The notes beneath the pieces were generated by a model. The model did not search any database. It was not told the origin of the DNA and saw only the letters and a program-made list of their open reading frames with translations. Positions 1 to 61,427 of a stretch of DNA of 61,427 nucleotides are shown piece by piece. Position 1 is the stretch's first letter; every line of letters begins with the position of its first letter. Source of the DNA: Actinomycetota bacterium (GTDB lineage Bacteria > Actinomycetota > Actinomycetes > Nanopelagicales > Nanopelagicaceae); NCBI GenBank assembly GCA_015660815.1, contig JACSDF010000004.1:1-61427 (forward strand), given 5' to 3'. Position numbers and translations under genes: made by a program.

Positions 1-143
1 GGTGTATTCAAAGAACGCAGAACTAATTCATAAGCTGGAGTTATCTCTTGGCCAATTAACTGCGCATCGATCGCGTCAAAATTACTGTGCAATGGTGCCA
101 GAGCCACTTGCCAATCCGGATGTAACTGGTTAAACAGGCTCAT
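1..143 (-). CDS. ung: uracil-DNA glycosylase, N-terminal fragment (cut by window edge)
   Basis: This is the first 47 or so codons of a protein beginning MSLFNQLHPDWQVAL. The start ATG is at 143-141, one base after the stop codon of the upstream ABC gene. The pattern L..W..AL.P, then I...L..E, then I.PA.E.VLRSL matches the N-terminal helix region of family 1 uracil-DNA glycosylases, which remove uracil from DNA in base excision repair. The catalytic motifs (GQDPY and HPSPLS) would lie beyond the left edge, so the name rests only on the N-terminus. Coupling to the ABC gene indicates co-transcription. Confidence 0.62.
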   Translation of the reverse strand, partial: MSLFNQLHPDWQVALAPLHSNFDAIDAQLIGQEITPAYELVLRSLNT

Positions 144-144
144 A

Positions 145-936
145 CTAATGTCGCGCGCGTGCCCAAAAGCGATTCGATTCATGTTTCACATCGATCGCCG
201 TGTTAAAAACCGCCGAAACGTGTTCGCTAGTTACCACCTGTTCGACTGGGCCGGAAACCGCGATTAATCCCGCTTTAAGTAAGAGAGCATGGGTTGTACC
301 AACTGGAATCTCTTCGATGTGATGCGTTACTAAAACCGTTGCCGGCGCAGTCGGATCTTTTGAAAAATCTGCAAATCTAGCCAGTAAATCTTCGCGCCCA
401 CCAACATCTAATCCCCCAGCAGGTTCATCGAGGAGCAAAAGTTCAGGATCGGTCATTAAAGCACGCGCAATTTGCACACGCTTTTTCTCGCCTTCACTCA
501 ATGTTCCATAGAACCGCTCTCCGAGTTCGCGTACTCCAAAAGTTGACAGCAGCGATATCGCACGAGATTCATCCCAAAGATCATAGCTTTCATTCCATCG
601 GCCCAGAATCGCATAGGCCGCCGTTAAAACGACATCTCGAACTTTCTCATCAACAGGAATATCTTCAGACACAATTGACCCGCACAAACCAATTCGTGTG
701 CGCAGTTCAAACAAATCTACTCTTCCCATAGATTTATCGAGAATTTTAACGGTACCTGTGGTCGGGAAAAATTTCGTTGCTAAAATCTGTAAAAGCGTAG
801 ATTTGCCTGCTCCATTAGGTCCCAGAATTACCCAACGCTCCCCCGAATTAATCTGAAAATTAATTGGTCCAAGTATCAAGTTTTCGCCACGGCGAACCGA
901 GACATCAATGAGCTCTAATACTGTTGAACTAGCCAT
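145..936 (-). CDS. ABC transporter ATP-binding protein
   Basis: A 263-residue ABC ATPase. It has Walker A GPNGAGKST at residues 39-47, the signature LSEGEKKR from 146, Walker B LLLLDEP at 166-172 and the switch histidine in VTHH near 203. No membrane segments are present, so it would work with a separate permease or act as a soluble ABC protein. No permease gene is adjacent, and the next gene downstream is ung. The first ATG (936-934) has a TATCTT -10 box eight bases upstream and no ribosome binding site, which suggests a leaderless message. Substrate unknown. Confidence 0.85.
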   Translation of the reverse strand: MASSTVLELIDVSVRRGENLILGPINFQINSGERWVILGPNGAGKSTLLQILATKFFPTTGTVKILDKSMGRVDLFELRTRIGLCGSIVSEDIPVDEKVRDVVLTAAYAILGRWNESYDLWDESRAISLLSTFGVRELGERFYGTLSEGEKKRVQIARALMTDPELLLLDEPAGGLDVGGREDLLARFADFSKDPTAPATVLVTHHIEEIPVGTTHALLLKAGLIAVSGPVEQVVTSEHVSAVFNTAIDVKHESNRFWARARH

Positions 937-944
937 AGAGCGAA

Positions 945-950
945 AAGATA
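945..950 (-). promoter_or_regulatory. -10 box of likely leaderless ABC ATPase promoter
   Basis: TATCTT on the minus strand, separated by 8 bases from the ATG of the ABC gene. The spacing would put the transcript start at or next to the start codon. No convincing -35 box is seen. Confidence 0.45.
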
Positions 951-1022
951 CTGCGTAAAATGGGAAAGTAGTGCCTTTATGGCTCTTGGCACTGCGTGAT
1001 TCGCGATAACCTTGCTCACCTT

Positions 1023-2213
1023 ATGGCAACGATTAACAATAATTCGCAGTTTACAGGCTTAATCCTTCTGAGCGGAGTCGATAAACCTGGGATAACCCAG
1101 AGCCTGTTTAATGTCTTAGCTCCTTTTTCTATAACGGTTATAGATATTGAACAGGTCATTATTAGTCAAAGGTTGATTCTCACTGTATTAATCTCCCTCA
1201 ATCCCGCTCATGAAAAGGCCATTGAAGCCGATCTTATGGAGTGCGCACAGGCTTTAGATGTAGATATCGCCACGCTCTTTTCTACTAAAGATGGTTCCAC
1301 AATTTCAATTAAAAAAGATCTCATTCACGTTGTAATTTTGAGTAGCAAACTCACACCAAAGGCTGTGGCTGGCGTTGCCTCTGCAATAACCAATGCTGGT
1401 GCAAACATTGAGCGTATTACTCGAACGGCATCATCGCCTATAACGGCCATCGAACTCATAATTTCAGGCACCAATCAAAGCGCGATTAGTACAGCCCTTG
1501 CCCCAGTAGCCGTCGCGCAATCGATAGATATCGCCGTGCAACCAGGTGGCATGTCGAGATTTGCAAAGAAACTAGTTCAATTAGATGTTGATTCGACTTT
1601 AATCACGCAGGAGGTCATCGAACTCCTAGCCGCAAAGGCGGGGGTTGGTGATGAAGTGGTCAGCATTACCCAAGCGGCGATGCGTGGTGAGTTAGATTTT
1701 GAACACTCACTACGAGCCAGAGTTGCACTTCTAAAAGGTCTGCCAGAATCAGTAATTGCGGAAGTTCAAAGTGAAATTACTTTAACCCCAGGTGCCAGCG
1801 TGCTCATTCGAACTCTGCAGGGGCTTGGTCACGCAGTATCGGTTGTTTCCGGGGGCTTCATTGATGTTATTGAGCCTTTAATTTCGCAACTAGGCATTGT
1901 TCATTTTCGCGCAAATAAATTAGAGATAGTCGATGGGCTTCTTACCGGCCGCGTGGAGGGTCCCATCATTGATCGCGCCGCTAAGGCTCAAGCTTTACGT
2001 GATTTCGCCGCATTAGAATCAGTAACTCTTGAGCAAACAGTAGCCATCGGTGATGGTGCAAATGATCTAGATATGATCGCACTTGCTGGCCTCGGAATTG
2101 CATTTAACGCTAAACCTGCGGTGAAAGCCGCCGCAGATAGTAGCGTCAGTTCACCATATCTAGATTCAGTTCTCTATCTTTTAGGAATTCCTCGCGAAGC
2201 AATCGAAGAATAG
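1023..2213 (+). CDS. serB: phosphoserine phosphatase SerB
   Basis: This enzyme hydrolyses O-phosphoserine to serine, the last step of serine biosynthesis. The N-terminal half carries two ACT-like regulatory domains. The HAD phosphatase domain begins at the catalytic motif LDVDST, with the nucleophile and acid aspartates at about residues 187 and 189. It continues with VVSGGF (motif II) and IGDGANDLDM (metal-binding motif IV). The frame is open from a GTG at 996, but ATG 1023 gives a normal N-terminus (MATINNNSQFTG) and is preferred. Neither start has a clear ribosome binding site. It is a single plus-strand gene, and its stop lies only six bases from the convergent hisG stop. Confidence 0.93.
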   Translation: MATINNNSQFTGLILLSGVDKPGITQSLFNVLAPFSITVIDIEQVIISQRLILTVLISLNPAHEKAIEADLMECAQALDVDIATLFSTKDGSTISIKKDLIHVVILSSKLTPKAVAGVASAITNAGANIERITRTASSPITAIELIISGTNQSAISTALAPVAVAQSIDIAVQPGGMSRFAKKLVQLDVDSTLITQEVIELLAAKAGVGDEVVSITQAAMRGELDFEHSLRARVALLKGLPESVIAEVQSEITLTPGASVLIRTLQGLGHAVSVVSGGFIDVIEPLISQLGIVHFRANKLEIVDGLLTGRVEGPIIDRAAKAQALRDFAALESVTLEQTVAIGDGANDLDMIALAGLGIAFNAKPAVKAAADSSVSSPYLDSVLYLLGIPREAIEE

Positions 2214-2219
2214 TAGTTT

Positions 2220-3065
2220 TTATAAGCGACAGGCGTGGATATCCGTAACTAAAATGCCACGTGCTCCAACGTTCCACAGTTCATCCATCACTTGATTAGT
2301 GTCTTTTCGCAAAACCATAGCGCGCACCGCAACCCAATCGGCCTTTTGCAATGGTGAAATTGTCGGAGATTCTAGACCTGGAGTTATTGCACATGCTTCT
2401 TCGACGTTTATTTTAGGAATGTCATAATCCAACAAAACATATCTTCTAGCTGTTACGACTCCCTGAAGGCGTCTTATAAGAACCTCTAGATCCTTTGGAA
2501 TAGCGACGCCTTTTCTAGAGATTACTATCGCTTCACTCGTTAGAATAGCTTCACCGAAAACCTTTAATCCAGCCTGTCTCAGAGTATTGCCTGTACTGAC
2601 CACGTCAGCGATTAAGTCGGCAACTCCTAATCGAACACTGCTTTCAACCGCGCCATCTAATCGCACAATATCGGCTTCAATGGAGAGTGGCTTCAAATAC
2701 GCTGCCACTAATCCCGGATAGGCCGTAGCGATGCGCTTGCCCGCAATTGAATCTACTGACCAATCCTGTGCAATAGGCGCAGCAAAACGAAAAGTGGAGC
2801 CACCAAAATCTAGGTTGATGGACTCTTCGGCATCTGCACCCGAATCTATAAGAAGATCGCGTCCGGTAATTCCCGCCTCAAGCTCTCCAGAGCCTACATA
2901 TATCGCAATATCTCGTGGTCTTAAATAATAGAACTCAACATTGTTATCGATATCTACTAATACTAAATCACGGCTATCCGTACGTTGACGATATCCGGCC
3001 TCTTTTAGTATCTCAATCGATGAATCGGCAAGTGATCCCTTATTTGGTACGGCAACACGCAACAT
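2220..3065 (-). CDS. hisG: ATP phosphoribosyltransferase, long form
   Basis: HisG catalyses the first committed step of histidine biosynthesis, joining ATP and PRPP. The start [16 protein letters not shown] matches the family N-terminus. The PRPP-site region [18 protein letters not shown] is present, and the C-terminal extension of about 75 residues resembles the ACT-like histidine-feedback domain of the long form, which does not need HisZ. Length is 281 residues from ATG 3065; a GTG directly before it is also possible. It follows hisE with a 17-base gap, so the two form a small operon. Confidence 0.95.
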
Positions 3066-3082
3066 CACGTAACTCGATTCTA

Positions 3083-3346
3083 TTAAAGGTATTTGTAGAT
3101 GTCGTTCGGGGTCAAACCACGCACCAACATCATTGTTTGAAGGTGGTAAATCAACTGACTAATCTCCTGCGCAAGTGCCTCATCTGATTCATGCTCTGCC
3201 GCTAGCCAAACTTCCCCGGCCTCTTCTAAAATTTTCTTGCCGATACTATGGGCTCCGGCGTCAACGGCTGCAACTGTTCCTGATCCCTCTGGTCGGACCA
3301 CCATTATTTCGGATAATTCAGCCCAAAGGGTTTCAAAAGATTTCAT
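3083..3346 (-). CDS. hisE: phosphoribosyl-ATP pyrophosphatase
   Basis: HisE hydrolyses phosphoribosyl-ATP to phosphoribosyl-AMP, the second histidine step. The 87-residue protein starts [11 protein letters not shown] and has the family core [17 protein letters not shown] with its metal-binding acidic residues, then [14 protein letters not shown]. It is a stand-alone HisE, not fused to HisI. ATG 3346 is chosen over an in-frame GTG at 3352 because a TAAAGT -10 box lies seven bases upstream and would give a leaderless message. hisG follows directly, so PR-ATP production and its next step are co-expressed. Confidence 0.92.
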
Positions 3347-3353
3347 AACCACT

Positions 3354-3359
3354 ACTTTA
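3354..3359 (-). promoter_or_regulatory. -10 box of likely leaderless hisE-hisG promoter
   Basis: TAAAGT on the minus strand, exactly 7 bases before the hisE ATG. There is no ribosome binding site between box and start. The palindrome at 3371-3383 covers the place where a -35 element would sit. Confidence 0.45.
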
Positions 3360-3370
3360 CTATGAAGCTA

Positions 3371-3383
3371 CAACCTCAGGTTG
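3371..3383. promoter_or_regulatory. palindrome over the hisE -35 region, candidate operator
   Basis: CAACCT-C-AGGTTG is a perfect 13-base palindrome with a single central base, centred about 20 bases upstream of the hisE -10 box. Its position would suit a repressor site. Its half AACCTCA is also complementary to TGAGGTT at 3402-3408, so it could instead be part of a folded RNA. Confidence 0.35.
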
Positions 3384-3404
3384 ATTATTAACTTCACGCT
3401 TTGA

Positions 3405-3428
3405 GGTTTCTAGCCAAGAGTAGAAACC
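3405..3428 (-). terminator. hairpin after rpe, possible terminator without a U tract
   Basis: GGTTTCTA and TAGAAACC form a perfect 8-bp stem around an 8-base loop, 19 bases downstream of the rpe stop. No run of U follows on the minus strand, so this is not a textbook intrinsic terminator. It separates the rpe operon from the hisE promoter. Confidence 0.4.
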
Positions 3429-3446
3429 CCGCAGAACAACGTTGGC

Positions 3447-4112
3447 TTAATCAGCCACAGAGATGGCAAGATCACGCAATGCATTAACCATCACCGCTGG
3501 ATCTTGCGCATTGAAAACAGCACTACCCGCGACAAAGACATCTGCTCCGGCTTCAGAGGCTTCTGCGATAGTTTCCATTGAAACACCACCATCTACTTGT
3601 AGCCAGATTGGTCTATCACCGATTATGGCGCGAGTACGTCGTACTTTTGACATCATTTCATGCATGAATTTCTGCCCTCCAAATCCGGGTTCGACAGTCA
3701 TTATCAAAAACATGTCAACATCGTTAATGACATCGATGTACTCCTCAATTGAAGTAGCGGGCTTTATTCCTAAACCTGCACGCGCGCCTGACTTTTTGAT
3801 TGCACGTAGAGTCGATGAAATATTTTGTGCGGCTTCGGCATGAATCGTGACGCTCGCACAACCTACCTCAGCATAGGCCGGAGCAATCCTGTCAACATCG
3901 GCGACCATCAGATGCGCATCAACGTCAATGGGACAGGATTTAATTATTGTGGTCGCTTGTTCAAAATCAAAAGTAAAGTTCGGAACAAAGATATTGTCCA
4001 TAATATCCAAATGGATTAAATCAGAGACTCCCGCTACTCGAGAGATTTCATTTTCTAAATTCGAGAGATCAGCGTTCAAAATACTTGGTGTAATACGAAT
4101 TTCGCGTCTCAT
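3447..4112 (-). CDS. rpe: ribulose-phosphate 3-epimerase
   Basis: Rpe interconverts ribulose 5-phosphate and xylulose 5-phosphate in the pentose phosphate pathway. The (beta/alpha)8 motifs are clear: ITPSILNADL at the N-terminus, LIHLDIMDNIFVPN, DAHLMV, MTVEPGFGGQKF and VDGGV with phosphate-binding AGSAVF. The metal-binding histidines and aspartates are in these motifs. The frame extends to 4136, but that start overlaps rsmB and adds eight foreign residues. ATG 4112 (MRREIRITPSIL) fits the family and gives 221 residues. It is the last gene of the def-fmt-rsmB-rpe run. Confidence 0.95.
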   Translation of the reverse strand: MRREIRITPSILNADLSNLENEISRVAGVSDLIHLDIMDNIFVPNFTFDFEQATTIIKSCPIDVDAHLMVADVDRIAPAYAEVGCASVTIHAEAAQNISSTLRAIKKSGARAGLGIKPATSIEEYIDVINDVDMFLIMTVEPGFGGQKFMHEMMSKVRRTRAIIGDRPIWLQVDGGVSMETIAEASEAGADVFVAGSAVFNAQDPAVMVNALRDLAISVAD

Positions 4113-4119
4113 GGTGCAC

Positions 4120-5472
4120 CTATGCTCTCTTAACAAAAATGGCTAGAAACATTGCGTCAGTACCGTGCTTATGGGTCCACAGTGCTAGCGCTCCCCCACG
4201 AACCGCTCCTTCAAGTCCGCTCGGCAGGTTTGGAGTAATATCCAGAAGTTCTAATTCAGGATGTTTTTTTAGAATGTCATTAACTTGGACCGTAGTCTCT
4301 GCCAAATGAGGAGAACATGTGGCATATCCCAAGACTGCATGTGGCTCTAGAATTGAAACTGCCGATTCGATGAGTTCACGTTGCAGCGCGGTTAATTCAC
4401 GTAGATCTTGTAGGTTTCGTCGCCATCGAACCTCTGGACGTCGCCGCAAGGCACCCAGTCCCGTACATGGTGCATCAATTAAGATCGCATCAAATTTCTC
4501 ATTGTGCGAAGCGATATCTCGACCATCACCTATCCATACTCGTGCACCGTGGACTACACGTTTTACTAACTGCGCCCGCGGAGTTGAAATCTCATTTGCA
4601 GTGAAATCGATTGATCGCTCTCGAGCAATCGCAGCAAGCAAGGCCGCTTTACCACCAGGGCCTGCACACAGATCCAACCATTTTCCGCCACCAGCAAAGG
4701 AGGCAAAGAGGGTTGCAACTAACTGAGAACCTTCATCTTGTACGCCGGCTAATCGGTGTCTAATTAACTCTAAATTTCCAGGATTGCCTTTCCACCTAGC
4801 TCCTAGCGCAGAGAATTTGGTTGGTTCAGCCCCTATCGCAATCAAATCAGCCTGCGATGAATATCCCGGCCAAGCAACTAACGTCGGTAAGGCGGGAACA
4901 TTGTTGATCGCTAAAGCTAATTCAACCTGATCCCAATCCTTTAACAGATCGTAATATGCAGAAATAATCCACTCAGGATGCGAATATTGAATCGCCATGC
5001 GCTCGATGGGCTCTTTGATATCTTCCAATGGAGCAAACCACTCCTGCATGGACTTGCGGGTAACGTTCCGAAGAAGTGCATTGACAAAACTCGCCTTTGA
5101 TTCACCTACTCGTTTTCGAGCCACCTCTACAGTTGCTGCCACTGCGGCATGATCGGGAATTCGCATCTCATGTAGTTGGTGCACTCCCATTCGAGCGACA
5201 TCAACTATTCCTTCATCAACTTCTGACCATGGTCTATCGCTGATCTGAGACAAAATCCAATCATGTTTGCCCTGCATGCGAATGGTTCCGTAGACGAGTT
5301 CGGTGACCAGATTTCGATCACGTTCTTCCAGCGAACTCTCGGTAAGAGCTTGCGGGAGTAACAAATTCGAATAACCATTATTTCTGTTGACCTCCGAAAT
5401 TAAATCGAAGGCCAATAATCTCGATGCATCAGGTTTAGGTGATTTAAACGTATTCCTGCGCGCCTCAACCAA
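4120..5472 (-). CDS. rsmB: 16S rRNA (cytosine-967-C5)-methyltransferase RsmB
   Basis: RsmB (Sun/Fmu family) methylates C967 of 16S rRNA. Residues 10-140 form the NusB-like RNA-binding domain (LLAFDLISEVNR, LVTELVYGTIR, NALLRNV). The SAM-dependent domain has DLCAGPGGKAALLA, then DAPCTGLGALRRRPEVRW with the first catalytic cysteine and YATCSPHLAE with the second. It begins with TTG at 5472, which overlaps the fmt stop by 8 bases, so translation is coupled. Length (450) is normal. Confidence 0.94.
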   Translation of the reverse strand: MVEARRNTFKSPKPDASRLLAFDLISEVNRNNGYSNLLLPQALTESSLEERDRNLVTELVYGTIRMQGKHDWILSQISDRPWSEVDEGIVDVARMGVHQLHEMRIPDHAAVAATVEVARKRVGESKASFVNALLRNVTRKSMQEWFAPLEDIKEPIERMAIQYSHPEWIISAYYDLLKDWDQVELALAINNVPALPTLVAWPGYSSQADLIAIGAEPTKFSALGARWKGNPGNLELIRHRLAGVQDEGSQLVATLFASFAGGGKWLDLCAGPGGKAALLAAIARERSIDFTANEISTPRAQLVKRVVHGARVWIGDGRDIASHNEKFDAILIDAPCTGLGALRRRPEVRWRRNLQDLRELTALQRELIESAVSILEPHAVLGYATCSPHLAETTVQVNDILKKHPELELLDITPNLPSGLEGAVRGGALALWTHKHGTDAMFLAIFVKRA

Positions 5473-6370
5473 AATGTGAACCTATCTCTAAACGTGCTCC
5501 GCGTGCCCAATCTATCGCAAGCATTTCTTTCTTTCCTGAAGGAATAACCGAGAGCAGAGTTATTGCCGTATCTCCACCGCATCCGACCGTTACGCAACCA
5601 TCAACTATCGTTATCTCACCCGGTGGCACAGTAGTTGTATGTATTTTCGCATCAGTGACTCTAAAACCTTCACCTTTCCATGTACTCCAGGCAATCGGTG
5701 ATGGATAAAAAGCACGTATTCGTCGCAGCACACTTTCTGCACTCTGCTTCCAATCAATCTTTGCCTCTTCCTTCGAAATTTTCGGAGCCCGTGAAGCTTG
5801 GCCTATCTGAGGCGTTGGCCGTTGACCCAGTGAAATCGCCTGCAACGCCGCTTCCACTACTTCGGGTGCGATTTCGGCGAGCTCTTTGAATAACTCTTGT
5901 GCGCGCCATGTTGGATCGATTGAGAGAGTCGAACTGCAGTACACAGGGCCGGTATCCATGCCCTTATCAAGTTCGAAGACCGTCACCCCCGTGATGAGCT
6001 CGCCATTTTCAAGTGCACGTTGCACTGGGGCGGCGCCGCGATAGGCGGGCAGAAGCGAAAAGTGGAGATTTATAAAGCCATAACGCGGGAGTTTTAGGAT
6101 CGCTTCTGGCAAAAGCACTCCATAACCGATGGTCACAATGCAATCTAAATCCTCGATTAACCCCACGAGTTCTTCCGGAGACTCTGGCTGTATTAATGCA
6201 ATTTTCTGGTTAATTGCCCATGTGCTCACTGGAGAAGATCGAACTTCTTGTCCGCGTCCAGCGGCTCGATCAGGTTGAGAGATAACTAGTGCGATCTCAT
6301 GGGATGAAGCGAGCAAAGCATTCAGCGTTGGTAGAGCCACATCCGGAGTAGCGGCTACTCCGATACGCAT
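5465..6370 (-). CDS. fmt: methionyl-tRNA formyltransferase
   Basis: Fmt formylates initiator Met-tRNA using 10-formyl-THF. The 301-residue protein shows MRIGVAATPDVALPTL, the catalytic region FINLHFSLLPAYRGAAPVQ with the family N, H and SLLP residues, and GVTVFELDKGMDTGP. The C-terminal OB-fold contains the family's binding region. Its start overlaps the def stop by one base. The def-fmt pair handles addition and removal of the formyl group. Confidence 0.97.
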   Translation of the reverse strand: MRIGVAATPDVALPTLNALLASSHEIALVISQPDRAAGRGQEVRSSPVSTWAINQKIALIQPESPEELVGLIEDLDCIVTIGYGVLLPEAILKLPRYGFINLHFSLLPAYRGAAPVQRALENGELITGVTVFELDKGMDTGPVYCSSTLSIDPTWRAQELFKELAEIAPEVVEAALQAISLGQRPTPQIGQASRAPKISKEEAKIDWKQSAESVLRRIRAFYPSPIAWSTWKGEGFRVTDAKIHTTTVPPGEITIVDGCVTVGCGGDTAITLLSVIPSGKKEMLAIDWARGARLEIGSHFG

Positions 6371-6930
6371 TAAGTGTTCCGTCCGAAAAAGCTGTGGGGT
6401 GAATCTTTGATTGCAATATTTACACCACTCTTGGCAGCCTCGTTAAACCAGTCAGATTCGCGGATTTCCTTCATTGCAATTTTGCGATCACTTTTGCTCA
6501 AACGATCAATAAAAAGAACGCCATCTAAGTGATCGGTCTCGTGCTGGAGAGCTCTTGCCAGTAATTGCGAGCCCTCTACAGAAATAGGCTCGCCAAACAT
6601 ATTAAAGCCACTTGCTACAGCGCGTATCGAACGAGGCGTGGGATACGTTAACTCTGGAAATGACAAACAACCTTCATCATCAATTTCTACTTCATCACTT
6701 AAAGTTAAAACAGGATTTATCAAGTGCCCCAAAACATCGTCAACGTTCCAAACAAAAACACGAAGTGAGACACCAATTTGTGGAGCGGCAAGACCTGCAC
6801 CTGGTGCTAGCAACATCGTTTCTGTTAAATCAGATACCAGCGTTCGAAGCTCTTTATCAAAATCAACAACGATGGCTGCAGGAGTGAGGAGAATTGGATC
6901 GCCAAAATACCTGATCTCCTGAATGCCCAT
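6370..6930 (-). CDS. def: peptide deformylase
   Basis: Def removes the formyl group from nascent proteins. All three family motifs are present: GAGLAAPQIG (motif 1), EGCLSFPE with the metal-binding cysteine (motif 2) and HETDHLDG with two metal-binding histidines and the catalytic glutamate (motif 3). At 186 residues it is of ordinary length with a short C-terminal tail. It is coupled to fmt and follows priA after 20 bases. Confidence 0.97.
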   Translation of the reverse strand: MGIQEIRYFGDPILLTPAAIVVDFDKELRTLVSDLTETMLLAPGAGLAAPQIGVSLRVFVWNVDDVLGHLINPVLTLSDEVEIDDEGCLSFPELTYPTPRSIRAVASGFNMFGEPISVEGSQLLARALQHETDHLDGVLFIDRLSKSDRKIAMKEIRESDWFNEAAKSGVNIAIKDSPHSFFGRNT

Positions 6931-6950
6931 TTAACTATCCTACCAAAAAG

Positions 6951-8834
6951 CTATAGTGAATACGGATCAAATCTAATTGTGAGATATTCCTTTTTAGCAA
7001 TACTGCGACGACGCGCAAGTTCGAGTAAAAAAACCGCTAAATCAGCTCTTTTTTCGCGTGGACAGTACATTACAATTTTTGCAATGTTTCGACCTTCATC
7101 ACTCGGACCGAAAACTTTTACCTCACTTGGCAAACGTCCACTTTCTACCGCCTTTCGAAGACCTGTGGCAATTACTGTGAACTCCTTGACGTCTCCAGAG
7201 ATGGTCACGCTTGATACATATGGCGGCAGCGGAACTTCAAATCTCTCCTTTAGCTCTCTTCGAATCATGGCCCCTGGATTCCATCTAACTAGTGATGAAA
7301 CAATTGGATGGCTTTCATCGATGCTTAAAAGCACTGATGAGTTGACACTAGCCATAGCAGCAGTCTCGAAAAATAGTTCACGCGCACGTTCTTGAGAACG
7401 TAAATCAGCATGAGCGAAAAATTTCCATCCTTCCAGTATTACTACCGCTCCGTACCCCCCTTTTACCTTAGGTGCAGATCTTGGGGTTGCTAAAACAAGA
7501 GCCGGTCTATTTTCCACAGAAGTTTTAATTACATCTCCAAATGAAAGAATTAAAGGCATTCCTGGGAAAGCTCGCGATATCTCTTCGCCTGCGCGGTCTA
7601 TACCCCGCGAACCCATGTACTGCTTCCTGCTGTGACACCAAGAACACGCCCAATCTGGATAGGTTGTATGGCATAAGAGGCAGATTGGATCGGCATTTTT
7701 ACTTGTTACCGCAAGCCGTGATCCACATGCGCAAACAGCAACATTTTTGCAATTAGCGCACAAGAGCGCATTTCCATAGCCTCTCCGTGGAACGATAAAG
7801 AGCACTGGTCCTAACTTCAACCCTTTGCGAATCTCCTTAAAAATTCGATCTGGAAGAAGCGCACCATCATTTGATGAAAAAGCCTTTACATTTAATTGAT
7901 GAGAATGAAAAATGTATTTCAGCTTTGTATTCTCTATGAGCAAAGAGATGTCCAAAGATGGGACATAACCCATATAAATTCGCTGAAAATCTTCTAGACC
8001 ACTTCTTAGCGATAAGACATCGCGAACGTTCCAACCTGGGCTACGTTTTTCAAAGTGTTCAAATGAGGACTCTTTATACATAATCACGCATTTCAAATTC
8101 GGAATCGGCGCAAAAACAGCGCTGCGAGCCCCCACAACGACGCAATTGTGTGAGCTAAACACCTTGAGGAAGTTCGAATATCTATCGGTACGTGAGAGCG
8201 AACTATCTAAACGTATAAAGTCCACTGTGGATTTCTGTAGACTCTCACAGATAGCATCAACATCGCTCTCATCGGGGGCTAATACCAATACCGATCCGAA
8301 TTTCGCTTTTTGAAGAATTAACTCTACGCATTGATCTGCGCAATCACTCACCGGCTCGAATGCGATAAAACAATCAGGGTCAAGATCCATTGAATTTAAT
8401 ACAGCTGGTTGTTGCTGCACCAATAATGATTTATCAACACTTGCAACACGAGCGGGAATAGCCGAGCGCACAATATCGAATGGATTACATGCCCAATGCC
8501 GAGAAACTGCCGCACATAGTTCAAGGGAGGCAGTTGTGGCCACGGGATGTGGCGAAATAAGCTTCGTAATCTCCTTAATAACTCCCGTGACATGAGTGGA
8601 ATCCGAACGCTCGAGAACAATGGCTTCAACTTCGCGGCCATTAAATGGAACTTGAACGCGAACGCCGATCTGGACTTCATCGGAAATTTTTAGCGGAACG
8701 GCGTAATCGAAGGCAGAATCCAGATGTAGGACTCCGCTGTCGACCCAAAGCGTGGCAAAGGGCTTTGAATGTGCACGCTCTTCGGGCCGAGCTACTAACT
8801 GCGCTTTAAGACGCAGTCGGCTCGGTATAGCCAC
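6951..8834 (-). CDS. priA: PriA-like primosomal protein lacking helicase ATPase motifs
   Basis: The 627-residue protein aligns along its length with PriA, the replication-restart factor. The N-terminal 3'-end-binding domain is recognisable (DSAFDYAVP, VQVPFNGREVEA). The ATPase core is degenerate: the Walker A position has no GSGKT, the DEEH box position reads YKES (VIMYKESSFEH), and motif III reads MGYVPSLDIS. The zinc region is kept, with CANCKNVAVCACG and later ICLLCH and CSWCH, as is a GSRGIDRAGEEISRAFPG motif V-like segment. Loss of helicase motifs is known for actinobacterial PriA, so this is probably a structural loader and not a pseudogene. The frame is intact. Confidence 0.85.
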   Translation of the reverse strand: MAIPSRLRLKAQLVARPEERAHSKPFATLWVDSGVLHLDSAFDYAVPLKISDEVQIGVRVQVPFNGREVEAIVLERSDSTHVTGVIKEITKLISPHPVATTASLELCAAVSRHWACNPFDIVRSAIPARVASVDKSLLVQQQPAVLNSMDLDPDCFIAFEPVSDCADQCVELILQKAKFGSVLVLAPDESDVDAICESLQKSTVDFIRLDSSLSRTDRYSNFLKVFSSHNCVVVGARSAVFAPIPNLKCVIMYKESSFEHFEKRSPGWNVRDVLSLRSGLEDFQRIYMGYVPSLDISLLIENTKLKYIFHSHQLNVKAFSSNDGALLPDRIFKEIRKGLKLGPVLFIVPRRGYGNALLCANCKNVAVCACGSRLAVTSKNADPICLLCHTTYPDWACSWCHSRKQYMGSRGIDRAGEEISRAFPGMPLILSFGDVIKTSVENRPALVLATPRSAPKVKGGYGAVVILEGWKFFAHADLRSQERARELFFETAAMASVNSSVLLSIDESHPIVSSLVRWNPGAMIRRELKERFEVPLPPYVSSVTISGDVKEFTVIATGLRKAVESGRLPSEVKVFGPSDEGRNIAKIVMYCPREKRADLAVFLLELARRRSIAKKEYLTIRFDPYSL

Positions 8835-8837
8835 GAC

Positions 8838-10028
8838 TTACTTTATTGCGCTTTGAAGTGCACTAACGCGATCGGTTCGCTCCCAAGAGAACTCTGGAAG
8901 TTCACGGCCAAAGTGGCCATAGGCGCTAGTCAGAGCGTAAATTGGACGAAGTAATTCCAGGTCGCGAATAATGGCAGCAGGGCGAAGATCAAATACTGAC
9001 ATCACCGCATCTTGAATTGAGGAGACTGGAACGCTTTCCGTTCCAAAAGTTTCGACAAATAAACCAACGGGTTGAGCTTTTCCAATTGCATAAGCCACTT
9101 GAACCTCGCATCGATGTGCAAGCCCTGCGGCAACTACGTTCTTAGCAACCCAACGCATTGCATAAGCTGCCGAACGATCTACTTTCGATGGATCTTTTCC
9201 GCTAAAAGCACCTCCACCATGTCGAGCCATACCGCCGTAGGTATCCACAATAATCTTTCGACCAGTTAAACCGGCATCTCCCATCGGACCACCAATAACA
9301 AAGCGACCAGTTGGGTTGATAAGAATTTTCATATCTTTTTGAGGTAGTTCGATTGTCGCCAAAATTGGTTTAATTACATACTCAATAACTTCTGGGGTCA
9401 GAGTTTTAACAACATCGACATCTTCAGCATGTTGACTCGAAATTACAACGGTATCAAGTGCAACTGCGCGATTGCCATGATATTCAATAGTGACCTGAGT
9501 CTTTCCATCTGGGCGAAGATATGCGAGCTCTCCTGATTTGCGAACTTTAGATAGTTGCTGGGCAAGAGCATGGGCCAACCAAATCGGTAGCGGCATCAAC
9601 TCTTTAGTGTCATCGCAGGCATAACCAAACATCAAACCTTGATCACCGGCGCCTTGTAAATCTAAAGGATCGGCACCCGCGGCGACTCGGTGCTCATAAG
9701 CATCGTTTACTCCCTGAGCAATATCTTGTGACTGTTGCCCAATCGAAATCGAAACACCGCAACTATTTCCATCAAAACCTTTATCCGAGGAGTCATACCC
9801 AATATTGAGCACGGTATCTCGAACAATCGTATTAACATCGGCATATCCATTTGTCGTGACTTCGCCAGCTACGTGAACTTGGCCCGTTGTAATCAGAGTT
9901 TCAACGGCTACACGGCTCTTACTATCCTGCGAGAGTAGTGAGTCAAGAACTGCATCTGAAATCGCATCGGCAATCTTGTCTGGATGACCTTCGGTTACTG
10001 ATTCTGAGGTAAAGAGGCGCTTTGACAT
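8838..10028 (-). CDS. metK: S-adenosylmethionine synthase
   Basis: MetK makes SAM from methionine and ATP. The signatures are intact: [19 protein letters not shown] at the N-terminus, [16 protein letters not shown] (hexapeptide signature 1) and [19 protein letters not shown] (phosphate-binding signature 2). Length is 396. The gene sits 4 bases after coaBC and 3 bases before priA. No SAM riboswitch is visible, and there is no room for one, so control presumably lies upstream in the operon. Confidence 0.98.
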
Positions 10029-10032
10029 ATAT

Positions 10033-11217
10033 TTAACCTAACTGCCGGATGGCGTGATCAAGGAGAAGATTTGCGAGAGCGTCTTTGGAGACTTCCTTGA
10101 GCGCTATATGCGCACCGGTGCGCGTAATAATCATACCCTGCGTCGTATCTTTTCCAAAAATAGCCCCACCGCTGACATCATTAACATAAATAACATCAAG
10201 ACCCTTCGCAGTTAACTTAGCCGAAGCCGATGCAATAAGCTCGCTTGTTTCAGCGGCAAAACCAATCATGACTTGATTCGTTTTGATGGCCGATAAGCTC
10301 GCTAATAAATCAGGTGTTGCTTCAAGTTCAATAACGTCTAACTGATTCTTCTTAATCTTTTCAGAGTATTGATGCAGAGGTCTTGCATCTGCAACCGCTG
10401 CCGCCATCACAAGAATGTCGCATGTGGAAAATTCAAGCGACAAAGCCTGACCCATCTCTTTCGCACTTTCAACGTGGGTTACTTCAACACCTGACAAGTG
10501 AGATGTATCGGTATTTGCCGCAATGAGGTGAACGTGAGCGCCGCGCAAAACCGCCGCTTTAGCGATTGCTAACGCCTGCTTTCCAGAGGAGCGGTTACCG
10601 ATAAATCGAACTGGGTCAATAGCCTCTCTCGTGCCGCCGCCGGTGACTAAAACGCGCTTTCCAAGCAGGTCTTGTGTATGTCCAGTTAATGCATCGAAGA
10701 GCTCAATTATCGCGGCGCTCTCCGGAAACCTTCCCTGACCTGAATCACTCCCAGTTAGCCGTCCGACATCTGGCTCCATGACGGTAAAGCCACGCTCTCG
10801 GAGAAGCGCGACATTTGCCACTGTGGATGCGGCCGTCCACATCGATGGATGCATCGCAGGAACTATGAGAATAGGTGTTTGTGCAGCCAAAACAAGAGAG
10901 GTCAATAGATCATCGGCCCGTCCCCCAGCAATTCGAGCGATTAAATCAGCGGTGGCAGGGGCGATTAGAATAAAATCTGCGCTTTGGGCGATCGAAATAT
11001 GAGAGACCTCATGAACGTTCTCCCACATTTGCGTAAAAACCGGACGGCCAGAGAGTGCGGCCCAGGTAGCTGCGCCGACAAAGTTGAGCGAGGATGGAGT
11101 TGGAACAACGGTTAGCGAATAGCCACGATCTTGTAGGCGACGGAGAAGATCACAGGATTTATATGCAGCTATCCCTGCGCCGACACCGAGAACTACCTCA
11201 CGCGATGCGCCTGACAT
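10033..11217 (-). CDS. coaBC: bifunctional phosphopantothenoylcysteine decarboxylase/synthase
   Basis: This protein catalyses two coenzyme A steps: ligation of cysteine to phosphopantothenate and decarboxylation of the product. The flavin-dependent CoaC domain (residues 1-185) has [32 protein letters not shown] and PAMHPSMW. Histidine replaces the asparagine of the common PxMNxxMW motif, which as I recall also occurs in other actinobacteria. The CoaB domain starts near [21 protein letters not shown] and has [15 protein letters not shown] and the KIKK segment. It lies between rpoZ and metK, as in relatives. Confidence 0.95.
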
Positions 11218-11229
11218 GGTTTTAGTGAG

Positions 11230-11481
11230 TTATGAAGCGGTTGGTTCTAAATTTTCGATAGTTAATAAGCCTTCGTTAATCTCGCGAAGTGCGATAGACA
11301 ACGGCTTTTCATGAACATGTGTCTCAACGAGAGGTCCTACGTACTCAAGAAGACCCTCTCCAAGTTGGGAGTAATACGCGTTAATCTGGCGTGCGCGCTT
11401 TGCGGCATAGAGTACGAGGCTGTACTTAGAGCCACTTTTTTCTAGAAGCTCATCAATTGGTGGATTTGTAATGCCATCCAT
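11230..11481 (-). CDS. rpoZ: RNA polymerase omega subunit
   Basis: An 83-residue omega subunit that assists RNA polymerase assembly by clamping beta prime. The core [20 protein letters not shown] matches the conserved omega helix region, and [15 protein letters not shown] the C-terminal helix. A GGGGA ribosome binding site precedes ATG 11481. It follows gmk by 35 bases, the standard gmk-rpoZ pairing. Confidence 0.93.
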
Positions 11482-11516
11482 AGTTATCCCCGCTCATATT
11501 TTTTACGCTCATGTGG

Positions 11517-12389
11517 TCAAGAGGTCAATGCTATCAGTTCTTCCACAACCCGCTCGACTGTGTCGTTAACGATCACCACATCGAAAAATGAGGCTGCAGC
11601 AAGCTCATCCTGGGCTAGCTGTAAACGCTCGGCCCGTCGCGAAGGTGCATCGGTTCCGCGGCCCTCTAATCGGGCAACTAACTCCTCCCACGTAGGTGGC
11701 TCAAGGAATACAAGAACTGCCTGATTGGCGTGGGACTTTACCTGTTTGGCACCCTCAATCTCAATCTCCAACAGGACGTTGCGGCCAGCCAACAAGGCCT
11801 CTTCAACTGCAGCTCGCGGAGTTCCATATCGGTTTCCAGCAAACTCGGCCCACTCCAGAAACTCATCACCCCGGACTCTTCGAGAGAACTCCTCGTCAGA
11901 GATAAAGAAATAGTCAACGCCATCATGCTCATTTGAACGAGGTGCACGAGTAGTCGCTGAGATGCTAACCCAAAAATCTCCAGATTTTCGCAAGCGTGTA
12001 GCCACAGTGCTTTTTCCAACTCCCCCAGGTCCGGATAAAACGAGGAGTTTTCCAGCTTTGGCCGCGTGTGAGCTCTTCATAAATTCGCTCCTCAGCTCTT
12101 TAATTTGATGGCGACCAAGGCCGGCAATCCTGCGATTGGGCGAAATATTCAATCGCTGCATCAAGGCACTTGCACGAACTTTACCAACTCCGGTTAACGC
12201 CTCTAAAAGTTCCCGAACGCGCATCTTGGCTACGGCATCCTCATTAGCTGCAATCTCCAGAACCGTATCAATTGAGAACTCGCCTCGCTTTATTTTTGAT
12301 TTTATTTCAGCACGGCGTTTGCGAGACTGCGCGGCTTTGGCAAGGGCGGCCATCCGCGCTTCGGGAGAGAGTTGTGGAGGTGCGCCCAT
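11517..12389 (-). CDS. gmk: fusion of actinobacterial IHF (mIHF) and guanylate kinase
   Basis: One 290-residue frame covers two proteins that are separate neighbours in most actinobacteria. Residues 1-103 match mIHF, the essential nucleoid-associated DNA-binding protein: QLSPEARMAALAKAAQSRK, KIKRGEF, then the helix-hairpin-helix GVGKVRASALMQRL and RRIAGLGRHQIKEL. From residue 114 guanylate kinase follows (GMP + ATP to GDP + ADP), with P-loop GPGGVGKST at 120-128, SATTRAPRSNEHDGVDY and LLEIEIEGAKQV. M104 is preceded by GAGGAG with 7-base spacing (12088-12093), so a free 187-residue kinase could also be made. Whether the fused form accumulates is unknown. Confidence 0.93.
   Translation of the reverse strand: MGAPPQLSPEARMAALAKAAQSRKRRAEIKSKIKRGEFSIDTVLEIAANEDAVAKMRVRELLEALTGVGKVRASALMQRLNISPNRRIAGLGRHQIKELRSEFMKSSHAAKAGKLLVLSGPGGVGKSTVATRLRKSGDFWVSISATTRAPRSNEHDGVDYFFISDEEFSRRVRGDEFLEWAEFAGNRYGTPRAAVEEALLAGRNVLLEIEIEGAKQVKSHANQAVLVFLEPPTWEELVARLEGRGTDAPSRRAERLQLAQDELAAASFFDVVIVNDTVERVVEELIALTS
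12088..12093 (-). promoter_or_regulatory. internal ribosome binding site for a stand-alone guanylate kinase
   Basis: GAGGAG on the minus strand, 7 bases before the in-frame ATG at 12080-12078, inside the mIHF-Gmk frame. The spacing is ideal and the protein from this ATG would have the normal guanylate kinase length. Confidence 0.55.
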
Positions 12390-12417
12390 GGAATAAATCT
12401 AACTTACAAAACTAAAA

Positions 12418-13122
12418 TCAACGAAGTTGCTCGGCAATTTCAACTGCCCGCTCACGCATTGCACCAGCGCCATTAACCCACTCTCCTGTTATGGGTCTTC
12501 CGATTACGACAAAATTAGCCCCTCGTTCAATTGCTTGTTGAGGAGTCAAAGTACGGACTTGATCATCGGCTGGTGCTCCATTACTAGGACGAACACCTGG
12601 AGTAATAATCGTTACGTCATTACCAAGGGCGGTGCGGATATCTATTATTTCAAGGGGAGAACAAACGATTGCTCGCGCGCCGGCTTCAACTGCGAGTGTG
12701 GCTAATTTAACTGCACTCACCGCTGCATTTTCTTTGAATCCGACTTCTTGAACATCTTTTTCAGACAGAGATGTCAATATGGTTACACCCGTGACAAAGG
12801 TAGTTGGGACTGCTTCAACGGCCGCGGTAATCATTGCACGACCGCCAGATGCATGAACCGTTAAATACTTAGGGTGTAGTGATGAAAGTGCAAGCGCTGC
12901 CGAACTCACGGTATGCGGAATATCGTGGAGCTTTAAATCAAGAAAAATATCAGAGTCCGTGTGATCAAGAACTCTCTTTACTCCATCTCGGCCAAAAGTT
13001 AGATAGAACTCCAAACCCAACTTATAAACAGAGACAACCCCTTGTGTAGCTTTTATCCATCCAAGCGCAGTCTCTAGATCTGGAGTATCAAGAGCTAAAA
13101 CTATTGGCGCCTTCATCTCCAT
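12418..13122 (-). CDS. pyrF: orotidine 5'-phosphate decarboxylase, bacterial short type
   Basis: PyrF converts OMP to UMP, the last de novo pyrimidine step. The catalytic tetrad region DLKLHDIPHT and the phosphate-binding end VIGRPITG are present. The pattern is that of the E. coli/Bacillus-type enzyme and not the longer type found in mycobacteria and streptomycetes. The frame extends upstream to 13155, but ATG 13122 shares a base with the pyrD stop (TAATG), starts MEMKAPIVLALDTPD and has GGAGAT upstream. It gives 234 residues. Confidence 0.95.
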   Translation of the reverse strand: MEMKAPIVLALDTPDLETALGWIKATQGVVSVYKLGLEFYLTFGRDGVKRVLDHTDSDIFLDLKLHDIPHTVSSAALALSSLHPKYLTVHASGGRAMITAAVEAVPTTFVTGVTILTSLSEKDVQEVGFKENAAVSAVKLATLAVEAGARAIVCSPLEIIDIRTALGNDVTIITPGVRPSNGAPADDQVRTLTPQQAIERGANFVVIGRPITGEWVNGAGAMRERAVEIAEQLR

Positions 13123-14066
13123 TATTGCTGATCTCCTACAGGACGATGGGCACATCCAATTGCTCCCTGGAGAGATTCAAAACCTTTAAGCCGCAACAAC
13201 TCTCTTAATTCACTTTGTATCGACACGAGCGCTGTCGGATTTGTAAAGCTCGCGGTGCCAATAGATACCGCACTTGCTCCAGCGGCAATCATTTCGAGTG
13301 CATCTCGGCCAGTTGAGATTCCTCCCATTCCTAATATGGGAGTTTTCGGCAAAGCAGCATGAACTTGATACACGGCGCGCACTGCAATGGGCCTGATTGC
13401 AGGACCTGAAAGACCGCCAGTCTTGCCACCTAAATGCGGACGCATCGTATCTAAATTTATAACCATTCCAAGAACGGTGTTAATCAAGGCTAAAGCATCG
13501 GCTCCAGCATCAACAACGCCTTGTGCGATTGCAACTATATCTGTGACATCGGGTGATAGTTTGGCAATAATCGGAATTTCGCCACCTATCGCGCGACGAA
13601 CGCCATCAATTACTCTGCGTGAAGCATCAGGGTCACAAGCAAATACAAGTCCACGGTTATCAACATTTGGACAGGAGATATTTACTTCGAGCGCACTAAT
13701 TCCGGCAACGGATCGCAACTTGCGAGCAAGAGTTGCATACTCTTCAACGGTTTCTCCTGCAATTGAAACGATAATTCGCGCTTTTTGCTCTATTAAGTAA
13801 GGAATATCATTAGCTATAAATACATCGATACCTGGTCCTTGTAAACCAATTGAATTGAGCATGCCGCTTGGTGTCTCAGCCATTCGTGGGGTTGGTCTTC
13901 CAGTGCGAGCTTTGCTCATAATAGATTTTGTGACTACTCCACCAATGTCGTGAAGTGGGAAAAATTGAGCTAATTCGCGTCCTGAGCTTGCACATCCACT
14001 TGCCGTAAATATTGGCGATGGAAACCAAGCATTTCCAATTGTTGTTGAAAAATCTAGTTCATTCAT
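13122..14066 (-). CDS. pyrD: dihydroorotate dehydrogenase, class 1B catalytic subunit
   Basis: PyrD oxidises dihydroorotate to orotate using FMN. Visible motifs are FTASGCASSGRELAQF, LNSIGLQGPGID, EVNISCPNVDNRG with the class 1 catalytic cysteine, LALINTVLGM and GMGGISTGRDALEMI. Class 1B is inferred from the catalytic cysteine and the directly coupled pyrK, so electrons should pass to NAD. The frame extends to 14129, but ATG 14066 (MNELDFSTTIGN) overlaps the pyrK stop as ATGA and is the natural start, giving 314 residues. Confidence 0.95.
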   Translation of the reverse strand: MNELDFSTTIGNAWFPSPIFTASGCASSGRELAQFFPLHDIGGVVTKSIMSKARTGRPTPRMAETPSGMLNSIGLQGPGIDVFIANDIPYLIEQKARIIVSIAGETVEEYATLARKLRSVAGISALEVNISCPNVDNRGLVFACDPDASRRVIDGVRRAIGGEIPIIAKLSPDVTDIVAIAQGVVDAGADALALINTVLGMVINLDTMRPHLGGKTGGLSGPAIRPIAVRAVYQVHAALPKTPILGMGGISTGRDALEMIAAGASAVSIGTASFTNPTALVSIQSELRELLRLKGFESLQGAIGCAHRPVGDQQ

Positions 14067-14899
14067 AGTACCTGACCAACTTTTTCCCACGCCACTGTAG
14101 AGCCATCCATAACTGGACCATCTATACAAGACCGAAGCATCGAGAGATTTCCTGCCTCATCTTTTACCGGCAAGACACATGTCATGCAGATCCCAATTCC
14201 ACATGCCATCGACTCCTCCACTGCGCATTGATGAATAACATCGGTACCAGTTGTAATCTCATTGATGGCCGCCAACATCGGCATCGGACCACATGAATAA
14301 ACCACCGCTATATCCAAATCCTCTATTAGAGATTTGATGGGATCGGTTACTCGACCTAGCTGACCCATAGATCCATCTTCCGTAAAAATTCGAAGCGAAT
14401 TAACTGCTCGTTTACCCTCCATTGGCGCATAAATTTTGCCTGCTGTACTTGCTCCTAATAACATATCAACGCGACAACCTCGGGCATGTAATACCTCAGC
14501 CAGACCAAAAAGAGGCGCCGATCCATATCCACCACCAACCAGAAGTACCTGTACAGGTTCAGTTGGAATTCCGAATGCAGTTCCAAGCGGGACAACTACA
14601 TCTAAAACCGCTCCCTCGCCTTGCGCGCATAGCCACTTACTTCCGGAGCCATGTGGGGCAACTATCAACTCCATTGTTCCACCAAAAGATGAACTCTCTG
14701 AAACACGCGAGATCGCAAAAGCGCGGCGAAGCACCATTCGCGAACTTTCCCCTCCAACACTTATTGCCACAAAGTTTCCCGGTCTACATTGATTGGCGAT
14801 TTCACCGATACTAATAATGAGTTGGTGATACTGCCCAACGCGTTTGTTACCAACTAAAGTTGCTCTAATCTGAACGGCAGCTTTATTTATTGTCGCCAT
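14063..14899 (-). CDS. pyrK: dihydroorotate dehydrogenase electron transfer subunit
   Basis: PyrK carries FAD and a 2Fe-2S cluster and passes electrons from PyrD to NAD. The FAD-binding region RMVLRRAFAISRV and the NAD-binding LLVGGGYGSAPLFGLAE are seen, followed by the cluster cysteines in ESMACGIGICMTC and a later SCIDGPV. It is 278 residues long. The ATGA overlap with pyrD suggests equimolar synthesis of the PyrD-PyrK complex. Bifidobacteria also use this pair, while mycobacteria use a quinone-linked PyrD. Confidence 0.94.
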   Translation of the reverse strand: MATINKAAVQIRATLVGNKRVGQYHQLIISIGEIANQCRPGNFVAISVGGESSRMVLRRAFAISRVSESSSFGGTMELIVAPHGSGSKWLCAQGEGAVLDVVVPLGTAFGIPTEPVQVLLVGGGYGSAPLFGLAEVLHARGCRVDMLLGASTAGKIYAPMEGKRAVNSLRIFTEDGSMGQLGRVTDPIKSLIEDLDIAVVYSCGPMPMLAAINEITTGTDVIHQCAVEESMACGIGICMTCVLPVKDEAGNLSMLRSCIDGPVMDGSTVAWEKVGQVL

Positions 14900-14900
14900 C

Positions 14901-17900
14901 TTATGAAAGCCATTCCTGTAGAGATTTTATAGATAGTTCATTGGATTGAAGAAAACGAACCCCTTCAACCGCGGCGTTAAACCCAGCGGTCGTTGTAATA
15001 ATTGGGATTGAACGTTGCACCGCCGCAGTGCGAATTAGCCAACCATCGGCTCTAGTACCACGACCAACAGGAGTATTGATCACCAAGTTGATTTCTCCAG
15101 CATTAATGATTTCAACGATAGTGCGCTCACCCATTGGACCTGATCCATCTGAGTTTTTACGAACTGGAATTGAATATATTCCGTGTTGGGCAAGAAACTC
15201 AGAAGTACCTTGAGTTGCCAGAACTCTAAAACCACAATCGATTAATCCAGCCGCTGGCGCCACACCCGATAACTTATCTTTATCGGCGAGGGAGATGAAA
15301 ACCGTCCCAGCTTTTGGAAGTGGACCAAAGGCCGCGATCTGAGATTTGGCATAACTTTCGCCAAATCCCGGAGAGATTCCCATTACTTCACCCGTTGAAC
15401 GCATCTCAGGACCTAAGATCGAATCAACACCTCGTCCATCTGTACGCCGAAAACGATTCCACGGCAAGACCGCCTCTTTCACACTTACTCCCCTAGCAAC
15501 GCCATCTCCCGTTGCTGGCAGAAGTCCTTCGTTGCGCAGTTCGGCAATTGTTGTCCCGAGCGCGATACGCGCGGCAGCTTTGGCCAGTGCAACGCCAGTG
15601 GCTTTGCTTACAAACGGCACAGTTCGTGATGCTCTGGGATTAGCCTCCAAGACATAAAGAATGTCATCGGCAATTGCAAATTGAATATTAATCAAACCAA
15701 GAACGCCGACGCTATGCGCAAGTTTATAAGTCGCCGATTTAATTGCCTCTAACTGAGAAGAAGTTATGGTCATTGAAGGTAGAACACAAGCGCTGTCTCC
15801 ACTATGAATACCTGCCTCTTCAATATGCTCCATAACTCCGCCAAGAAAGAGTTCAGTTCCATCAAAAAGAGCATCGACATCTACTTCAACTGCACTATCT
15901 AAAAAGCGATCTACCAATACGGGATGATCTGGAGTTATGTCTGTGGCTCTAGTAATGAAGCCACCCAACGCTTCATCATCATAAACAATCTCCATTCCTC
16001 GACCGCCTAAAACAAATGACGGACGCACTAACACTGGATACCCAATTCGCGTTGCGATTCTCTTTGCCTCTAACTCTGATGAAGCCATCCCAAACTCAGG
16101 AGCATTAAGGTTTTGTTCCAATAAAATTTTTCCAAATGCGCCACGCTCTTCAGCTAAATTAATTGCTTCTGGACTCGTTCCAAGAATTGTAACTCCATTG
16201 GCTTTCAAATCCGCTGCTAATCCCAGAGGGGTCTGACCACCCAGTTGAGTAATTACTCCCAATAAAGGACCTGCAAGGGTCTCTGCGTGGACCACTTCTA
16301 AGACATCCTCTAAAGTCAGAGGCTCAAAATAGAGTCTATTGCTTGTGTCGTAATCGGTCGAAACTGTTTCAGGATTGCAGTTAATCATAATTGTTTCAAA
16401 ACCTGCCTCACGGAGTGCGAATGAGGCATGAACGCATGAATAATCAAACTCTATTCCCTGACCTATACGATTTGGCCCGCTACCTAAAATAATAACGGCC
16501 GGCGTACTTCTGGTTCGAACTTCACTCTCTTCCTCGTAGCTGGAATAATGGTAAGGAGTAAATGCCTCAAACTCTGCAGCACATGTATCAACGGTTTTAT
16601 ACACTGGTCGAATAGATAGATGATGACGTGCGCGACGTACTTCATCCTCAGTGATTCCTCGAAGCGATGCAATTTGATTATCTGAAAATCCCGTCGATTT
16701 AGCCGATTTCAAAAGATTTGCACTGAGTTCGCCGGGTTGGGCAATCAACGCAGCTTGTTCATTTATAACTTCAATCTGTCGCAAGAACCAAGGATCTATT
16801 TTGCTGGCTTCGAATACTTGATCGATTCGCGCTCCACCCCACAAGGCGCGCTGAACTTGCTGCAAGCGATACTCAGTTGGCGTTCGCATTGCGTGTAAAA
16901 GCGCATCTTTTTCGCTCTCATTCACACTAGGCCAAGTGAAAATAGCCTCTTTACGCTCTAAAGATCGAAGCGCTTTCATCAACGCCTCTGAGAAGGAGCG
17001 GCCTATAGCCATCGCCTCTCCTACGCTTTTCATCGTGGTGGTCAGTCGCGGATCTGCATCCGCGAACTTTTCAAAGGCAAATCGCGGAACTTTGACAACC
17101 ACATAGTCCAAAGTTGGTTCAAAAGAGGCAGGAGTAACTTTGGTGATGTCGTTGTCTATCTCATCCAATGTGTAACCGATCGCTAACTTAGTTGCAATCT
17201 TGGCGATTGGAAAACCAGTGGCTTTCGAAGCAAGTGCGCTCGAACGAGAAACCCGCGGATTCATTTCAATAACTAAAATTCTGCCATTCACTGGATTCAC
17301 CGCGAATTGAATATTGCATCCTCCAGTCTCAACGCCAACTTCTCGAATAATGTCGAGTGATAAATTGCGCAGTTTCTGATATTCAACATCCGTCAAAGTC
17401 ATAGCAGGAGCCACGGTTATAGAATCACCGGTATGAACACCCATGGGATCAATGTTTTCTATGCTGCACACAATAACGACGTTGTCTTTGTGATCTCGCA
17501 TAACCTCTAGTTCATACTCTTTCCAGCCAATAATTGATTCTTCCAACAGAACTTCAGAGGTTGGACTGTAACGAAGACCCGCTCCAGCAATCTGTTCCAG
17601 TTCATTTCTATCGAAGGCAATTCCGGATCCAAGCCCACCCATTGTAAAAGATGGACGAACAACGACTGGATAATTCAAACTTTCAACGGCTGAAAAGATT
17701 TCTGGCATTGAATGGCAGATGATCGAGAGCGCTGACTCTCCACCAATTTTTGCCACAATATCTCGGAAAAGTTCGCGGTTTTCTCCACGATTTATTGCGG
17801 CAACATCGGCGCCAATTAAACGAACACCATATTTAGAAAGGGTGCCTCGTTGAAACAATTCGATTGCAGCATTGAGTGCAGTCTGACCACCTAAAGTTGC

Positions 17901-18161
17901 CAGCACTGCATCTGGCTTTTCATGAGCAATAATCTTTTCAATAATTTCAGGAGTGATCGGTTCGATATACGTTGCATCGGCGAATTCGGGATCCGTCATA
18001 ATTGTTGCAGGGTTTGAGTTTACGAGAATTACTCGAATTCCCTCTTCGCGCAAAACACGACATGCTTGAGTGCCTGAATAATCAAACTCACATGCTTGTC
18101 CAATAACTATTGGACCGCTTCCAATTACAAGTACTGACTTAATGGATACGTCTAGAGGCAT
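14901..18161 (-). CDS. carB: carbamoyl-phosphate synthase large subunit
   Basis: CarB makes carbamoyl phosphate from ammonia (supplied by CarA), bicarbonate and two ATP, feeding pyrimidines and arginine. The 1086-residue protein has two ATP-grasp halves. The first begins [20 protein letters not shown] and contains [12 protein letters not shown]. The second begins [20 protein letters not shown] and contains [12 protein letters not shown]. The C-terminal MGS-like allosteric domain has [20 protein letters not shown]. It is complete and abuts carA by one base. Confidence 0.98.
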
Positions 18162-19276
18162 CAGGCACGTACTTTCATACTCATCAAATCAACGAAACGG
18201 TCGAAGAGATAAGCCGCATCGTGTGGACCTGCCGCCGCTTCTGGGTGGTATTGAACTGAAAAAGCTGGGCGATCTAACAGTTGTAAACCCTCCACGACTC
18301 CATCATTGAGAGATATATGAGTGACTTCTCCCTCACCGTATACGGTTGAAAACTTTGCATCACTCGGTGCTTTGAGCGCAAAGCCATGATTATGCGATGT
18401 GATCTCTACTTTGCCGGTGTTTTTATCTAAAACTGGTTGGTTAATACCTCGGTGGCCAAAATCCAACTTGTATGTTTCAAAACCGAGGGCTCTACCTAAT
18501 ATCTGATGTCCGAAACAGATTCCAAAAATGGGAATTTCCTTAAGGAGCAGAGCTCTTACAAGCTCTATGGCATCCACCATTGTGGCAGGGTCCCCTGGGC
18601 CATTGGATAGAAACACGCCATCGGGTCTTATTTCGAGAATCTCATCGAGAGTTGAGTTGTATGGAAGTACATGAACTTCAACGCCTCTCTCTGCTAAAGC
18701 TCGAGGTGTTGCAGCTTTGATACCCAAATCCAAAGCAGCAACAACAAACCTCTTTGGTCCGATCGCTGGAACAATATATGGAATCGGAGTCGAAACATCG
18801 GCAACTAGAAAGGCTCCTGACATCATTTCAATCTTTCGAACTTCGACGACCATTTCTTCGCGAGTTAGATCTAAGTTAGAAAAGATTCCTACACGCATCG
18901 ATCCTCGATCACGTAAATGACGAGTGATTGCGCGCGTGTCCACGCCCTGAATTCCTACTATCTCCTGAGCAATTAGCTCACTTTCCAAATCACTTTCGCT
19001 TCGCCAGTTCGAAGATAGCGTTGAAGGATTACGTACGACAAAGCCAGCGACCCAAATTTTCTTTGATTCATTATCTAAAGAGTTGACACCAGTGTTACCA
19101 ATATGAGGCGCAGTCATAACAACTATCTGTTTGTGGTACGAGGGGTCGGTTAAAGTCTCCTGATAGCCGGTCATACCAGTTTGAAATACCGCTTCACCAA
19201 AGCTCTTCCCAGTGGCACCCCAGGCTGTACCCTCAAATATCCGACCATCATCTAAAACTAAAAACGCACCGCTCAT
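18161..19276 (-). CDS. carA: carbamoyl-phosphate synthase small (glutaminase) subunit
   Basis: CarA releases ammonia from glutamine for CarB. The N-terminal domain starts [20 protein letters not shown]. The class I glutamine amidotransferase domain has the nucleophile in [14 protein letters not shown] and the catalytic His-Glu in [12 protein letters not shown]. Length is 371. Its start overlaps the pyrC stop by 4 bases, and its end overlaps the carB start by one. Confidence 0.98.
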
Positions 19277-20586
19277 GATCCAGCCTTTTTTGAAACGAGT
19301 AAGCCATCGATAAGTGTTGGTAATCCATTAAAAAACGTGTGGGTTACAACACCAGGTAGTTCATACCCATGAAATGGTGTATTCCGGCTTTTAGAAGCTA
19401 CAAGATCTCGATCAACTATCCACGTTGCATCGGGATTAATAATTGTGATGTTTGCTTTCGAACCAATCGTTAGATTATTACCGTGGTTTTCATAACCACC
19501 AATTCGTGCCGGTGCGCTAGACAGACGATCTGCAACTCCGGCCCACGTTAACAGTCCAGTATCTACCATCGTTTTTTGAACTATTGAAAGCGCTGTTTCC
19601 AGTCCGAGCATTCCAAAACTTGCCTCTTGCCATTCGCACTCTTTTGATTCAACACTATGCGGTGCATGGTCGGTAGCAACGATATCGATGGTTCCATCGG
19701 CAAGTGCCTCTCTCAAGGCCATTACATCCCTCTCACTTCGAAGTGGTGGGTTTACTTTGAAAATAGGATCATATGATCGAGCTAACTCATCGGTTAACAG
19801 TAAGTGATGTGGTGTAACTTCAGCGGTGACATTAATCCCGCGTGCCTTGGCCCATCGGATTATCTCTACTCCCCCGGCAGTTGTTACATGGCAGATATGT
19901 AAACGCGATTTAACGTGGTCAACTAATAGAACATCGCGCGCAATAATCGCTTCTTCAGCAACGGCTGGCCATCCTTTTAGACCCAGAATTGCAGATACAT
20001 TTCCCTCATTCATCTGTGATCCAACGGTTAATCGAGGCTCTTGTGCGTGTTGAGCGATTACACCGTTGAATTTCTTGATGTATTCAAGTGCGCGCCGCAT
20101 TACCAATGGATCGAAAACACAGTTTCCATCATCGCTAAAGACTCGTACTCCTGCAATTGAATCGGCCATTGCGCCGATTTCTGAGAGCGACTCACCTTTG
20201 AGACCTTGTGTTACTGCACCGATTGGAAAAACATCCACGAGACCGGCCTCTTGGCCTAATCGAAATACCTGTTCAACGACACCTGCATTATCGGCAACAG
20301 GTGAGGTATTAGCCATGGCAGAGAGCGCGGTGAAACCGCCTTTGGCGCCAGATTGGGAGCCAGATAAAACAGTTTCTGCATCTTCACGTCCAGGTTGTCG
20401 TAGATGCGTATGTAGATCTACTAAACCTGGAAGAACCACAGAGCCTGACACATCGAATACCGTTGCCTCATTATCGAAGATATTGGGCGATACCGAATTG
20501 ATGAAACCATCAACAATGAGCACATCGGCGCGATCTCCTTGTGGCAACATCGCAGCTTTTAACAAGTAACGATTAGTAATTGTCAT
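19273..20586 (-). CDS. pyrC: dihydroorotase
   Basis: PyrC cyclises carbamoyl-aspartate to dihydroorotate. This is the longer type I (bacterial, AllB-like) enzyme with the metal ligands in [10 protein letters not shown], later histidines in CHVTTAGG and TPHHLLL, and the aspartate in ATDHAPHS. Length is 437. The gene overlaps both pyrB and carA by 4 bases. No deletion or substitution in the metal site is seen. Confidence 0.97.
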
Positions 20587-21530
20587 TTGTTACCCGCTTC
20601 CAAAGGTTGACCTGCAAGTAAGACATACAAGATGGCCATTCGAACACTGACTCCGTTGGCAACTTGTTCCACGATGACCGAGCGCGCGCTATCTGCAACT
20701 TCAGCGGTAATTTCCAGACCACGATTCATTGGACCAGGATGCATAATGATTGAATTTGCAGACATAGATTTTAATCGTTCAGAATTTAATCCAAAGTAAC
20801 GAGAATATTCGCGAGTGTTCGGAAAATAGAGATCGCCCATTCGCTCCTGTTGTACACGCAACATCATTACTACATCAACTGTTGGGATAACACTGTCCAA
20901 ATCGTAGGAAATGGTGACTGGCCAAGACTCTACGCCAACTGGGAGGAGCGTAGGAGGTGCGACCAAAACAACACTGGCCCCTAAAAGTTTTAAGAGCAAA
21001 ACATTTGAGCGAGCAACACGCGAATGCAATACATCTCCAACTATTGCAACTCGTAATCCATGTAGATCGCTAGAGCCCTTTCCTAGGTGTTTTCTAATCG
21101 TGAATGCATCCAAAAGGGCCTGGCTAGGATGCTCATGAGTTCCATCACCTGCATTAATAACCGCGCCCCGCATCCATTCCGAATCTGCTAATCGCTGTGG
21201 AGCACCTGAAGCGCTATGGCGAATAACAACGGCGTCAGCTCCCATGGCCTGCAACGTCAATGCAGTGTCTTTTAGAGACTCTCCCTTGCTTAAACTCGAT
21301 CCTTTAGCAGAGAAATTAATTACATCTGCCGATAGCCGCTTAGCCGCAGCTTCAAAAGAGATTCTCGTGCGCGTTGAATCTTCGGCAAATAGGTTAACGA
21401 TTGTTCGCCCGCGAAGTGTTGGAAGTTTTTTAATCGTACTATCGCTAATGCGCGCTAGTTCACTTGCCGTATCTAGAATCGAAATAGCCTGGGTTTTTGT
21501 TAAATCTGAAACTGAGAGTAAATGTCGCAT
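20583..21530 (-). CDS. pyrB: aspartate carbamoyltransferase catalytic subunit
   Basis: PyrB joins carbamoyl phosphate and aspartate. The carbamoyl-phosphate loop [11 protein letters not shown] and the motif [18 protein letters not shown] are intact, and [12 protein letters not shown] lies near the C-terminus. Length is 315. No pyrI regulatory subunit is in the operon, so control probably acts on expression through PyrR. It overlaps pyrC by 4 bases and pyrR by one. Confidence 0.97.
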
Positions 21531-22057
21531 TAGATTTCCTCAATCAATACTTCATCCACGCCATCCAGCTCGGTCAAATGCAACTTCACCGACTGGGAAA
21601 TTGATGTTGGAAGATTTTTCCCAACGAAATCTGCACGAATGGGTAGCTCGCGATGGCCTCTATCTACGAGAACGGCCAGTTGAACGGTATGAGGTCGACC
21701 GATCTCGCCGACGGCATCAAGGGCCGCTCTAATTGTTCGACCTGAAAATAGAACATCGTCAACGAGAATTAACTCTCTCCCATCGACGCCTTCAGGTGGG
21801 ATCGTGGTTGGCATAATCGCTCGAGGCGCACGCATTCGAAGATCATCTCGATGCATGGTGATATCGAGCATTCCCACAGGGATCTGATGGGCGGCAATCT
21901 CCCCCATAATCGCTGCAATTCGAAGGGCAAGATGTGCCCCTCGAGTTGGAATACCTAAGAGAGTGATCTGTGATGAATCCGAATTGGCCTCTAAGATTTC
22001 GTGGGATATACGTATCAACGCACGAGAAATATCAGGTGCATGCAGAGCAACGCTCAT
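21530..22057 (-). CDS. pyrR: PyrR pyrimidine operon regulator / uracil phosphoribosyltransferase
   Basis: PyrR binds UMP and UTP and then an RNA hairpin in pyr mRNA to lower expression. Some members also convert uracil and PRPP to UMP. The PRPP motif [21 protein letters not shown] lies near residue 100, and [10 protein letters not shown] and the [14 protein letters not shown] segment match the family. Length is 175. As first gene of the pyr operon it lies just after a PyrR-type hairpin (22073-22090) that abuts its own AAGGAG ribosome binding site, arguing for translational self-control. Confidence 0.95.
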
Positions 22058-22065
22058 AAAAAAAA

Positions 22066-22071
22066 CTCCTT
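22066..22071 (-). promoter_or_regulatory. ribosome binding site of pyrR
   Basis: AAGGAG on the minus strand, separated by a run of eight T from ATG 22057. It begins one base after the PyrR hairpin stem, so protein binding to the hairpin should block ribosome access. Confidence 0.75.
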
Positions 22072-22072
22072 C

Positions 22073-22090
22073 CCCATCTCTCAGGACGGG
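22073..22090 (-). promoter_or_regulatory. PyrR-binding RNA hairpin in pyr operon leader
   Basis: On the minus strand CCCGTC and GATGGG form a six-pair stem (with one G-U) closing the hexaloop CTGAGA. The sequence GTCCTGAGAGAT matches the PyrR binding-loop consensus (UCC.G.GAG). No terminator/antiterminator pair is present in the roughly 30 bases upstream, so the mechanism is probably block of translation, as described for mycobacterial pyrR leaders. Confidence 0.78.
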
Positions 22091-22110
22091 TCGTTAAAGG
22101 ATACGTGGGT

Positions 22111-22116
22111 ACTATA
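22111..22116 (-). promoter_or_regulatory. -10 box of pyr operon promoter
   Basis: TATAGT on the minus strand, giving a predicted transcript start near 22104 and a leader of about 46 bases that would contain the full PyrR hairpin. No good -35 box is seen. Confidence 0.5.
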
Positions 22117-22171
22117 TCACCGGCTCAGCGAAGGGTGTGGATAAGAAATTCGCCGTGTCTTAGCGCCGCAG

Positions 22172-22177
22172 TAATCT
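22172..22177 (+). promoter_or_regulatory. -10 box of likely leaderless bldD promoter
   Basis: TAATCT followed by exactly 7 bases and the bldD ATG, without any ribosome binding site. Just after it, TCACTC resembles one half of the BldD operator consensus (TNACNC), but the second half is not matched. Confidence 0.5.
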
Positions 22178-22184
22178 CACTCGT

Positions 22185-22673
22185 ATGACAACAATTGAGC
22201 TTGTTTCATCACGAGTCCGCGCAATTCGTATTGCGAAGGGTTTAACGCTCCATGAAGTAGAAGTAGCAAGTAACCGCCGTATTCGAGCCGTAGTTCTTGG
22301 TTCATATGAAAGGGGCGATCGCACGTTAAGCGTGCGCATGGCGATAGTAATTGCAGAGTTTTATGGAGTACCGCTGAGCTACCTCTTGGAGGAGCCTGAA
22401 AAACCGGCCGGAAAAACTAATCCAGTAACTCTAGATCTGCGTCGAATTCGAATGATTATGGCAGATTCCACACTATCTCCTCGACTGAATTCAACTCTGC
22501 GAAGCGCAGTTACTTTCACCGGAGAGATTATAAAACTTCGAAATGATTGGAATGGCGAACTAATTTCACTGCGAAGTAGCGATATGACTCTCCTCGCCGC
22601 GGCGATTGGAATACATCAGCATGAGTTAGAAGAAATCCTGCGCTCACACAGATTACTCATTGAAGCTAAATAG
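22185..22673 (+). CDS. bldD: BldD-like transcription regulator with c-di-GMP signature
   Basis: Residues 8-70 form an XRE-type helix-turn-helix very close to Streptomyces BldD (GLTLHEVEVASNRR, VVLGSYERGDRTLSV, IAEFYGVPLSYLL). The C-terminal domain carries RND at 119-121 and RSSD at 130-133 with exactly eight residues between, which matches the BldD c-di-GMP-binding signature RxD-x8-RxxD. It is therefore probably a DNA-binding regulator that dimerises through c-di-GMP. Length 162 is close to the family. It diverges from pyrR and its 3' end overlaps nusB by 8 bases. Confidence 0.92.
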   Translation: MTTIELVSSRVRAIRIAKGLTLHEVEVASNRRIRAVVLGSYERGDRTLSVRMAIVIAEFYGVPLSYLLEEPEKPAGKTNPVTLDLRRIRMIMADSTLSPRLNSTLRSAVTFTGEIIKLRNDWNGELISLRSSDMTLLAAAIGIHQHELEEILRSHRLLIEAK

Positions 22674-23088
22674 CCAGGCTCTCTTTAATTGATGAGATTC
22701 TTCCTAGGACTCCATGGATAAAACCGGCAGAGTTATCGGTTGATAACTCTCTAGCAAGAACTAGAGCCTCATCGATGGCAACTCCATCCGGAATCGATGT
22801 AGCCCAGAGAATCTCAAAGATTCCGATCCTAAGAATATTTCTATCTACTGCCGGCAAACGATCCATATCCCAGCCTTGAGCATATGTCGTAATGAGTTCA
22901 TCGATTTTACGATAGTTACTGCCTACACCGACAACTAATTCGCGTGTGTATTCACGAATAGGTCTAGCATCTGGACCCTCTTCCTCTACATCACGCAGAG
23001 CAAGTGTCTCTACAGCATTTGTGCCACGTATATCGGCCTCGTACAGGAGATCCAGCGCTGCCTTTCTTGCCTTACTGCGAGCCGACAC
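22666..23088 (-). CDS. nusB: transcription antitermination factor NusB
   Basis: NusB binds boxA with S10 in rRNA antitermination complexes. The 140-residue protein has the N-terminal RSKARKAALDLLYEAD and the C-terminal half PAVDRNILRIGIFEIL, with DEALVLARELSTDNSAGFIHGVL as core. It begins with GTG, whose G is shared with the efp stop codon (TAGTG), so it is translationally coupled to efp. It converges on bldD with an 8-base overlap of coding ends. Confidence 0.96.
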   Translation of the reverse strand: MSARSKARKAALDLLYEADIRGTNAVETLALRDVEEEGPDARPIREYTRELVVGVGSNYRKIDELITTYAQGWDMDRLPAVDRNILRIGIFEILWATSIPDGVAIDEALVLARELSTDNSAGFIHGVLGRISSIKESLAI

Positions 23089-23666
23089 TAGTTAGCGCGG
23101 CCTTGATAAGAGCCATCACGAGTATCCACCATAACAATCTCATCCTGCTTAATAAACAATGGGACTTGAATCTCAATTCCAGTTTCAACGGTTGCAGGCT
23201 TAGTTCCTCCCGAAGAACGATCTCCCTGAATTCCAGGCTCGGTATACGTAATCTTTAGAGGTACTGCCGCAGCTAATTCAATGTACAAGGGATTGCCATC
23301 ATGAACGGCGACGACTGCGTCGGTATTTTCCAGCATGTAATTAGACATTTCACCGACAGTTGCCATTGAAATTGTCATTTGATCAAAAGTTTTTGCATCC
23401 ATAAATACAAAATCTTCACCCTCTTTATACAGGAACTGCATATCGCGCTTTTCTAGTATTTCAATATCAATTTTGACTCCAGAATTGAAAGTTCTATCAA
23501 TCACCTTGCCAGTCAAAACTGATTTTAACTTTGTACGCACGAAAGCTGGGCCTTTTCCTGGCTTCACATGTTGAAATTCAATAACATTCCACAGCTGTCC
23601 TTCGATATCTAGAGTTATTCCATTTTTCAAATCAGCTGTAGTTGCCACAGTTAAAGCTCCACTCAT
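23088..23666 (-). CDS. efp: translation elongation factor P
   Basis: EF-P relieves ribosome stalling at polyproline stretches. The three-domain, 192-residue protein has the tip loop KPGKGPAF with Lys38 at the position that enters the peptidyl transferase centre, and a C-terminal [14 protein letters not shown]. The neighbourhood contains no lysine-modifying epmA or epmB, so the lysine may be used unmodified. A 72-base gap separates it from aroQ and may contain its own promoter, though no clear boxes are seen. Confidence 0.97.
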
Positions 23667-23738
23667 TGAGTAAAATCGGCTATCCGTTGTGATAGCAAGG
23701 GGTTAAGGATACCTGCTCATTGATAGTGCTCAGTTCGC

Positions 23739-24170
23739 CTAACCAATCAGGTTTTTAAGCGCAATTATTGCTAATACATATGAATTCGGGCCAAATCCTG
23801 CAATCGTTCCATGTGCAACTCCCGATATGACTGATGTATGGCGAAACTCTTCTCGCGCCATTGGGTTAGACAGATGTACCTCTATCAAAGGAGATTTCAC
23901 TAACTCTGCGGCATCGCGTATAGCAAAAGAGTAATGAGTGAAAGCTGCAGGATTAATTATCACCGGCAGATTTAAATCAGCCGCTTCATGTAGCCAACCA
24001 ATAATCGTCGCCTCATCATCACTTTGCCGAACATCGGCGGATAAACCATGTTGCATCGCTGCGCTTTCGATTAAACTCTTTAACTCTCCATAATTGAGAT
24101 CTCCATACACTGAAGAGTCTCGAATATCCAGGCGCGCAAGATTTGGACCATTGATTACTAAAATATTCAT
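23739..24170 (-). CDS. aroQ: 3-dehydroquinate dehydratase, type II
   Basis: AroQ dehydrates 3-dehydroquinate to 3-dehydroshikimate. The 143-residue protein has INGPNLARLDIRD at the start (family NGPNLN), the VRQSDDEATII segment, NPAAFTHYSFAIRDA and IEVHLSNPMAREEFRH with the catalytic histidine. It overlaps aroB by four bases, continuing the aroE-aroC-aroK-aroB-aroQ order. Confidence 0.95.
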   Translation of the reverse strand: MNILVINGPNLARLDIRDSSVYGDLNYGELKSLIESAAMQHGLSADVRQSDDEATIIGWLHEAADLNLPVIINPAAFTHYSFAIRDAAELVKSPLIEVHLSNPMAREEFRHTSVISGVAHGTIAGFGPNSYVLAIIALKNLIG

Positions 24171-25216
24171 GAGCTAACTCTCTCATAAGCGGCCAAGAGT
24201 TCGTTCTGGCTCACTCCCTCAATGCGAATGCACGCTCCAATATCGGAGATAGCTACAAAACGCATCACTGTGCCACGTGATTTCTTGTCCAATGCAAACA
24301 TCGGCAGTAAATCTGGCCATGCAGCACGCGGATATGAAATTGGTAGATTAAGACCGCTTAAAATTTCGCGATGGGCATCAACTAACTCCTTGCTCAAAAG
24401 CCCCTTTAAGTGAGCTAGCTCTGCGGCATACACCAAACCGATGGAGACGGCTTCTCCGTGACGCAGTGAGTATTTGGAGTGCATTTCTACAGCGTGACCA
24501 AGAGTGTGACCGTAATTGAGAATCTCTCTACCAAAGCTCTCTTTGAAATCCTCTGAAACCACTGCCGCCTTAACTGATACGGCCGCGCTAATAAGTGCAA
24601 TCACAGTTGGTAAATCTTCGCGAAGGGCAGAAAACTCTTTTCCAGCTAAGGAATCTAAGATTTGCTTATCGGCAATAAAACCACATTTGACTACTTCGGC
24701 CATGCCCGCACAAAAATCTCGATCTGAAAGCGTCGACAACCACGATGTATCGATGAGAACACTGATTGGAGAGTGAAAAGCGCCAATTAAATTCTTTCCA
24801 GACTCACTATTTATTCCCGTTTTCCCTCCGACAGAGGCATCGACCATTCCCGCAATACTCGTTGGAACGGCGACCCAATCAATACCACGAAGCCACGTTG
24901 CGGCAGCAAAACCAGAGACATCTGTAACTGCCCCTCCTCCAACTCCGACAATTAAGTCAGAGCGCGTGAAGCCAGAAGAGGCAAGCCAGCTCCAGAGTGA
25001 AGCCAGATTCTTAAAACTCTTAGCCTCTTCGCCATCTGGAACAGTGAAATAGAAAACCTCACTATCGCAATTAAATTCGACGGAAGATGCCATCTCTTGA
25101 GTGTGAACAATCCCTATTCTAGTTCTGTTCTTTGCAAGGGCAAGAAGTTGGGTTCTCCAATCACAATCAACTATCACGTTGTATTCGTGTTCGGCCTTGA
25201 CCTTTATTAATTTCAC
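24167..25216 (-). CDS. aroB: 3-dehydroquinate synthase
   Basis: AroB converts DAHP to 3-dehydroquinate using NAD and a divalent metal. Seen are the NAD-binding VGGGAVTDVSGFAAATWLRG, VPTSIAGMVDASVGGKTGIN and the metal ligands in ILNYGHTLGHAVE. Length is 349, which is normal. It directly follows aroK, with no base between the aroK stop and the aroB start. Confidence 0.97.
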   Translation of the reverse strand: MKLIKVKAEHEYNVIVDCDWRTQLLALAKNRTRIGIVHTQEMASSVEFNCDSEVFYFTVPDGEEAKSFKNLASLWSWLASSGFTRSDLIVGVGGGAVTDVSGFAAATWLRGIDWVAVPTSIAGMVDASVGGKTGINSESGKNLIGAFHSPISVLIDTSWLSTLSDRDFCAGMAEVVKCGFIADKQILDSLAGKEFSALREDLPTVIALISAAVSVKAAVVSEDFKESFGREILNYGHTLGHAVEMHSKYSLRHGEAVSIGLVYAAELAHLKGLLSKELVDAHREILSGLNLPISYPRAAWPDLLPMFALDKKSRGTVMRFVAISDIGACIRIEGVSQNELLAAYERVSS

Positions 25217-25723
25217 TTATATCCCCGATTTAATTCTGCGAACTATCTCATCAATGCTCATAGAATCAACTTTAATTACCATTGTCGCTAATTTCTCATA
25301 AATAGGACGCCTTGTGTCGTAGAGGCTTTGCCACTGAGCACGTGGATTTCCAAGAAGTAAGGGTCTATCGCGATTAAAACCTACACGCGGCGCGGCAACC
25401 GATAGAGAAACATCAAGAAAAACTATTGGATATCCCATCCCGGTAAGTGCGGCTTGCGAACGCTCAGAGATGGGCGCTCCACCTCCTAGCGAGAGAACAG
25501 AGCTGGTATCTTTTAAGGATGCGGTGAGCGCTTCAAACTCTAAATCTCTAAACACCGCTTCGCCATCATCCACGAAAATATCTGAAATCTTTCGACCCGA
25601 CTTCTTTTCCACCACATTATCTGAGTCAATAAAGCCAACTCCAACTGTTTTTGCCAGAGCTCTACCCACGCTACTTTTTCCACTCCCAGGTGGACCAATG
25701 AGGATTGCATATGGCACGTGCAC
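25217..25723 (-). CDS. aroK: shikimate kinase
   Basis: AroK phosphorylates shikimate. The 168-residue P-loop kinase has Walker A GPPGSGKSSVGRALA, shikimate-binding FIDSDNVVEKKSG, FRDLEFEAL and SLGGGAPIS, and the lid arginine in NRDRPLL. It lies 3 bases downstream of aroC. Confidence 0.96.
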   Translation of the reverse strand: MHVPYAILIGPPGSGKSSVGRALAKTVGVGFIDSDNVVEKKSGRKISDIFVDDGEAVFRDLEFEALTASLKDTSSVLSLGGGAPISERSQAALTGMGYPIVFLDVSLSVAAPRVGFNRDRPLLLGNPRAQWQSLYDTRRPIYEKLATMVIKVDSMSIDEIVRRIKSGI

Positions 25724-25726
25724 GAC

Positions 25727-26908
25727 CTACTTAAAATTTAAGTTCTGCATATAGCTTTCGAAGTTTCGTTTAGTCTCACTCACGCTATCTCCGCCAAATT
25801 TTTCAAGTACCGCTTCGGCTAAGACAAGTGCGACCATTGCTTCGGCCACTACCCCCGCGGCAGGAACTGCACAGACATCTGAACGCTGATTTATTGCCTT
25901 TGCAGGTAAACCCGTAGCTACATCAATAGTGTCTAAAGCTTTTGGAACAGTTGAAATTGGTTTCATCGCCGCTCGAACGCGCAAGATTTCACCATTAGAC
26001 ATTCCGCCCTCGGTACCGCCGGCTCGATCGCTTCGACGAACGATTCGCCCATCACTAGATTTCTCAATCTCATCGTGGGCGACACTCCCCCGCCTCGAAG
26101 CGGTTTCAAAGCCATCTCCTAGTTCGACGCCTTTAATTGCTTGAATTCCCATAAGCGCACCGGCCAATCGCGAATCTAAACGGCGATCCCAATGAACGTG
26201 AGAGCCAAGTCCGGGCGGCATATTAAACGCTAAAACCTCTACAACTCCGCCCAGAGTATCTCCATCTGAATGCGCGCTCTCAATTTCTGCGATCATAAGC
26301 GCACTCGTGATTGGATCGGCGCATCGAACTGGATCTTCATCAATTCGCTTCATATCACCAGCTTGTGGAAGCGGGGTCGTACCAGGTACACGGACGGCGC
26401 CGATTGAAAGAACATGACTTAAAATCGTAATACCAACACTTTGTTCAAGGAAAATACGTGCAACAGCACCGAGTGCTACGCGAGAAGCAGTTTCTCTAGC
26501 ACTGGCACGTTCAAGAATCGGCCGTGCATCATTTAAATTATATTTTTGCATTCCTACTAAATCTGCATGGCCCGGTCGCGGACGAGTCAAAGGCGCGTTA
26601 CGGGCTAGATTTTCGATTTCTTCAACCTCTATAGGATCTGCCGACATAATCTTTTCCCACTTAGGCCACTCGGAGTTGTCGATCTGAATCGAAATAGGTC
26701 CGCCCTGCGTTAATCCCAATCGAATTCCACCAAGAATCGTGGTCTTATCGGCCTCAAAATTTTGCCGAGCTCCACGTCCAAAGCCTAAACGCCTTCGTGT
26801 TAGATGATAATTAATGTCGGCGGTAGTAATGGCAACCGAGGCAGGCATCCCTTCAATAATTGCACTAAGGGCCTGACCATGAGATTCACCAGCTGTTAAC
26901 CAACGCAT
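25727..26908 (-). CDS. aroC: chorismate synthase
   Basis: AroC makes chorismate from EPSP with reduced FMN, feeding aromatic amino acids and, through pabB and pabC in this window, folate. Signatures are [46 protein letters not shown] and [14 protein letters not shown]. Length 393 is normal. Its start overlaps the 3' end of the prepilin-peptidase-like gene by 23 bases. Confidence 0.97.
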
Positions 26909-27332
26909 CTGCGTATTGTCGCAGAGATGTGCTCATGTCTGCAGCCAAATAGAGTACCGAACCAGAAAAAATTGCAAAAGCAAGTGGAATACTTCTAGGC
27001 AATTGTGCCGAATATAGCCACATGAGAATTATTTGCAGAATTGCCGCTGCATAAACACACGTTGCCAATAGCAGCAATGCACCAAAATTCGGCAGATTCA
27101 GGGCTAGCGCTGTAATTACTAAGAGTTTGGCATCTCCAGCCCCCATTCCCACCTTGCACAGCAGAACTGCACACACCGCGGTTCCAGAGATTACCGCAAT
27201 GGAATTCAGAGGGAAAAAGAGACGTATAGCAAGAACGAGATAGAGCATGAAAATGAGATAGATATTCGGAATCCGGCGATAGCGCCAGTCAGAGATGCAT
27301 ACTGGAATCGCAAAAATCGCAAGTACAAACAT
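26886..27332 (-). CDS. small A24-family prepilin-peptidase-like membrane protein
   Basis: This 148-residue hydrophobic protein has about five membrane segments. Two aspartates stand at the positions of aspartic prepilin peptidases: [10 protein letters not shown] near residue 14 and [10 protein letters not shown] (the GxGD motif) near 65. The N-terminal methylating domain of full PilD is absent, as in TadV/CpaA-type enzymes. No pilin genes are nearby, but such a gene is often found between aroC and aroE in actinobacteria. A TATCAT box lies 6 bases before the ATG, suggesting its own leaderless promoter. Confidence 0.78.
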
Positions 27333-27338
27333 GAATAG

Positions 27339-27344
27339 ATGATA
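27339..27344 (-). promoter_or_regulatory. -10 box before the prepilin-peptidase-like gene
   Basis: TATCAT on the minus strand, 6 bases before the ATG at 27332, with no ribosome binding site between. It would place the transcript start at the start codon. Confidence 0.4.
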
Positions 27345-27370
27345 CGAGGTGAGAAAATATTGAATAAAAC

Positions 27371-28192
27371 CTATGTGGACGGACCCAGCGCTTTTAGACC
27401 ATGCCTTCGCATCAGCGGCGCCATACTTGTGCGTTCAACATAGTGATCTGAAAAAATTGCCACCTGATCGATAGCTTGATGGATTAAAAGATCTAAACCA
27501 TCCACAACCTGACCTCCTAGGTCGCTCCAAGCTTTCAACGCCATGGTTGGCCATGGTTTATAAAGGACGTCAAAGAAGATACCTGCCGGCTTTGCTGGGA
27601 ATTTTTTAACGAGTGAGTCAGAAACACCCTCTGGAACCGTTGAGATAATTAAATCGGCCGTTTCAAAGAGCTTTGTATCGCCCCACTCTACGAACTCTAG
27701 GTCGGAAAATTCAACGGAGTTTGAAATCTCGTTCGCTCTAGATAATGAGCGGACCATAACGCTTATTCGAGATGAAACTCCATCACATGCAGAAACCGCT
27801 GCTCGCGCCGTAGCGCCACCACCGATAATAAGAACATCACCGCCGGCATCTTTTCCATGTGCTGATAATGCATGAGTAAAGCCCGAGACATCAGTGGTTG
27901 AAGCGTTCCAAGTCTGTAACGGGTTTTGTATTAAGGTATTTGCACTTCGTATTCGTGCAGCCAATGGTGAAACATTAGTGGAAAAATCCAACACCTCTTC
28001 CTTCAGCGGCATCGTAAGCGAAAAACCTGACCATGTTGACCCGCAATTTTCCAGGAAATTTTTCAGCTCTCCCGATTTAACATCTATTCGAGTGTATTCA
28101 CTCTCGAGACCAAGTTCAGTATATGCAATCGTATGAAGTAATGGACTTAAGGAGTGGGAAATCGGTGAACCAAGAACGGCCGCTTTAATCAA
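27371..28192 (-). CDS. aroE: shikimate dehydrogenase
   Basis: AroE reduces 3-dehydroshikimate to shikimate with NADPH. The substrate site motif LGSPISHSLSPLLHTIAY, the catalytic lysine in SLTMPLKEEVLDF and the nucleotide-binding IGGGATARAAVSA are present. Length is 273. It overlaps the mltG stop by four bases. Confidence 0.93.
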   Translation of the reverse strand: MIKAAVLGSPISHSLSPLLHTIAYTELGLESEYTRIDVKSGELKNFLENCGSTWSGFSLTMPLKEEVLDFSTNVSPLAARIRSANTLIQNPLQTWNASTTDVSGFTHALSAHGKDAGGDVLIIGGGATARAAVSACDGVSSRISVMVRSLSRANEISNSVEFSDLEFVEWGDTKLFETADLIISTVPEGVSDSLVKKFPAKPAGIFFDVLYKPWPTMALKAWSDLGGQVVDGLDLLIHQAIDQVAIFSDHYVERTSMAPLMRRHGLKALGPST

Positions 28193-29205
28193 TCGAATGC
28201 ACCCGCCTTTCTATTTTTTTGATACAAAAACTTCCACGAAAGAAACTCGTCGTGAGAGGCAGTGAATCGAGTATCTCCGGGTGCAACGGTAATGAAATAG
28301 AGCCAATCTCCAACGGCAGGATTTATCGTCGCCTCCATTGCGCGCACCCCTGGATTTCCAATTGGGGTCGGTGGTAAGCCATATCTCTTATACGTGTTGT
28401 AAAGGGAATCTATGAGTGTTGATGAAGTACTCAAAAATATTTGACCACGAACTTTTTTAATATAATGGACAGTTGAATCCATCTGAAGCGGCATAGAAAT
28501 TTCGAGTCTATTCAAAATTACGCGAGCAACTTTACTGAAATCTGCAGTGTCGCCTTCGGCTTGCACAATGGAAGCAATTGTCAATAATTGTAATGGAGTA
28601 TATGTGCCTGATGCGTTAAGAATATCCTGTCCAAATTTTTCGCTTCGAAAACGATTCACCATTGCTTGGAGCACCTGAAGCGCACTGGTTTGCCGCGGAA
28701 AACTATATTGAGCGGGGAAAAGTAAACCCTCTGGATTACTAAATCCTGACGGGAGAATCAGCGAATCGAGAGCTTGCAATACCTCAACTTTCTTAAACCC
28801 ATATATAAGCAATGAATCAACTATCTCCTGACTCCACGCGCCTTCAAATACTTTGATCAGATTTGGAATGCGCGTCGGATCAAGTAACTGTTCAAGTGCT
28901 TGCGCCGCAGAAATGGATAAAGTGAGTCGATGAGAGCCGGGAGATACTTTTTCGGAGTTTCTATCCGCAACAGCGACTTTAAAATATGCTGAAACCGATT
29001 TTGTAACTTTATTTTTAAATAGAAGTTCTGCCACCTCGTAACCCGTTGCACCGGATGCGATGTCCACAACTACCTCAGGCTCATTAACGCCAATCACGCG
29101 AGTAGCAAAATCTGGTGTTGTTGAAGTATTGCTTCGAATCTGGTGAAGTGAGTAGGTCAATGCAAGAACAAAGACCATCGCCAATATAACTGGCCTGATT
29201 TTCAC
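28189..29205 (-). CDS. mltG: endolytic murein transglycosylase MltG (YceG-like)
   Basis: MltG cleaves nascent glycan strands at the membrane and helps set their length. One N-terminal membrane anchor (VILAMVFVLALTYSLHQI) precedes a periplasm-side LysM-like region and the YceG domain. The catalytic glutamate is in LTIASIVQAEGDTADF, and TPIGNPGVRAMEATINPA is the conserved substrate-side motif. Length is 338. The ruvX-mltG-aroE order with 4-base overlaps is standard for the phylum. Confidence 0.92.
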   Translation of the reverse strand: MKIRPVILAMVFVLALTYSLHQIRSNTSTTPDFATRVIGVNEPEVVVDIASGATGYEVAELLFKNKVTKSVSAYFKVAVADRNSEKVSPGSHRLTLSISAAQALEQLLDPTRIPNLIKVFEGAWSQEIVDSLLIYGFKKVEVLQALDSLILPSGFSNPEGLLFPAQYSFPRQTSALQVLQAMVNRFRSEKFGQDILNASGTYTPLQLLTIASIVQAEGDTADFSKVARVILNRLEISMPLQMDSTVHYIKKVRGQIFLSTSSTLIDSLYNTYKRYGLPPTPIGNPGVRAMEATINPAVGDWLYFITVAPGDTRFTASHDEFLSWKFLYQKNRKAGAFD

Positions 29206-29627
29206 GTTCGATTCTTTTCAATCGAGAGTGCAAACTCTAAAATTGCTACTGCAGCGGCTTCATCAATCCGAGATTTCGATTCCTTCGCACGTACTCCGGA
29301 ATCACGCAAACTTCTGGCGCCACTCACCGTCGATAGCCGTTCATCTATAAGTTCTATAGGAGAATTCGTCAAAGTTAGAAGAAAATCCCGGAACTCCAAA
29401 GATTTATCAACAGCCGATCCAGAACTGCCATCCATATTTGACGGCTTTCCTATATAGATTTTGATGGGTTCTATCTCTCGGAAAATTTCTAGCAGTTTAA
29501 TCTTCAACTTCTTATCAGTACTTTGTAGAGTTGTTAGAGGTGACGCCAAAATCCCATCGGCGTCACACGATGCGATACCAATTCGAAGATCGCCATAATC
29601 AAAGGCAATACGGCGACCTCTTTGCAT
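29202..29627 (-). CDS. ruvX: Holliday junction resolvase-like / pre-16S rRNA nuclease RuvX
   Basis: A YqgF-family RNase H-fold protein of 141 residues, implicated in 16S rRNA 5' end maturation. Motifs are IAFDYGDLRIGIASCD at the N-terminus, YIGKPSNMDGSSGSA, LIDERLSTVSGARSL and SRIDEAAAVAILE, with the acidic catalytic residues kept. It overlaps the mltG start and begins 8 bases after alaS. Confidence 0.94.
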   Translation of the reverse strand: MQRGRRIAFDYGDLRIGIASCDADGILASPLTTLQSTDKKLKIKLLEIFREIEPIKIYIGKPSNMDGSSGSAVDKSLEFRDFLLTLTNSPIELIDERLSTVSGARSLRDSGVRAKESKSRIDEAAAVAILEFALSIEKNRT

Positions 29628-29635
29628 ACGCGCAA

Positions 29636-32308
29636 TTACCCTTTAAGTGCGGTGGTGATCGCTTCCAGGGCCTGGACGGCTTTCGATGCATCTGTGCCGC
29701 CACCTTGTGCAAAATCATCTTTACCGCCGCCACCGCCGCCAAGAATGGTTGAACCAATTTTAACTAATGCACCTGCCTTAACTCCGAGATTCCGAGCTCC
29801 ATCACTTGCTGCCACTACTAAAACTGGTTTGGAGTCATTAACACTAATGAGCGCTACGACACTCACCGATGATTGTGCTCGTAGCTCCAATGCAATTTTT
29901 CTTAAATCCTCACCTGAGATTCCATCATTGAGAAGAGCCACGATCGTTGAAACTCCATTGATGTCTATAGCGGTTTTAGCTATCTCCTTCACTTGAGCAA
30001 AAGCACCTGCAGATCGAAGTGCAGCAATCTCCTTCTCAATATCCTTCATTCTTGAGAGTAAATCCGAAATTCGCTCAGGCAGTTCTTCAACACGTGCACC
30101 TTTAATTAAGTCAGTTAATGAGTTAAGCAAAATATGTTCACGTGCTAAAAACTTGTATGCATCAACGCCTACTAAGGCTTCAACTCGACGTACACCTGCA
30201 CCGATAGAAGACTCGTTCAATAATTTAACAACACCTAATTCTCCAGATGCAAGTACATGAGTACCACCGCATAACTCGCGTGCCCAATCTCCTACGCTTA
30301 CGACACGAACAACATCGCCATATTTTTCACCGAATAGGGCCATTGCACCGATCTCTTTAGCCTGGGCCTGAGACATGGTTTCGGCGGTAACTTGCAAATT
30401 ATCTAGCAACAAAGTATTTACTCGAGATTCAACTTCGTTAATTACACTCTCTGGTACCGCTCCGGTCGAAGGAAAATCGAAGCGGAAGCGTCCCGGTGAG
30501 TTCTCGGATCCGGCTTGCGTGGCCGTCTCCCCTAAAATTTCGCGGAAAGCTTTATGTACCATGTGTGTTGCTGTGTGTGCCCGAGAAATCGCAGCTCTAC
30601 GTTCCACATCAATGTGAGCTAGAGCTTGACTACCGATTTCGACGCTACCGGTGACTACTCGACCACGGTGAACAAAAACTCCCGGAACTGGCGTTTGTAC
30701 ATCCTCGATTTCAATAAGGGCGCCGTTGGCTAAGGAAATTTGTCCACCATCTGCTAACTGACCACCACCTTCTGCATAGAAAGGCGTGCGATTTAAGATA
30801 ACCTCAACGTCAAAGCCAGCATCAACGTTATTTACCGAAACTCCATCAACGAGTAGTCCAGTAATTAAAGATTCACTTGTGGTCGATGTGTAACCGCAGA
30901 ATTCACTCTTTCCGTTTTTATCAGCGATTGCGCGATATTGGCTAACATCGGTATGCCCACTCTTTTTGGCGCGAGAATCGGCTTTGGCCCTATCTTTTTG
31001 CTCCTGCATTAATCGTCTAAAACCTACCTCGTCGACGTCAAGGCCCTCTTCGCGTGCCATTTCCAACGTCAAATCAAAAGGAAAACCATATGTGTCATGG
31101 AGTTTAAAGGCCTCGGCAGCGGGCAAAATCGATAGTGAGCTCTTCTTCAAGGCCGCGGTTGCACCATCGAAGATTGTTGTTCCACTCTTTAACGTTTGTA
31201 AGAAACTTTCTTCTTCGGAAACACTAACGGAGAGAATTCTCACTTTATCTGAAATTAACTCAGGATATTGGGGACCCATAGCACCAATGGCAGCAACAGT
31301 TAGTTCGGACATGATGGGATCCATGGAGCCGAGTAAATGCATATTGCGAATCGTTCGGCGCATCATGCGACGCAGTACATATCCTCGACCTTCATTACCG
31401 GGAGTTACGCCATCACCAATGAGCATCGCAGATGTACGTGCATGATCAGCAATAACTCTCAATGAGATATCAGAGTTCTCTGATGCCCCGTACTTCACAC
31501 CCGTTAACTCTGATGCTTTTTTAAGAATCTGCATCGTTGTATCAATCTCGTAGATATTTTCTACACCCTGTAAAATCGAAGTTACACGTTCAAGACCAAG
31601 GCCCGTGTCAATACTTTTTGCAGGTAATTCACCGAGAATCGGGAAGTCATCTTTACCGCTACCCACTCCACGTTCATTCTGCATGAATACTAAGTTCCAA
31701 ATCTCCATAAATCGATTCTCATCGGCAATGGGCCCACCATCTTTTCCGTAAGCAGGTCCACGGTCATAATAAATTTCAGAACAGGGTCCACATGGACCAG
31801 GTACACCCATCGACCAAAAATTGGTCTCCATACCCATTCGTTGAATTCGCTCTGAGGGTAAGCCAATTTTTCTATGCCAAATATCGGCGGCTTCATCATC
31901 ATCTAGGAAGACCGTTACCCATAATTTATCTGGAGAAAAACCATAACCGCCATCATCGATTGCTCGAGTCAATAGCTCCCAGGCAAGTGAGATAGCACCC
32001 TCTTTAAAATAATCGCCGAACGAGAAATTTCCACACATCTGGAAAAATGATGCATGACGAGTAGTTTTTCCAACTTCATCAATATCTAATGTTCGAACAC
32101 ATTTTTGTACTGAAGTTGCGCGTACAAAAGGTGGTGTAACTTCACCTAAGAAATATGGTTTAAAAGGAACCATCCCAGCATTGACTAAAAGTAGATTCGG
32201 ATCATCGGCGATAAGTGAGGCCGAAGGTACGACGTCATGGGTTAGTCCTTGGCGATTATCACTCTCAAAAAAACGCAGCCAGCGCGCACGGATCTCGGCG
32301 GATTCCAC
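29636..32308 (-). CDS. alaS: alanyl-tRNA synthetase
   Basis: Charges tRNA-Ala. The 890-residue protein has the class II core ([41 protein letters not shown]), the editing domain with [13 protein letters not shown] and CGGTHV zinc-site residues, and the glycine-rich C-terminal DHHA1 domain. It begins with GTG 32308. No frameshift is seen. Confidence 0.98.
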
Positions 32309-32317
32309 GTACTGTGA

Positions 32318-32677
32318 TCACTCAGACTTATTCTTAGAGCGTGACTTTTTCTTGGATGCCGCGGCCAAAATCGCTCCAGCAACTTTAACTGCAGAGCCGT
32401 TCTTATTCATAAAGGAGTTCGTTGCGTTAGCTACTTTGTCTGAGATATCTTCAGCGTTTTTTGTGATTTTATTGAAGCTCTTAAGTGGTCCGTTAACAAG
32501 AGTGACAGTTGTGTGAACCTCTTCAATAAGAGGTGCGGTCTCATTGGTCAGAGATTTAAGTGAGAGCTTAGCCTCATCGATAAATCGGCCGACCCTGATT
32601 ACGACATAACTGATAGCGATAGCGATAATTAAGAGTCCGCTCGCTGCGATGATAGTTGCAATTCCACCTGGTCCCAT
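32318..32677 (-). CDS. DUF948-type single-pass membrane protein
   Basis: A 119-residue protein with one N-terminal membrane segment (IIAASGLLIIAIAISYVVIRV) followed by a coiled-coil-like region and a lysine/serine-rich basic tail. Its position between aspS and alaS and its form match the DUF948 family found there in other actinobacteria. The function is not known. It lies 9 bases from alaS and 4 bases from aspS, so it is in the same transcript. Confidence 0.75.
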   Translation of the reverse strand: MGPGGIATIIAASGLLIIAIAISYVVIRVGRFIDEAKLSLKSLTNETAPLIEEVHTTVTLVNGPLKSFNKITKNAEDISDKVANATNSFMNKNGSAVKVAGAILAAASKKKSRSKNKSE

Positions 32678-32681
32678 GTAA

Positions 32682-34433
32682 CTAGCCTACCTGAGGAGTG
32701 TTCTTCGCTGCGCCATCGATACCGCTCTCTTTTCGTTGAGCGGCAGTAATAGGAGTAGGAGCTCCAGTTAAAGGATCTCCCCCGCTCGCCGTCTTTGGAA
32801 AAGCGATAACTTCGCGAATTGAATCGGATCCAGTCAGTAAGGCGCAGACTCGATCAAGACCCAACGCAATTCCACCATGGGGAGGCGGACCATAATTGAA
32901 TGCCTCGAGCAAGAATCCAAATTTCGATGCCGCTTCCTCGTCACTTAAACCGATAACGCGAAAGACTTCGCTCTGCATTTTCTGATCATGAATACGAATC
33001 GAGCCCCCACCTAACTCTGTTCCATTTAAAACTATGTCGTAGGCATATGCCAGCGCATGCTCAGGGTCAGTGGCAAAACTAGATGCAAACTCAGGTTTTG
33101 GACCGGTGAAGGGGTGATGAACAGCGGTCCATCCCCCGTTATCTGTTGGTTCAAACATCGGTGCATCGACAACCCACAAAAACTCCCACGAATCGTCTGC
33201 AATAAGTCCACAACGCTTTCCAATTTCAAGTCGGACAGCACCTAAAAGATTCAGCGATGCACTGCGCTCGCCTGCGGCAAAAAAGATTGCATCGCCAGGT
33301 TTAGCTCCGGTTGCTGCGGCAATTCCAGCGGACTCACTCTCATTCAAATTTTTAGCAACGGGTCCACCTAAAGCACCATCGGCATCAACCAAAATATAGG
33401 CCAAACCCTTTGCGCCCCGGGCTTTGGCCCACTCTTGCCACGCATCAAGTTCGCGCCGAGGCGAAGTTGCTCCCCCTGGCATCACAACTGCGCCAACATA
33501 GGGTGCTTGGAAAACCCTAAAACTTGTTTCTGCAAAGAATTTAGTCTGCTCTGTGAGTTCATTGCCAAAACGAAGATCTGGCTTATCTGATCCATATCGC
33601 GACATAGCTTCGGCATATGTCATGCGTTTCAATGGCAACTCGATTGTGTAACCAACGGTTTCTTTCCAAATTTTGGCAACGATTTTTTCAGCCACAGCCA
33701 AAATATCCTCTTGATCAATGAAGGACATTTCAATATCTAACTGAGTGAATTCAGGCTGGCGATCTGCACGGAAATCTTCGTCACGGAAACAACGGGCTAT
33801 CTGGTAATACTTTTCCATTCCTGCAACCATCAATAACTGTTTAAAGAGTTGTGGAGACTGTGGCAGGGCATACCAGCTTCCAGGTTGGAGCCGAACCGGC
33901 ACAAGGAAGTCACGCGCACCTTCTGGCGTTGAACGTGTCAGATATGGCGTTTCAATCTCAAGAAACGACTCATCCTCCATAACACGTCGAATTATTGAAG
34001 TTACCTTTGAACGAAGTCGAAGGTTGGCCGCAGGTTTTTCCCGGCGTAGATCCAAGTAGCGATACTTAAGGCGAACTTCTTCACCAATATCTGAGTCATT
34101 GCCGCTATCAATAGGAAATGGAAGCGGGGCTGATTCACTCAGGACTACAACTGTGTCTCCCATGACTTCAATCTCACCAGTTGGAATATTCGAATTCTCA
34201 TTTCCTGCTGGCCTTGCGAGAACTTCACCAGTGATTTGCAAACACCACTCTGCACGAAGTGCGCCTGCGATTTTCTCATCCCGAATCACAACCTGAACCG
34301 AACCGGATGCGTCGCGAAGATCGATAAATGCCACACCACCATGATCGCGGCGTCGCGAAACCCAGCCTGCCAAAGTAACTACTGTACCGGCATCAGATTT
34401 GCGCAGCGTGCCTGCATCGTGACTTCTTAACAT
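32682..34433 (-). CDS. aspS: aspartyl-tRNA synthetase
   Basis: Charges tRNA-Asp, and in organisms without AsnRS often tRNA-Asn too. The 583-residue bacterial-type enzyme has an OB-fold anticodon domain ([20 protein letters not shown]), motif 2 [18 protein letters not shown], the GAD insertion and motif 3 [14 protein letters not shown]. Whether it is discriminating cannot be told here, and no gatCAB genes lie in the window. Confidence 0.97.
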
Positions 34434-34453
34434 AATGAGTGTGGTTTCGCTTT

Positions 34454-35704
34454 CTACAGTGCGTCGATTAAGGATGCAATTGTAACTGAAACCGATACGC
34501 CGGTGTTCATATTTTTCAGTTCAACGCTTTGAGAAGCAATCTCTTCATCGCCAATTACCACGACATTTCGTGCACCACTCTTATCGGCAGCCTTCATTGC
34601 AGCTTTTAAAGAGCGGTCACCGAAGGCTATTTCAACTATTTTTCCTGCGCCTCGTAATTGTGTAGCTAACTCCAAAACTCTCTGCATTGCGCCATCGCCC
34701 AGCGGAATAATGAATAAATCCGAAACAAAGCCATCGATTGAAATTACTCCTTCAGCCTCGGCTGCCAACAACGCTCGGTCAATCCCAAGACCGAAACCAA
34801 TTCCGGAGAGTTCTTGACCTCCAAGTTCGGCCATCAATCCATCGTAGCGGCCACCCCCGCCGATGCCAGATTGAGCACCTAAGAGATCATGTACAAACTC
34901 AAAGGTAGTACCCGTGTAGTAATCCAAACCTCGTACCATTCGTGGATTAAGTTGATATGAAATGCCTAATGCATCTAGATAACTCTTCACCGCTTCAAAA
35001 TGTTGAAGAGATGCATCACTTAGATAGTCCATCAAAACAGGTGCCTGCGCCATGGCCTTTTGCATTACTTCTCGTTTATCATCAAATAACCGAAGAGGAT
35101 TTATCAAAGCTCTAGACGCAGTAGTTTCATCTAAATCAAGAGTTGAAATATATTTCAGAAGATCGACACGATGTGCCGCACGCGATTGTGCATCACCAAG
35201 GCTGGTAATTTCTAAGTGATACTGTTTCAACCCAATTGATTTGAAGCCAGCATCGGCGATAGCAATAACTTCAGCATCAATTGCCGGATCATCTAAACCA
35301 ATTGCTTCAATACCTACTTGATAGAATTGACGGTAACGTCCGGCTTGCGGGCGTTCGGCGCGAAAATAAGCACCTGAATACCAAATCTTTACTGGCAGGC
35401 GACCTCGGTCAAGACCATGCTCTATAACTGCGCGCATAGCTCCCGCTGTTCCTTCAGGGCGCAAAGTAATCGAGCGATCTCCCCTATCGGTAAAGGTGTA
35501 CATCTCTTTTGTCACCACATCAGTTGATGCGCCAACTCCTCGAGTAAAAAGTTCGGTATCTTCAAAAACAGGTAGCTCCATGAGTTGATATCCCGCTAGA
35601 CGGGCAGGTGCAATCAGAGATTCACGAACGAACTCAAATAATTTCGATCGTGGCGGAACATATTCGCTGACCCCTTTGGGGGCTTGAATTCTCGCTCGAG
35701 CCAT
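34454..35704 (-). CDS. hisS: histidyl-tRNA synthetase
   Basis: Charges tRNA-His. Class II motifs are present: [19 protein letters not shown] (motif 2 region), histidine A motif [27 protein letters not shown] and [14 protein letters not shown] (motif 3). The C-terminal anticodon-binding domain covers about the last 90 residues. Length is 416. Its ATG shares a base with the stop of the preceding metallo-beta-lactamase gene. Confidence 0.97.
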
Positions 35705-36366
35705 TAGTAGCGCGCCTTAAGTGAGTTCAAGTAAGGATTGTATTTTCGTTCGCGACCAATCGTTGTTTCATCCCCATGTCCAGGTAATACCCGTAGATGG
35801 TCGCTAAGGGGAAGGATTTTTTTTCGCAAACTCTCCTCCATATCCTTAGCCGAACCAGTCGGTGAATCAGTGCGGCCAATCGAACCTGCAAAGAGAACAT
35901 CACCGCTAATGAGCAGTTCATTGGAAATTTCGAACATCAATGAGCCCGCCGTATGGCCTGGTGCATGTATGGAAGTAATTGTGAGCCCGACAATTTCAAG
36001 CAGCTCTCCATTTCGCAATTCTCTTACATCTCTTGGCTCAACAAACTCCATGCCTGCCAATGTCGCGGCAAATTCTGGCGACAGGCAGCGCTCGGGATGG
36101 GCAAGTGCGAGCCGATCTTGACTATGGATATATGCCGGAATCTCATATCCATCGGCGATGGGTGTAATCGAAAAAGTGTGGTCCAAATGGCCATGGGTAG
36201 CAAAAATAGCGACGGGCTTGAGATTAAACTCATCGAGAATGGCAGATAGCTGATGGCTCACATCGGGCATCCCCGGATCAATCACTATGCACTCAGCTCC
36301 TGGGGCGCTGGCAATGACCCAGCAATTAGTTGCAAACATAGGGGCGGCAAATGAGGCTACAAGCAT
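35704..36366 (-). CDS. metallo-beta-lactamase-fold hydrolase (glyoxalase II-like)
   Basis: The 220-residue MBL-fold protein has the metal motif [11 protein letters not shown], a further ligand in [11 protein letters not shown], the bridging aspartate in [15 protein letters not shown] and the last histidine in [12 protein letters not shown]. This layout is that of glyoxalase II-like hydrolases, but the substrate cannot be fixed. It sits directly before hisS, as in other actinobacteria. AAGGGG precedes the ATG by 7 bases. Confidence 0.85.
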
Positions 36367-36399
36367 CTTTAAACCCCTTATCCCTTGCCATAAGCCCGA

Positions 36400-36430
36400 T
36401 TGACGCTATCAGGCGAGTACAGGGTACCTT
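36400..36430 (+). promoter_or_regulatory. candidate promoter of the DUF349 gene
   Basis: TTGACG (36400-36405) and TACCTT (36425-36430) resemble -35 and -10 boxes but are 19 bases apart, which is long. Downstream to the gene is a leader of about 100 bases with two dyads. Confidence 0.35.
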
Positions 36431-36437
36431 TTACCCT
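36421..36437. promoter_or_regulatory. inverted repeat next to the DUF349 promoter
   Basis: AGGGTA and TACCCT are perfect inverted copies separated by 5 bases, overlapping the candidate -10 box. This placement would fit an operator. No known regulator consensus is recognised. Confidence 0.35.
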
Positions 36438-36459
36438 ACATAAACGCAGAATTCACGCG

Positions 36460-36479
36460 CTTTGAGGCTGACCTCAAAG
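36460..36479 (+). promoter_or_regulatory. 8-bp perfect hairpin in the DUF349 leader
   Basis: CTTTGAGG and CCTCAAAG pair perfectly around the 4-base loop CTGA. No T run follows, so it is unlikely to be an intrinsic terminator. It is followed by a third dyad, GTTCA-CT-TGAAC (36502-36513). Confidence 0.45.
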
Positions 36480-36536
36480 AGCCCGCGCCATACATAGCGA
36501 CGTTCACTTGAACAACGCGCTGAAAGGATCACCACC

Positions 36537-37835
36537 ATGACCGATATACATCCACTTCCTATAGCAACAGCGGCAAGCGCGCTGATTGGAGATCCTGCAG
36601 CATTTGGGCGAGTAGACGACGATGGAACAGTCTATGTTCGAACATCAAGCGGCGAAAAAGCCGTTGGTTCATATCCGGGGAAATCACCGGAAGAGGCACT
36701 TACATACTTTGTCCGTAAATTTGAAATGCTCGCCGCTGAAGTAGCGTTGTTGGCGGCACGTGTTAAAAGCGGAGCGCTAGTTCCATCCGATGCCTATATC
36801 GCAGTAAAGAAATTGCGAGATGCGATTAAAGAGTTAAATGCTGTTGGCGATTTAGAGGCACTCTCTGCATCGGTTGAGCAGATCGAGCCATTGATTGAAG
36901 GACATCGCGAAGCCTATGAGGCTAAAAAAGCCGCTGAAACTGCGGCAAAGAAAGCTCGCCTTGAACAAATCTTAATTGAGAAAGAGAAAATAGTTGCTGA
37001 GGCTGAATCATTAGCGATGAGTGAGTCATGGAAGAGCACGGGAGATCGATTAAAAACTCTATTAGATGAGTGGAAATCCGCGCCACGTTTAGATAAAGCC
37101 GCAGATGCCGAACTTTGGAAGCGTTTCTCATCCTCGCGCAACAAATTTGATAAGCGCCGTCGCACTCACTTTGCCGCCCTTGAAGCGGTCCAGAGCGTTG
37201 TCTCTGAGGCAAAAAAAGCGATTATCACCGAAGCTGAAAGCCTAGCCACATCAACTGATTGGGTACCAACAGCTAAGCGTTTTAAAACACTTATGGATGC
37301 TTGGAAAGCAACGGGTCGAGGCAAGCCAAGTGATGATGCAAAGATGTGGGCACGTTTTAAAGCCTCGCAAGATCAGTTCTTTACTGCAAAAAATGCAGAT
37401 CTAGAAAAACGCGATGTAACAATGGCAAGTAATTTGATAAAGCGCGAAGAACTTGTCGTACTCATCGAAGCAATTCTGCCAATAACGAAGTTAGATGAGG
37501 CTAAAAAGGCGCTACGTGAGCACATGAACGCGTGGAGCAAAATTGGTATGACCCATCGCGATAAGCGCGCCTCACTCGACGCTCGTGTGCAGGCAGTTGA
37601 AGCTGCGGTTAAAGCGGCCGAAGCCGACAATTGGCGCAAGAGTGACCCAGCTGCAAAGGCCAGAGCTCTAGAAGTAGTAAAGCAATTAACCGATTCAATC
37701 GAAAACTATGAAAAAACTGCGGCTAAATCGCAGGCTGCGGGCAATACCAAGAAGGCGACCGAGGCTTTAGAGTCTGCGGCGGCTCGAAGAGTGTGGCTCG
37801 CAGAGGCCGAAAAGAGTTTGGCCGAGTTTAGCTAA
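36537..37835 (+). CDS. DUF349 domain-containing coiled-coil protein
   Basis: A 432-residue, highly charged, helix-rich soluble protein. Two clear copies of the DUF349 unit are seen, AESLAMSESWKSTGDRLKTL and AESLATSTDWVPTAKRFKTL, each followed by W-rich and F-rich helices, and a more diverged third copy with LREHMNAWSKIGM. The cellular role of the family is not established. It is the only plus-strand gene in a long minus-strand block. GAAAGGA precedes ATG 36537 by about 8 bases. Its stop is one base from the convergent rel stop. Confidence 0.85.
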   Translation: MTDIHPLPIATAASALIGDPAAFGRVDDDGTVYVRTSSGEKAVGSYPGKSPEEALTYFVRKFEMLAAEVALLAARVKSGALVPSDAYIAVKKLRDAIKELNAVGDLEALSASVEQIEPLIEGHREAYEAKKAAETAAKKARLEQILIEKEKIVAEAESLAMSESWKSTGDRLKTLLDEWKSAPRLDKAADAELWKRFSSSRNKFDKRRRTHFAALEAVQSVVSEAKKAIITEAESLATSTDWVPTAKRFKTLMDAWKATGRGKPSDDAKMWARFKASQDQFFTAKNADLEKRDVTMASNLIKREELVVLIEAILPITKLDEAKKALREHMNAWSKIGMTHRDKRASLDARVQAVEAAVKAAEADNWRKSDPAAKARALEVVKQLTDSIENYEKTAAKSQAAGNTKKATEALESAAARRVWLAEAEKSLAEFS

Positions 37836-37836
37836 T

Positions 37837-39999
37837 TTAATTATTAGTTGTTCTATAGACGTCGTAGACGCCTTCGATTGTACGCACCGCTGCTAAGACG
37901 GCATCTAAGTGCGTTGCATCGGCCATTTCAAAAGTAAAGCGTGAAAAAGCTGTGCGATCTTTTGACGTACTTACAGAGGCACTTAAAATATTCACATGTT
38001 GATCCGAAAGCGTACGTGTCACATCGGCAAGAAGTGATGCGCGATCTAGCGCTTCCACTTGAATGTTAACTAGGAAAATTGAGCCGGCTCCTGCTCGCCA
38101 TTTTACTTCCACAACTCTATCGAACTGATTTGTTACTAAATCCCCGGCATTAACACAATCACTTCGATGTATGGAAACGCCACTGCCTTTAGTAATAAAG
38201 CCCATGATGTCATCACCTGGTACAGGTGTGCAGCAACGTGCGAGTTTAACGAGTACATCATCGGCGCCTTCAACATCTACGGCATTACTTGACCTACGAC
38301 TTACCGGCGCACGAGTTGGCAGAACATCCATAGTTGGTTCAGGATGAGAGTCATCCGCGCCGAGTGCGACGACTAACTTATCAATTATCGATGTCGCCGA
38401 AACATGTCCATCACCAACTGCAGAGTAAAGACCTTCGATATCGCTGTAGTGAAGATCATGGGCTAGCTCTAGAAGTGAGTGACCAGCAAATATCTTTTGC
38501 AACGGCAGACCGGCTTTGCGCATTTGGCGAGCGATTGATTCACGGCCAGCATCAATCGCCTCTTCTCTGCGCTCTTTGCTAAACCATGCCTTTATCTTTG
38601 AACGTGCGCGAGGGCTCTGTACAAAGTTGAGCCAATCTCGGCTCGGACCTGCATGCTCGCCCTTATTAGTTAAAATCTCTACAACATCACCATTACTTAA
38701 CCGAGATTCAAGTGGAACTAACCGTCCATTCACTTTCGCCCCAGCACATCGGATGCCTACATCGGTATGAACGGAAAAAGCGAAGTCCACTGGAGTCGAA
38801 CCCCCAGGAAGTGCGACAACACTCCCCTTTGGCGTAAATACGAAGACCTCGGGTGAACCTAAATCAAAGCGCAACGCCTCAAGGAACTCCGAAGGATCTT
38901 CTGTCTCCTTTTGCCATTCATGCAATTGGCGAAGCCATAACATTTCCGGCGAACTCTCGTTATTTTCATGTCCCTGCTTATATTTCCAGTGTGCTGCGAT
39001 GCCGAACTCAGCCCGCGAGTGCATATCAAAGGTTCGGATCTGAATCTCTATAGCTTTACCAGTCGGTCCAATAACCGTTGTATGAAGCGATTGATAGAGA
39101 TTAAATTTTGGCATCGCGATGTAATCTTTAAATCGCCCCGGAATTGGACTCCATCTAGCATGAATAGAGCCTAATACGGCGTAACAATCGCGCACATCAT
39201 CAACCAAGACTCGAATTCCTACTAAATCATAAATTTCATTGAACTCGCGTCCTCGAATAACCATTTTTTGATAGACCGAAAAAAAATGTTTTTGACGACC
39301 CGTAACCGTTGCATGAATCGAATCTTTTGCTAGATCATCGGTAACGATAGCGATAACCTGCGATGTTAGAGAATCGCGTGACGGTGATCGCTCGGCAACT
39401 AAACGTGAAATCTCTTCAAATTTCTTAGGCTCAAGAACTTCAAACGAGAGATCCTCTAACTCCCACTTAATTGCATTCATGCCTAACCGGTGCGCCAATG
39501 GAGCATAAATATCTAGAGTCTCACGGGCTTTGCGTTCAGCGTTTTCCTGTGAAACAAATTTCCAGGTTCGCGCATTGTGAAGACGGTCTGCAAGCTTGAT
39601 AACCAACACACGAATATCCCGAGACATCGCTACCACCATTTTACGGACGGTTTCAGCTTCGGCAGTGGGACCATATGTAAGGCGATCTAACTTAGTAACA
39701 CCGTCAACAAGATCAGCGATTTGATCGCCAAAATCTCGTCGCAACTCTTTGAGTGAGTACGGAGTGTCTTCCACGGTGTCATGCAAAAGCGCAGCGATAA
39801 TCGTTTCACTATTTAAACCCAACTCCGCCAAGATTTTAGCAACGGCAACAGGGTGCGTAATGTAGAGCTCACCGGATTTACGTAGTTGACCCGAATGTGC
39901 CTTTTGTGCAACGAGAAAGGCGCGCTCTACATCCTCGAGCTTGCTATTCGCATGATTTTCTTTGAGCGCACTTAATACTGGTGCAATCAAAGTATCCAC
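37837..39999 (-). CDS. rel: bifunctional (p)ppGpp synthetase/hydrolase Rel
   Basis: Rel makes and degrades the stringent-response alarmone. The hydrolase HD domain has YITHPVAVAKIL and LLHDTVEDTPYS. The synthetase domain has YDLVGIRVLVDD, GRFKDYIAMPKFNLYQSLHT and EIQIRTFDMH. RFKD is the RxKD form typical of bifunctional enzymes. A TGS domain (VFVFTPKGSVVALPGGSTPVDFAF), a zinc-finger region (ARCCTPVPGDDIMGFI) and a C-terminal ACT domain follow. It begins with GTG, and at 720 residues it is shorter at the N-terminus than many actinobacterial homologues. Confidence 0.96.
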   Translation of the reverse strand: MDTLIAPVLSALKENHANSKLEDVERAFLVAQKAHSGQLRKSGELYITHPVAVAKILAELGLNSETIIAALLHDTVEDTPYSLKELRRDFGDQIADLVDGVTKLDRLTYGPTAEAETVRKMVVAMSRDIRVLVIKLADRLHNARTWKFVSQENAERKARETLDIYAPLAHRLGMNAIKWELEDLSFEVLEPKKFEEISRLVAERSPSRDSLTSQVIAIVTDDLAKDSIHATVTGRQKHFFSVYQKMVIRGREFNEIYDLVGIRVLVDDVRDCYAVLGSIHARWSPIPGRFKDYIAMPKFNLYQSLHTTVIGPTGKAIEIQIRTFDMHSRAEFGIAAHWKYKQGHENNESSPEMLWLRQLHEWQKETEDPSEFLEALRFDLGSPEVFVFTPKGSVVALPGGSTPVDFAFSVHTDVGIRCAGAKVNGRLVPLESRLSNGDVVEILTNKGEHAGPSRDWLNFVQSPRARSKIKAWFSKERREEAIDAGRESIARQMRKAGLPLQKIFAGHSLLELAHDLHYSDIEGLYSAVGDGHVSATSIIDKLVVALGADDSHPEPTMDVLPTRAPVSRRSSNAVDVEGADDVLVKLARCCTPVPGDDIMGFITKGSGVSIHRSDCVNAGDLVTNQFDRVVEVKWRAGAGSIFLVNIQVEALDRASLLADVTRTLSDQHVNILSASVSTSKDRTAFSRFTFEMADATHLDAVLAAVRTIEGVYDVYRTTNN

Positions 40000-40008
40000 A
40001 AGAGCTGC

Positions 40009-41064
40009 CTACTTGCGACCTTTGCGCTTTGGTTGATTACGTGGACCACGGTTTTCAATCTTTGCAGTAACTGGTGCTGCGGCGGCAAAGACCGCTGGCG
40101 TTGCACTTCGACCATTTACTCGCTTGGCCAGGGCAATCATCGCCGGCTCTTTTTCACGTAACTGTGCAAGCACAGGAGGTGCAATAAAGACCGATGAATA
40201 TGTTCCGACGGCTAAACCAATAAATAGAGCAAGTGAGAGATCTTTGAGCGTTCCCGCACCGAGTAGACCCGCACCAACAAACAAGATTGAGCCAACTGGA
40301 AGTAAGGCAATAATAGAGGTGTTAAAGGAGCGAACAATCGTCTGATTAACGGCCAAATTTACCGCTTGAGAATATGTGCTCTTTGAAGTCGACGTTATGG
40401 TTCGAGTGTTTTCTCGAACCTTGTCAAAGACAACAACGGTGTCATAGAGCGAATAGCCAAGAATGGTGAGAAAACCAATGACCGTGGCTGGAGTTACATC
40501 AAATCCTACCAGTGCATAGATTCCGACTGTGATAAAGACGTCGTGTATAACGGCCACAATAGCCGCGACTGCCATCTTCGGCTCAAATGCCATAGCAAGA
40601 TAGAGCATGACGCAAATCAAGAAACCAATTAATCCATAGACCGCCTTACGAGTAATTTCTTTACCCCACGATGGTCCAACGATCTGAGTATCAATAGATT
40701 CTACGCTTACCGAAAACTTTGCGGCAAGGGCATCCTGAACGGCATTATTTTGAAGGTTATCAAGGGCCGCAGTTTGAACGCGCACTTTATCGGTGCCGAT
40801 ATTTTGAACGATTATTTCTCCGGAAATTCCAACAGAATCAACGGCAGCTCGTGCATCGGCAATTGAAGCGCTTTGCTTAGTAACCGTAAATGAAGATCCA
40901 CCTTTAAATTCAATGCCTAAATGTAGGCCCTGCCATATAAGGGCTGCGAGTGATAACAGGATGAAGAAAGCTGAAATTGAATACCACCGACGTCGATGGC
41001 CAATGAATTCAACTGATGTTTCACCGCGATAGAGACGACCACCTAGACCTGAAAATTTTGACAT
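40009..41064 (-). CDS. secF: protein translocase subunit SecF
   Basis: SecF works with SecD to drive late stages of protein export using the proton gradient. The 351-residue protein has six membrane segments. The conserved D4-type motif GIEFKGGSSFTV lies near residue 50, and VIGFLTILGYSLYDTVVVFDKVREN is in the membrane core. A basic Arg/Lys-rich tail (RNQPKRKGRK) ends the protein. It lies 3 bases downstream of secD. Confidence 0.97.
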   Translation of the reverse strand: MSKFSGLGGRLYRGETSVEFIGHRRRWYSISAFFILLSLAALIWQGLHLGIEFKGGSSFTVTKQSASIADARAAVDSVGISGEIIVQNIGTDKVRVQTAALDNLQNNAVQDALAAKFSVSVESIDTQIVGPSWGKEITRKAVYGLIGFLICVMLYLAMAFEPKMAVAAIVAVIHDVFITVGIYALVGFDVTPATVIGFLTILGYSLYDTVVVFDKVRENTRTITSTSKSTYSQAVNLAVNQTIVRSFNTSIIALLPVGSILFVGAGLLGAGTLKDLSLALFIGLAVGTYSSVFIAPPVLAQLREKEPAMIALAKRVNGRSATPAVFAAAAPVTAKIENRGPRNQPKRKGRK

Positions 41065-41067
41065 GAA

Positions 41068-42579
41068 TTACGCCTCCTTAGTAACTAGCAGGGTTCCTGT
41101 GCTCTTAGCTGATAGGCCAGAGAAGCGGTGACCAGATGCAAAGAAATTCAATCGAGCAAGAATCGTGACAAGAGGTTTCGTGAAAGTGAAGACCACAATG
41201 AGGTCAACCAAAGTGGTTAGACCTAAAGTAAATGCAAAGCCTCGAACTCCGCCGACGGCAAAGAAGTAGAGAAGTAATGCGGCAATAATCGAAACGAAGT
41301 CGGCGATTAAAATTGTGTGACGTGCGCGCAACCAGCCAGTTTCAACGGCAGTTCGAAGCGATTTACCCTCTCGCAGCTCATCTCGAATACGTTCGAAGTA
41401 GATAATGAATGAATCGGCAGTAACGCCGATAGCCACGATTGCACCCGCGATTCCAGCGAGTGTGAGCGTAAATCCAATCCATTCTCCAAGAAGTAAGAAG
41501 AGAAGCAATACAAGTGCGGTTGCCACTAGGAGTGAGCCGACCGTTACAAGGCCTAGACCTCTGTAGTAAAGCAGCGAGTAAAGAAAGACGAGAATGAGTC
41601 CAAGTCCACCTGCAATTAAACCAGCATCGAGTTGATCAGCACCAAGAGTTGGAGAGATCTGCTGAATTTCGCCACGGTCAAATGCCAATGGCAATGCGCC
41701 GTACTTTAAAACATTCGCTAAATCTTGAGCTTCCAGTTGTGTGAAGCTGCCAGTAATCTGAGCATTTCCAGATGGAATTGGTTCAGTGATTCGTGGAGAT
41801 GAAACAACTAAACCATCTAGAACAATCGCGACTTGATTAAGTGGTTCAACCAATGTTGTTACACGAGTGGTAAGTGCACCAAATGCTGTTGTTCCCTCGC
41901 CGTTAAAAGTCAGACTAACAAACCAAGCGCTTCCACCTTGGGTATCAATTCCAGCAGATGCTTTTGATATTTGACGGCCTAAAACTTCGGCTGGGGCTAA
42001 AATATATTTAGTGGTGCCTGCGCGATCGCAGACAGCAATCGTGTCTGTTGGTGCATCAGTTCCAGTTCCCTGAAGATTTTCTAACTTTGTACAATCTAGA
42101 GCTGCAAACGCTGCATTTACCTCTGCGCTCACACCAGCTGTTGGAGTTGCTGCAGGATCTGCAGTGCCTGTTGCCGCGGCACTTGCAAGAACTTGACGAA
42201 AACGAAGCTCTGCAGTTTGTCCAACTAATTCAATAACTCTACGGCCAGTATCTCCGGGAACCGAGATAACAATCTGACGACTAGTTCCACTTCCCTGCGC
42301 TGCAACTTCAGATTCAGCTACGCCCAGTGAGTTAACGCGTTGACGAATAATCGAAACGGCCTGATCAATCGCCTCATTCGTAACTTTTCCACTCTCGCCA
42401 GGGGCTATTCGCGGTTGGAGCGTTACTGATGTTCCGCCTCGAAGATCTAAGCCAAGACGAACGGAGGTCGCGCCTTGAACAAAGGCGATTCCAGCCATAG
42501 CAACGATTACCAGGGCAAGGATGGCCAACGAACGGCTCGGGCGAGTGGCCGTCTTTACGGGTTTATTAGTTGAGGACAT
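41068..42579 (-). CDS. secD: protein translocase subunit SecD
   Basis: SecD is the partner of SecF. It has one N-terminal membrane helix, the motif VRLGLDLRGGTSVTLQPR, a large extracytoplasmic region with an insertion rich in Ala and Thr around residues 135-165, and the C-terminal membrane core (GLGLILVFLYSLLYYRGLGL, GVTADSFIIYFERIRDELREG). Length is 503. It sits 11 bases after ruvB with no yajC between them. Confidence 0.97.
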   Translation of the reverse strand: MSSTNKPVKTATRPSRSLAILALVIVAMAGIAFVQGATSVRLGLDLRGGTSVTLQPRIAPGESGKVTNEAIDQAVSIIRQRVNSLGVAESEVAAQGSGTSRQIVISVPGDTGRRVIELVGQTAELRFRQVLASAAATGTADPAATPTAGVSAEVNAAFAALDCTKLENLQGTGTDAPTDTIAVCDRAGTTKYILAPAEVLGRQISKASAGIDTQGGSAWFVSLTFNGEGTTAFGALTTRVTTLVEPLNQVAIVLDGLVVSSPRITEPIPSGNAQITGSFTQLEAQDLANVLKYGALPLAFDRGEIQQISPTLGADQLDAGLIAGGLGLILVFLYSLLYYRGLGLVTVGSLLVATALVLLLFLLLGEWIGFTLTLAGIAGAIVAIGVTADSFIIYFERIRDELREGKSLRTAVETGWLRARHTILIADFVSIIAALLLYFFAVGGVRGFAFTLGLTTLVDLIVVFTFTKPLVTILARLNFFASGHRFSGLSAKSTGTLLVTKEA

Positions 42580-42590
42580 AGAGGCAGAGT

Positions 42591-43631
42591 CTAGGCATCA
42601 TTTGCAGGCGTGTCGAAAAGAGATGCGAGTTGAGGAGGTGGTGTTCGTCCTATATGGGCAAAACCCATCGCCGTAGCCACTCTCCCCCGCGGAGTCCTGG
42701 CCATAAAGCCATTTCTTACTAAGAAAGGCTCGGCCACAGATTCAACGGTTTCAACCTCTTCACCAACTGCAATTGCTAGCGTCGATAACCCAACCGGGCC
42801 GCCATTAAAGCGCTCGATTAAAGCGGTAAGCACGCCTCGGTCTAGGCGATCTAGACCTGCAGCATCTACTTCGTAGATTTCAAGTGCGGCGCGAGTATCT
42901 TCAAGGTCGATCAAAGCGCTGCCCTTAACTTGACCATAATCTCGAACGCGGCGAAGAAGGCGATTGGCAATTCTAGGAGTTCCACGGGAGCGCGAAGATA
43001 TTTCAACGATTGCATCCTCTGCAATTTTAATATCTAGTAAATGCGCACTCCTGCTGATTACTTGCGCTAACTCACTATCGCTGTAAAAATCTAAATGCGC
43101 GGTAAAACCAAAGCGATCACGCAGCGGGCTGGTTAATAAACCGCTACGAGTAGTCGCTCCGACCAAAGTGAAATGTGGAAGTGAAAGCGGGATAGCTGTG
43201 GCACCAGGACCCTTGCCGACAACGACATCTACTCTAAAATCCTCCATCGCCAAATACAGAAGCTCTTCGGCGGGCCGCGGTAATCGATGGATCTCATCGA
43301 GAAATAAAATTTCGCCCTCGACTAGTGAGGACAGGATCGCTGCAAGATCGCCAGCATGCGTAATCGCCGGTCCACTAGTAATTCGAATCGGTGCCGACAT
43401 CTCGCTAGCCAGAATAAGAGCCAACGTTGTCTTTCCTAAACCTGGTGGTCCAGAAAGCAAAATATGATCTGCAGAAGATCCGCGATGGCGCGCAGCAGTA
43501 AGAAGTACATCGATCTGCTCCCGCACTCGATGCTGTCCAATAAACTCTTTTAAGCTAGTTGGGCGAAGTGCCTGTTCAACGGCTGATTCTTCGCTTTTGA
43601 TGCTTGAGCCCAGTAAACGATCCTCAGCCAC
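42591..43631 (-). CDS. ruvB: Holliday junction branch migration ATPase RuvB
   Basis: RuvB is the AAA+ motor of the RuvABC complex. Walker [16 protein letters not shown], Walker B FLDEIHRL, sensor [19 protein letters not shown] and the arginine finger region [19 protein letters not shown] are intact. A C-terminal winged helix follows. The frame is open to 43658, but GTG 43631 is preferred: GGAAAG stands seven bases upstream, and the start overlaps the ruvA stop by 8 bases. This gives 346 residues. Confidence 0.95.
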
Positions 43632-44238
43632 GTGAAATCTTTCCATGCGCCAATGCATCTTTTAGTAAATCGCCCAATGCAATGTTTTTTGGCTCGATGC
43701 CATCACTTGCTAATCTGGAAACTAAAGCTGTGATCGCTGCATCGGAATCTCTAGGTGAAAAACCAAGTGTGATCAATGCACCAGCTAAATCCTCACGCCA
43801 TGCCGGAAGATGCGCCGGATATTCTGCAGAGCCAGTCAGTGATGTTAACTTTCCTTTCATCTCAAGAATTAATCGCTGTGCGCCTTTTTTGCCGATGCCA
43901 GGCACGCGTTCGATAGATGCAACATCATCGTGTGCTATCGCCCGAGCCAAATCTTCTGGTGACAGCGCTCCGAGAATAGAGAGTGCAACTTTCGGACCGA
44001 TTCCAGAAACTGTTTGAACTAGTTCAAATATCGTGCGTGCCTCTTCATGTGCAAATCCAAAAAGCGTGAGGGAGTCTTCGCGCACGACTAAAGTTGTATA
44101 GAGAAGTATCTGAGATCCAATACTGACTTCAGCTGCCGTATGCGCGTTAACCAAAATGCTTAAGCCAACTCCCCCAACTTCAACGATCAAGCGGTCGCTG
44201 TGAACGGCTCGAACAACTCCATTTACTGTAGAAATCAT
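43624..44238 (-). CDS. ruvA: Holliday junction DNA-binding protein RuvA
   Basis: RuvA binds four-way junctions and loads RuvB. The 204-residue protein has the OB-fold N-terminus [12 protein letters not shown], two helix-hairpin-helix motifs ([13 protein letters not shown] and [17 protein letters not shown]) and the C-terminal RuvB-contact domain with [16 protein letters not shown]. The ruvC stop and ruvA start are directly adjacent. Confidence 0.97.
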
Positions 44239-44775
44239 TTAAGCGCGTAGTTTTCTCAGTCGGGCCTGCTCAATAGATAACGCTGATGCAATCTTTGCCG
44301 TTGCCCCGCCCCGCCAAATATGACAGATTGCAAGGGCCAACGCATCAGTGGCATCAACCGGTTTTGGAATCTCAGTTAAGTTCAAAAGTTTGGCCACCAT
44401 CTGTGCAACTTGAGCTTTGTTAGCACGTCCTGAGCCCGTCACTGAAGCTTTTACTTCACTAGGCGTGTGCATCATTACTGGAATCCCTGATTTTGCTGCG
44501 ATTAGTAACGCTACTCCGGCGGCTTGAGCCGTGCCCATGACGGTGCGAACATTATGTTGGGCAAAGACGCGTTCGACTGCGATGCAATCTGGGCTCCATA
44601 CGGAGATCCAATCATTAATTGATGTATCTAATTCAAGAAGGCGGGATTCAAGTGCGAGAGTAGATGGAGTTAAAATCACACCAACGCCAATCATTGTTAG
44701 AGGACGACCAACTGCGCCTTCGACTATCCCAATACCGCAGCGCGTCAGACCTGGATCAATACCGAGAACTCGCAT
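44239..44775 (-). CDS. ruvC: Holliday junction resolvase RuvC
   Basis: RuvC cuts Holliday junctions. The RNase H-fold catalytic residues are in GIDPGLTRCGIG (first Asp), AVERVFAQHN (Glu) and the late DATDALALAICH (Asp pair). Length is 178. As first gene of ruvCAB it has a TAGGGT -10 box six bases before the ATG, suggesting a leaderless operon transcript. Confidence 0.97.
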   Translation of the reverse strand: MRVLGIDPGLTRCGIGIVEGAVGRPLTMIGVGVILTPSTLALESRLLELDTSINDWISVWSPDCIAVERVFAQHNVRTVMGTAQAAGVALLIAAKSGIPVMMHTPSEVKASVTGSGRANKAQVAQMVAKLLNLTEIPKPVDATDALALAICHIWRGGATAKIASALSIEQARLRKLRA

Positions 44776-44781
44776 CGCACC

Positions 44782-44787
44782 ACCCTA
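44782..44787 (-). promoter_or_regulatory. -10 box of likely leaderless ruvC promoter
   Basis: TAGGGT on the minus strand, 6 bases before the ruvC ATG, with no ribosome binding site. It lies in the 61-base gap between yebC and ruvC. No SOS-box-like palindrome is seen there. Confidence 0.4.
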
Positions 44788-44836
44788 ACTACATCACGTT
44801 TAATAAGGGTTCTAGCCTAGAGTTTTACCCACTTCA

Positions 44837-45589
44837 TTACTCAAGGCTCGCCATAACCTCATCACTTACATCAAAATTACTAAAGACATTCTGCACATCA
44901 TCGAGCTCTTCGATGGCATCTATGAGTTCAAATACTTTCTTGGCGCTCTCGGCATCGAGCTCAATCTGCAATGAAGGAAGAAAAGAGGAGTCTGCCGATT
45001 CATAGTCAATCCCTGCGCCTTGAAGTGCAGTACGCACTGGGACTAAACCACTTGGCTCACTTACTACTTCAAAGGCCGTACCTAAATCATTGACCTCCTC
45101 GGCTCCAGCATCGAGGACCGCCTCAAGAATTGAATCTTCGGTGAGGTCGGCAGTTTTATTCACGATAATCACGCCTTTGCGATTAAACAAGTATGCAACC
45201 GATCCTGGGTCGGCCATAGTTCCACCATTTCGTGTAACTGCAACGCGAACTTCAGAGGATGATCTATTTCGATTATCTGTAAGACACTCAATCATTATTG
45301 CAACACCACTCGGGCCATATCCCTCATACATAATTGTTTGGTAATCCGCCGCACCTAGCTCTAGGCCCGCTCCTCGTTTGACGGCACGTTCAATATTATC
45401 CGCGGGCATAGATGATTTCTTCGCTTTTGTAATTGCATCAAAGAGCGTCGGATTTCCATCAAGATCGGCGCCACCATTTCGCGCAGCTACTTCAATTGCA
45501 CGGATCTGTTTTGCAAAAACCTTTGCACGACGGCTATCAATGATCGCCTTCTTGTGCTTAGTTGTCGCCCATTTGGAATGGCCAGACAT
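44837..45589 (-). CDS. yebC: YebC/PmpR family regulatory protein
   Basis: A 250-residue YebC family protein, with [21 protein letters not shown] at the start, then [21 protein letters not shown] and [19 protein letters not shown]. Family members have been described as transcription regulators and more recently as factors that help ribosomes at polyproline stretches. The position before ruvCAB is conserved widely. AAAGGGG precedes the ATG by about 6 bases. Confidence 0.95.
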
Positions 45590-45631
45590 TTCATTCCCCT
45601 TTACCGATTTAACCTTTTTGTAATGTTCGAA

Positions 45632-46228
45632 CTACTGTACCTGCTTTAACGCACCTCGTGCTACTTCCTCAATAAAGTATCGGTGAATTCTGTGATCTCC
45701 AGTTAGCTCTGGATGAAAAGATGTCGCCAAGATGGTTGATGAGCGCACCGCAACTGGGTGTGAATCAATCTGCGCTAAAACTTCAATTCCAGTACCTACT
45801 TTTTCTACCCACGGCGCACGAATAAAGACGGCGCGAAGTGCTACATCGCTTCCATCTGCAAATGCAATATCGGATTCGAAGGAATCTACCTGTCGTCCAA
45901 AGGCATTTCTTCGAACAGTAATATCCAGACCCCCAAAGACCTCTTGTCCATCCATCGCATCAAGAATGTTGTCGGCCAATAAAATCATCCCTGCACACGA
46001 ACCATAAACCGGCATTCCTGAAGCAATTCTCATCTTTATTGGATTGAAAAGCTCAAAACTCTTGGCTAAATGTGCGATGGTCGTTGATTCACCGCCAGGA
46101 ATAATTAAGGCCTCAACTGCATCTAACTCCTGGGGGCGTCGAATTGCCGTTGGGTAGACTCCACAAGCAATGAGCGCGCTAACATGTTCGCGAACATCAC
46201 CTTGTAGAGCAAGAACTCCAACTCTCAT
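45632..46228 (-). CDS. pdxT: pyridoxal 5'-phosphate synthase glutaminase subunit PdxT
   Basis: PdxT hydrolyses glutamine and passes ammonia to PdxS. Class I amidotransferase motifs are [12 protein letters not shown], the nucleophile in [11 protein letters not shown] and the catalytic histidine in [10 protein letters not shown]. The frame extends to a TTG at 46249 inside pdxS, but ATG 46228 ([16 protein letters not shown]) matches the family and gives 198 residues. Confidence 0.96.
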
Positions 46229-46242
46229 TTTCGAAACGCTTA

Positions 46243-47130
46243 CTACCAACCACGCTCTGCAAGACGGTGAGGTGCAGGAAGATCGGCGACATTTATTCCA
46301 ACCATAGCTTCTCCAAGTCCGCGTGAAGCATCAGCGATAACTTTAGGGTCATCCCAAAAAGTAGTTGCGCGAACACAAGCGGCAGCGCGTTGAGCAGGAT
46401 TGCCTGACTTAAAGATTCCGGAGCCGATAAAGACGCCATCTGCACCCATGCTCATCATCAATGCTGCATCGGCAGGGGTAGCAATTCCGCCAGCGGTAAA
46501 AAGAACGACTGGAAGTTTGCCTTTTTCAGCGACCTCTTTTACTAATTCATACGGTGCCTGCAACTCTTTTGCTGCAACATAGAGTTCATCTTCACGAAGA
46601 GATGATAGGCGGCGAATTTCACCATTAATTTCACGCATGTGTTGCATTGCGTTAGAAACATCACCCGTGCCGGCTTCGCCCTTTGAGCGAATCATGGCCG
46701 CGCCTTCATTAATGCGACGTAGCGCTTCGCCAAGATTTGTAGCGCCGCAAACAAATGGCACAGTAAAGCCCCACTTATCAATATGATTTTTATAATCTGC
46801 CGGAGTTAAAACCTCTGACTCATCGATGTAATCAACACCTAGCGACTGTAGAACTTGAGCTTCCACAAAGTGCCCGATGCGTGCCTTCGCCATAACTGGA
46901 ATTGTGACCGCGGCCTTAATCTTTTCAATCATGTCTGGATCAGACATGCGCGCCACGCCACCTTGTGCGCGAATATCGGCAGGTACACGTTCAAGTGCCA
47001 TTACGGCAACTGCGCCAGCATCTTCGGCAATCTTTGCCTGCTCTGCGTTGACGACATCCATGATGACGCCACCTTTGAGCATCTCTGCCATGCCTCGCTT
47101 GACTCGCCCAGTACCTGTTTCATGCGCCAT
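46243..47130 (-). CDS. pdxS: pyridoxal 5'-phosphate synthase subunit PdxS
   Basis: PdxS builds PLP from ribose 5-phosphate, glyceraldehyde 3-phosphate and ammonia from PdxT. The 295-residue barrel has [20 protein letters not shown] with a substrate-binding Asp, [34 protein letters not shown] with the key lysine and [19 protein letters not shown] precedes the ATG. PLP made here would serve enzymes such as the PabC homologue. Confidence 0.98.
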
Positions 47131-47170
47131 TACGGATCTCCAATGTATTCACTTTTACTAGAGGGATATC

Positions 47171-48199
47171 CTACTTTGTTGGTGATGGCTCCGCGCTCGG
47201 AGATATGAGTGTGAAATCCGGCTCGGTATCGGTCAACGCCACCCAAATGTTGCCTGGCGCGAAAGCGATTTCACTGCCATCTAGGGCTGTCCACGTTGTA
47301 CCTACTTCGTCAGAGGCACGGCTCCATGTCGCGGTATAGCTTTTACCATCGCGCAAAATGTAGCCAGTTCCGGTTCCTACGCTCCTTGAAAGGGGTGTAA
47401 CGCCCCCAAACTTATCTCCGTAAATGGAAGGAGTGATCGATGTAATTTGAATAACAAAGGTTGCAGCGCCTAACTGCTTTCCGGTATCGGCAAGATTGGG
47501 TTCATTGTTGTACGTTAAAAGCCACCTGTTTTCAACAAATGACCATATGACCCCATACTGCGCGGCTGGCCAGCGGATCACTGCACGAGAAATCGGAACC
47601 CCAACTGATTCGACTTTCCCAAACTTCCAACCAACTGATTTCGCAGAATCGACGACATATCCCTTCTCTACAATTCTCTGCATCAATAAATCGGCGCGTA
47701 GAACCATTGCATGCGGCTGATTTCTAGTTGGATCCGTCGTATAAATCGTTGGAGATTGAGATTGCGCGCCGAGATTAGCTACATTTGCTGCATCGATGAC
47801 AGGATAAAGCTTTCGTTGAGCACCACTGTATGCAAATGCAACTCTCCCATATTGGCTCATGATCTCTATATCTGAAATTCGTGCACTTCGAATTGGACCA
47901 ACACGCATCGGGATCACTGAAGAGAAGACTGCCGCCAGGCGCGTGAGACCACCCTCAACTTGTTCGATGTAGACAACATCGGCATCCTCTAAACCAATTT
48001 GCGGACGCGCTGGATTTGTATCATCAATCTTTACTACTAAAACTGGACCATTAATCCCCTCGCGACCACTTAAAACGCTGTATTCAATAGTTTTAGGAGT
48101 TGAAATGGGTTTGGCAATTTTTTGAGTCAGTTCTGCGCAACTGCTGACCAAAAGTAGGATGATGAGGCTGCACAGAGCTAATGCGGTTTTAGATCGCAT
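47171..48199 (-). CDS. DUF3048 lipoprotein (YerB-like)
   Basis: The 342-residue protein starts with a lipoprotein signal: MRSKTALALCSLIILLLVSS followed by the lipobox cysteine of VSSC. The rest matches DUF3048 (VLVVKIDDTNPARPQIGLED, YIEQVEGGLTRLAAVFSS, VGPIRSARISDIEI, TDPTRNQPHAMV). Its role is unknown, and it should sit on the outside of the membrane. ATG 48199 is chosen over a TTG at 48208. Its start overlaps the end of the LemA-like gene. Confidence 0.85.
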   Translation of the reverse strand: MRSKTALALCSLIILLLVSSCAELTQKIAKPISTPKTIEYSVLSGREGINGPVLVVKIDDTNPARPQIGLEDADVVYIEQVEGGLTRLAAVFSSVIPMRVGPIRSARISDIEIMSQYGRVAFAYSGAQRKLYPVIDAANVANLGAQSQSPTIYTTDPTRNQPHAMVLRADLLMQRIVEKGYVVDSAKSVGWKFGKVESVGVPISRAVIRWPAAQYGVIWSFVENRWLLTYNNEPNLADTGKQLGAATFVIQITSITPSIYGDKFGGVTPLSRSVGTGTGYILRDGKSYTATWSRASDEVGTTWTALDGSEIAFAPGNIWVALTDTEPDFTLISPSAEPSPTK

Positions 48200-48692
48200 C
48201 GAACTCAAACTCGTACGTCACTGGAAGTGGCGCAGTTCCTGCTAAACGAAATAATCGGATGGCAACTTTCTTTCTGACCATCTGAGTCGATGAAACAGCA
48301 TCGGTATGAATCGCGATAGCGATAGAAATTTTCACCATGAGTGCAGATAACTCATCAAATAACGCCGCCTCCCCCTCATTTGCATGGATCGCTCCATCAA
48401 CAATAAGTAGACCTAGAGCCCCAGATAGCGCCATCTCCGCCGAAGAACGATCTTGAACAGGGGCCTCACGGGCTTGGTAAGCCGCCGATGTTAAAAGCAA
48501 CGAAGATGCAGGATCTGCGAAATCGCTATAGGCAATTTCAAGAGCGATTGCGGCGCGGCGCTGAAGGAGGCCATCCAAGTTTGCCCAACTAGTTTCAACT
48601 CGATGATGTAAGCGGTCTAAACGCGTAGCAAGGAATGAGAGATACCAGAGCGAAATCAAAATAATTAAAGCAACTGCCAGAGTAGTTTTCAC
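48189..48692 (-). CDS. LemA-like single-pass membrane protein
   Basis: This 167-residue protein has one N-terminal membrane helix (LAVALIILISLWYLSFLAT) and then RLHHRVETSWANLDGLLQRR, which resembles the LemA helix pattern (V..AWA.I...L..R). The remainder is helical without known catalytic motifs. It is four bases downstream of pimA and overlaps the lipoprotein gene. The function is not known, and the LemA assignment rests on the N-terminal 50 residues. Confidence 0.6.
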   Translation of the reverse strand: MKTTLAVALIILISLWYLSFLATRLDRLHHRVETSWANLDGLLQRRAAIALEIAYSDFADPASSLLLTSAAYQAREAPVQDRSSAEMALSGALGLLIVDGAIHANEGEAALFDELSALMVKISIAIAIHTDAVSSTQMVRKKVAIRLFRLAGTAPLPVTYEFEFDAI

Positions 48693-48695
48693 GTC

Positions 48696-49874
48696 TCATC
48701 GCCCATCTCTAGATAAAAATCGATTCCATGATCGACTATCTGAGGCTAACGTTATTTTTTCTCCACCAACCATGGCCATCTCATAAATCGAAAATATCTC
48801 TTCTGCCACAACATCCCAATCAAATTTTTGAGCGTGATTCTTACCTTTTCGCGCAAGTTCTTTACGCTTAGGTTCATCGCGAAGTAAATCAATTATCGTT
48901 TTTGCTAAATCCATCGAATCCTCCGATGTAAACAAGGCACCAAATTCGCCTCCACCTAACAGAGAATCGAAGGCTGGAATATCACTTGCTACGACACAAG
49001 CACCGCCGGCTAGAGCTTCGGCCAAAATAATTCCGAAGGATTCTCCGCCTGTATTTGGGGCGACGTAGATGGCTAACGATGACATAAAGTCAGCTTTTTC
49101 TTCTTCAGTAATTTTGCCAAGAAATTCAAATCGGTGACGAAGCTCTGGATCAATCGATTTTGCAATCTCACGTGGATCACCTGGACCAGCGACAAAAACT
49201 TTAACATCAGGGGCAAAACGTGCCACGATAGGAAGCGCGTCGAGCAATACTTGCAAACCTTTACGGGGCTCTTCAAAGCGACCAATAAAGCCAATGGTAT
49301 TTCCCGACCATTTATCTCGTTGAACTCCATTGGCATATCGTTTTGCATATATCCCATTTGGAATGACAACGGCATCGGTTTCAAGATGATTAGTAAGAGT
49401 CAAACGCGCCGCTTCAGAGACTGCAATGCGAGCCGAAAGTTTCTCTATTGCAGGTTCAAGAATTGGCCCAATGGCATAAATGACTTTTTGATGTTTAGCT
49501 GCAGCGTGAAAAGTCCCGACCATTGGACCTTCAGCCGCCCAACAAGCAAGAAGTGAAATCGATGGAATCGCTGGCTCATGTAAATGCAAAACATCAAACT
49601 CACCATTTTGAATCCACTGCCGCACACGCGCAAAGGCGATTGGACCAAAGAGCACTCGAGCAACTGCGCCGTTATATGGAATTGAAATTGGTTTACCGGC
49701 ATTGACAACGTACGGTGGCAATTGAGATTCATCTATCGCAGGTGCTAAGACTGAAACTCTATGTCCGGCGCCAATGAGAAATTCAGCTAAATCTCGTACA
49801 TGGTTCTGCACTCCCCCGGGAGTATCCCAACCATAAGGACAGACAATTCCAATTGATAACCGCGCTTTGAGCAT
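48696..49874 (-). CDS. pimA: phosphatidylinositol alpha-mannosyltransferase PimA
   Basis: PimA adds the first mannose to phosphatidylinositol on the cytoplasmic side of the membrane. The GT4 protein of 392 residues closely follows mycobacterial PimA: IGIVCPYGWDTPGGVQNHV, GKPISIPYNGAVARV, FDVLHLHEPAIPS, GFIGRFEEPRKGLQVLL and TGGESFGIILAEALAGG with the GDP-mannose-binding glutamates. The start overlaps the acyltransferase stop by one base. The gene order with the acyltransferase and pgsA confirms the PIM pathway. Confidence 0.94.
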   Translation of the reverse strand: MLKARLSIGIVCPYGWDTPGGVQNHVRDLAEFLIGAGHRVSVLAPAIDESQLPPYVVNAGKPISIPYNGAVARVLFGPIAFARVRQWIQNGEFDVLHLHEPAIPSISLLACWAAEGPMVGTFHAAAKHQKVIYAIGPILEPAIEKLSARIAVSEAARLTLTNHLETDAVVIPNGIYAKRYANGVQRDKWSGNTIGFIGRFEEPRKGLQVLLDALPIVARFAPDVKVFVAGPGDPREIAKSIDPELRHRFEFLGKITEEEKADFMSSLAIYVAPNTGGESFGIILAEALAGGACVVASDIPAFDSLLGGGEFGALFTSEDSMDLAKTIIDLLRDEPKRKELARKGKNHAQKFDWDVVAEEIFSIYEMAMVGGEKITLASDSRSWNRFLSRDGR

Positions 49875-50758
49875 TAACTACGCTCCTTGAAATCGCCATC
49901 GATCCAAATGCGTTGCATCATGTGCCAATCCTCTGGATGCGCTGCTATTCCCTTAGCGAATAAATCGGCGCTATTTTGAACGATAGCGGCGACTCTTTCA
50001 CTCTCATCGTCAATCGTAGACAAAGGAACCATTTCAAAATCAATGTGAATTCCATCTTCGGTGTAGGAAACCATCGCATAAATCAGCGGTGCGCCTGTCT
50101 TTATCGCCAGGATTGCAGGTCCTGCCGGCATACGTGCCGGAGCTCCAAAGAAAGTAACATCAATGCCAGAGCGTGATAAATCTCTATCTGCCGCCAAAGC
50201 AACGACACATCCGGCGCGCAAGCGCAATGCCAGAGTTGGAATAACCCGTCCATCCAAGGGCAACGCCTCCATACCAAATGCTGCGCGATATGACATGAAT
50301 TTCTTAAACAGCGCCTCTGGCTTTAAACGCTCGGCCACAGTCACAATCTTTGCCCCTTTGCCACAAAAATAGGCGGCGGCATGGTCGTAATTTCCAACAT
50401 GTGGCAGCGTCACAATCGCGCCATTGCCTGCAGCGATTGCATCAAGGAGCAGATGCTCATGTGTCGTAGTGACAGTCGATGCAATTCGCGATTTAGACCA
50501 ATCTGGAAATCTAAATGTGTCACACCAATATCGGACCATCGAGCGCATCGCCTTGTACACCAGCAGATCTAAATCTAATGCCGTGATATTTGGCTGTGTA
50601 CGTGCGAGATTTGATCTAAAACGCACAATGCTTGGAGCATTTCTCTTTGTAAGAAAATCTGCGATTCGATATGCCGTGCGGTAAACAAAGCCTTCAGGTA
50701 GCCATCGCAAAATACGCCATGCTGCAAAATAACCCCATGCGTTGAGTGTTTGCAGCAT
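49874..50758 (-). CDS. patA: PIM acyltransferase (PatA-like, LpxL fold)
   Basis: A 294-residue member of the lipid A acyltransferase-like family, expected to acylate a mannose of phosphatidylinositol mannoside using acyl-CoA. The catalytic HxxxxD is in TLPHVGNYDHAA near residue 125, and an acceptor-side segment FFGAPARMPAGPA follows. It has no clear signal peptide and is membrane-associated by family. It lies directly after pgsA with no gap and before pimA. Confidence 0.88.
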   Translation of the reverse strand: MLQTLNAWGYFAAWRILRWLPEGFVYRTAYRIADFLTKRNAPSIVRFRSNLARTQPNITALDLDLLVYKAMRSMVRYWCDTFRFPDWSKSRIASTVTTTHEHLLLDAIAAGNGAIVTLPHVGNYDHAAAYFCGKGAKIVTVAERLKPEALFKKFMSYRAAFGMEALPLDGRVIPTLALRLRAGCVVALAADRDLSRSGIDVTFFGAPARMPAGPAILAIKTGAPLIYAMVSYTEDGIHIDFEMVPLSTIDDESERVAAIVQNSADLFAKGIAAHPEDWHMMQRIWIDGDFKERS

Positions 50759-51355
50759 TTATGCAAGCGCTCTTTTAACGATGAGCATTCGTTGCACCAC
50801 TGTTACAGATCCCAGAATCGCTAATAACCACATTCCCCCGGCTAAAACAAAAGGAACGCCAAGACCATCTAAGGCGATAGCTAGCAGTGAGATTATTAAG
50901 CGCTCCGTGCGCTCTGCGATTCCACCTGAACAAGGGATTGAGAAAATTTCGGCTTTAGCTCGAATATATGGCACTAGTAAACCTGAAACTAAAGAGACTA
51001 TGACCACAACAGCCAATCGATCATCGCTATCGATTAAATAGATTGATAGACCTATCAAGATTGCAGAATCCGTTATTCGATCTATGGTTGAATCTAGAAA
51101 AGCACCCCATCGACTTGCACCTACCTGGGAAATTCTCGCCATAGTTCCATCAAAGAGATCGCTAAGCGCAAAGATAACAATGATGGCCGTTCCGAGGAAG
51201 AAATCGCCCCGTGGATAGAAGTAGAGTGATGATGTAACCACGCCGAGCGCCCCAACGAAGGTGGTCCCATTAGGTGTGATCCCGATTCGAAGGGCAAATT
51301 TGGCTACGGGTGTTATGAATCTCGTAACCGCTGGTTTGAAAATGCGACTTATCAT
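50759..51355 (-). CDS. pgsA: phosphatidylinositol(-phosphate) synthase, CDP-alcohol phosphotransferase
   Basis: This integral membrane enzyme joins CDP-diacylglycerol with inositol phosphate, the first step toward PIMs. The CDP-alcohol signature is complete: DLFDGTMARISQVGASRWGA then FLDSTIDR, matching DGxxAR...GxxxDxxxD. About six membrane helices are seen. ATG 51355 is chosen, although a GTG directly before it could also serve. A TACGAT -10 box lies 8 bases upstream, suggesting a leaderless transcript. Confidence 0.93.
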   Translation of the reverse strand: MISRIFKPAVTRFITPVAKFALRIGITPNGTTFVGALGVVTSSLYFYPRGDFFLGTAIIVIFALSDLFDGTMARISQVGASRWGAFLDSTIDRITDSAILIGLSIYLIDSDDRLAVVVIVSLVSGLLVPYIRAKAEIFSIPCSGGIAERTERLIISLLAIALDGLGVPFVLAGGMWLLAILGSVTVVQRMLIVKRALA

Positions 51356-51363
51356 CACCTCCC

Positions 51364-51373
51364 ATCGTAGGCT
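51364..51373. promoter_or_regulatory. overlapping divergent -10 boxes of pgsA and the EF-G-like gene
   Basis: TACGAT on the minus strand (51369-51364) lies 8 bases from the pgsA ATG. TAGGCT on the plus strand (51368-51373) lies 6 bases from the GTG of the EF-G-like gene. The two boxes share two bases. Each -35 region would fall inside the opposite gene. Confidence 0.45.
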
Positions 51374-51379
51374 GAGCAG

Positions 51380-51964
51380 GTGAATTCCACTGCATCACCC
51401 CTATCCCTTGCCGTGTATGGCCATGAGAGCGCCGATCCAGCATCCGTAGCGGCGGTACTAGGTGCACATGTAGCCCACGTCGCCGAGGCACACATCGACG
51501 CTGCGATCTTTGCCGTTAATCCCTCCATGGGAATTGACCAGGCAACTATCGATATCTGGTCGGCATATGACGAGTTTCAGACTCCACGAATTCTTGTTGT
51601 AACGCATTTAGAAAACCAGGAGGCTGATTTCGATGATGCCGTCATGCTGGCCAACCGCGTCTTTGACTTTATGGCAACACCTTATTTAGTTTTACATGAT
51701 GAGGCTGGATTGCCGTGTGCGCTTATCTCACTTGAAACAATGCAGATACTGGATTACAGCACGGTACCGCCAACGCAACGTCCGTGCGAGCCTGAACATG
51801 AAGTACTAGTGCAGGAGTTTCGAGATGAGTACCTCGAACTCACAACCTCATTGGGTGAAGGCGCATTTGCTGCCGGAGTTTTGTTTCCAGCAATACCGAT
51901 GTGGATCGAAAAGACCCTCGGTGTAGATATTGTAAAAAACTACTTACAACAAATTATCGTGTAG
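51380..51964 (+). CDS. EF-G-like G-domain remnant protein without nucleotide-binding motifs
   Basis: The 194-residue protein has no P-loop but matches the middle of the elongation factor G GTPase domain. AAIFAVNPSMGIDQATIDIW, then PRILVVTHLENQEADFDDAV corresponds to the EF-G stretch ending in PRI.FVNKMD...ADF. The NKxD guanine motif is THLE here (residues 75-78) and the DTPGH region is lost. The later part (YLVLHDEAGLP, ALISLETMQILDY) follows the EF-G G' insert. It should not bind GTP normally, and its function is unknown. GTG 51380 lies 6 bases after a -10 box. It ends flush with the convergent HIT gene. Confidence 0.7.
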   Translation: MNSTASPLSLAVYGHESADPASVAAVLGAHVAHVAEAHIDAAIFAVNPSMGIDQATIDIWSAYDEFQTPRILVVTHLENQEADFDDAVMLANRVFDFMATPYLVLHDEAGLPCALISLETMQILDYSTVPPTQRPCEPEHEVLVQEFRDEYLELTTSLGEGAFAAGVLFPAIPMWIEKTLGVDIVKNYLQQIIV

Positions 51965-52483
51965 TCACCATGCCGCTGCGATTTCATCTCGGGTAAGACC
52001 CAAAAGCTGCGGAAGAACTTTCGTACGACCAATGATCGGCATGAAATTAGCATCACCACTCCACCGTGGAACAAGGTGCTGATGAATATGATCGGCCACT
52101 CCTGCCCCGGAAATCGCACCTTGGTTCATGCCAAGATTAAAACCTGCTGGCGCCGATACTGTGCGTATCGTTTTCATTGCATGTGCAGTGAGCGCTGAAA
52201 TCTCATTACGCTCGTTATCCGTTAAATCCGTTAGATCTGCGACGTGTCGATAAGCACAAATTAAAAGATGCCCCGGGTTGTATGGATACAAATTCATTAC
52301 AACATAGGCGGTTTCGCCACGATGGACAATGAGGCTTTCTTCATTACTTAAAGTTGGAATTCGACAGAATGGACACTCAATTCCATTGCCTTCTAGTGGA
52401 CGGTTCTCACCGCGTAGATAATCAAGTCGATGTGGAGCCCACAAACGTGCCCAGCCATCAGGAATCCCTAAACCATCGACCAC
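51965..52483 (-). CDS. HIT-family diadenosine tetraphosphate phosphorylase-like protein
   Basis: The 172-residue HIT protein has the zinc-type region CPFCRIPTLSNEE and the catalytic histidine triad in ADHIHQHLVPRW. The mycobacterial homologue at the same place in the thrS-pgsA cluster is an Ap4A phosphorylase, so that activity is likely but inferred. It starts with GTG two bases after the thrS stop. Its stop directly touches that of the plus-strand EF-G-like gene. Confidence 0.87.
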   Translation of the reverse strand: MVDGLGIPDGWARLWAPHRLDYLRGENRPLEGNGIECPFCRIPTLSNEESLIVHRGETAYVVMNLYPYNPGHLLICAYRHVADLTDLTDNERNEISALTAHAMKTIRTVSAPAGFNLGMNQGAISGAGVADHIHQHLVPRWSGDANFMPIIGRTKVLPQLLGLTRDEIAAAW

Positions 52484-52485
52484 GA

Positions 52486-54474
52486 TTACACCTGTGTGCG
52501 ATCTTCGACTATTTTTTTAATTTCGGTTATCGCATCCGCAATTGGAATTCCATTTTTCTGTTCGCCATTTCGATATCTAAATGAGACTGCACCAGCTGCT
52601 TGATCTTCTTCACCTGCAATCACCATGAAGGGAATTTTTTGCATTTGGGCATTGCGAACTTTTTTCTGCATTCGATCATCGGAGCTATCGAGTTCAGTGC
52701 GAATTCCAGCTGCGCGCATTTGTGCCATAACTTCCGCTAAATAATCAACGAAGGCATCGGCCACTGGGATTCCAATGGCTTGTACAGGTGCAAGCCATGG
52801 TGGAAAAGCGCCGGCATAGTGTTCGGTTAAGACCCCAAAGAAGCGCTCAATAGAGCCAAAGAGTGCACGATGGATCATTACTGGGCGTTGACGGCTGCCA
52901 TCAGATGCAGCGTATTCAAGCTCAAAGCGTTGAGGCAGTTGGAAATCAACTTGGATAGTCGACATCTGCCATGTGCGCCCGATTGCATCTTTTGCCTGTA
53001 CTGAAATCTTTGGTCCGTAAAAAGCCGCTCCACCCTCATCCAATACAAGTTCAAGTTTTTGGGCATTGGCGGCGGTGCGAAGCGCTTCAGTTGCTTCCAA
53101 CCAATCGCTATCGTCCCCAACTGATTTTTCAGGGTTACGAGTGGAGAGTTCAAGATAAAAATCATTGAGACCATAATCGCGAAGTAAGTTAAGAACAAAA
53201 GTTAGAAGCGAATCAAGTTCACCAACCATCTGCTCTTTCGTGCAGTAAATGTGCGCATCGTCTTGGGTAAATCCACGCGCACGGGTTAGGCCATGTATAA
53301 CACCAGATTTTTCATAACGGTAGACAGTACCGAATTCAAAGAGACGCAGAGGAAGTTCGCGATAGGAACGACCACGAGAGCGGAAAATTAGATTGTGGAA
53401 AGGGCAGTTCATTGGTTTCATGTAATACTGTTGACCTGCACGTTTTATGGTGCCATCGGCATGAAACTCTTCATCCAAAATCATTGGTGGATACATACCT
53501 TCGGCGTACCATTCGAGGTGTCCTGATGTTTCAAAGAGGGCGGCTTTTGTTAAGTGTGGCGAGTAAACAAACTCGTATCCCTCATCTTCATGGCGCTTTC
53601 GAGAGTAATCTTCCATCGCTCTACGAATGATTCCGCCCTTAGGATGAAATACCGCTAAACCTGAACCAATCTCTTCAGGAAATGAAAAGAGATCAAGTTC
53701 GGAGCCAAGACGGCGATGATCGCGTTTTTCTGCCTCCGCTAAAAGCTCTAGGTAAACGTTGAGCTCATCCTGTGATGGCCATGCAGTGCCGTAAATTCGC
53801 TGCAACATAGGATTTTTTTCCGAACCACGCCAATATGCCGCAGCGCTTCGCATTAATTTAAATGCAGGGATTAACTTTGTCGATGCTAAATGCGGGCCTC
53901 GACAAAGATCGCTCCAGATGGGATTGCCATCTCGACCTAAGTTGTCATAGATAGTTAATTCGCTGCCGCCGACTTCGACACTGGCTTCATCGCCGGCAGG
54001 GCCTTTGATTCCAATGAGTTCGCACTTATAGGGCTCGTGAGCAAGCTCTGAGAGCGCTTCGCTTTCAGTCACTACTCGCCGTCTAAAACGCTGACCTTCT
54101 TTAACAATCTTGCGCATCGCGGCTTCGATTTTTACTAAATCATCTGGGTTAAAACTATGTTCTGGATCAAAGTCATAGTAAAAGCCATTTTTGATCGGCG
54201 GCCCGATACCTAATCGAGTATTCGCGTAGACCTCTTGCACTGCTTGGGCCATCACATGGGCCGTTGAATGTCGAAGAACAGCTAAACCATCTGGCGATGA
54301 AATCGAAACCGCCTCAACAATATCTCCGGCAAATAACGGGCTCCAGAGATCTCGAAGCTGGCCATTAATGCGCGCAACGACGATCTCTTTGTTCTCGGCG
54401 AAGAGGTGGGTAGGGCGAATATCGGCCTCAACGCTGCGCAGTTGACCATCTACTGTGATATCTATTGAGGACAT
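52486..54474 (-). CDS. thrS: threonyl-tRNA synthetase
   Basis: Charges tRNA-Thr. The 662-residue protein has an N-terminal TGS-like region, the editing domain with [14 protein letters not shown], class II motifs ([13 protein letters not shown] with the zinc cysteine, [32 protein letters not shown]) and a C-terminal anticodon domain. It lies 4 bases from pabC and is complete. Confidence 0.98.
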
Positions 54475-54478
54475 GTGC

Positions 54479-55237
54479 TTAGCCTAGCGAATGAAGTATG
54501 ACCATCGCTTGGATTTCATCGCTAAAGGCTTGTGATGCCTCTAATTCACGGCCCTCAATCGATGCCACTGGCTGTGAGATTCGCAGACTACCGAGCAAAA
54601 TTGCGGCATCAACTTCATCAATTCGAGATAACGAAATCGAAGCAACATCCACCCCGCAGTTTTCAATTACAAGCTCTCGCATGATGCCGGGCAAAATCCC
54701 ATCACTAATTGGTGGGGTCACCCAACGGCCATTAATTTTCACAATTACATTTGATACCGCACCCTCACAAATCTTTCCATCGGTATTAGACACCAGCGCC
54801 TCATCAAAACCTAAAAGCTTTGCCTCTTCTAAAATCGCCAAGCGATGTCCATATGGATAGCTTTTAATCATTTGGTCAGTAATCGCAGATTTATCAGGGT
54901 GAATTCGCATCGTGGCCGGCTTATTCTGTGGTTGATACGGCAGATGAATAACGGCCCACTGACCATTTCCATCAAAAGAGATGCGCAATAAACCATCAGG
55001 GTGTGGCTCGGCTTCAATCACTTGTGCGACGGCTTGTGCAACGAGTTCAAGGGCCGGCAAATCTATGTGGGCAATCTGAGCGCTCTTTACTGCGCGCTGA
55101 ATATGGCGGGAGTATGAATAAGCAACACCGTTGACTGTTCGTAAAGTTTCAAATATTCCATCGCCCTTTAACCAGCCCGTTGCTGTACATGGAGTAGTTT
55201 CGATCTCAACTAAAGCCCCGTTAAATGAGATCTTCAT
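54479..55237 (-). CDS. pabC: aminodeoxychorismate lyase (class IV aminotransferase-like)
   Basis: A fold-type IV PLP enzyme of 252 residues, predicted to release pyruvate from aminodeoxychorismate to give p-aminobenzoate. Motifs are [27 protein letters not shown], the PLP lysine in [32 protein letters not shown] and [17 protein letters not shown] branched-chain or D-amino acid aminotransferase cannot be excluded from motifs alone, but the ATGA overlap with pabB favours PabC. The frame extends to 55297 inside pabB, and ATG 55237 is preferred. Confidence 0.87.
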
Positions 55238-56223
55238 GAAAGGCTCCCACCAGCGATTGAAATGAGCCGGCGCGCTTTTAGTTCGGTCTCTTCCCACTCA
55301 TCCTTTGGAACACTCCCCCACGTAATTCCGGCGCCTGTTCCAAAACGCAGGGCGTTATCTTTAAAAAAGATTCTAATTGCAACCGAGAGTTCACATGCAT
55401 CACCTTGAACCCATCCAAGTGCACCACAGTATGGGCCGCGTGCACTTTCATTTTCGGTTATGACTGAAATCGCCGATGATTTAGGCGCACCACTAATAGA
55501 TCCAGCTGGTTGGAGCGCCGAAAAAATTTCGCTCCAAGAAATTCCTGGTCGAAGCTCGCCCTCAATATCTGAGACTAAGTGCACTAACCCTGGATGCGGC
55601 TCTGATGCTAATAACCGTGGAACCGTGACGGTGCCACCCTCGCAGATCGCACCGAAATCATTGCGCATTAAATCGACGATCATGACATTTTCAGCAATGT
55701 CCTTTGCGCCAAAGTGCGATTGACCAGGTAGTTGAGTACCTTTAATGGGCGATGTTCGCATTCGATTTCCAGTTCGCTTTAAAAATAATTCAGGTGAGGC
55801 CGATGCGATATTTATTCCAGGGGCTTCAAAATATGATGCCCACGGCGCAGGATTATTCATAAGAATTGACGTAAAAAGACCGCGCAGATTGCGCGATTCA
55901 TCAATCGGCGTTGATAGCTCTCTGCAGGCATTTACTTGATACACCCAGCCTTGTGCAATAAAAGTTTGAATGGACTCCACATATTCGATGTATTGCAGTT
56001 GGGTACGCGATGAATGCCACTGGTCCTCGAGTTTTTCCCATGGATGTGTTGGAAAATCGGCTTTCACTACGTTCTCAAATCGCGCTGCGGTAAATGCGCC
56101 TTCAAAGGTAGTTGAAACCGCCCAGAAACCACCGTCATCTAGAGCCTTAGGATCATGGGTTATCTCAACTAAACCGGTCGCTAGACGGCCTCCCATCCAA
56201 AACATGGCATCACCCTGGTTCAT
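55234..56223 (-). CDS. pabB: aminodeoxychorismate synthase component I
   Basis: PabB converts chorismate to aminodeoxychorismate for folate synthesis. At about 329 residues it is a short form holding mainly the chorismate-binding domain. Key motifs are YQVNACRELSTP, SASPELFLKRTGNRMRTSPIKGT with the catalytic lysine, ENVMIVDLMRNDFGAI and LQPAGSISGAPKSSA. No pabA glutaminase gene is in the window. It is the first gene of the pabB-pabC-thrS-HIT run. Confidence 0.9.
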   Translation of the reverse strand: MNQGDAMFWMGGRLATGLVEITHDPKALDDGGFWAVSTTFEGAFTAARFENVVKADFPTHPWEKLEDQWHSSRTQLQYIEYVESIQTFIAQGWVYQVNACRELSTPIDESRNLRGLFTSILMNNPAPWASYFEAPGINIASASPELFLKRTGNRMRTSPIKGTQLPGQSHFGAKDIAENVMIVDLMRNDFGAICEGGTVTVPRLLASEPHPGLVHLVSDIEGELRPGISWSEIFSALQPAGSISGAPKSSAISVITENESARGPYCGALGWVQGDACELSVAIRIFFKDNALRFGTGAGITWGSVPKDEWEETELKARRLISIAGGSLS

Positions 56224-56246
56224 GAGCACACGCTATCTATTCGGGC

Positions 56247-56282
56247 TTGATTTTGGCGCTTATGGCTTACCTACGATAGATT
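56247..56282 (+). promoter_or_regulatory. candidate promoter of tRNA-Gly and tRNA-Cys
   Basis: TTGGCG (56253-56258) and TAGATT (56277-56282) are separated by 18 bases and end 10 bases before tRNA-Gly. TTGATT (56247-56252) with TACGAT (56272-56277) is an alternative with 19-base spacing. Confidence 0.35.
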
Positions 56283-56292
56283 TTGCCACCTC

Positions 56293-56365
56293 GCGGACGT
56301 AGCGCAGTTGGTAGCGCGGAACCTTGCCAAGGTTCAGGTCGCCGGTTCGAACCCGGTCGTCCGCT
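56293..56365 (+). tRNA. tRNA-Gly (anticodon GCC)
   Basis: A full cloverleaf can be drawn: acceptor GCGGACG with CGTCCGC, anticodon stem GAACC/GGTTC around TTGCCAA, and T arm CCGGTTCGAACCCGG. Anticodon GCC is at 56326-56328. The discriminator is T and no CCA is encoded. Confidence 0.96.
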
Positions 56366-56394
56366 CTGGTACGTCGCCATGGCGATGAGTTATT

Positions 56395-56465
56395 GGTCGG
56401 GTGGCCGAGAGGCGAGGCAAGGGACTGCAAATCCCTCTACACGGGTTCAAATCCCGTCCCGACCT
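56395..56465 (+). tRNA. tRNA-Cys (anticodon GCA)
   Basis: Acceptor GGTCGGG pairs with CCCGACC, anticodon stem AGGGA/TCCCT holds CTGCAAA, and the T arm is ACGGGTTCAAATCCCGT. Anticodon GCA is at 56427-56429, with discriminator T as expected for cysteine. No CCA is encoded. It lies 29 bases after tRNA-Gly and is probably in the same transcript. Confidence 0.96.
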
Positions 56466-56513
56466 CCATCGATAGAAACGCATACGGACCAGAGTTATGG
56501 GAAGGAAAGCGCC

Positions 56514-56852
56514 ATGAGTGAGTCAACGCGTCCGTGGGGGCGCTATGAAATTCTTCAAGAGTCTCCCGATCATAAAGTTAAATGCATCTGGGTCACTCCA
56601 GGTAAGCGACTTTCATATCAGCGCCATGAAAGGCGTGCAGAGCACTGGTTTATCGTCGCCGGGTCCGCGCGAATAACCTTGAACGGTGTTGAGTCAATGG
56701 TGGTCGCTGGCGATAGCGTCGATATAAATATCTCAGATTTACATCGAATAGAAAATATCGGAGACACTGACGTGATATTTATTGAAGTACAGACCGGCAG
56801 CTATTTTGGTGAAGATGATATTGAACGAATTGAGGATGATTACGGGCGCTAA
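56514..56852 (+). CDS. stand-alone mannose-6-phosphate isomerase type II cupin
   Basis: The 112-residue protein equals the C-terminal cupin of ManC/type II phosphomannose isomerases: RPWGRYEILQESPDHKVKCI, PGKRLSYQRHERRAEHWFIV with the metal-binding His and Glu, ARITLNGVESMVVAGDSVDI, HRIENIGDTDV and the final GEDDIERIEDDYGR. The GDP-mannose pyrophosphorylase part is missing, so it may isomerise fructose 6-phosphate to mannose 6-phosphate, which could feed the mannose donor used by PimA. A strong GGAAGGA lies upstream of ATG 56514. It sits between tRNA-Cys and tRNA-Val. Confidence 0.88.
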   Translation: MSESTRPWGRYEILQESPDHKVKCIWVTPGKRLSYQRHERRAEHWFIVAGSARITLNGVESMVVAGDSVDINISDLHRIENIGDTDVIFIEVQTGSYFGEDDIERIEDDYGR

Positions 56853-56872
56853 ATTCAACAATTTTCGTGGGG

Positions 56873-56878
56873 TATGAT
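56873..56878 (+). promoter_or_regulatory. -10 box of tRNA-Val
   Basis: TATGAT ends 10 bases before the tRNA-Val gene, which would give a short 5' extension for RNase P to remove. No clear -35 box is seen. Confidence 0.5.
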
Positions 56879-56888
56879 TTCCCAGCAA

Positions 56889-56960
56889 GGATCGTTGGCT
56901 CAGCGGTAGAGCACCACATTGACATTGTGGGGGTCACTGGTTCGATCCCAGTACGGTCCA
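56889..56960 (+). tRNA. tRNA-Val (anticodon GAC)
   Basis: Acceptor GGATCGT pairs with ACGGTCC (one G-T pair), anticodon stem CCACA/TGTGG encloses TTGACAT, and the T arm is ACTGGTTCGATCCCAGT. Anticodon GAC is at 56921-56923, discriminator A. No CCA is encoded. Confidence 0.96.
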
Positions 56961-56967
56961 CGTAGAA

Positions 56968-57522
56968 TTAAAAAGATAGTCTCTTAAACTCTTGCGCCGA
57001 CAACTCGTAAATCTCTTCAGGTCCATCTATCTCATCCATTTGCTGACCTACATGGCTAAATCCAAACTTCTTTACAAGGGCGATTGATGCGGAATTGCTG
57101 GCAGAAACTGTATATCTCAAGGTCTTTACACCTTCCTGCGCACAAACCCAACCCCACATTCCAGCCAACGCTTCGAAAGCAAAACCCTGTCTTTGAAATG
57201 CGGGGCAAACACCCAGACCAATTTCAATCATTCCATGCTCATCTGGAGCCCCATGAAAACTAGTGCTACCTATAATTTCACGATTCTCTTTCAGAACCAT
57301 CCATCGCACAAACCATTTATTGAGCCGCGGTTCAACTTTTACTTGCGGCACTCGCCAAGCGAGTGGTCCTGAGCCATCGATTAACTCGCGGTGCGGATTA
57401 GTAAAGCCTTTGCCCTCATAAATCCATGGATCTTCAGGTGTTTCAAAGAGCGAGATTAGTTCAGCAACGTTTAAGTGATGAAGTTCTAAGCGAGGCGTAT
57501 CAATTACTTCCTGCCTATCCAT
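56968..57522 (-). CDS. GNAT-family N-acetyltransferase (RimJ/RimL-like)
   Basis: The 184-residue protein begins DTPRLELHHLNVAELI, the usual start of RimJ/RimL-type acetyltransferases. It has the acetyl-CoA motif GLGVCPAFQRQGFAFEAL and YTVSASNSASIALVKKFGF near the end. The substrate is unknown. The frame extends to 57576, but ATG 57522 starts the conserved domain and overlaps the DinB stop by 8 bases, so the two are co-translated. It ends 7 bases from tRNA-Val on the opposite strand. Confidence 0.85.
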   Translation of the reverse strand: MDRQEVIDTPRLELHHLNVAELISLFETPEDPWIYEGKGFTNPHRELIDGSGPLAWRVPQVKVEPRLNKWFVRWMVLKENREIIGSTSFHGAPDEHGMIEIGLGVCPAFQRQGFAFEALAGMWGWVCAQEGVKTLRYTVSASNSASIALVKKFGFSHVGQQMDEIDGPEEIYELSAQEFKRLSF

Positions 57523-58015
57523 CAATTGAATTAATCTCACCAGCAATATCTGAGTAGGCCCAAAGATCAATCTCATCTAGATCTAGAATGCGAATTCCAT
57601 GCACCTTTAACGTATCTGAAATCTGGGCACGGTGTTCGGTTGCATGATGAATCGACTGAGAAATGATCGTTGAACGCGATCTCTCGACGCTACGGCCTTC
57701 GCGGGTATACGTATTTATTTCATCAGGTTTATGCGATTCGATGCGCAAAATCTCATCAGCTTGGGCGCAATATTTCTGCAAATCGGTTAGCGGAATTACC
57801 ATTTCCTGATTTAACCCAGTTGAAACCGTGATTCCGGATACGCGTTGGGCATATCCCCCAGCCGCAAATACGATGTGACCAGCTAACTCTTGAATCGACC
57901 AATCATTTTCGGTGAGTTTGAGTTGCCAATCAGATTCTGTTAATTGCTCCAATGAGCCAAGAACATATTGATTTGCCCAAGCCATATGTAGAAGTAATTT
58001 TTCTTGATTGAGCAT
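57515..58015 (-). CDS. DinB-like metal-binding protein
   Basis: A 166-residue four-helix DinB/YfiT-type protein. The metal-binding histidines are in ELAGHIVFAAGGYAQR near residue 47 and SIHHATEHRAQI near 122-129, the HxxxHRxQ form. Family members bind nickel or zinc, and some act as thiol transferases. The activity here cannot be named. AGAGGAG precedes the ATG by about 6 bases. It forms a pair with the downstream acetyltransferase. Confidence 0.83.
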   Translation of the reverse strand: MLNQEKLLLHMAWANQYVLGSLEQLTESDWQLKLTENDWSIQELAGHIVFAAGGYAQRVSGITVSTGLNQEMVIPLTDLQKYCAQADEILRIESHKPDEINTYTREGRSVERSRSTIISQSIHHATEHRAQISDTLKVHGIRILDLDEIDLWAYSDIAGEINSIDG

Positions 58016-58073
58016 TTTAAACTCCTCTGGTTAGCGTTACTGTGTTAAATAATGGCGCTCGTCGAGTTAAAAA

Positions 58074-61000
58074 TTATCGATTAGGCCGCCATAGCGCGGT
58101 AATAATGAAGTCGGTTGTTCCCACCTTTATAATTGATCCCTGCAGGTAGGTTTTTCCTCCAGAACTCCAACCGTTGAATGTAAAGCCAACTCGCGTGATA
58201 CCAGCACCTGAAGGAATTTTGAAGGTTGTACCTTCTGCAACTGGGTTCTGGGTTGGAATTGTTCCAACGCCGCCCCCTAATAGATAGGTCACAGAACGAA
58301 GTTCGGCTTGAACCCAAACGGCAGTTAAAACTATGTTTGTGCCACCGACGGTGTACAGATCACCAGGTTCATAATTCTTAGATCCATCAAACCAGCTTCC
58401 GAAACTTGATCCCGTTTTACTTAATCCTGTTGGAGCTGCAACTACAAAACTTGCCCCAACTGCCACATTGAGTGAAGTAGGTCTGGTTCCAGAACCGCCT
58501 CCAGATTGGTAGGTGACGCTGCGAGTGATTGCGGAGATCCATTGGGCAGCTAAAACAACATTCGATGCACCAACTGTGTATTGGGCACCTGGTTGAAGAA
58601 TTGCGGTGCCATCTGACCATCCCCCAAAGGCGAAGCCGGTACGGCTAATTGTCGCTGCAACTGCAACTGTAAAGCTTCCACCGGTTGGTACGGCTGCTTG
58701 AATAGGAAGCGTTCCAGTACCACCACCTAAGGCGTAAGTAATAGTTTGAGGAACCGCCGCGATCCAAATTGCAGTCAAGACAACGTTCAAATTTCCAACC
58801 GTATAGGTCGCACCGGCAAGATAAGGATCATTACCATCGGACCAACGGCTAAAGGTAAAGCCTGCGCGGGAAATTCCGTCTGCTTCGGCAACAATAAATT
58901 TACCGCCCGATGGTAATGGTGATTCCGTTGGAAGCGTTCCAGTTCCGCCACCCAATGCATATCTAATTGTTCGAGTTGGCGCAGCACTCCACTGGGCAGT
59001 TAGAACAACATTGCGTGTAGGAATTGTGTACGTAGCACCTGGTGGGAAAGTACTTGTTCCATCGGACCAATTAGTAAATGTGAATCCGTTCCGTGTCAGA
59101 CCAGCATCGTTTGCAAGTTCAATCTCGGAACCGGTTGCTACTGGATCCTGTCTTGGTAGAGTTCCAGATCCACCACCAAGCGCGTATGTCACTGTACGTA
59201 GAACAATTTCATTCCATGCTGCAGTCAATGTTACGTTAGAGGCTCCGACCGTAAATGTTGCACCAGGAAGATAGCTCGTTGTTCCCTCTAGCCATCCGGT
59301 AAAGGCAAAGCCAATACGAGACAGACCACTTCCACTTGCGACTTCAAATGTTTGACCAACGGCAACACTTGTCTGTGTTGGAAGCGTTCCAGTTCCGCCG
59401 CCGAGGTTATATGTAATTGTGCGAGCCACAACTTCACTCCAGACAGCGGTCAAGACGATATTAGTCGTCGATGCCGTGTAGCTTGCTCCAGCTGCGTAAA
59501 AGACTGAGCCATTGTTCCAATTGCTGAAAGTGAAACCTTCGCGAGTAAATCCGGTACTTGCCGCAGTTCTAAAGGTAAGTCCTTGAATCACTGGTGTTTG
59601 GGTAGGAACAGTTCCCACACCACCACCTAGGTTATATGTCACCGTTCTTGATGGGTTAACCGTCCATACGGCAGTAAAGACAACGTTGTTCGCGCCCATC
59701 GTATAAGCCGATCCGGCTCCAAAGCTATTTGTTCCATCATTCCAAGCACTGAAAGCAAATCCCGGACGAGTAAATCCTTCATGTCCGGCCAAAATAAAGC
59801 TTGCACCGATTGATACAGCTTCTTGGAGAGGCGCAACGCTTCCGCTACCAACACTGATTGTGGCGCTGCCCACGCTGACTGTTGCACTGCCCGAACTGAT
59901 CGTGGTACTACCAACCGAGTATGTGACGGTACGAGTTGGATTAGGCGACCAAACTGCAGAAAGCGTTACATCAGCGCTTCCAACAACATATGTGGTTCCA
60001 GCTCCGAAGCTGCTGGATCCATCCGACCATGCAACGAATGTGAATCCAGGACGAAGTGCTGGTTGTCCGGCAACTGTGAAACTTAAACCTTCAACGACAT
60101 CGGCCTGTGTGGCAACTGTCCCAGTTCCTCCATTAAGTCTGTAATTTACACTTCTACTTCCAAGAGCAGTCCATTGCGCACTCAAAGTTATGCTAACTGT
60201 TCTTACAACATAAGTAGATCCAGGAGCGTAGCTAAGTGTTCCGTCGGACCAGTCGCTAAATCTGAATCCCGCTCTTGTTAAGCCAGCTCCATCGGCAATA
60301 GTAAAGCTTGCGCCTTCCGAGGTTGGTGGTTGCAAAGGAACTGTTCCAGTGCCACCGTTAAGAGTGTACGTAACACTTTGGCGAGTACCAGCATTCCAGA
60401 GTGCAAAGAGAGTTACATTTGCAGCGAATGCATAACTTCCTTGATTAGGATAGGCGACCGCTGCATCAAGCGCTGTCGAAGTAGCCCATCCACCAAATGT
60501 AAAGCCAGCTCGTGTAAAGGTATTTGGAATGAGATTTGTAGGAGTATTGGTTGCTTGAGTGTAGTCAGCGCCAACTCCTCCATTAGCTACAAAGGTGACG
60601 GTTGAATTAAGTGCAACGCTCCATTGAGCCGTCAATGTGATGTTGCTTCCACCGACCTCGAAAGAGCTTCCAACTGCATATGAAACTGCAGCAATTCCAG
60701 AACCAGAAGATAACCACGTAGTAAAGGTGAATCCAGGTCGAGTAAATGTATTAGCTGCGATGGTGAAGGTCAAACCTTGCGCAACCTCGGCTTGAGTTGG
60801 TGCGGTTCCAGTTACAACTGTTGATCCCGCCGTGTATGTCACGGTTCGTGTCACACCTGCAGATAAAGTCACACTCGCTGTTGCAACGGTTAAGCCTGAA
60901 ACGGTATATGTAATCGTAAATGTTGTTCCAATTGCACCTTGCAAAGTGAGGTTTGTAAATGTTGCGACACCAGCAACGGCCGTGGCGGTGGTAGAACCAG

Positions 61001-61427
61001 TCAACGTTCCTCCATTATTGACGGTTGCAGTAACAATTGAGGATGAATCACTCGTTACAGTATTGCCACTAGCATCTTGAATACTTATCTGAGGTTGCGT
61101 CGTAAATGCAATTCCATTTGCCGTTCCAACAGATGCTCGCGTAATTCCAACCTTGCTTGCAGCACCAGCACCGAGTGTGATTGTCTGCGTTGCAACGGTG
61201 AGACCAGTTGCAGTGAATGTGATTGTGTAAGAGCCAGATGGGCCTGAAATACCAAGTCCGCTAAATGTAGCAACTCCGTTGATTGCATTAACGGTAAGTG
61301 TGCCGATCAAAGATCCGCCAGAACCTGAAGTGAGTGAAGCGGTTATGGCCGAACCAGTAGAAACCGCAAATGAATTTGCATCCTGGAAAGCAACCGCTGG
61401 CTGAGTCGTAAAGGCAACACCGCTAGT
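58074..61427 (-). CDS. giant surface-type protein with Ig-like and twelve InlB-type B-repeats (5' end outside window)
   Basis: The frame is open through the right edge, so the visible 1117 residues are the C-terminal part. From 61427 to about 60850 there are two Ig-like repeats of about 90 residues (FTTQP..I.QDASGN then GVATF). Then come twelve repeats of about 75 residues to the stop, with the pattern TVTY..GGGTGT.PTQ, G.TR.GFTF..W.DG, Y..G..Y.VG..NV.LTA.W, as in the InlB B-repeat (Flg_new) family. Such proteins are usually exported and bind surfaces or ligands. The C-terminus ends LWRPNR with no LPxTG, membrane helix or other anchor. The N-terminal signal, if any, lies outside. Confidence 0.85.
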   Translation of the reverse strand, partial: TSGVAFTTQPAVAFQDANSFAVSTGSAITASLTSGSGGSLIGTLTVNAINGVATFSGLGISGPSGSYTITFTATGLTVATQTITLGAGAASKVGITRASVGTANGIAFTTQPQISIQDASGNTVTSDSSSIVTATVNNGGTLTGSTTATAVAGVATFTNLTLQGAIGTTFTITYTVSGLTVATASVTLSAGVTRTVTYTAGSTVVTGTAPTQAEVAQGLTFTIAANTFTRPGFTFTTWLSSGSGIAAVSYAVGSSFEVGGSNITLTAQWSVALNSTVTFVANGGVGADYTQATNTPTNLIPNTFTRAGFTFGGWATSTALDAAVAYPNQGSYAFAANVTLFALWNAGTRQSVTYTLNGGTGTVPLQPPTSEGASFTIADGAGLTRAGFRFSDWSDGTLSYAPGSTYVVRTVSITLSAQWTALGSRSVNYRLNGGTGTVATQADVVEGLSFTVAGQPALRPGFTFVAWSDGSSSFGAGTTYVVGSADVTLSAVWSPNPTRTVTYSVGSTTISSGSATVSVGSATISVGSGSVAPLQEAVSIGASFILAGHEGFTRPGFAFSAWNDGTNSFGAGSAYTMGANNVVFTAVWTVNPSRTVTYNLGGGVGTVPTQTPVIQGLTFRTAASTGFTREGFTFSNWNNGSVFYAAGASYTASTTNIVLTAVWSEVVARTITYNLGGGTGTLPTQTSVAVGQTFEVASGSGLSRIGFAFTGWLEGTTSYLPGATFTVGASNVTLTAAWNEIVLRTVTYALGGGSGTLPRQDPVATGSEIELANDAGLTRNGFTFTNWSDGTSTFPPGATYTIPTRNVVLTAQWSAAPTRTIRYALGGGTGTLPTESPLPSGGKFIVAEADGISRAGFTFSRWSDGNDPYLAGATYTVGNLNVVLTAIWIAAVPQTITYALGGGTGTLPIQAAVPTGGSFTVAVAATISRTGFAFGGWSDGTAILQPGAQYTVGASNVVLAAQWISAITRSVTYQSGGGSGTRPTSLNVAVGASFVVAAPTGLSKTGSSFGSWFDGSKNYEPGDLYTVGGTNIVLTAVWVQAELRSVTYLLGGGVGTIPTQNPVAEGTTFKIPSGAGITRVGFTFNGWSSGGKTYLQGSIIKVGTTDFIITALWRPNR
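59845..59928 (-). repeat. 21-base tandem repeat inside the giant repeat gene
   Basis: Four adjoining 21-base units (59845, 59866, 59887 and 59908), the last degenerate, encode the heptad-like stretch SATVSVGSATISVGS. The insert lengthens the fifth B-repeat by about 21 residues. All units keep the frame. Confidence 0.7.

Follow-up and report, generated by a model that had tools for sequence, protein, structure and literature searches.

One reading frame for mIHF and guanylate kinase

The window, a stretch of 61,427 nucleotides from a freshwater member of the Nanopelagicaceae, carries on its minus strand a single open reading frame of 290 codons (11517..12389) with an ATG start, zero internal stops and its stop codon at 11517–11519. 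The encoded protein consists of an mIHF domain (residues 1–103; 12081..12389), a linker (residues 104–112; 12054..12080) and a guanylate kinase domain (residues 113–290; 11520..12053). On the same strand, pyrF lies upstream in a conserved operon (12418..13155), and rpoZ (11230..11481) and coaBC (10033..11217) follow downstream, with metK, identified from the sequence alone, beyond coaBC. The initial annotation had proposed that mIHF and guanylate kinase share one frame here, and both domains are indeed complete within it. The same unbroken frame is present in the complete chromosomes of Candidatus Planktophila versatilis MMS-IA-79 and Actinobacteria bacterium IMCC19121 (among the best 80 of 213 matches), and the many independent assemblies in which it is intact, together with these chromosomes, rule out an assembly or frameshift artefact. 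A search of the genome (1.585 Mb, 98% complete) for further copies gave neither another guanylate kinase nor another mIHF. The genome also gives zero matches to Lsr2 and two HU-family matches, and mIHF is therefore not its sole nucleoid protein.

In profile scans, residues 5–103 match actino_IHF (NF041260; 117.7 bits, against a cut-off of 60), residues 33–103 match the S13-like H2TH domain (PF22525) and residues 113–288 match guanylate kinase (TIGR03263; 215.3 bits, against a cut-off of 160.45). The closest solved relatives of the mIHF half are sIHF (PDB entry 4itq, E = 5e-24) and mIHF (PDB entry 6tob, E = 9e-22), and the closest fold for the kinase half is M. tuberculosis Gmk (PDB entry 1s4q, E = 1e-21). 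Sixteen kinase columns (G120, P121, G125, K126, R148, R151, E154, Y160, E179, Y188, T190, E208, R240, R244, R255 and N275) are invariant in all 47 aligned fusions, and from what is known of Gmk we take them to be P-loop and substrate-contact positions. The P-loop itself, SGPGGVGKS (residues 119–127; 12009..12035, minus strand), holds the invariant columns G120, P121, V124, G125 and K126. Guanylate kinase activity of the fusion is a likely prediction, since this is the only kinase copy detected in the genome. The protein thus resembles Gmk in being a complete kinase with its P-loop and substrate-contact columns, but differs in its N-terminal DNA-binding domain and in that the kinase begins within the mihF frame. 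MAGUK-type proteins, which appear among the PDB sequence matches, also join a guanylate kinase fold to another domain. They are animal scaffolds whose GK domain is not known to be catalytic, whereas the fusion has intact P-loop and catalytic columns and a DNA-binding partner.

The AlphaFold2 model contains two confidently predicted domains (mean pLDDT 88.7, pTM 0.60), with the lowest confidence inside the linker (below 50 at residues 106–108), which suggests that the domains have no fixed mutual arrangement. The linker also differs widely in length and sequence between fusions and between genera, and a picture of two working domains on a string would fit better than that of a fixed complex. 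Both domains are under purifying selection in the window's group: over 23 close pairs from near relatives chosen, as for the Shine–Dalgarno energies given below, for Met or Leu at place 104, mean dN/dS is 0.032/0.743 (about 0.04) for the mIHF domain and 0.023/0.747 (about 0.03) for the kinase, with 0.044/0.732 (about 0.06) for the linker.

Distribution and origins of the fusion

The near relatives of the window are fused, the opposite of the separate genes that would have spoken against the initial annotation. In the genus of the window, which also holds Ca. Planktophila versatilis, a near full-length, stop-free frame is found in 86 of 88 genomes, including the window's own, and the remaining two, which are 76 and 77% complete, gave zero match. 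At the level of the family Ca. Nanopelagicaceae (f1), the search matched 189 of 201 genomes. Among the matches listed, the genes are fused in 11 of the 17 sampled genera (g1, g2, g3, g4, g5, g7, g8, g9, g12, g14 and g16) and separate in six (g6, g10, g11, g13, g15 and g17); g3, g5, g12, g14 and g15 are represented by one genome each, and the status of g5 comes from the family survey alone. A survey of the class (384 of 394 genomes with a match) added two fused groups among the matches listed, namely the family f36 and genus g103 of the family f34, in which both genomes are fused. When the order of f36 was surveyed (245 of 248 genomes with a match), 17 of 18 f36 genomes had the fusion intact and the eighteenth was cut at the end of a contig; the fusion was absent from the other families of the order, again among the matches listed. 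These genus, family, order and class surveys all report best matches, so that fusions with low scores outside these groups could escape them. The family f36 (Microbacteriaceae) was identified as containing Microbacterium through a fusion of 298 residues in Microbacterium sp. NIBRBAC000506063 (NZ_CP072877.1), which is 74–78% identical to the fusions of f36 genus g83.

Elsewhere, mihF and gmk are adjacent yet separate, as had been supposed: the other families show either two matches or one in-frame stop among the matches listed. In Tsukamurella the order is mihF–gmk–rpoZ–coaBC–metK, all as separate genes, and mihF likewise lies directly upstream of gmk in Gordonia and Arthrobacter loci. These organisms make two proteins whose amounts can differ, which the fusion cannot. 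In several other families seen in the class and order surveys, both genes share a frame, interrupted between them by one stop codon, and are one mutation away from fusion. Genomes of the family f4 (e.g. G422 and G484) provide such a case, with a lone in-frame TAG or TGA parting mihF from gmk; they may be one substitution short of fusion, or read-through may be possible. Two loci from Clostridia-type metagenome-assembled genomes (L093 and L100, at about 2970–4250) carry an mIHF homologue, then a short gene that presumably belongs with RemA/DUF370, which it resembles, and then gmk. If the bins are right, the mIHF–gmk neighbourhood reaches beyond Actinomycetota. In the order survey, genomes of the family f50 gave a gmk match with no mIHF detected in the search. 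Two further actinomycete loci (L228 and L236) have a gmk match with no mIHF detected within the locus. These cases may reflect mIHF loss, a diverged mIHF or contig ends.

Trees of carB, pyrK, pyrD, pyrF, coaBC, metK and gmk set f1, f36 and f34 apart, with separate-gene families between them; f36 and f34 were included in three of the four trees, and some deep branches are weakly supported. By parsimony, the fusion therefore arose at least three times. The history inside f1 is more intricate. Its base is unfused (g6/g15 and g10/g13), the unfused genera g11 and g17 fall among the fused ones with good yet not decisive support, and the fewest changes of fusion state are three. A topology that unites the 23 fused f1 rows in a single clade is rejected (p-AU 0.0195), but no longer so when g9 is left out (p-AU 0.12), the clade groups having been named after the tree was viewed. 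The tree used for this test, and for one of the two parsimony counts, was built without g12 (a long branch, with no carB), g13_G026, g6_G032 and g17_G062 and with five outgroups; a mixture-model tree, which gives the second count, was built without sixteen f1 rows, including g12, and with three outgroups, and one further tree without 9 of 60 rows. Within f1, the genes either fused once and were later split again in some genera, or fused several times. The g17 loci (e.g. L142, L152 and L164–L168) have separate genes and an mIHF without the Arg173 equivalent discussed below, and in L165–L168 the mihF stop codon TAG is immediately followed, in frame, by the gmk ATG. This genus is possibly a fusion that split again.

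This distribution bears on the suggestion that the fusion is a neutral result of genome reduction. The fused Microbacteriaceae have genomes of 2.8–4.3 Mb, while six f1 genera with genomes as small as those of their fused relatives keep two genes, and genome reduction is thereby ruled out as the cause.

A basic residue lost from the mIHF half

The fused mIHF halves share with free mIHF and sIHF the full domain with its H2TH fold, the RR-x-x-GLG pattern, most conserved basic residues and the gene neighbourhood. They differ in not being free and in the loss of the third basic residue of the RR-x-R-GLG motif. This motif is nearly fixed in separate-gene mIHF: of the 42 separate-gene groups compared within the class, 39 have Arg at position 89 and three have Lys, where each group is represented by its first sequence, g17 is set aside and the groups may overlap slightly, since coded families could include the named Gordoniaceae and Micrococcaceae. 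In the fusions, by contrast, position 89 is basic in only 2% of f1 rows and in 0% of those of f34 and f36. Of the 46 conserved columns, f1 has lost this one alone, and no other has gone in all three fusion lineages, a column being counted as lost when its residue class is kept in fewer than 10% of rows. The 129 distinct fused domains have Gln (52), Gly (43), Ala (29), Lys (4) or Val (1) at this position, i.e. a non-basic residue in 125, against Arg (74), Gln (12), Lys (6) and Gly (3) in distinct separate-gene domains.

The window carries Ala89 (12123..12125, minus strand), although R86, R87, G90, L91 and G92 of the motif are present. Position 89 aligns to Arg173 of M. tuberculosis mIHF, as counted back from the end of the chain in PDB entry 6tob with its last residue taken as 190. 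Arg170, Arg171, Arg173 and Pro150 of that protein were reportedly found by Sharadamma and co-workers in 2014 to be important for DNA binding or for a tight turn, and we take position 89 to be a DNA-binding residue of mIHF. The Pro150 equivalent, the proline of the tight turn, is mostly lost only in g1, g3 and g4, and is replaced by Thr66 in the window (12192..12194, minus strand).

The loss of the arginine is not strictly tied to fusion, as four fused domains have Lys and the separate-gene domains include exceptions. All of the Gly and nine of the Gln in the latter come from g17, and the other three Gln from outside the class (two Clostridia-type loci and Collinsella). The genus g17 is an exception to the rule, unless its ancestor was fused. 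With the number of origins set conservatively at three, the chance that f34 and f36 would both share the column lost by f1 is about 8/46 × 7/46 = 0.03, a modest figure for a column that was found by looking. On the other hand, the fused halves retain the RR motif, R12, R23, R26 and K30, and because the mean net charge of the domain remains between +6 and +12 in each of the fused groups, DNA binding has probably been changed rather than abolished. For the window, Ala89 would weaken the claim that the protein binds DNA just as free mIHF does, but not that it descends from mIHF.

Products of the locus and candidate functions

We favour, as the probable reading, one bifunctional protein in which a short, flexible linker joins a DNA-binding mIHF module to a guanylate kinase with its full catalytic equipment, and which arose by a stop-loss fusion of neighbouring genes. 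Two neighbouring, co-transcribed genes would have been joined by the loss of a stop codon, a step that was probably cheap, costing a tiny overlap or a spacer, and the fusion would have been retained since both halves still work. Co-transcription before the fusion fits with passages of PMC6155035 stating that deletion of mihF in M. tuberculosis required gmk and rpoZ to be supplied owing to polar effects. The 290-residue protein would then be both the guanylate kinase of the cell and its only mIHF, in a fixed 1:1 ratio, and its DNA-binding half would have been retuned after, or with, the fusion, with one basic residue of RR-x-R-GLG gone in three lineages. We infer that the full-length protein is the product made, that it binds DNA and that it does so with lower affinity than free mIHF or with a smaller number of contacts. 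The 1:1 lock would imply that the kinase is made far above, or mIHF far below, its usual level, and the loss of the arginine may reflect either.

The main alternative was already contained in the initial annotation, namely that one message gives two products, the 290-residue fusion and a normal-length kinase of 187 residues starting at ATG104 (12078..12080, minus strand). The sequence at the junction is as had been described: GAGGAG, a Shine–Dalgarno-like element (12093–12088, minus strand), precedes ATG104 with a 7-base spacer. In the window the Shine–Dalgarno energy at ATG104 is −8.4 kcal/mol, and only 0.5% of 200 synonymous recodings are as strong, while the start of the fusion itself at 12389 has a poor Shine–Dalgarno sequence (about −0.9). 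The ATG is also well kept in the nearest relatives (36 of 37 fusions at ≥70% identity to the window), so that some internal initiation is possible there. This conservation fades with distance, to 38 of 54 fusions at ≥65% identity and 38 of 123 distinct fusions overall (identity to the window being computed outside the junction), and in L038, 84% identical to the window, TTA replaces ATG104. The ribosome-binding element fares worse. It falls to −2.7 in L004, which is 94% identical to the window, and its mean over the 38 sequences with ATG104, −2.83 kcal/mol, equals the synonymous expectation (−2.76 kcal/mol). The internal start is thus preserved as an ATG among the nearest relatives, but its Shine–Dalgarno sequence is not, nor is the start preserved in fusions in general, and the ATG may be a mere relic of the old gmk start.

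Most other fusions have no comparable start. Within the 13 junction codons of 106 distinct fusions (104 of Nanopelagicaceae type and two from f34, with f36 counted apart), an ATG or GTG is found in 60, an ATG or GTG with a Shine–Dalgarno energy of ≤ −5 kcal/mol in only 15, and no ATG, GTG or TTG at all in 26. In f36, 13 of 17 junctions have no start codon and the other four have a GTG with a weak Shine–Dalgarno sequence; none has an ATG, and 0 of 17 reach ≤ −5 kcal/mol with an ATG or GTG. A normal-length kinase is therefore not a general second product of these genes, and the conserved start codon with a conserved Shine–Dalgarno sequence by which dual products would be recognized is lacking at the junction. 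Since gmk is essential and only one copy was detected in the genome of the window, the simplest view of species that lack a junction start codon is that the fusion serves as their kinase, barring a non-standard or more distant start. We consider the two-product reading unlikely.

A bolder form of the single-protein reading, which we hold to be distinctly unlikely, is that on at least three occasions an abundant nucleoid protein became a DNA-tethered guanylate kinase, its grip on DNA weakened each time through the loss of one and the same arginine, with GMP phosphorylation tied to the nucleoid as a result. Such a tie could rest on position, 1:1 dosage or allostery. If true, it would define a new class of nucleoid protein carrying a metabolic enzyme, found throughout entire actinomycete families and named there simply "guanylate kinase".

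It seems improbable, conversely, that only the kinase matters and that the mIHF half is a tolerated passenger, drifting and with no useful DNA binding. The absence of the Arg173 equivalent from every fusion lineage, the frequent absence of the Pro150 equivalent in g1, g3 and g4 and the lower actino_IHF scores of three scanned f36 proteins (66–75 bits, with the cut-off at 60) would agree with such a drift. The low dN/dS of the domain in the window's group, the loss of just one of 46 conserved columns in f1 and the retained basic residues and positive charge argue against it. Regulatory coupling, in which DNA occupancy alters GMP phosphorylation or the GMP/GDP or ppGpp state alters DNA binding and the protein connects the nucleotide pool to the nucleoid, would accord with at least three origins, stable retention and the loss of one specific residue each time, but is highly improbable, as the variable linkers and the lack of a fixed interface in the model oppose tight allostery and the genes were already neighbours (as they also are in Collinsella and in Clostridia-type loci), so that no selective reason is required.

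Both protein families are known, and their joined form sits in public annotation without remark; searches of open-licence PMC papers, PMC6155035, PMC4255298 and PMC3724605 among them, gave no description of the fusion. What is new here is the loss of the Arg173-equivalent column, common to all three fusion lineages. According to passages of PMC6155035, mIHF is essential in M. tuberculosis and ranks among the ten most abundant proteins of that species. There is no need for a nucleotide kinase to match this abundance, and yet the 1:1 lock spans one family and most of another, which raises the question of how a nucleoid protein works while dragging an enzyme. The fused lineages offer natural experiments, in which the same change was made independently three or more times and the same arginine went each time, and some of their members, such as Microbacterium, are easily grown.

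In these families mIHF can hide as "guanylate kinase", which is the sole annotation of the 298-residue Microbacterium fusion. The record that contains it (L312; NZ_CP072877.1, 433723–446496) is labelled a plasmid of 465 kb. It holds pyrF, annotated in two pieces, the fused gmk, rpoZ, metK and priA, with two Fic-type genes between the fused gmk and rpoZ, and looks like a piece of the chromosome.
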